Assembly: GCA_009929775.1 (NCBI GenBank)
Contig: RZZS01000022.1
Location: 1-35,044, forward strand
Reading direction: 5' to 3'
DNA length: 35,044 nt
From: Alphaproteobacteria bacterium
GTDB taxonomy: Bacteria > Pseudomonadota > Alphaproteobacteria > Micavibrionales > Micavibrionaceae
Shown: positions 1 to 35,044 of the stretch, in pieces
How positions within the stretch are numbered: position 1 is the stretch's first letter
Layout of the letters: each line of letters begins with the position of its first letter
Program-made: the position numbers and the translations under genes
Notes under the pieces: model-generated
The model's database searches: none
What the model saw: the letters and a program-made list of their open reading frames with translations, nothing else
What the model was told of the DNA's origin: nothing

Positions 1-100
1 ACTGATCGCGCCGATTGCGATGGATGAAGGTCTGCGCTTCGCCATCCGCGAAGGCGGTCGCACCGTCGGCGCAGGCGTCGTCGCGAAAATCGTCGAGTAG
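1..100 (+). CDS. tuf: Elongation factor Tu, 3' end (partial)
   Basis: The last 32 codons of an EF-Tu gene, in frame from base 2 and ending in TAG at 98-100. The visible residues include [19 protein letters not shown] and end [11 protein letters not shown], the conserved end of the EF-Tu beta-barrel domain III. EF-Tu delivers aminoacyl-tRNA to the ribosome as a GTP complex in the cytoplasm. The 5' part lies outside the window. A second tuf gene begins at 34949 in the same direction. An intrinsic terminator follows 42 bases downstream. The identification is secure; only the length is unknown. Confidence 0.97.
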
Positions 101-142
101 CAGACAGCGGGCAGTAAACTGTCCACGGTAAACTGGAAACGG

Positions 143-170
143 ACGGGCCTCTTGCGGGGCCCGTTTTTTT
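143..170 (+). terminator. Intrinsic terminator after tuf
   Basis: A perfect 7-bp G+C-rich stem (ACGGGCC at 143-149 with GGCCCGT at 158-164) closes an 8-base loop and runs into seven T residues (164-170). It lies 42 bases after the tuf stop codon and ends that transcript. Confidence 0.92.
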
Positions 171-388
171 CACCCCCGCGCCTACGGATTATGCCGTTTT
201 CGGTTGCACTTTCGTCCCGTCTATGACAAAGAGGCGGCGTGGCGCTTTTTTTGCCGCGCGGTTTGAAGCGGGGTGCGCTCGTCGCGTCCATATGGAAAGA
301 GGGTGATTGTGAGCCTTTCCATTCTGAAGCCGATCATCAAGCCAAACCCGCCTTCCGGCGGGTCGGGACATTGTGTTGTTGTGTGATG
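171..388 (+). other. Gene-free gap with hairpins, possible small RNA or long leader
   Basis: No protein gene with a ribosome binding site is visible here on either strand. A stem GCGTGGC/GCCGCGC with one G-U pair flanks a T-run near 236-258. A perfect 7-bp hairpin with a TTCC tetraloop (ACCCGCC 346-352, GGCGGGT 357-363) lies just before the terminator at 389-420. Consecutive hairpins ending in a terminator suit either an independent small RNA or an attenuated leader of the gene at 434. I found no convincing -35/-10 pair, so the choice is open. Confidence 0.35.
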
Positions 389-420
389 CGCCATTCGTGA
401 TGAATGGCGTTTTTGTTTTT
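389..420 (+). terminator. Intrinsic terminator directly upstream of a start codon
   Basis: A perfect 8-bp stem (CGCCATTC 389-396, GAATGGCG 402-409) with a 5-base loop is followed by TTTTTGTTTTT (410-420). The Shine-Dalgarno sequence AGGGGG of the next gene begins at 421, the very next base. It must therefore end an upstream transcript or act as an attenuator inside the leader of that gene. Confidence 0.85.
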
Positions 421-433
421 AGGGGGAAGCGAA

Positions 434-1519
434 ATGGGAAAATCGAAGAAAGCGGACAAAGCCGGTGGGGCGTCCAGGTCAATGAAGGTCGAAGTCAACT
501 TCGAGAACGAATTCAAGATCGGCATCAAATGCACAGGCCACCAGGCAGGGAACGAGCCTGAAGTACTGAACGAGCTGTGGACTGCCTATCTCGCAAAGCG
601 GTTTGAGGAAAGCGAATCGGCTGTGCCCTTGCCCGTGATCCACCGCGCCAATGGCAGGAGCGTCAAGAGCCCGTTCTCGCAGGAAGTCAAGGGGTACCGC
701 GTTCGGGAATTCAGCATTGCCGCGGATGGCAAGCACCCCGGCAACGTCGAAATCCGGCAGGAGACAGGGGCAAAGCCAAAAACAATGATCAAGATCGGCA
801 ACGGCGCGGGACCGGATCGTCCGGCGCTGTCCCGCGAGGAATACATGATCCGGAATTTCCCGGCGCCGTTCGAAATGGGGAATCTGCCGAAAGCGGCCCG
901 TGAGCCGCTTGCCGAAGCCTTCGAACGCGCGCAGGTTGGCGACGTGATTCCCGCGCTTCAAAGCGAATCGTTCCGGCACAAGACGATTGTCCACGCGGTG
1001 GTCGAGGACCCGCAACTGGGGTCTTTGGAATGTGACATCGAGCTTGCAAAGGATATCGGCGCCGGCTGTACGATCGCGGGCCAGATCTGGGACATCAACG
1101 AGGTTGAAGGCGAGGTGAAGGCGGTTCGTATTTGCGGCCAAGGCGTCGATATCAAGGAGGATCCGGAGCAGGCCGGAATCACAAAGGACGACGTGCGAGT
1201 CATTTGCGATCGTGTACTCGCTGCGGAGCGGACGGAATTTCTCGAGTTCGCGCAGGCGTTTTTACAGGAGCGGAATCTGGCGCAAGCGGTACAGGTCTTC
1301 CCGGTCTATCACGCGAAATCGAGGCCGGGCATCGATCTGCTCTCTCCCCTGCTTCGTGATGGCGGCGATGTTGCCCGGACGGCGGTTGCGGCTGTGAAGG
1401 AAAGGGGCTTCCATGTCGTTCCGGAACTGGCAGAGCTTGCGCGGCAGAGGGCGGTCGAAGCCCGGTCGGCGCATGGATACGCTCCGCGGGACCGCCCTCC
1501 GGAACCGATTGCTGCGTAG
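434..1519 (+). CDS. Uncharacterised protein, 361 aa, faintly CYTH-like
   Basis: I do not recognise this protein as a named family. The start at 434 (MGKSKK) is chosen because AGGGGG at 421-426 stands 7 bases upstream; an earlier in-frame ATG at 404 lies inside the terminator stem. There is no signal peptide or membrane span; residues 1-16 are basic and low complexity. Residues 24-28 read ENEFK, matching the ExExK signature of CYTH/triphosphate tunnel enzymes. Later segments could be the strand pattern of that fold: GYRVREF (87-93), TMIKIG (117-122), ECDIELA (199-205) and NEVEGEV (222-228). Residues 255-345 look helical with an Arg-rich end. The CYTH link is inference from motifs only. The gene sits alone between a terminator and tRNA-Trp. 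Confidence 0.75.
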   Translation: MGKSKKADKAGGASRSMKVEVNFENEFKIGIKCTGHQAGNEPEVLNELWTAYLAKRFEESESAVPLPVIHRANGRSVKSPFSQEVKGYRVREFSIAADGKHPGNVEIRQETGAKPKTMIKIGNGAGPDRPALSREEYMIRNFPAPFEMGNLPKAAREPLAEAFERAQVGDVIPALQSESFRHKTIVHAVVEDPQLGSLECDIELAKDIGAGCTIAGQIWDINEVEGEVKAVRICGQGVDIKEDPEQAGITKDDVRVICDRVLAAERTEFLEFAQAFLQERNLAQAVQVFPVYHAKSRPGIDLLSPLLRDGGDVARTAVAAVKERGFHVVPELAELARQRAVEARSAHGYAPRDRPPEPIAA

Positions 1520-1581
1520 CCGAAGGTCCCGCAAAAAAATCTGGCCTTGTGCGGCAAACTTCGCTACAAAGTCTGCTCAGT

Positions 1582-1656
1582 AGGGGTATAGCTCAGTGGT
1601 AGAGCATCGGTCTCCAAAACCGAGGGTCGAGGGTTCGAATCCTTCTGCCCCTGCCA
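1582..1656 (+). tRNA. trnW: tRNA-Trp (anticodon CCA)
   Basis: A full cloverleaf can be drawn. The acceptor AGGGGTA (1582-1588) pairs with TGCCCCT (1646-1652), followed by discriminator G1653 and an encoded CCA (1654-1656). The D stem is GCTC/GAGC, and the anticodon stem TCGGT/ACCGA holds the loop CTCCAAA with anticodon CCA at 1614-1616. The T arm has TTCGAAT. G at the discriminator is the normal tryptophan identity base. In Alphaproteobacteria tRNA-Trp usually sits between tuf and secE; here secE is 16.5 kb further on. A perfect small hairpin follows (GTCCCT 1667-1672 / AGGGAC 1676-1681), with no T-run. Confidence 0.97.
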
Positions 1657-1729
1657 GTCTTCAAGGGTCCCTTTCAGGGACGAGTCTGGCGCACCTGAAT
1701 CCCGTAGGGCCTCATCCATGACGAAAATG

Positions 1730-1773
1730 TTGACAAACGCCTGCCTGGAAGCGATAAGATCATTTGCTATAAT
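1730..1773 (+). promoter_or_regulatory. Tandem promoter for the GH13_18 gene
   Basis: TTGACA at 1730-1735 stands 17 bases before GATAAG (1753-1758). Fifteen bases further a perfect extended -10, TGCTATAAT (TG at 1765-1766, TATAAT 1768-1773), follows without a clear -35. Either could drive the gene starting at 1924, leaving a leader of about 140-160 bases. The rest of the gap 1657-1923 shows no other gene or terminator. Confidence 0.6.
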
Positions 1774-1923
1774 GCGGGCGTCTATCGACTTCGTCAGCCT
1801 TTATGACCGACCGGAGAAGGATTTGCGCCCGCCGTTAGCGTCTCGGGCGATTTCCCGGAAACTCTCCGCGGTTTGATCGTTGGTGAAGCGGCGACGGCCC
1901 AAAAAATGACAAACGAGGGTGCA

Positions 1924-3723
1924 ATGAGCAACAAGACGTCCGCCACACCGGCTTTGCCGCAAGGGGTGATGCTGAACGCCTATCCCGATAGTATCGGCGA
2001 GACCATGTCCGACATCGTGTCGTTGCTGAAGCGACCGGACTTCGACGGCGTCTTTTCCATGCTTTATGTTCTCCCGACATTCTTTCACAGCGACCTGGAT
2101 CGCGGTTTCTCGATTGTCGATTACGATCTCAACGAACTGCTCGTTTCGCCGCAGGATCTTGACGATCTCAAGGACTTGGAAATCGGTCTCAAGCTCGATC
2201 TGGTTCTGAATCATCTTTCGATGAACTCTCCGCAGTTTCAGGACGTGCTGAAGAACGGCGACGAGTCCGAATACAAGGACTTTTTCATCGACTGGAACGC
2301 GTTCTGGGGGCCGCACGGCTACGTGGCTCCGGAAGGGTATGTCGTGCCGAAGCAGGAGTTTCTCGACCGGCTCTTCATGAGAAAGCACAGCCTTCCGATC
2401 CTTGAAGTGCGTTTCCCCGACGGGAGCGAGAAATTCTACTGGAACACCTTCTATCAGGAAGTGACCTACGGCGAGATGACGCCTGCCGACCGTGCCCGGA
2501 TCAAGGCGCTGAGACGGGAGGAAACGGATAATATCTATCGCCTCATCAGCGAAGCGGGAAAAAACGCGAATATCAGCAAGAGCGACCTGGAAGATCTGGC
2601 GCAAAGAGCGAAGGACCAGCTGCGCAGCTATACGAAAGAAATCGTCTCCATCGTCGAGCGCAATCGCGGCTATCTCGGTCAGGTGGACCTGAACGCCGAA
2701 TGCGAAGCCGTATGGACGTTTTTCCGGGAAACGATAGACAAACTGCACGGTTACGGGGCAGAAGTCGTGAGGCTGGACGCGTTCGCCTACCTGCATAAGG
2801 TTCCGGGGGAGGTCAACTTTTTCAACGTGCCGGGAAGCTGGGAACAACTCGACCGGCTGAGGGAAATGGCCGACGTCCATGGCCTCGTGCTGTTGCCCGA
2901 GATACACTCTGAATATGGCAAGGGGCTGCATGAAGAACTCGCCAGCCACGGTTTTCCGATCTATGACTTTTTCTTCCCCGGCCTTGTGATCGACGCGATC
3001 GACAGGGCGACGAACCGGCCCCTTTTGCGCTGGATTGGGGAAATTCAGGAAAAGGGTATCAGGACCGTCAATATGCTCGGCTGTCATGACGGGATTCCGG
3101 TTCTCGACCTCAAGGGCGACGGTGGCGCCGCGGGCAGGGAACTGCTGACTGACGCGGAAATCGAAGCTGTCATAGACCGGATCGTCGAACGCGGCGGCAA
3201 GCTCAAGGATATCTTTTCGGTCGACGGCAAGAAAATTTCCTACTATCAGGTCAACGCCACCTTTTTCAGCGCTCTTGGCGAGGACGACCAGCGTTTGCTT
3301 CTGGCGAGAGCAATCCAGCTTTTCATGCCGGGTACGCCGCAGATCTGGTATCTCGACCTGTTCGCCGGGAGAAACGATTATGACGCTGTCGACAAGGGCG
3401 GCGCAGGCGGGGGGCGGGAAATCAACCGGTCGAGCCTTACCCTTGCCGATGTCGAGGAGCGTCTGCAATGGCCTGTCGTCCGGCACCAGCTCGACCTTAT
3501 TCGGCTGCGGAATAATTTTCCGGCGTTTGGCGGCGAATTGATCATCGGCGAGACCGAGCCGCATTTGCTGGAGATGATCTGGCGCAGCGGTGAGCATACG
3601 GCTACCCTGCAGGCTGATTTGCGCGATCAGAGCTTTGCGGTTCGAACGGCCCGGGCGGGGAAGGAAGAGCATAACTTGTCTTTTAGCCGTTCCGGCCAGC
3701 CTCCGTTTCCCCAGGTTGCCTGA
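1924..3723 (+). CDS. Glycoside hydrolase family 13_18 alpha-glucoside phosphorylase (sucrose phosphorylase family)
   Basis: A 599-aa cytoplasmic enzyme predicted to cleave an alpha-glucoside with phosphate, releasing alpha-glucose 1-phosphate. The four GH13 regions are present: DLVLNH (92-97), VRLDAF with nucleophile Asp285, LLPEIHSEYG with acid/base Glu326, and GCHDG with Asp389. The N-terminal LNAYPDSIG is typical of this subfamily. Subfamily members act on sucrose, sucrose 6'-phosphate, glucosylglycerol or glucosylglycerate; the sequence does not tell me which. A charged, probably helical insertion at about 185-245 seems longer than in classical sucrose phosphorylases. The ATG at 1924 is preferred for GAGGG at 1915-1919; 1906 is an alternative in-frame ATG. 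It converges on mrpG with only 5 bases between stop codons. Confidence 0.88.
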   Translation: MSNKTSATPALPQGVMLNAYPDSIGETMSDIVSLLKRPDFDGVFSMLYVLPTFFHSDLDRGFSIVDYDLNELLVSPQDLDDLKDLEIGLKLDLVLNHLSMNSPQFQDVLKNGDESEYKDFFIDWNAFWGPHGYVAPEGYVVPKQEFLDRLFMRKHSLPILEVRFPDGSEKFYWNTFYQEVTYGEMTPADRARIKALRREETDNIYRLISEAGKNANISKSDLEDLAQRAKDQLRSYTKEIVSIVERNRGYLGQVDLNAECEAVWTFFRETIDKLHGYGAEVVRLDAFAYLHKVPGEVNFFNVPGSWEQLDRLREMADVHGLVLLPEIHSEYGKGLHEELASHGFPIYDFFFPGLVIDAIDRATNRPLLRWIGEIQEKGIRTVNMLGCHDGIPVLDLKGDGGAAGRELLTDAEIEAVIDRIVERGGKLKDIFSVDGKKISYYQVNATFFSALGEDDQRLLLARAIQLFMPGTPQIWYLDLFAGRNDYDAVDKGGAGGGREINRSSLTLADVEERLQWPVVRHQLDLIRLRNNFPAFGGELIIGETEPHLLEMIWRSGEHTATLQADLRDQSFAVRTARAGKEEHNLSFSRSGQPPFPQVA

Positions 3724-3728
3724 CGGCG

Positions 3729-4061
3729 CTAATCTTCAGGCAGCTCGTCCCGAAGTGTTTTGTCCCACAGGGGCGTTCCGGTCCGGTAGGCCGCCCGACC
3801 GATCATGTGCGCGGCCACGGGAGCTGTAATGAGGACAAAGATAATCGCCGCCGTCCCCCGGGCGGTGACAGCGGGTTCCGCAAACGACAGCATAAGCGCG
3901 ATAAGAACAAGTCCGAGGCCAAGCGTCCCGGCCTTGGTTGAGGCGTGCATCCGGATCAGCGTATCTGGCATCCTTAAAATCCCGAGTCCCGCGACGAAAA
4001 CAAAAAAGCTGCCTGCCACAAGGCAGGAAGCGATTACCCACTCTAGCCCGCTTTCAGTCAT
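3729..4061 (-). CDS. mrpG: Na+/H+ antiporter subunit MrpG
   Basis: A 110-aa protein with three predicted membrane segments and the MrpG/PhaG core (GILRMPDTLIRMHASTKAG). It is a small subunit of the hetero-oligomeric Mrp antiporter in the inner membrane. The start at 4061 (MTESGLEW) overlaps the end of mrpF by 8 bases, which suggests translational coupling. It is the last gene of mrpABCDEFG. Its stop faces the stop of the GH13_18 gene 5 bases away, and no terminator is visible between them. Confidence 0.93.
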   Translation of the reverse strand: MTESGLEWVIASCLVAGSFFVFVAGLGILRMPDTLIRMHASTKAGTLGLGLVLIALMLSFAEPAVTARGTAAIIFVLITAPVAAHMIGRAAYRTGTPLWDKTLRDELPED

Positions 4062-4368
4062 CAAGTTCCTCCAGTCCTGCGCCCTGTTCCTTGCGTCGTT
4101 CGGTGTAGCGAGCGAAGGCGACCGTTGCCAAAAAAGCGAGCAGGGCAAGAATGATGGCGACATCCAGATAGCGCTCCTGCCGGAATACGATCGCCATAAA
4201 ACAGATGAAGGCGACCGCGACGAAACTCAGGAAATCGAGCGCGACAACCCGGTCGACAAGATAGGGGCCCCGCAAGAGGCGCAACAGTCCGCACGCAGCG
4301 CCGCCAAACAACAAGAATCCGGCGATCAGAAGCCCGCCGCCTACAATCTCCGAACCCGATTCAATCAT
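4054..4368 (-). CDS. mrpF: Na+/H+ antiporter subunit MrpF
   Basis: A 104-aa protein with three predicted membrane helices and the family motif RGPYLVDRVVALD after the first helix. It is one of the small subunits needed for assembly of the Mrp complex. Its ATG shares ATGA with the mrpE stop codon (4365-4368), and its own end overlaps mrpG by 8 bases. The C-terminus is charged and ends EELDD. Confidence 0.93.
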   Translation of the reverse strand: MIESGSEIVGGGLLIAGFLLFGGAACGLLRLLRGPYLVDRVVALDFLSFVAVAFICFMAIVFRQERYLDVAIILALLAFLATVAFARYTERRKEQGAGLEELDD

Positions 4369-4862
4369 CCCGTAATCTCCAGAATCCGCTTTTCAATGCC
4401 GTTCTTGATATCCGACCGGACCTTGTCCGGGTCGCTCGCGAACATTGTGTGAAGGTAGAGCGTTCTGCGATCCTCCGAGATGTCGAGCGTCAGCGATCCC
4501 GGCGTCAGCGAAATGAAATTGGCAAGCAACAGGATCTGCATGTCGGAACGAACGTCCAGGGGAACGGCAATGAATCCCGGCTTTGCGAAAGACCGTATGG
4601 CAAGAATTTCCCACGCAACTCGAAAACTGGAGAGGATCAGATCGTAGAGGAACAAGGCAAGAAGCGCGCCGATTTGCCACGGCTTCTTAAAGTACTTGTT
4701 CCCGCGTCCGTAGAGCGGCTGAATAAACCACAAAACCACCCAGCCGAGAGCAAACCCGACGAACAGGTTAAACGTCGAAAAGCCGCCCGCAAGCGCGCTC
4801 CAGGCCAGCATCAGCATGATGTTAAGCGAGAAAAGATGTGCTGTCGAATAGGCTCCCTTCAT
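4365..4862 (-). CDS. mrpE: Na+/H+ antiporter subunit MrpE
   Basis: A 165-aa MrpE/PhaE protein with two or three N-terminal membrane helices and a cytoplasmic C-terminal domain with SLTPGSLTLDIS and LYLHTM, both characteristic of the family. The start at 4862 is fixed by the ATGA overlap with the mrpD stop. A longer reading of the same frame upstream would run inside mrpD and is not credible. Confidence 0.93.
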   Translation of the reverse strand: MKGAYSTAHLFSLNIMLMLAWSALAGGFSTFNLFVGFALGWVVLWFIQPLYGRGNKYFKKPWQIGALLALFLYDLILSSFRVAWEILAIRSFAKPGFIAVPLDVRSDMQILLLANFISLTPGSLTLDISEDRRTLYLHTMFASDPDKVRSDIKNGIEKRILEITG

Positions 4863-6421
4863 CGCATCGTCTCCACGAGAGGGGATTGCCGTGAATGCAA
4901 AACCGCCTGAACGTAGGCCTCGTTGTTCATCAACTGGTCGGCAATCTGGTCCGCAACGGCCAGGAAAGGCTGCGGCCATAGTCCGATCCAGATCGTGAGG
5001 GCGGCGAGGAGCGCACATGGGGCGAGAAGGCAAAACTGAGCGGCACGGCTTAGAGGAGGCGCGCCATGGCTGCCATGGGGCGGTGCATCGAACAAGGAAG
5101 CGTCCGGTCGCTCCGGGTTCCTCTTCCAGAAGGCTTCGTTCCATATCTTGAGCATGGAGTAGATCGTCATAAGTCCCGTGAACAGGGCTGCGGCGACGAT
5201 GAGCCAGGCCTGCTCGTCCAGACCGGCCCTTATGACGAGAAATTTTGCCCAGAACCCTGACAGGGGCGGAATGCCGGCCAGAGAAAGGGCGGGAACGAGA
5301 AACAGAAGTGAGAACCATGGCGCGACACGGTAAAGACCACCCATGTTCCGGACGAAGGGATTACCTGTCCGACGCTCGACGATGCCGCCGATAAAGAACA
5401 GGTTCGCCTTCACGATGATGTGGTGGATCGTATAAAATACCCCCCCGAGAATCGCGGCCTTTGTGAACAGCGCCAGCCCCATTATCATGTATCCGATCTG
5501 CGAGATGATATGGAAGGACAGGATGCGGCGGATATTTTGTTGCACGGCGGCACCCAGAACACCTGTCACCATCGTCAACCCGGCAACCCACAGCAGGATC
5601 GTATGCGTCCATTCCACGTCATGCGTGAAAAGGAGAGAAAAAACCCGGTAGAGCGCATAGACGCCCACCTTGGTCAGAAGCCCGGCGAAAATGGCGGAGA
5701 CGGTGACGGGCGGCATGTGATAGCTGGCCGGGAGCCAGAAAAACAGCGGAAAGACCGCAGCCTTGATGCCAAAGGCGATCAGGAACAGGATGGCCGTGGC
5801 GGTGACGAGATTGGCGTTTTCGACCTGCGGCACCGCAACGGCGAGGCTTGCAAGATTGAGATGACCCGTCATGCCATACAGAAGCCCGATGGCACTGAGC
5901 AGAAGAAGGGTGGAGATCAGGTTCAGAGCGATATACTTGATGGTCCCGTAGAGCTGGCGCTTCCCTCCGCCGAGAGAGAGAAGGGCGAAGGACGAAATCA
6001 GCATCACTTCGAACCATACGTACAGGTTAAACAGATCTCCCGTCAGGAACGCGCCGCAAATGCCGCACAGAAGGAACTGCAGGAACGAGTGGAAACCGAA
6101 ATGCAAGCGCTCGCGGTCAATGTCCGCGATCGCATAGACGGCTGTCGCGAGCGCAATGATCGACGTGATGCAAAGCATGACAGCGGACAGCAGGTCGGCG
6201 ACCATGACGATGCCGAAAGGTGCAGGCCAGCTGCCAAGACTGACGGTCAGGATGGTTCCACCAGCGGCCTTTGCAAAAATCGCCAGAGACACGAAGACGA
6301 GCAGCGCCGTCGCTGCAACGGACAATCCCGCCTGAACCGCACGCGATTTTGGCAGAACCGCAGCCAGGATCGCAGTGGATAGCGGGAGCAGAACAGGGAT
6401 CAGTATCAGCCAGTCGTCCAT
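4859..6421 (-). CDS. mrpD: Na+/H+ antiporter subunit MrpD
   Basis: A 520-aa antiporter-like protein homologous to complex I subunits NuoM/NuoN, with about 14 membrane helices. The ion-path residues can be seen: Glu138 in YVWFEVML and Lys220 in GIKAAVFPLFFWLP, equivalent to the essential Glu137 and Lys219 of Bacillus MrpD. With MrpA it forms the proton/sodium-translocating part of the complex. Its start codon abuts the mrpC stop with no gap, and its end overlaps mrpE by ATGA. Confidence 0.96.
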   Translation of the reverse strand: MDDWLILIPVLLPLSTAILAAVLPKSRAVQAGLSVAATALLVFVSLAIFAKAAGGTILTVSLGSWPAPFGIVMVADLLSAVMLCITSIIALATAVYAIADIDRERLHFGFHSFLQFLLCGICGAFLTGDLFNLYVWFEVMLISSFALLSLGGGKRQLYGTIKYIALNLISTLLLLSAIGLLYGMTGHLNLASLAVAVPQVENANLVTATAILFLIAFGIKAAVFPLFFWLPASYHMPPVTVSAIFAGLLTKVGVYALYRVFSLLFTHDVEWTHTILLWVAGLTMVTGVLGAAVQQNIRRILSFHIISQIGYMIMGLALFTKAAILGGVFYTIHHIIVKANLFFIGGIVERRTGNPFVRNMGGLYRVAPWFSLLFLVPALSLAGIPPLSGFWAKFLVIRAGLDEQAWLIVAAALFTGLMTIYSMLKIWNEAFWKRNPERPDASLFDAPPHGSHGAPPLSRAAQFCLLAPCALLAALTIWIGLWPQPFLAVADQIADQLMNNEAYVQAVLHSRQSPLVETMR

Positions 6422-6829
6422 TTAGAGTTCAGCCCGAATAGTGTTGTTTACGGCTCTTTCGTCGGTATCCGCGTCCAGCGACAGCGACGTATTTCCGCCG
6501 AGTTCGTCCATGTCGACGCTGCCTATTTCCTGATAGGCGCGGTACGAAAGGACGAGGGAAAAAGCGAGAAGGCCGAAGCTGATGACGATCGCCGTGAGTA
6601 TCAGGGCTTGCGGCAGGGCGTTCGCGACGTGTTCCGGTGGCAGGGTCTCACCGGCCTCGATGAAGGCCGGGCTGTTCAAGGTCAGGCGACCGGCGCTGAA
6701 AAGGATCAGATTGGCGGCGTTCGACATCAGGACCAGCCCGAACAGGAACTTGACAAGGTTGCGGTCGAGCATCAGGTAGATCGCGCAGGCAACGATCAGG
6801 CCGGTAAGGATGCACAGAACGACTTCCAT
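6422..6829 (-). CDS. mrpC: Na+/H+ antiporter subunit MrpC
   Basis: A 135-aa NuoK-like subunit with three membrane helices. It has the family features RNLVKFLFGLVLMSNAANL and LPQALILTAIVIS. The acidic, hydrophilic tail (about residues 101-135) is longer than the membrane core needs. Its ATG overlaps the mrpB stop by one base (TGATG), and mrpD starts immediately after its TAA. Confidence 0.95.
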   Translation of the reverse strand: MEVVLCILTGLIVACAIYLMLDRNLVKFLFGLVLMSNAANLILFSAGRLTLNSPAFIEAGETLPPEHVANALPQALILTAIVISFGLLAFSLVLSYRAYQEIGSVDMDELGGNTSLSLDADTDERAVNNTIRAEL

Positions 6830-7245
6830 CAGCGATCCTCCTCCAGCGCCAGAACGATTGTCAGAACCGCTCCAGTCACAGCCAGATAGACGCCGATGTC
6901 AAACAGAAGCACTGTGCTGACCGGCAGGGGAATGCGTCCTTCGACGTAGGCGGGCAGCCAAAGTCCTGTCAGGAACGTCTTGCCCGTGAAGAGGGACATC
7001 AGCCCTGCAGCGATGGCGCAGCCGATCCCCAGCATGCTGATTCCCCGGGAGTCGAGAACCATAATTTTCCGCGTTTCCTCGGAGCCATAGGCGAATTTGT
7101 ACAGGACGAACGCCGCCGACGTGATGAGCGCGCCAATGAACCCCCCGCCGGGGTCGTCGTGACCGCGCAACAGCATGTAAATCGCGAAAATCAGGATAAG
7201 CGCCATCAGGATCCGTGTTGCGGCTTTCAGGATTGTCGAGTTCAT
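6829..7245 (-). CDS. mrpB: Na+/H+ antiporter subunit MrpB
   Basis: A 138-aa membrane protein with four predicted helices and the MnhB-domain signature RGHDDPGGGFIGAL. The start at 7245 (MNSTILK) is set by the ATGA overlap with the mrpA stop; the same frame is open further upstream but lies inside mrpA. A separate mrpB downstream of a 768-residue mrpA makes this the seven-gene (group 1) Mrp layout, not the fused mrpAB form. Confidence 0.95.
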   Translation of the reverse strand: MNSTILKAATRILMALILIFAIYMLLRGHDDPGGGFIGALITSAAFVLYKFAYGSEETRKIMVLDSRGISMLGIGCAIAAGLMSLFTGKTFLTGLWLPAYVEGRIPLPVSTVLLFDIGVYLAVTGAVLTIVLALEEDR

Positions 7246-9548
7246 GGCAGGTTCCTCGCGTCGAAACGCTGGCCGCGGCTGTATCGCCGCAGTTTGATAA
7301 GCGCGTGGCAGGCGAGACCCGCAATCGCGACGACGACGATTTCGCCAAGCGTATCCATGGCACGAAAATCGACGAGGATAACGTTGACGATGTTGCGACC
7401 CTTGGCCTCCGTATAGCTGTTCGCGCCGTAATAGTCGCTGACGCTGAGATCGACGGGTTCGTGCACCATGCTGAGCATCAGGGCGCTGACGCATACGCCG
7501 CTTGCGATGGCAATCGCGGCGTCCCTTATGCGACCGGCGCCGAATCCCGGCGCGTAGTTGTGGAACACCGGAAGGCGCAACGTGACGAGAGTCAGGATAA
7601 TGACGACGAGAATCTCGGTCATGAACTGGGTCATCGCCACATCCGGCGCGCTGAAAATGACGAAGAATAGCGCAATCCCCGTCCCCGCCGTCCCGAGCGC
7701 GCAGATCGCCAGCATGCGGGAATGGCTGAAGACGATCAGAAGGACCGACAGGGCGATAAAAGCACACAAAATCCACTGATAAAGCGGAATTCCCTCGATG
7801 CCGCCCAGCAGGGCGGGCGGCAGAAATGAACGGTTTAGCGCCGTGAGGCCGATCAGCCCAACGAGGGTCGAGAAAATCGTCATAACGTAAAAGCGCTGGC
7901 GACCGTTTTGCAGGACGAGCGTCAGAACTTCCGCAAGCGACAGCAGACCGTGGAGAATGCCGTCGTAAACACGGTCGGCGGTCAGGGAAAGTTTCCCGGG
8001 CGAATGGTACAGAACCCTGTGCACGGGGACGAAGAAGCGGGCAAGGGCGGCTCCGGCAAGGAGAATGCCGATCGAGATATACAGGACCGGGCCAAACCCG
8101 TGCCAGAGCGTCAGTTCAATCGTCGGCGCTTCCCTTGACAGGCTCAACGCCGCGCTTTGCAGAAGCGGGGTTATCGGAAGGAACGAGGCAAAGGGCCCTG
8201 CGATCAGGCCGAGAGCGGCCAGCAGAAGCGGCGGCACGACCATCGCCGCGGACAGCCGCTTTTTAGGCGGCGTCGCCCGGTCGCCAAAAAACGGGGAGGT
8301 CATCAGGAAGAATGCGACTCCGGCCATGAGAGCAGCCGAAACAACGACCGCGCCGGTAAACCAGAAGGTGCCTGCCGGAACCGCGAGGCTGGCCGCGATC
8401 AGTATTTCCTTGCCGATGAACCCGAAGAACGGCGGAACGCCGGCCATCGAGAGCGCTGCCAGCACGGCTGCGGCGAAGGTCCATGGCATAAAGCGACGCA
8501 ACCCCTTGAGAACGCTCCAGTCCCGGCTCCCCGCTGCCTTGTCGAGATTGCCGACGACCATGAAGAGGGCCGCCTTGTATAGCGCGTGCACGAGCAGGAA
8601 TACGAGCGCCGCCATCAGCGCTTTGCCGCTGTCCGCCGCGAGGAAAAGGGCGATTGTGCCGAGCGCCATGACGGTCGTATAGGCGAGCATCAGCTTCAGA
8701 TCCCTTTGCTTCAGCGCCTGAATGGATGACCATACAGCCGTGATTCCTCCCGTCACGGCAAGGGACCAGAACCAAAGGTCCGTGCCCGCGAGCGACGGGT
8801 GCAGGCGTGCGAGCAGGTACAGGCCGGCCTTGACCATCGTTGCGGAATGAAGGTAGGCGCTGATCGGCGTCGGGGCCGCCATGGCGTTGGGCAGCCAGAA
8901 ATGGAACGGAAACAGGGCGGACTTCGTCAAACACCCGAGCAGGACAAGCGTGAGAATGGCGCTGTAATGCGGATGATCCGTCAGGTCTCGGGTGATGATT
9001 TCCGAAAGCTGATAACTGCCTGCGGCCTCGCCCAGAAGGATAATCGCCGCCATCAGGCAAAGACCTCCGCCTGCCGTGACCAGGATTGCCTGCAGCGCGT
9101 TGCGCCGCGCCAACGCGTCTTCGTGTCGCGTGCCGATCAGGATGAAGCTCGTGATGGTCGTCAACTCCCAGAACACGAACAATGCGATCAGATGATCGGC
9201 GAGGACGAGCCCCAGCATCGCCAGCATGAAGGCGACCAGCACGATCAGGATGCGGGTGGCTTCCGGGTCGCCTCTGAAATAGGCGGACGAATAGACGAAA
9301 ATCAGCAAACCCACAAAGCTGATGACGAGGCCGAATAGAAGGGACAAACCGTCGATCCGGAACGACAGGTCGATGCCGAGCGCCGGAATCCACTCGATGG
9401 CCAGACGAATAACCTCTCCGTCCCTGGCAACGGCTGGCAGGAACCCGAGGAGCAGCACCAGAAAGAAAAAGGAAATGGCCGCTCCCACCCATGCTGCGAG
9501 GGGGCTTACCGGCAGGTGAGCCGGGAGACGCAAACGCGTCAGGTTCAT
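7242..9548 (-). CDS. mrpA: Na+/H+ antiporter subunit MrpA
   Basis: A 768-aa membrane protein, the largest Mrp subunit. The N-terminal two thirds resemble NuoL, with Glu128 in FVFWELTT, Lys209 in CLTKSALFPFHFWLP and Lys240 in ATMVKAGLYLL along the expected ion path. The C-terminal third is the MrpA-specific extension, with SAPDVAMTQFMTEIL and VVVAIAGL near the end. It starts the operon; GGAGGGG stands 4 bases upstream of its ATG and lies in the 3' arm of a short hairpin. Its ATG overlaps the stop of a 36-codon open frame (9545-9655). Confidence 0.96.
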   Translation of the reverse strand: MNLTRLRLPAHLPVSPLAAWVGAAISFFFLVLLLGFLPAVARDGEVIRLAIEWIPALGIDLSFRIDGLSLLFGLVISFVGLLIFVYSSAYFRGDPEATRILIVLVAFMLAMLGLVLADHLIALFVFWELTTITSFILIGTRHEDALARRNALQAILVTAGGGLCLMAAIILLGEAAGSYQLSEIITRDLTDHPHYSAILTLVLLGCLTKSALFPFHFWLPNAMAAPTPISAYLHSATMVKAGLYLLARLHPSLAGTDLWFWSLAVTGGITAVWSSIQALKQRDLKLMLAYTTVMALGTIALFLAADSGKALMAALVFLLVHALYKAALFMVVGNLDKAAGSRDWSVLKGLRRFMPWTFAAAVLAALSMAGVPPFFGFIGKEILIAASLAVPAGTFWFTGAVVVSAALMAGVAFFLMTSPFFGDRATPPKKRLSAAMVVPPLLLAALGLIAGPFASFLPITPLLQSAALSLSREAPTIELTLWHGFGPVLYISIGILLAGAALARFFVPVHRVLYHSPGKLSLTADRVYDGILHGLLSLAEVLTLVLQNGRQRFYVMTIFSTLVGLIGLTALNRSFLPPALLGGIEGIPLYQWILCAFIALSVLLIVFSHSRMLAICALGTAGTGIALFFVIFSAPDVAMTQFMTEILVVIILTLVTLRLPVFHNYAPGFGAGRIRDAAIAIASGVCVSALMLSMVHEPVDLSVSDYYGANSYTEAKGRNIVNVILVDFRAMDTLGEIVVVAIAGLACHALIKLRRYSRGQRFDARNLP

Positions 9549-9655
9549 CGAACCCCTCCGAGGAGGGCACGCGCGACATACGAAGCTGCTTCCGGGGAAG
9601 CTTCCGCCTGCTGGTCAATAAGGATGGTGGTCTTTCTGCATTGTGCCAGGACCAA
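9545..9655 (-). CDS. Candidate 36-aa leader peptide coupled to mrpA
   Basis: This short frame begins with TTG at 9655, 5 bases after a strong Shine-Dalgarno GGGGAGGAG (complement of 9661-9669). It encodes MVLAQCRKTTILIDQQ, then an Ala-rich part ending ALLGGVR. Its TGA shares ATGA with the mrpA start, the same overlap used at other junctions in this operon. I do not recognise a family. It could be a leader peptide that opens the mrpA ribosome binding site, a small extra subunit, or chance. The TTG start and the lack of homology knowledge keep confidence modest. Confidence 0.4.
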   Translation of the reverse strand: MVLAQCRKTTILIDQQAEASPEAASYVARALLGGVR

Positions 9656-9685
9656 AACGACTCCTCCCCGATGGTGTTTCAAACG

Positions 9686-9713
9686 AACATAGGGCGCAGG
9701 CCGCCATCGCCAA
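9686..9713 (-). promoter_or_regulatory. Candidate mrp operon promoter
   Basis: Read on the minus strand, TTGGCG (complement of 9708-9713) and TATGTT (complement of 9686-9691) are 16 bases apart. A start near 9679 would give a leader of about 130 bases containing the 36-codon frame. The rest of the gap 9714-9936 is A+T-rich around 9728-9742 and 9880-9908 and shows no other gene. Confidence 0.4.
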
Positions 9714-9936
9714 GCCGGTCCGATACGAGTTTATTTAATAGATTGAGTGTGTTGGATGAAGGCATGTGGTCTTTTCCGGGAAGTGCACCCGGCAACTGTA
9801 ATCCGTGTTCCTGTCCATAGTTACCAACCGTGCGCTACCCAAAATCGCCGCCGATGGTGGAAAGAACGTATTGAATAGGTTTGATGACAATTATTAATAT
9901 TTTTAATCGACAAGCGACATCGAAACGCCAGAAGTT

Positions 9937-9961
9937 GGGCGCGCAGCATTACCGCGCGCCC
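9937..9961 (-). terminator. 3' hairpin of the V-ATPase operon (weak terminator candidate)
   Basis: A perfect 8-bp stem (GGGCGCGC 9937-9944, GCGCGCCC 9954-9961) with a 9-base loop lies 9 bases beyond the ntpA stop. On the minus strand it is followed by AACTTC rather than a T-run, so it may protect the 3' end of the mRNA instead of terminating. No better terminator is seen before mrpA. Confidence 0.4.
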
Positions 9962-9970
9962 TTTCATACA

Positions 9971-11791
9971 TTATGCCGCTTCCGGCAGGCCTTTCGCCAG
10001 ATGCTCGGCGGCGAGGGACTTGATTTCATCCATATACTGGTGGTACTCGGCGCTCCCGTGCACGGCGTAGTTCAGATTCTTGTACAGACCGGTAAGCCTG
10101 GTAAAGAAACGGCGCGCGGTCTCCTTGTCCGGGAAGCTGTAATCCTCTTCCACCAGTTCGCTGAGTAGCATGAAGCTCTCTTTCTGGCGCTGCATCGGGC
10201 AGGCGACGTCGACCTTGTCGAAGGCGTCCTGTTGCAGGAAGACCATATCCACGAACAACGCTTTCTGGAACACAACGAAGTCTTCGGTGGAAATGCCTTC
10301 CTCGCCGGTGACCTGCATCATCTTCCCGATCTTGTCACCCTGATCGAGCAGGGACTGGGCTGCCGCCACTTTGTCCGACCAGCCTTTGGCGAGATTGGAG
10401 TCATACCACTTCGACAACTGGCCATGATAGCGCGACCAGGAAATCAGCGGATCGATGGCCGGGAAAAAGCGCTTGTAGGCCCGGTCGTAGCTAAGGCCGA
10501 GGAAGCACTTGACCGTCCGCAGGGTCGCCTGCGTCACCGGCTCCTCGAAGTTGCCGCCTGCCGGAGAAACCGCGCCGACGATGCTCAGGCTGCCTTCGCT
10601 GCCATCGTTGTTGCGGAACTTGCCTGCCCGCTCGTAAAGGCCGCGGATGGACGAATCAAGATAGGCCGGGAACGCCTCTTCGCCCGGGATCTCTTCAAGG
10701 CGGCCCGAGGTCTCGCGGAGCGCCTGCGCCCAGCGCGAGGTTGAATCGGCCAGAACCAGAACCCGGTATCCCATTTGGCGGTAAAACTCGCCGAGGGTCA
10801 GGCCCGTATAGATCGAGGCCTCCCGGGCAGCCACCGGCATTGAGGATGTATTACAGATAATGATGGTCCGGTCCATCAGGCTGCCTTCGGTCTGAGGATC
10901 TTTAAGCTCCGGAAACTCAACGATAGTTTCCACAACTTCGCCGGCCCGTTCGCCGCAAGCGACTACAATCACGATATCGACCGCTGCGTACTTCGCCAGC
11001 AAATGTTGCAACACGGTCTTCCCCGCGCCAAAAGGTCCGGGCACGCAAGCAGTCCCGCCCTCCGCGACAGGGAAGAAGGTGTCGACGATCCGCTGGCCCG
11101 TCATCAGAGGTGTTTCCGGGAACAGGCGCTCGGTCTTGTACTGCTCAAGCATCCGGGCTGGAATGGGACGCCGCACCGGCCAGGTCTGGATCATTGTAAT
11201 GTCTTTGGTCTCGTCGTGCGTCTCGAGGCGGGCGACGACCGTATCCGGTGTAAAAGTTCCCTCCTGTATCCAGCTGACCTTGGCTTCGCCGCGCAGATTG
11301 AACGGGGCCATGATTTTAATCGTGTAGCGTCCTTCCGGCACGGTGCCCAGGACATCCCCCGCCTGTACCTTGTCGCCGACCTTGCGGGTGGGTGTGAAAG
11401 CCCACTTTTTCGCCGGATCTGTGGCAGGGTAGGTCACGCCGCGCGGCAGGAAGAATCCGTGCGCATCGGCAATATTGTGCAGCGGGTTTTGCAGCCCGTC
11501 GTAAACCTGTCCGAGAAGGCCGGGCCCGAGGGCGATGGACAGCATCTCGCCGCTGCCTTCGATCGGGTCGCCGACGGCCACGCCGCGGGTGTCTTCGTAA
11601 ACCTGAATGTCGGCGCGGTTTCCTTTGACCCGCAGAATTTCGGCTTTCAGCTTCACCGTTTCGCCTCGTGTATCCTTCGAGCAAACGTAAACGACTTCGT
11701 TTTTCATCAAGCCGCGAATGCCTGTGGTTTCGATGGACAGAACATCATCGTTGACCGCCACCACTCTTGCTACCTGCTGTGCCTTTTCCAT
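9971..11791 (-). CDS. ntpA: V/A-type ATPase catalytic subunit A
   Basis: A 606-aa catalytic subunit that hydrolyses or makes ATP in the peripheral V1/A1 headpiece. The P-loop GPFGAGKT is at 252-259, the catalytic glutamate is in ACGERAGE (Glu281), and later motifs MPVAAREAS and GRLEEIPGEEAFPAYL are canonical. The non-homologous bulge region typical of A subunits, absent from F-type beta, spans about 115-190. The start at 11791 (MEKAQQ) is preferred because AAGAAGGA stands 7 bases upstream; an in-frame TTG at 11809 overlaps that site. It is the last gene of the operon, whereas in many bacterial operons of this type A precedes B. Confidence 0.97.
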   Translation of the reverse strand: MEKAQQVARVVAVNDDVLSIETTGIRGLMKNEVVYVCSKDTRGETVKLKAEILRVKGNRADIQVYEDTRGVAVGDPIEGSGEMLSIALGPGLLGQVYDGLQNPLHNIADAHGFFLPRGVTYPATDPAKKWAFTPTRKVGDKVQAGDVLGTVPEGRYTIKIMAPFNLRGEAKVSWIQEGTFTPDTVVARLETHDETKDITMIQTWPVRRPIPARMLEQYKTERLFPETPLMTGQRIVDTFFPVAEGGTACVPGPFGAGKTVLQHLLAKYAAVDIVIVVACGERAGEVVETIVEFPELKDPQTEGSLMDRTIIICNTSSMPVAAREASIYTGLTLGEFYRQMGYRVLVLADSTSRWAQALRETSGRLEEIPGEEAFPAYLDSSIRGLYERAGKFRNNDGSEGSLSIVGAVSPAGGNFEEPVTQATLRTVKCFLGLSYDRAYKRFFPAIDPLISWSRYHGQLSKWYDSNLAKGWSDKVAAAQSLLDQGDKIGKMMQVTGEEGISTEDFVVFQKALFVDMVFLQQDAFDKVDVACPMQRQKESFMLLSELVEEDYSFPDKETARRFFTRLTGLYKNLNYAVHGSAEYHQYMDEIKSLAAEHLAKGLPEAA

Positions 11792-11830
11792 GTCGTTATC
11801 CTTCTTCAACTTTTGTCGTCAGTTTTTATT

Positions 11831-12529
11831 TCAGGTGGCTCCGCCTTCGAACAGTTTCCCGGCTCCGGCCATAACGGTTTCCTCGACCAGCGCCTGCACC
11901 CTGCTGGCGGCCACGGACGCGTCGTGAGCGCAGAAGCGGCGAATCAACTCCCATTGCAGAACGTAAAGAAAAACATCGGTCCGGCTATATATCTGGCCGC
12001 TTCGCGCTCTTGTAATGATGTTCCAGCTGTTTCGCAGCATCAGTTTCTCGAGTTCCTTCGCTTCCCGAAGGTCGAAAAGCCGTCTGGCCCGAACGATCCA
12101 CGGTTCCCGGTATTCCAGCCCCAGATAGGGCTGTGACCAGTTGAACCGCCCCTGAATGGCGGCGTCGCCAAAACCGAAATCTTCCTGCGGACCGGGGCAG
12201 TCTTTCCCCGCACTGCGCCGACGAAGCAGCGCCATGGCGGTCCTCTTCTCGAGAATTTCGAGCAGGACCTCCCTTAAAACCCGGTCGTCGATCTCATCCA
12301 GCGTCCGGCGCATTTTGCCGAGCAGAACCTGCTCTTCCTCATCACCATGACGCAGCCGGATCAGCCAGCGGGCTTTGGCGATCTGTTCCCGGTCTTCCTC
12401 CGAAAGCATCTCAAGGCACTTCGCCAGATCTTCGGATGTGAAGGGCAGTGACGTGTACTTGTCCACCCCCGTGAAGACCGGCAGAACGCTCAGGAAAAAG
12501 ACGTATATGTTCGAATGCGTTGAAGACAT
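11831..12529 (-). CDS. DUF2764 protein of the V-type ATPase operon
   Basis: A 232-aa soluble protein between ntpE and ntpA. The N-terminus (IYVFFLSVLPVF, then LPFTSEDLAKCLEMLSEEDRE) fits the DUF2764 family, found between E and A in V-type ATPase operons of Chlamydiae, Bacteroidetes and Spirochaetes. It is rich in Arg and Glu and predicted helical, with FNWSQPYLGLEYREPWIVRA at 129-148. These operons lack a recognisable C/d subunit, so the protein may act as the central-stalk connector; that is inference. Family assignment rests on pattern and position, not on a search. Confidence 0.75.
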   Translation of the reverse strand: MSSTHSNIYVFFLSVLPVFTGVDKYTSLPFTSEDLAKCLEMLSEEDREQIAKARWLIRLRHGDEEEQVLLGKMRRTLDEIDDRVLREVLLEILEKRTAMALLRRRSAGKDCPGPQEDFGFGDAAIQGRFNWSQPYLGLEYREPWIVRARRLFDLREAKELEKLMLRNSWNIITRARSGQIYSRTDVFLYVLQWELIRRFCAHDASVAASRVQALVEETVMAGAGKLFEGGAT

Positions 12530-12550
12530 GGGATCTTTTCGCCTTTCGGA

Positions 12551-13270
12551 CTAGCTCCTGATCAGACCTTCAACGAGGGCCCGGAACCGCGGCTGGAGGT
12601 GAGCCAGCAGCAGGTCGGCGATGTCCTCGTCCGTCAGCGCCAGTTCCAGCCCGCGCTGGTCGGCCCGCACGCGGATACCGGCGCGGCGGTCCGGGCGAAG
12701 CTGCAGATCGACGCCGTCCCGCAGCATCTTCGCGGCCTTTTCCGCTACGAAGTACGCCAGCGTGCCTTCTTCGGCCTTCTCTGTGTTTTTGCGCAACTGC
12801 TCAAGCGTGACAGGCTGCGATGGCAGGCCGATGGTAAGCTTGTCGTCCTTGCCAATCCTCGCCGCCTCGGTTGCCTTGCCAGCCACTGCAACGATCAGGT
12901 TCTGCAGCGTTGGTCCGCCGTTCAACTCCTGCGTAATTTCAGTACGCAGCAGGTTGGCGAACGACTGCCCAAGCTGTTCCTTGACCGACAAAAGCGCATC
13001 CCTGACCGCAACCCGAACCGAATCCTCGGCGGCCTGACGCAGGCGGGCCGATTCCTGTTCGGCGTCCGCGATCGTTGCTTCTGCCTGCTTGCGGGCGCTC
13101 GCAAGAATTTCCTGCGCTTCCCGTTCGGCCTGTTCGACGATCAGGTGTGCTTCCTTTCGGCCCTGCTCGATGCCGTCCTCGCGCAGGCGGCTTACCAGTC
13201 GGCCCACACCGTAGGCCACGGCGTCGGACCCTTCGGCGGGAGCGATTTGGGCCTCATTGTCAGTTGTCAT
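12551..13270 (-). CDS. ntpE: V/A-type ATPase peripheral-stalk subunit E
   Basis: A 239-aa protein with a long N-terminal helix (about residues 25-105) of alternating charged residues, including EQGRKEAHLIVEQAEREA, and a C-terminal globular part with LALTDEDIADLLLAHLQPRF. This is the build of subunit E, the outer stalk that holds the headpiece against subunit I. No separate G/H partner is visible. The start at 13270 follows AAGGA at about 9 bases; the gap from ntpK is 35 bases. Confidence 0.88.
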   Translation of the reverse strand: MTTDNEAQIAPAEGSDAVAYGVGRLVSRLREDGIEQGRKEAHLIVEQAEREAQEILASARKQAEATIADAEQESARLRQAAEDSVRVAVRDALLSVKEQLGQSFANLLRTEITQELNGGPTLQNLIVAVAGKATEAARIGKDDKLTIGLPSQPVTLEQLRKNTEKAEEGTLAYFVAEKAAKMLRDGVDLQLRPDRRAGIRVRADQRGLELALTDEDIADLLLAHLQPRFRALVEGLIRS

Positions 13271-13305
13271 AGCGAACCATCCTTAAGTTAATTTGGCCGG
13301 CACTA

Positions 13306-13746
13306 TCAAATGCCGGCGCTGATGACCAGGGCGAAGATGAAGGCGAACACGGCGAAGCCTTCGACGATCGCGGCCGGAGCCACGGAGATACCGAACACTT
13401 CCGGCTTGTTCTTGGCGACATTGATCGCGGCCGCGCAGCACTGGCCCTGACGCATGGCGCTCAGCAAAAGCGCAACCGCCGTCAGCATGCCGATCGCGAA
13501 AAGCGCCGGCGCATTTTCCGGGGTGACTTCACGGTTCAGCGTGAACATGACCACAATCCCGTAAATCGTCTGGGAGGAGGCCATGGCCGCCAGACCCATG
13601 AAACGGCCGTACCCGCCGTCGACATCGCTCAGCGCGCCGATCGCGGCGTGACCGGCGATCGAACAGCCGATGATACTGCCGATCGCTCCGAGCGCCATCG
13701 GCCCGAAAATCCCGGTCCAGCCGAGAATCATCATAATACTATCCAT
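13306..13746 (-). CDS. ntpK: V/A-type ATPase rotor-ring subunit K (c), Na+-type signature
   Basis: A 146-aa, four-helix proteolipid made of two fused hairpins. Only the last helix carries the ion-binding carboxylate, Glu129 in AAIVEGFAVFAF. The Na+ ligand set of Enterococcus hirae NtpK (Leu61, Thr64, Gln65, Gln110, Glu139, with Tyr68) maps to Met57-position hydrophobic, Ser58, Gln59, Gln100, Glu129 and Tyr62. The motifs are MASSQTIYG and RQGQCCAAAINVAKNKPE. The first hairpin has Gln where a proton-type ring would have a carboxylate. I infer Na+ translocation. Its start overlaps the ntpI end by 8 bases. Confidence 0.93.
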   Translation of the reverse strand: MDSIMMILGWTGIFGPMALGAIGSIIGCSIAGHAAIGALSDVDGGYGRFMGLAAMASSQTIYGIVVMFTLNREVTPENAPALFAIGMLTAVALLLSAMRQGQCCAAAINVAKNKPEVFGISVAPAAIVEGFAVFAFIFALVISAGI

Positions 13747-15541
13747 TGACGTACTTCTCCTTTTTTTCGAACGTTATGAATGGCTTGCCTTCGTCACGCA
13801 GACTCCAGCCGAAGAACTCGATCATGTTCAGCCTCAGCCCGTGAATGACGCCGCTGACGAGCGCCAGCAGGAAGTTGAGGCCGTGGCCGAGAACCAGAAT
13901 GACGATCGCCAGTACGGCACCGAACTCAGGCACGGCCACCCGCACCTGCCCGGCCAGATCGTTGAAGGTCAGTGCTAGCGCCGCGCTCGCGAGACCGAGC
14001 GCGAACAGACGCAGATAGCTCAGAACGTCGCCGAATGCCTTGGATACGCCGGTCAGTGCAAGAAAGCCGTCCGCCATCCGCATCAGCAGGGATTTCAGAT
14101 TTTCGATCCTGCGCTGGCTGGTGAAGAGAAAGACCAGTGTGAGGCCGCCAGCCAGAGTGGCGATCCCGGTCTGGTAGATGTCGCCGGTCCGGTCCCCGAA
14201 ACCGGCCCAGATCAATGACGCGCCGAGCAGCGTAACAAGCCAGCCAAAGGGCGAAAGCATGTTCCACGTGCCGCGTAACTGCCAGGCATGTACCAAATTG
14301 GCGACCATGACGTGGATAATCCCGATGGAGATCGTCAGATTTTGCATCGCCGTATAGTCGTTCATATCAAGAATATCAAGCCGCTTCAGAGCCGGGGTCG
14401 GTGGCTCGAGCCCGAAATAGCTTCCGATCAGAACCCCGTATACTGCCGAGGAAATCGAAAGCAGGATTCCTATCCGGCGAACCCGCAGACCGGTCTTCGA
14501 ACGGCCCAGCTTGCGCCAGAACAGAATGACCGCCAGCGCCAGCAAGAGCGCATAGCCGGCGTCCGAAACGATCAACGCAAAGAAAATCGCGAAGCTAAAC
14601 AGCAGGATCGAAGAGGGATCCCAGCTTCGATAGGCCGGAGTCTGATAGAAATTGACCAGATCTTCGCCCGGCGCCCAAAATTCCGTATTCTTTAACAGCG
14701 TTGGCGGTGTATCTTCCGGTTCCGGTTCGCTGATTTCCATCATCATGTCGAACCGGTCGGTCAGGGATTTCAATTCTTTAACCTGATCGGCGGCAGCCCA
14801 CGCACGCAGCGCGAAGAGCTGATCGTCGGCATAGCTTTCCCGTTCGACCCTCGTGCGCGCGGCATCGTCCTGGTGCCGGGCGATGGTTTTTTGCAGAAGG
14901 TATGCCCAGCGTGTGAGGCTCTGCCGCTCCGCTTCCAGCATGTCCAGTTCGACCTTGGCCTGTTCCAAATCCCGGTATAGCTCTGAAAGCGGCTTGCGGC
15001 CGATTGTGGCACGCTGCACCGGAAGATCGCGGTTCCGCGGCTCGTCTTTGGCGACAATCACCACATAGGCGTATTTCTTGCAGGTATGGACCACTTCATG
15101 ACAGTAGCCAGCCTTTGTAAAAGCCTTCCTTTTGCCGTGGGGTACCTTGTAAAACCAAAGGCGCAGGCCTGCCAGTTCCTCCGGGGGAGGCATGGTGAAA
15201 TCGCCCCATGGCTTGACTTCCTTGATCCGGTTTCGCAGGAAGGCTATCCGGTCGCGGATGGCCAGCAGCTTTTCCTGGTTGGCAAGGGCCTCGGTCGTTA
15301 CCTGCTTTTCGTCGAAAAGGCTTTCGTCCCGAACCTGATGTTTTCGCTTTCCCTTGGAGCGGGAAATATAGGACCAGGCCTTGAGCGTATCTGCGCTGAC
15401 TGTCCGGTCAAACATACCGGCCTCGTCCGGGCGTAACGGTACGACGTGGACCCGACCGATGTCCTGCAGAGACTGAAGGAGCGCCGCGCGGTCCTCGCGC
15501 AACGCCACCATGTCGACTTTTTTCAGCTTGACGATACTCAT
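13739..15541 (-). CDS. ntpI: V/A-type ATPase stator subunit I (a)
   Basis: A 600-aa subunit with a soluble, charged, coiled-coil-rich N-terminal half (to about residue 310) and a C-terminal domain of seven or eight membrane helices. The essential arginine lies in VLSYLRLFALGLA (Arg511), and the second conserved segment HGLRLNMIEFFGW (567-579) is present. It forms the ion half-channels against the K ring and anchors the peripheral stalks. Its ATG shares ATGA with the ntpD stop. Confidence 0.95.
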   Translation of the reverse strand: MSIVKLKKVDMVALREDRAALLQSLQDIGRVHVVPLRPDEAGMFDRTVSADTLKAWSYISRSKGKRKHQVRDESLFDEKQVTTEALANQEKLLAIRDRIAFLRNRIKEVKPWGDFTMPPPEELAGLRLWFYKVPHGKRKAFTKAGYCHEVVHTCKKYAYVVIVAKDEPRNRDLPVQRATIGRKPLSELYRDLEQAKVELDMLEAERQSLTRWAYLLQKTIARHQDDAARTRVERESYADDQLFALRAWAAADQVKELKSLTDRFDMMMEISEPEPEDTPPTLLKNTEFWAPGEDLVNFYQTPAYRSWDPSSILLFSFAIFFALIVSDAGYALLLALAVILFWRKLGRSKTGLRVRRIGILLSISSAVYGVLIGSYFGLEPPTPALKRLDILDMNDYTAMQNLTISIGIIHVMVANLVHAWQLRGTWNMLSPFGWLVTLLGASLIWAGFGDRTGDIYQTGIATLAGGLTLVFLFTSQRRIENLKSLLMRMADGFLALTGVSKAFGDVLSYLRLFALGLASAALALTFNDLAGQVRVAVPEFGAVLAIVILVLGHGLNFLLALVSGVIHGLRLNMIEFFGWSLRDEGKPFITFEKKEKYVNG

Positions 15542-16137
15542 GCCGCTTCCGCCTGCCCTCTGCTCTTTGCGAGCTTGGCCCGCACGATTCCCGCGCGTTC
15601 CTCGTCCGCCAGATAGATTTTGATCTTCTTGATGTCCGCCTGCGTTTCGGGGATCAGGACCTTGTCGAACAGGTTGACCCTTTGGGTAACCTTGCGCACG
15701 GCAATCTCCAGAAGGCGCAGCCGTTCTTCCGCCACCTGTCTTTGCAGACGCAGCCGGACGAGGTCCTTAAGCTTGTAAACGAGAATGTCGATCCATTGCG
15801 GCTGGGCGAACCAGCTGTATTCCTGCTGAACGAGGTCAAAGTCACGCAGAACCGGGAGGCGGGTGCCAAGCACGTTCTGCTCGCCGATATCGACTTTTTC
15901 CAGCCGGATCAGGCCGTCGAGCTTGAGCTTCCGGTCACCCACCATCGGGATCTGTTCGCCGATATCGCCGCTGAGTGCCTCGTAGTCGGCAATAAGTTTT
16001 TCAATTTGCGTGGCTTCTCGCGCCTTTTCGACAAGAAGCTGCTGACGCTTCATTTCCAGCGTCGGCAAAAAGCGCTTGTACAGCTTGAGCTGCTTGTTCT
16101 TCTGGTTCAGCGCACTTTTGTTAAGCGTGGATGCCAT
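15538..16137 (-). CDS. ntpD: V/A-type ATPase central-shaft subunit D
   Basis: A 199-aa protein with the two long helices of subunit D at its ends (residues about 10-75 and 125-199) and conserved starting segments (NKSALNQKNKQLKLYKRFLPTL at 6-27, cited by position only for its K/L-rich spacing). It is the rotor shaft inside the A/B headpiece. No separate subunit F is found in the operon. The 25-base gap from ntpB holds no good Shine-Dalgarno sequence, so translation may depend on coupling. Confidence 0.9.
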   Translation of the reverse strand: MASTLNKSALNQKNKQLKLYKRFLPTLEMKRQQLLVEKAREATQIEKLIADYEALSGDIGEQIPMVGDRKLKLDGLIRLEKVDIGEQNVLGTRLPVLRDFDLVQQEYSWFAQPQWIDILVYKLKDLVRLRLQRQVAEERLRLLEIAVRKVTQRVNLFDKVLIPETQADIKKIKIYLADEERAGIVRAKLAKSRGQAEAA

Positions 16138-16162
16138 TGTTTTGTGTCTGTTACGCGATTAA

Positions 16163-17509
16163 TCAGGCTGCCTTTTTAACGTCCTTGGGAAAATACATCT
16201 TGATGAGGTTTTCCTTCATCAGCAGCTCGTCCGGCTCGAAACATTCGGCCAGCGTCTGCCACGCGAGATCGAGGCATTGTTCCAAAGGCATGGCGACGTT
16301 GATGTCCATGAAGCGGCTCTTGAACAGTTCGCCGTAGCGTAGCAGGCGGTGGTCGTAGTCGGTGAGTTCGAACGCCATCGCCTTTTTCTGTTCAGCATCG
16401 CGCGCGCCCGAATACAGGCGGATCATCGTGTTCATCAGCGCGCCATGGTCCTCGCGGGTTCTGTCGCCGACCACGAATTGCTTCAGACGGGAGAGCGAAC
16501 CGAACGGATCGATCACCCCGCCGTGCAGGTAGAACTGGCCCTCGGTGATGTAGCCAGTATTGTCGGGGATCGGGTGCGTCACATCGTTGCCGGGCATGGT
16601 GGTCACGGTCAGCAGTGTCACCGAACCGGCGCCCTTGTACTGGCAGGCCTTCTCGTAGCGGCGGGCGAGCTGGGAATACAGGTCGCCCATATAGCCGCGG
16701 TTTGCGGGGATCCGCTCCAGCGAAACCCCGATTTCCTTCAGCGCGTCCGCGAAGGCGGTCATGTCGGTCAGCAGAACGAGCACGCGCTTGTTCTCTTCCG
16801 TCGCCAGCTTTTCCGCGACCGCGAGGGCCATGTCCGGCACAAGAACGGCCTCGACGACCGGGTCGGACGCCTGGTGGACGAACATGACAGTCCGGCCGAA
16901 CACGCCCGCGTCCTCGAAGGTCTGCTTGAAATAGTGATAATCGTCGAAGATCAGCCCGATTCCGCCGAAGACCACGACGTCGGCGTCGGTGTTGACGGCG
17001 ATGCGGGCCATGAGCTGGTTGAACGGCTCGCCCGCCACCGAGAAGATCGGCATCTTCTGGCTCTCGACCAGTGTGTTGAACATGTCGATCATCGGGATGT
17101 CGGTCCGGACCATCCGGGTCGGCAGAATGCGCCGCACCGGGTTGACGGTCGGTGTGCCGATGGGCGTGCGCGGGTCGCTGTCCAGATTGGCGCCAGCGTC
17201 GATCGGCACGCCCGCGCCATTAAAAATCCGGCCAAAGATGTTGCCGGAGAAAATCGTGTCCATGAATTTGCCGAGGAAGCGGACTTCGGCCTGACTGGAG
17301 ATGCCCTTGGTTCCCCGGAAGACCTGCAGCGACACTGTCTCGCCTTCGAGCCGGATTACCTGGGCCAGAGACTGGTTTCCGGCGTCTTCAACGAGCGCGA
17401 GCTCTCCGTTACAGGTGACGGGTGCATCCATTGTATCCGGGACGCGCACTTTCAGGATATCGCCGCTGATCTCGGTAATGTTGTTGTAGCTCACAAGATT
17501 TTGTGACAT
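16163..17509 (-). CDS. ntpB: V/A-type ATPase non-catalytic subunit B
   Basis: A 448-aa subunit that alternates with A in the headpiece. The expected P-loop is degenerate (FSVAGEPFNQLMARIA, about 156-171), as in B subunits. Other signatures are TPTVNPVRRILPTRMVRT, LLTDMTAFADALKEIG, IPANRGYMGDLYSQLA and TMPGNDVTHPIPDNTGYITEGQ. The start at 17509 (MSQNLVSYNN) is chosen because AGAGG lies 7 bases upstream; the frame is open 13 codons further but without a ribosome binding site. It is the first gene of the operon. Confidence 0.96.
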   Translation of the reverse strand: MSQNLVSYNNITEISGDILKVRVPDTMDAPVTCNGELALVEDAGNQSLAQVIRLEGETVSLQVFRGTKGISSQAEVRFLGKFMDTIFSGNIFGRIFNGAGVPIDAGANLDSDPRTPIGTPTVNPVRRILPTRMVRTDIPMIDMFNTLVESQKMPIFSVAGEPFNQLMARIAVNTDADVVVFGGIGLIFDDYHYFKQTFEDAGVFGRTVMFVHQASDPVVEAVLVPDMALAVAEKLATEENKRVLVLLTDMTAFADALKEIGVSLERIPANRGYMGDLYSQLARRYEKACQYKGAGSVTLLTVTTMPGNDVTHPIPDNTGYITEGQFYLHGGVIDPFGSLSRLKQFVVGDRTREDHGALMNTMIRLYSGARDAEQKKAMAFELTDYDHRLLRYGELFKSRFMDINVAMPLEQCLDLAWQTLAECFEPDELLMKENLIKMYFPKDVKKAA

Positions 17510-17567
17510 CCGGTACCTCTTCCCTATAGCCCATCCGACAATGCGCACGCTTCCGTAAGATCTGTGC

Positions 17568-17596
17568 GCGCCTTTTTCTTTGACAGGCGCTTTTTT
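17568..17596 (-). promoter_or_regulatory. Hairpin in the V-ATPase operon leader
   Basis: GCGCCT (17568-17573) and AGGCGC (17585-17590) can pair across an 11-base loop inside the predicted 5' leader of ntpB. On the minus strand AGGCGC continues into GCGCAC, which can pair instead with GTGCGC at 17543-17548, so two stems compete. Read on the plus strand the same hairpin is followed by six T residues and could stop transcription from the other side. Confidence 0.3.
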
Positions 17597-17608
17597 AATC
17601 GGCCTGAC

Positions 17609-17635
17609 TTATATAGCAAGAAAAAAAAGACGCAA
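17609..17635 (-). promoter_or_regulatory. Candidate V-ATPase operon promoter
   Basis: On the minus strand TTGCTATATAA (complement of 17609-17619) is an extended -10 element (TGCTATATA). A TTGCGT lies 14 bases upstream, which is short for a -35, so the extended -10 would have to carry the promoter. A start near 17602 gives a leader of about 93 bases before ntpB. The stretch 17636-17810 holds no gene I can support. Confidence 0.45.
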
Positions 17636-17810
17636 CCCGAAAGAAAGTCCATGGCTGCTGCCATAGCTTCTCTCACTTTTGGGCCTTTTCCTTGCACGAA
17701 ACCGAAGGCGAACGCAAGACAATCCTTTTTTTTCGTGTGCCCTTATGCACTTAAGCGGGTTGCGCGGGCTGGGATTTTTCCATGGAAAGATACAGAATGA
17801 GAAGATACCG

Positions 17811-17838
17811 AAGAAAAAAAGGCCCCGCAGGGCCTTTC
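17811..17838 (-). terminator. Intrinsic terminator of the 29-codon gene
   Basis: An 8-bp stem AAAGGCCC/GGGCCTTT (17818-17825 with 17830-17837) with a CGCA tetraloop is followed, on the minus strand, by TTTTTTTCTT. It begins one base after the stop of the small gene at 17839-17928. On the plus strand the tail is only TTTCTC, so it works mainly for minus-strand transcripts. Confidence 0.88.
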
Positions 17839-17928
17839 TCATTTGTTGTGGTTTTTCTTGCGACGTGCGGCGAAAAGTCCCCCGAGGGCGGCGATGCCAG
17901 CCATGACAGGCAGGATTTTTTTGTTCAT
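17839..17928 (-). CDS. Small membrane peptide, 29 aa
   Basis: A complete miniature gene: GGAGG, 5 bases, then ATG at 17928, 29 codons and TGA, followed at once by a strong terminator. The peptide starts MNKK, has an apolar stretch from residue 5 to 21 (Gly/Ala/Leu-rich, with Met9 and Phe19) and ends RRKKNHNK. That layout suits a single membrane-spanning or amphipathic peptide with a strongly basic tail. I do not recognise a family. It sits between the V-ATPase promoter and secE, facing away from secE. The ribosome binding site plus terminator make it a real transcription unit; function is unknown. Confidence 0.68.
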   Translation of the reverse strand: MNKKILPVMAGIAALGGLFAARRKKNHNK

Positions 17929-18026
17929 TTCGTCCTCCGATCTCCTTGCTTTTTGGTGTATCAGTGTTCCGATATCCGGCCATTCTGCCAACGGGTTTCG
18001 AAGTTTGCTGTTCCAGGCGGGCAGAA

Positions 18027-18055
18027 TTGAAAGTTGGTGTCGATTTTTCTGGCAT
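18027..18055 (+). promoter_or_regulatory. Possible secE promoter
   Basis: TTGAAA at 18027-18032 is separated by 17 bases from TGGCAT at 18050-18055. The -35 is good and the -10 poor. Some promoter is needed here because the normal upstream context (tRNA-Trp) is 16.5 kb away; this is the best pair I found between 17929 and 18170. Confidence 0.3.
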
Positions 18056-18170
18056 CAGGATTCACTTTGCGCTAAGAAGATGCATTCCCATGAAAACGTG
18101 TCGAAATTTCTCCCGCGGGGTCCGCGACGACACGAACCTTTTGTGGAAGCGATCAAAAAGGAACGAGGAC

Positions 18171-18368
18171 ATGGCAAAGACAGGACCGGTCGAATATCTG
18201 CATCAGGTGCGCAACGAAATGAAGAAGGTGACGTGGCCGTCGCGCAAGGAAACAACCGTCAGCACGATCGCCGTGTTCATTATGGTCACAATCGCCGCGA
18301 TTTTTCTGTTCTTTGCCGATCAGGTGATGGCGTTCGTCGTGCGTCTTCTTCTCGGCATCGGCAACTAG
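18171..18368 (+). CDS. secE: Preprotein translocase subunit SecE
   Basis: A 65-aa single-span protein of the SecYEG channel. The amphipathic surface helix with the signature RNEMKKVTWPSRKET is at 14-28, followed by one membrane helix (about 31-50). The short form without extra N-terminal spans is usual outside Enterobacteria. The start at 18171 is chosen for length and the nearby GAGGAC/AAGGA. nusG follows after 48 bases. Confidence 0.96.
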   Translation: MAKTGPVEYLHQVRNEMKKVTWPSRKETTVSTIAVFIMVTIAAIFLFFADQVMAFVVRLLLGIGN

Positions 18369-18416
18369 GGCAGGACGATTTATCGAGGCAGTTTATCAAG
18401 AGACAGGATTTGAAAA

Positions 18417-18947
18417 ATGGCAAAGCGTTGGTATGTGCTGCACGTCTATTCCGGCTTCGAGGGCAAGGTTGCCGAGGCGCTGAAGGACAAGGCGAACAAG
18501 CAGGGGCTGGGCGACAAGGTCGAGGAAATCCTCGTGCCGACCGAGGAGGTTGTCGAGGTGCGCCGCGGCCAGAAGGTCAACACGGAGCGCAAATTCTTTC
18601 CGGGCTACGTTCTTGCCAAGCTCGAGCTTGACGACGAAGTCTGGCACCTCGTGAAGAATACGCCGAAGGTCACCGGCTTCCTCGGTGCCGGCAACAAGCC
18701 ATCGCCGATCAGCGAAAAAGAGGCCCAGCATATCCTGCAGGCCATTCAGGAAGGCGTCGAGCGTCCGCGTCCGTCCATCACCTACGACATTGGAGAAGAA
18801 GTCAAGGTCACGGACGGTCCTTTTGCCAGCTTCAACGGTTTCGTCGAGGAGGTCGACGAGGACAAGGGTCGCCTCAAGGTCTCCGTCTCCATCTTCGGTC
18901 GCTCCACGCCGGTCGAACTGGAATACGGGCAGGTGGAGAAAATCTGA
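18417..18947 (+). CDS. nusG: Transcription elongation/antitermination factor NusG
   Basis: A 176-aa NusG with the N-terminal NGN domain that binds the RNA polymerase clamp (KRWYVLHVYSGFE at 3-15, FFPGYVLAKLE, NTPKVTGFLG) and a C-terminal KOW domain (VKVTDGPFASFNGFVEEVD, about 124-142). It contacts Rho or ribosomal S10 through KOW. The start follows CAGGA. Unlike the common arrangement it is not co-transcribed with rplK: a terminator and two unrelated genes intervene. Confidence 0.97.
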   Translation: MAKRWYVLHVYSGFEGKVAEALKDKANKQGLGDKVEEILVPTEEVVEVRRGQKVNTERKFFPGYVLAKLELDDEVWHLVKNTPKVTGFLGAGNKPSPISEKEAQHILQAIQEGVERPRPSITYDIGEEVKVTDGPFASFNGFVEEVDEDKGRLKVSVSIFGRSTPVELEYGQVEKI

Positions 18948-18973
18948 TATACGTGCGGCTCTTGTCGCCATTC

Positions 18974-19010
18974 AAAACCCCTGTGCGTCGGACGTGCAGG
19001 GGTTTTCTTG
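18974..19010 (+). terminator. Intrinsic terminator after nusG
   Basis: A perfect 10-bp stem (AAAACCCCTG 18974-18983, CAGGGGTTTT 18997-19006) with a 13-base loop and a T-rich tail ends the secE-nusG transcript, 26 bases after nusG. Confidence 0.9.
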
Positions 19011-19048
19011 TGTTTGCGTTCGAAATGTGCCAAAGTGCCAGCGTTACG

Positions 19049-19062
19049 TATAATAAGGGTCA
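19049..19062 (+). promoter_or_regulatory. -10 element giving a probably leaderless mRNA
   Basis: A perfect TATAAT lies at 19049-19054. Transcription would start about 7 bases on, at or next to the A of the ATG at 19062. The -35 region is weak (TGTGCC at 19026-19031, 17-base spacing), but holds a direct repeat GTGCCA at 19027-19032 and 19035-19040. AAGGG at 19055-19059 is too close to the ATG for a normal ribosome binding site. Confidence 0.6.
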
Positions 19063-19787
19063 TGAAGTTGGGCGCGCTTGCCGATCAATTTATTGGTCAG
19101 GGTTATGGGAGGCAGGAGGAGCCCGTTGTCCTGAAAGACTTTCCTCTTTCGGATGCGCATCATAAATATGCCCGTTTCCTTAGCAAAAACATGGGTTTCG
19201 AGAACATTATCCTGCGGGGAAGTTCCCTGTACCTTCCTTATCTTGAAATCCTGCACGGGGAGCAGATGCCGGAACCGTCCGATATGGACGCTTTGGCGAA
19301 TTTCGGGGATTTCGAGGCATACCGGCATTCCGACAGGCGACCGGACGCCGTGGGGTACTATTGCGAAGCTCGCATGCTCTGGAATTTGCACATCGACCTC
19401 CTCCCCACAAGCAGCCATAAAAATTACAGAATCTCTTTTGAAAAATTCGGAAAGACCTGCGAACTTATCCTGACGAACGAACCGCTGGATATCCGGAGGG
19501 AAATCATGTGCCGTAATGAGGCGCCGATTGCCGCGGTGTTTGCTGTTCTCGATTCCGGACCGTCCGGGGGGAAGACCTTGAGGGTGATGGCCCACCCTCT
19601 GTTCGAGGAACATGCGAAAGAACGGCTCTATCGTCCCGCTCCGGGAATCTGGCCGGACGTTCTGAAAAAGCGGCTGGACAAATGGCGGCGCGTTCCCGGC
19701 ATAACGACCGATCTTGCGCATCATCCGTTCTACGAAGACAGGCGGCCAGGCGGCAGGGTTTCCGGATTTACTGAACGTACCTTATAG
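19062..19787 (+). CDS. Uncharacterised protein, 241 aa, possible nucleotidyltransferase fold
   Basis: I do not recognise a named family. No signal peptide or membrane span is present. The N-terminal half has marks of a Pol-beta-type nucleotidyltransferase: ENIILRGSSLY (Gly53-Ser54), then PSDMDAL with Asp74 and Asp76, then a third possible metal-binding Asp112 in LHIDLLP. PLDIRREIMCRNEAP (141-155) recalls the RRDFTINA segment of CCA-adding/poly(A) polymerase heads. The gap between the GS and DxD motifs is longer than usual, so this is inference. The C-terminal 70 residues are basic. The stop is 7 bases before the MraZ-like gene, so the two form one unit inserted between nusG and rplK. Confidence 0.75.
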   Translation: MKLGALADQFIGQGYGRQEEPVVLKDFPLSDAHHKYARFLSKNMGFENIILRGSSLYLPYLEILHGEQMPEPSDMDALANFGDFEAYRHSDRRPDAVGYYCEARMLWNLHIDLLPTSSHKNYRISFEKFGKTCELILTNEPLDIRREIMCRNEAPIAAVFAVLDSGPSGGKTLRVMAHPLFEEHAKERLYRPAPGIWPDVLKKRLDKWRRVPGITTDLAHHPFYEDRRPGGRVSGFTERTL

Positions 19788-19794
19788 GGAGCCC

Positions 19795-20181
19795 ATGCAA
19801 CCCGATAAAAAATATCCCCGAAGGATCCAGAAATATCGTATGCAGGTTCCACCCGTCCTTGCCGGGAAGGTGGGGGATGAATTTCTCGTTTGCGCGGCAA
19901 GTCACGCAATCGTCATTGCTGCGCCCGATAACATAGCGGAAAGAACGGGCGTTGACGCATCCTCCTTCGGCCCGCTGTGTAAAGGGTGGAACATCGACGG
20001 GAAGGGCCGGCTTACTTTAAGCGCCGAGTTCGCGCAGCGGGCCGGAATTCCGCGAGAAGGCGGCGTCGTCTTTCTCGATTTTGGCGATCATGTCCAGATC
20101 TGGGAAGAATCCCGATGGAAGGAAAAAGAAGCGGAACTGCTGGCGCGTCTCGATGACGCCTTTTCGCTGGATGCCAAATAA
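19795..20181 (+). CDS. MraZ/AbrB-like DNA-binding protein, 128 aa
   Basis: The second half contains a clear SpoVT-AbrB/MraZ hairpin, NIDGKGRLTLSAEFAQRAGI (66-85), followed by VVFLDFGDHVQIWEESRW, as in the second repeat of MraZ. The first half (RRIQKYRMQVPPVLAGKVGD, then FLVCAASHAIVIAAPDN) looks like a degenerate first repeat. MraZ itself starts the cell-division cluster and is about 140-150 aa, so this is more likely a paralogue than the true mraZ. The start at 19795 has AGGGAG 5 bases upstream. A site-specific DNA-binding role, perhaps repressing its own two-gene unit, is inference. Confidence 0.72.
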   Translation: MQPDKKYPRRIQKYRMQVPPVLAGKVGDEFLVCAASHAIVIAAPDNIAERTGVDASSFGPLCKGWNIDGKGRLTLSAEFAQRAGIPREGGVVFLDFGDHVQIWEESRWKEKEAELLARLDDAFSLDAK

Positions 20182-20184
20182 ATC

Positions 20185-20213
20185 TTGATAAATCCGGAGC
20201 GCATCTGTAAATA
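20185..20213 (+). promoter_or_regulatory. rplKA promoter
   Basis: TTGATA (20185-20190), 17 bases, TAAATA (20208-20213). It starts 4 bases after the MraZ-like gene and gives rplK its own transcript, with a leader of about 85 bases that contains a GGCCGG/CCGG inverted segment near 20259-20272. Confidence 0.65.
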
Positions 20214-20304
20214 TCCCGCCATTGTATGTGGGAGGTTTTCCGGCGTTTAAAGTCCATGGCCGGAGCCGGACCACAAACCTCTTGTCATTAACGGAGGAAG
20301 AGAA

Positions 20305-20742
20305 ATGGCAAAACCGAAGAAGGAGCCTACGGGCTACATCAACCTGACGATCACTGGCGGCTCCGCCAATCCGTCTCCGCCTGTCGGCCCGGCGCTGGGT
20401 CAGCATGGCGTCAACATCATGGAGTTCTGCAAGGCGTTTAACGAGCGCACGCAGGACATGAAGGGGATTCCGATCCCGGTCGTGATCTCGGTCTACAAGG
20501 ATCGCAGCTTCGACTTCATCACCAAGACCCCGCCCGCGAGCTACTTCATCAAGAAGGCCGCCAACCTGCAAAAGGGTTCCGGCACCGCCGGGAAAGGCTA
20601 TGTCGGCCGCATCACGCTCAAGCAGGTCAAGGAAATCGCCGAGTCGAAAATGCCGGACCTCAATGCGAATGACATCGAGGCCGCAATGAAAATCATTGAA
20701 GGCTCCGCCCGTTCGATGGGCGTCGAAGTCGTGGAGGGCTGA
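20305..20742 (+). CDS. rplK: 50S ribosomal protein L11
   Basis: A 145-aa L11, one residue pattern from textbook form. The N-terminal domain has [28 protein letters not shown]-type spacing at 18-45, and the C-terminal RNA-binding domain has [18 protein letters not shown] at 97-114. L11 forms the GTPase-associated centre with 23S rRNA, where EF-G and EF-Tu act. ACGGAGGAAG precedes the ATG. rplA follows after 4 bases. Confidence 0.98.
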
Positions 20743-20746
20743 GACA

Positions 20747-21466
20747 ATGACGAAAATTGCAAAGAAAACACAGGCCGTTCGCGAACTGGTCGACCGCAAC
20801 AAAACCTACGCGCTTGCGGACGCCGTCAAGATCGTCAAGGACGCCGCGAAGCAGCGTAAATTCGACGAAACCGTTGAAATCGCCATGAATCTCGGGATCG
20901 ATCCGCGTCACGCCGACCAGAACGTGCGCGGCATGGTCGAACTTCCGAACGGCACCGGCGCTACCGTGCGCGTGGCCGTGTTCGCGAAGGACGCCAAGGC
21001 CGAGGAAGCCAAGAAGGCGGGTGCGGATATTGTCGGCGCCGAAGACCTGATGGAAATGATCCAGAACGGCCAGATGGACTTCGACCGCTGCATCGCCACG
21101 CCGGACATGATGCCGCTCGTCGGCCGGGTCGGGAAGATTCTCGGTCCCCGCGGTTTGATGCCGAACCCGAAGCTCGGCACGGTAACGCCGGATGTTGCCA
21201 AAGCCGTTGAATCGGCCAAGGGCGGTGCCGTCGAGTTCCGCGCTGAAAAGGCCGGAATCGTTCATGCCGGCGTCGGCAAGGCTTCGTTCGACGCGAAGAA
21301 GCTTGAGGAAAACATCGTCGCGTTCATCGAGGCGATCCAGAAGGCAAAGCCGTCGGGGGCGAAAGGGACCTATGTGAAGAAGGTCACGCTGTCCTCGACC
21401 ATGGGGCCGGGTGTCAAGATCGACGTGGCTGAAATTATCAGCTCTGGTTCGCAGAAGGCTGCGTAA
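20747..21466 (+). CDS. rplA: 50S ribosomal protein L1
   Basis: A 239-aa L1 of the mobile L1 stalk; in many bacteria it also represses its own operon. Conserved segments are [40 protein letters not shown] and the C-terminal [13 protein letters not shown]. The ATG at 20747 is chosen because GTGGAGGG in the end of rplK serves as ribosome binding site; an upstream in-frame ATG lies inside rplK. Confidence 0.98.
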
Positions 21467-21470
21467 GTCA

Positions 21471-21537
21471 GTTACGAGTTCGGGTTGCGAGTTGCGAGAC
21501 AAAGAGTTCTCGAAACTCAAAACTCGAACTCGCAACT
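21471..21537. repeat. Complex palindrome between rplA and rplJ
   Basis: Nested inverted repeats: AGTTGCGAG (21490-21498) with CTCGCAACT (21529-21537), an inner GAGTT/AACTC hairpin (21504-21518), and a competing pair CGAGTTCG (21475-21482) with CGAACTCG (21525-21532). The left arm has direct repeats TTACGAG, TTGCGAG, TTGCGAG. No T-run follows, so it is not a normal terminator. Confidence 0.8.
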
Positions 21538-21545
21538 AAAAATGC

Positions 21546-21574
21546 TTGACGCAGGGGTGCAAACCCGATACACG
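21546..21574 (+). promoter_or_regulatory. rplJL promoter
   Basis: TTGACG (21546-21551), 17 bases, TACACG (21569-21574). The element TGCTTGACGC around the -35 is identical to that of the rpsL promoter at 31682. Transcription would start near 21581 and run through the L10-type leader. Confidence 0.7.
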
Positions 21575-21590
21575 AACCCCACACGTTTTC

Positions 21591-21733
21591 CTGTCCGAGA
21601 CTGCAGGGTCCGGTTTTCGCGGATTAAACAGCCTGCATAGACTAGGGATAAGCCGAAAAAACCGCTTTCGATCGCGGAGGTTTATCTTTGTTGAAGGTCA
21701 GGGATGATGCCGCAGGGTGTCATCTTTTTTTTT
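21591..21733 (+). promoter_or_regulatory. rplJ leader with L10-type stem and attenuator
   Basis: GACTGCAGG (TGCAGG 21602-21607) pairs with CCTGCA (21632-21637), matching the look of L10-L12 binding leaders. Downstream, a 9-bp stem with two G-U pairs (GATGATGCC 21703-21711, GGTGTCATC 21716-21724, GCAG loop) runs into nine T residues (21725-21733): an intrinsic terminator 36 bases before rplJ. I infer feedback attenuation by L10, as known for Bacillus rplJL; it is not shown for this organism. Confidence 0.65.
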
Positions 21734-21769
21734 GAATTCAGGCGCGCCTGACGTAAAGGAGTAAAGCCA

Positions 21770-22285
21770 ATGGGAATGAGCCGCGCTCAAAAGGAAAGTG
21801 AAGTCACCGAGCTCCAGCAGCGCTTCGAGCAAGGTGAGGCGGTTATCGTCACCCACAATCTGGGTCTGACGGTCGCCGAGGTGACGGAATTGCGCTCCAA
21901 GCTTCGTGCCGGAGGCGCTTCGTTCAAAACCACGAAGAACACGCTGGCCCGCCGCGCCCTCAAGGGGACGCGGTACGAGCAAATCGCGAAAATGTTTACC
22001 GGCCCGACCGGTGTTGCGACATCCACGGACCCCGTGGCTGCTGCAAAGGTCACCCAGGAGTTTGCCAAGGATCATGCCAAGCTGGTTATCCTCGGCGGCG
22101 CAATGGGCGACAAGGTGCTGAGCGCCGCAGAGGTTGAACAGCTCTCCAAGCTGCCGTCTCTCGACGAGCTTCGCGGACGGCTGGTTGGCCTTCTCGTGGC
22201 CCCGGCGACCAAGATTGCCCGCGTCCTGCAAACGCCCGCACAGCTGATGGTTGGTGTAACCAAGGCGCAAGGCGAAAAGGGCTGA
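21770..22285 (+). CDS. rplJ: 50S ribosomal protein L10
   Basis: A 171-aa L10, the base of the ribosomal stalk that carries L7/L12 dimers. Conserved parts are TEL..RF..GEAVIVTHNLGLTVAEV-type spacing at 9-37, FKTTKNTLARRAL and the helical C-terminal tail that binds L12. AAAGGAG stands 9 bases before the ATG at 21770; a second ATG 6 bases on is possible. A perfect 14-bp palindrome (TCAGGCGCGCCTGA, 21739-21752) lies just before the ribosome binding site. Confidence 0.97.
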   Translation: MGMSRAQKESEVTELQQRFEQGEAVIVTHNLGLTVAEVTELRSKLRAGGASFKTTKNTLARRALKGTRYEQIAKMFTGPTGVATSTDPVAAAKVTQEFAKDHAKLVILGGAMGDKVLSAAEVEQLSKLPSLDELRGRLVGLLVAPATKIARVLQTPAQLMVGVTKAQGEKG

Positions 22286-22344
22286 TCGACTTAACAACCA
22301 ATCTAACCAACGACTAATTACGACTTTTCAAAAGGAGAAACAAA

Positions 22345-22722
<378 letters not shown>

Positions 22723-22786
22723 TCCTGACACTAGATTTTTGAATCTTAGGTGTGGACATTAGAATCAAGTTCCGTTAAAACGCATC

Positions 22787-22832
22787 ACAATTTGGCGATG
22801 GGCGTCAAGTGCCCTTCGCCGAATTGTTTTTT
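22787..22832 (+). terminator. Terminator/attenuator between rplL and rpoB
   Basis: A long stem-loop (ACAATT 22787-22792 with AATTGT 22822-22827, inner GGCGA/TCGCC and GGGC/GCCC) with a 7-base loop and a run of six T residues. In E. coli this gap holds a partial attenuator that sets the ratio of ribosomal proteins to RNA polymerase; the same role is likely here. Confidence 0.82.
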
Positions 22833-22896
22833 CGTAATGCGAATTGAATGCAGGCAGGCAGGGGAATTCCAGCACAGGCATGATACATGCGCGGCT

Positions 22897-22944
22897 TTAA
22901 ATCACTTGTGACTTAAGGCCGCTTAGGTGCGTCCCCGCTATAAG
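22897..22944 (+). promoter_or_regulatory. Operator-like palindrome and -10-like element before rpoB
   Basis: TTAAATCAC-TT-GTGACTTAA (22897-22916) is a 20-base palindrome with one mismatch. TATAAG at 22939-22944 resembles a -10 but has no good -35 (AGGCCG at 17 bases). The palindrome covers the place of the -35, so it may be a regulator site. Confidence 0.4.
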
Positions 22945-22956
22945 GCCCTTTGTTTC

Positions 22957-22980
22957 GTGACTTTTTCGGCTAAAAGTCAC
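22957..22980 (+). promoter_or_regulatory. Perfect hairpin in the rpoB leader
   Basis: GTGACTTTT (22957-22965) and AAAAGTCAC (22972-22980) pair perfectly across a 6-base loop, 34 bases before the rpoB ATG. It is not followed by a T-run; a role in mRNA processing or translation is possible. Confidence 0.5.
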
Positions 22981-23014
22981 CCGCAAGAACAGTGACCCTG
23001 TGAAGGATAGGCAG

Positions 23015-27283
<4,269 letters not shown>

Positions 27284-27300
27284 GTCGAAAAATGCAAACT

Positions 27301-27328
27301 CGCCATCCCGGCTTTCGCCGGCATGACG
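27301..27328. repeat. Short dispersed-type palindrome between rpoB and rpoC
   Basis: CGCCATCCCGGC-TTTC-GCCGGCATGACG: a CCGGC/GCCGG core hairpin with CAT/ATG flanks. It resembles the short palindromic intergenic repeats with a CGTCAT...CCGGC core that are common in many alphaproteobacterial genomes. Only one copy is seen in this window. Confidence 0.6.
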
Positions 27329-27363
27329 TCGAGAGAGTTGAGAGATAAAGGAAGGTAGAGCAC

Positions 27364-31554
<4,191 letters not shown>

Positions 31555-31556
31555 GT

Positions 31557-31664
31557 CCGAATCTCCGTGATTCCGAATCTACGAATCTCCGAAGGAGGGG
31601 GCCGCAGGGTCCTCTCCTTTTTATTAACTTCGAAGATTCGGATAAACGGAGATTTGGAGATTCG
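31557..31664. repeat. Complex palindrome around the rpoBC terminator
   Basis: The left arm has three direct copies of CGAATCT (31558, 31574, 31582), two extended to CGAATCTCCG. The right arm has the reverse set: AGATTCG (31634-31640), CGGAGATT (31647-31654) and GGAGATTCG (31656-31664). The terminator stem sits in the middle. The architecture is like that at 21471-21537 but the word is different. Confidence 0.75.
31592..31622 (+). terminator. Intrinsic terminator of rpoBC
   Basis: A 12-bp stem with two G-U pairs (AAGGAGGGGGCC 31592-31603, GGTCCTCTCCTT 31608-31619), a GCAG tetraloop and a five-T tail ending at 31622. It ends the rpoBC transcript 38 bases after rpoC. Confidence 0.9.
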
Positions 31665-31681
31665 AAAAACTGATTTCTTGC

Positions 31682-31710
31682 TTGACGCCCTTTCATCTTT
31701 TCCCTATAGT
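31682..31710 (+). promoter_or_regulatory. str operon (rpsL) promoter
   Basis: TTGACG (31682-31687), 17 bases, TATAGT (31705-31710): the best promoter in the window. TGCTTGACGC around the -35 is shared with the rplJ promoter. Confidence 0.82.
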
Positions 31711-31894
31711 CCGCGCGACTTTAGATGAGGATGGGCTGGCTGTAGACCGGATTTTTTCCTGAACAAGGGGCGGTCTAGACGCGGCTCGAACGCTTTTTTT
31801 TGGCGTCAGGTCTTGCAGCGCTTGCTTTTTGCAGCAGGCCGCAATAAGACAGTCAATCCATCCAGAACCGGTTAACAAGGAAGCAAGGCGAAAC
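31711..31894 (+). promoter_or_regulatory. rpsL leader with inverted repeat
   Basis: About 177 untranslated bases. TAGACCG (31743-31749) and CGGTCTA (31771-31777) form a perfect 7-bp inverted repeat around 21 bases. An eight-T run (31793-31800) follows a weak GACGC/GGCGTC pairing. No peptide gene is seen. A role in S7 or growth-rate control is possible but not shown by the sequence. Confidence 0.45.
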
Positions 31895-32278
31895 ATGCCA
31901 ACGATACAGCAATTGATTCGTGCGCCGCGCGCCAAAGGCGGCAAGAAAGCGATGAAGCCCAAGAAGAACCGGGCGCTGAAATCCAATCCCCAGGTTCGTG
32001 GCGTCTGCACGCGCGTCTATACCACGACGCCGAAGAAGCCGAACTCCGCCCTGCGGAAAGTTGCCAAGGTTCGTCTGACGACCGGCTACGAAGTCATTTG
32101 CTACATTCCTGGCGAAGGCCATAACCTGCAGGAGCACTCGGTTGTCCTGATCCAGGGCGGTCGTGTGAAAGACCTGCCGGGTGTGCGCTACCGTATCATT
32201 CGCGGTGCGCTGGATACGCAAGGGGTCAAGAATCGTAAGCAGGCGCGTTCGGCCTATGGCGCGAAGCGGCCCAAGTAA
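31895..32278 (+). CDS. rpsL: 30S ribosomal protein S12
   Basis: A 127-aa S12 at the decoding centre. Lys47 and Lys92 (E. coli Lys43 and Lys88) are both lysine, so the sequence is the streptomycin-sensitive type. Four extra residues in the Lys-rich N-terminal part ([20 protein letters not shown]) explain the shift. The start MPTIQQL at 31895 is the family start; AAGGAAGCAAGG lies upstream. Confidence 0.98.
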
Positions 32279-32293
32279 GAGGAACACAAAAGC

Positions 32294-32776
32294 ATGTCAC
32301 GTCGTCACAGAGCTGAAAAACGGGAAATTCTGCCGGATCCGCGCTTCGGGGATCTGATTCTTGCCAAATTCGTCAACCAGCTGATGCTGGACGGCAAGAA
32401 GTCGGTCGCCGAGAAGATCGTTTACGGCGCGCTTGAGCTTATTCGCCAGAAAGAAAAGCTGAAGGACGATCAGGCTGTCCTCGATTTCTTCCACGAGGCA
32501 ATCGCCAAGGTGAAGCCGCAACTCGAAGTGCGCTCTCGTCGGGTTGGTGGTGCCACGTATCAGGTGCCGATGGAAGTTCGTCCCGAGCGCCGTTTGTCGC
32601 TCGCTCTGCGCTGGATCATTGAGGCTGCGCGCAAGCGTTCCGAGCATACGATGGTCGAGCGTCTTGCCGGCGAGTTGATCGACATCATGAACGACCGCGG
32701 CACGGCGGTGAAAAAACGCGACGACACGCACAAAATGGCCGAAGCCAACAAGGCTTTCGCGCACTATCGCTGGTAA
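32294..32776 (+). CDS. rpsG: 30S ribosomal protein S7
   Basis: A 160-aa S7 that organises the 3' domain of 16S rRNA. The start [16 protein letters not shown], the [14 protein letters not shown] strand and the C-terminal NKAFAHYRW are canonical. It is slightly longer than the usual 156 aa because of the [11 protein letters not shown] segment around 52-62. It follows rpsL after 15 bases. Confidence 0.98.
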
Positions 32777-32810
32777 GCAGACACAGGTATTTGAGGGGAC
32801 TTGCAGGAAC

Positions 32811-34916
<2,106 letters not shown>

Positions 34917-34942
34917 CCCCCGGTATTTTGAAGGAAAGGTAG

Positions 34943-35044
<102 letters not shown>

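What the first reader, a model, noticed from the sequence alone, without database searches (positions are those of the whole stretch)
17811..17928. Complete 29-codon gene with its own ribosome site and terminator
GGAGG-5 bases-ATG, 29 codons, TGA, then an 8-bp terminator with a seven-T tail one base later. The peptide has a basic start, a Gly/Ala-rich apolar middle and an RRKK tail. Such genes are missed by routine annotation. Form suggests a small membrane protein or a peptide toxin.
Basis: seen in the sequence. Interest (0 to 1): 0.55.

Follow-up and report, generated by a model that had tools for sequence, protein, structure and literature searches.

The report
Orphan 29-residue candidate membrane peptide gene
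A tiny possible gene for a 29-residue, membrane-type peptide sits between a rotary-ATPase operon and the secE gene of a probable alphaproteobacterium; it looks real by its signals but has no detectable relatives, so it is a plausible but ordinary and unproven small gene.

Summary
On the minus strand, window 17928-17839 reads GGAGG, 5 nt, ATG, 29 codons, TGA, then an 8-bp hairpin one base later with seven Ts, three of them in the stem. Among small-ORF candidates in gaps from about 0.63 Mb of the same genome it has the highest codon score and the closest terminator. Its codon choice is gene-like, but part of that score comes from its hydrophobic make-up: 30 of 179 hydrophobic wrong-frame windows score as high. 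No homologue was found in 103 other family genomes, 141 other order genomes or 384 other class genomes; the genus has no second species, so conservation cannot be tested. A membrane peptide is the likeliest product; toxin status is unsupported. A terminating ribosome would mask such a hairpin (PMC4824070), so a translation-gated terminator upstream of the V-ATPase/Mrp genes is an untested alternative. Interest is low to modest.

The parts
17839..17928 (-). 29-codon ORF plus TGA, candidate single-span membrane peptide
   Evidence: coding score 10.0 and gene-like codon choice; hydrophobic-matched control weakens this
17934..17938 (-). Shine-Dalgarno GGAGG, 5 nt before ATG
   Evidence: read; the pattern GGAGG-N5-ATGAANAARAARATH occurs once in the whole genome, here
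17814..17837 (-). intrinsic-terminator-like hairpin (stem 17818-17837) and T run (17814-17820)
   Evidence: the plus-strand reading also folds but its tail is CTCATTTGTT
16163..17512 (-). V-type ATPase subunit B, first gene of the downstream operon on the same strand
   Evidence: Pfam PF00006, PF22919, PF02874
18171..18368 (+). secE, divergent neighbour
   Evidence: Pfam SecE 3.5e-20 on 18111-18368; start aligned with 29 relatives
18038..18170 (+). secE promoter/leader region that aligns with relatives; the small ORF lies outside it
   Evidence: alignment of 30 loci

Best explanation
A lineage-restricted, translated small gene. A short transcript from the secE-side half of the divergent gap is read from GGAGG-ATG into a 29-residue peptide that inserts in the inner membrane as one short helix held between two basic ends, and transcription stops at the hairpin. 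Shown: the sequence signals and their rarity together. Inferred: transcription, translation, membrane insertion. The likeliest role is that of a small accessory or modulating membrane peptide, as for other bacterial single-span microproteins. Association with the neighbouring V-ATPase/Mrp membrane machinery is a guess from position only.
For: Exact SD-start-stop-terminator order. Highest coding score of 24 SD-led small ORFs in 211 gaps of 628,583 bases of the same genome. The second best of those is a known KGG-family small protein (Pfam 1.4e-9), so the scan does find real small genes. Coding score 10.0 bits: 57% of 2529 in-frame 28-codon windows of called genes score that or less, against 0.2% of 2480 open off-frame windows scoring that or more and 0.19% of 1072 shuffled candidates. 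Four other ORFs overlapping the spot that were scored give -18 to -92. Codon choice within synonyms 0.675 against 0.542 for random synonyms, reached by 3.5% of 5000 draws; median of real genes 0.648. The upstream in-frame extension to a TTG scores -2.7, so the coding-like signal starts at the ATG.
Against: No homologue anywhere searched. Much of the coding score is hydrophobic composition: 30 of 179 wrong-frame windows of similar hydrophobicity score 10 or more. SD-led small ORFs are no commoner than in shuffles. No promoter-like site in the gap at threshold; the best relaxed one upstream is 8 of 12. The terminator is closer to the stop than at 16 of 16 other gene ends with a terminator.
Confidence: 0.45

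Rival explanations
1. Chance ORF. The minus-strand hairpin ends an untranslated RNA, or a divergent transcript from the secE side, and the 29-codon frame is an accident beside it.
For: SD-led ORFs of this size occur by chance at the observed rate, and in 16% of shuffles of this gap; no conservation; hydrophobic composition inflates the coding score; DNA matches elsewhere in the order are short, and some of the best fall on the terminator stretch.
Against: Best coding score of 24 candidates, gene-like synonymous choice, SD and stop fitted to the hairpin; combination seen in 0 of 2000 local shuffles.
Confidence: 0.3
2. Translation-gated terminator. The ORF is a leader peptide: a ribosome ending at the stop covers the hairpin that starts 0-1 nt later, so translated transcripts read through into the V-ATPase B gene about 300 nt on, and untranslated ones stop.
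For: Stop-to-stem distance 0-1 nt against 17-53 nt at 15 of 16 other terminator-bearing gene ends (5 nt at the remaining one, a poor hairpin). Passages of PMC4824070 report near-complete repression of a terminator several bp from a stop codon. V-ATPase operon lies next on the same strand.
Against: The operon may have its own promoter after the hairpin (TTGCGT-16-TATAAG at about 17635, 8 of 12, as weak as all others there). A second terminator-like hairpin lies at 17666-17649. No alternative antiterminator fold was sought. A clean peptide-like frame with a basic tail is not needed for a leader.
Confidence: 0.15
3. Type I toxin of a toxin-antitoxin pair: a short membrane-damaging peptide held off by an antisense RNA.
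For: Length 29, one apolar segment, lysines at the C-terminus; TisB and ZorO are 29 residues, and TisB, ZorO, AapA1 and SprG1 depend on C-terminal lysines (PMC11449926 passages).
Against: No toxin family match; no antisense promoter at threshold; single copy; net charge +7 and no acidic residue, TisB is +1.
Confidence: 0.07

Closest known systems
Single-span bacterial microproteins (e.g. SEP6 and SEP16 of Sinorhizobium meliloti, PMC10117765, passages read)
   Same: Very short, predicted membrane-located, missed by annotation, in Alphaproteobacteria
   Different: Those are shown translated and conserved in Hyphomicrobiales; this one is neither
Type I toxins TisB and ZorO (29 aa; PMC11449926 passages)
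   Same: Length, one hydrophobic segment, C-terminal lysines
   Different: No antisense RNA signal, no sequence match, far more basic
LPXTG/NPXTG-type C-terminal anchors and DUF6520 (NCBIfam TIGR01167, NF033846; Pfam PF20130)
   Same: Apolar stretch followed by RRKK (anchors) or basic start plus apolar stretch (DUF6520) gives weak profile matches (E 0.0061, 0.0036, 0.00075)
   Different: NF033846 and PF20130 fall below their cut-offs; TIGR01167 scores 17.2 against a cut-off of 15.9 but at E 0.0061, with no sortase motif and no parent protein; a resemblance of composition
Leader peptides of transcription attenuators (general knowledge)
   Same: Short ORF with a terminator next to it, upstream of an operon on the same strand
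   Different: No alternative fold, stall sequence or downstream dependence shown

Membership tests
Translated small protein gene | SD, start, stop and transcript end in order | tested here: met
Translated small protein gene | Codon use like the genome's genes | tested here: inconclusive
   (3.5% of synonymous draws as good); weakened
Translated small protein gene | Frame conserved in relatives | tested here: inconclusive
   no homologue, but no second species in the genus to test close conservation
Translated small protein gene | Ribosome or peptide evidence | not testable with these tools
   no expression data
Type I toxin | Antisense RNA gene with its own promoter | tested here: not met
   no promoter-like site in 17513-18170, (consensus scan only)
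Type I toxin | Sequence relation to a known toxin family | tested here: not met
Type I toxin | Growth arrest on expression | not testable with these tools
   needs a bench test
Leader peptide / attenuator | Hairpin within the ribosome's reach of the stop | tested here: met
   0-1 nt
Leader peptide / attenuator | Regulated gene lacks a promoter of its own below the hairpin | tested here: inconclusive
   only weak 8-of-12 sites
LPXTG-type anchor | Sortase motif before the apolar segment in a larger exported protein | tested here: not met
   29-residue ORF with no such motif
Rfam Atu_C8 sRNA | Score over the gathering cut-off (50 bits) | tested here: not met
   20.5 bits, E 0.06 to 0.21, central part of the model unmatched

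The most novel reading that the evidence does not exclude
A lineage-specific switch in which translation of a 29-codon leader holds open a terminator and so lets transcription enter a V-ATPase (and perhaps Mrp antiporter) operon of a kind whose B subunit was found in no other genome of the family.
Probability: 0.1. Interest if true: 0.5.

Novelty: new member of a known kind. Interest (0 to 1): 0.2.

Why it matters
If translated, it adds one orphan to the many very short membrane peptides that annotation misses; its value lies in its position next to an ATPase operon absent elsewhere in the family. If the hairpin is gated by translation, it would be a compact, easily tested case of an ordinary-looking stop-terminator pair acting as a switch. 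As it stands, one genome and no expression data make it a minor finding.

Tried and rejected
Homologues: weak peptide hits (17 places taken together; 16 of 17 read, L007 left out) all lie in other frames of 41 to 1009 aa, mostly hydrophobic stretches or signal-type starts; rejected. Small ORFs near V-ATPase B in 80 loci from other bacteria: best non-self score 29 against 146; rejected. RF02502 Atu_C8: followed to 385 class genomes, 1 over cut-off and none here, and the alignment rests on the hairpin and the ends; rejected. A duplicated tRNA-Trp end as island boundary: no copy found near the small ORF; rejected. Consensus fold of secE leaders: RNAalifold gave no structure on that alignment.

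Errors of mine: one search covered the wrong side of secE in the 14 loci that lie on the minus strand; redone. One search missed the target because a spurious long ORF was called over the gap; gene calling was changed to codon scores, secE was added by hand, and the terminator rule was loosened slightly after seeing this. In one search the best hairpin per gene end was taken, with stems starting up to 79 nt after the stop. Coding model: trained on 310 kb that include the window.

Full report
What is there. On the minus strand, 17928-17839 encodes MNKKILPVMAGIAALGGLFAARRKKNHNK with GGAGG five bases before ATG, TGA, and a hairpin from 17837 to 17818 starting one base after the stop. The seven Ts are 17820-17814; three of them also pair in the stem, and folded alone the stem grows to 11 bp and takes in the last two bases of the stop codon (-17.6 kcal/mol, z -2.56).

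Setting. The ORF lies in a gap between V-ATPase subunit B (16163-17512, minus; first of B, D, I, K, E, an unmatched 232-aa frame, A; K and E are my labels from position and sequence) and secE (18171-18368, plus), with Mrp-type antiporter genes below the ATPase genes and nusG, rpoB, rpoC, rpsG and EF-G genes beyond secE. The RpoB best match in the PDB is 7ye1 at 2120 bits against 1746 for the next; 7ye1 is a Caulobacter enzyme by recall, so the host is probably an alphaproteobacterium. A V-ATPase B of this kind was found in 1 of 104 family genomes, this one. In an alignment of 30 secE upstream regions (29 relatives and this one; 89 other family genomes had a secE match, and loci were returned for 29) a promoter/leader region just before secE aligns, at about 18038-18170 here, and the small ORF lies outside it. 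No similar small ORF with an SD was found within up to 1500 nt upstream of secE in those 29 (best non-self score 36, self 146).

Is it a gene? SD-led ORFs of 20-60 codons are as common in real gaps (10 in 35.9 kb) as in shuffles (mean 10.7), so the ORF with its SD alone proves nothing. With a terminator within 15 nt of the stop it is 1 of those 10, and 0 in 100 shuffles of all gaps. A codon-score model gives 10.0 bits, like real genes and unlike four overlapping frames that were scored (-18 to -92). Off-frame open windows reach 10 in 0.2% of 2480 cases and in-frame windows of called genes have a median of 9.1 (n = 2529). The fairest control is against me: among 179 wrong-frame windows of similar hydrophobicity 30 (17%) score 10 or more. 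The synonymous test, free of that bias, is mild: 3.5% of 5000 draws. In a larger sample of 628,583 bases it ranks first of 24 candidates by score; the second is a KGG small protein (Pfam 1.4e-9), a fair positive control.

Relatives. Matches at the thresholds used: 3 of 104 family genomes (E 0.1), 12 of 142 order genomes (E 0.5), 5 of 385 class genomes (E 0.1), each count including this genome itself. Seventeen non-self places were returned; the 16 read lie in other frames. Plasmid and phage collections: none. The genus holds one species. A DNA search over 142 order genomes gave only short matches, several of the best over the hairpin stretch. Profile libraries give only weak, composition-type matches: DUF6520 0.00075 and NPXTG anchor 0.0036, both below cut-off; LPXTG anchor 0.0061, just over its score cut-off of 15.9 but without a sortase motif. 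PHROGs and PADLOC: none.

The odd point. Of 276 gene ends in the sample 16 carry a terminator by my rule; 15 start 17-53 nt after the stop and one, a weaker hairpin, at 5 nt. The target's starts at 0-1 nt. Passages of PMC4824070 say a terminator several bp after a stop codon is almost wholly repressed by the ribosome; the same paper's introduction says known stop-terminator distances start at zero, so short spacing does occur elsewhere. So if the ORF is well translated its terminator should leak into the ATPase operon; if the terminator works, translation may be poor. That is either a weakness of the gene reading or the basis of a switch; nothing here decides. Promoters in the gap are all weak by consensus.

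Toxin reading. The length, apolar segment and lysine tail resemble TisB and ZorO (PMC11449926 passages), but there is no antisense promoter at threshold, no toxin family match, and the charge (+7 against +1) differs. I hold it unlikely. PMC11264685 passages were used for the definition of type I systems only; PMC10117765 passages for the comparison with known alphaproteobacterial small proteins. Other papers were seen as search listings only.

Verdict. Observation confirmed; small-membrane-peptide reading plausible (0.45), chance ORF next (0.3), gated terminator (0.15), toxin (0.07).

Noticed in passing
window 9971-17512 (minus): V-ATPase operon (B, D, I, K, E, unmatched 232-aa frame, A) beside a Mrp-type antiporter set; the B subunit is found in 1 of 104 family genomes and its close relatives are in marine Proteobacteria, cyanobacteria and others, so it looks laterally acquired next to secE.
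   Followed up: partly
window 18038-18170 and loci L092-L120 upstream of secE: secE leaders in the family share an ATTCCCTGACA-like box followed in many by GGTTC...CGAACC arms, perhaps a structured leader; an automatic consensus fold gave nothing.
   Followed up: partly
L142:14955-15116 (minus): 53-aa KGG-repeat small protein ORF (Pfam KGG 1.4e-9) with a terminator 18 nt after the stop, found by the same background scan.
   Followed up: partly
G000:C21:499-669: A second, divergent SecE match (39% identity) in the same assembly, perhaps contamination (3.72% estimated).
   Followed up: no
window 404-1519 and 11831-12529: Two good-scoring frames (371 aa and 232 aa) without a Pfam match; the second sits inside the V-ATPase operon, and similar frames lie in some relatives' operons.
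   Followed up: no
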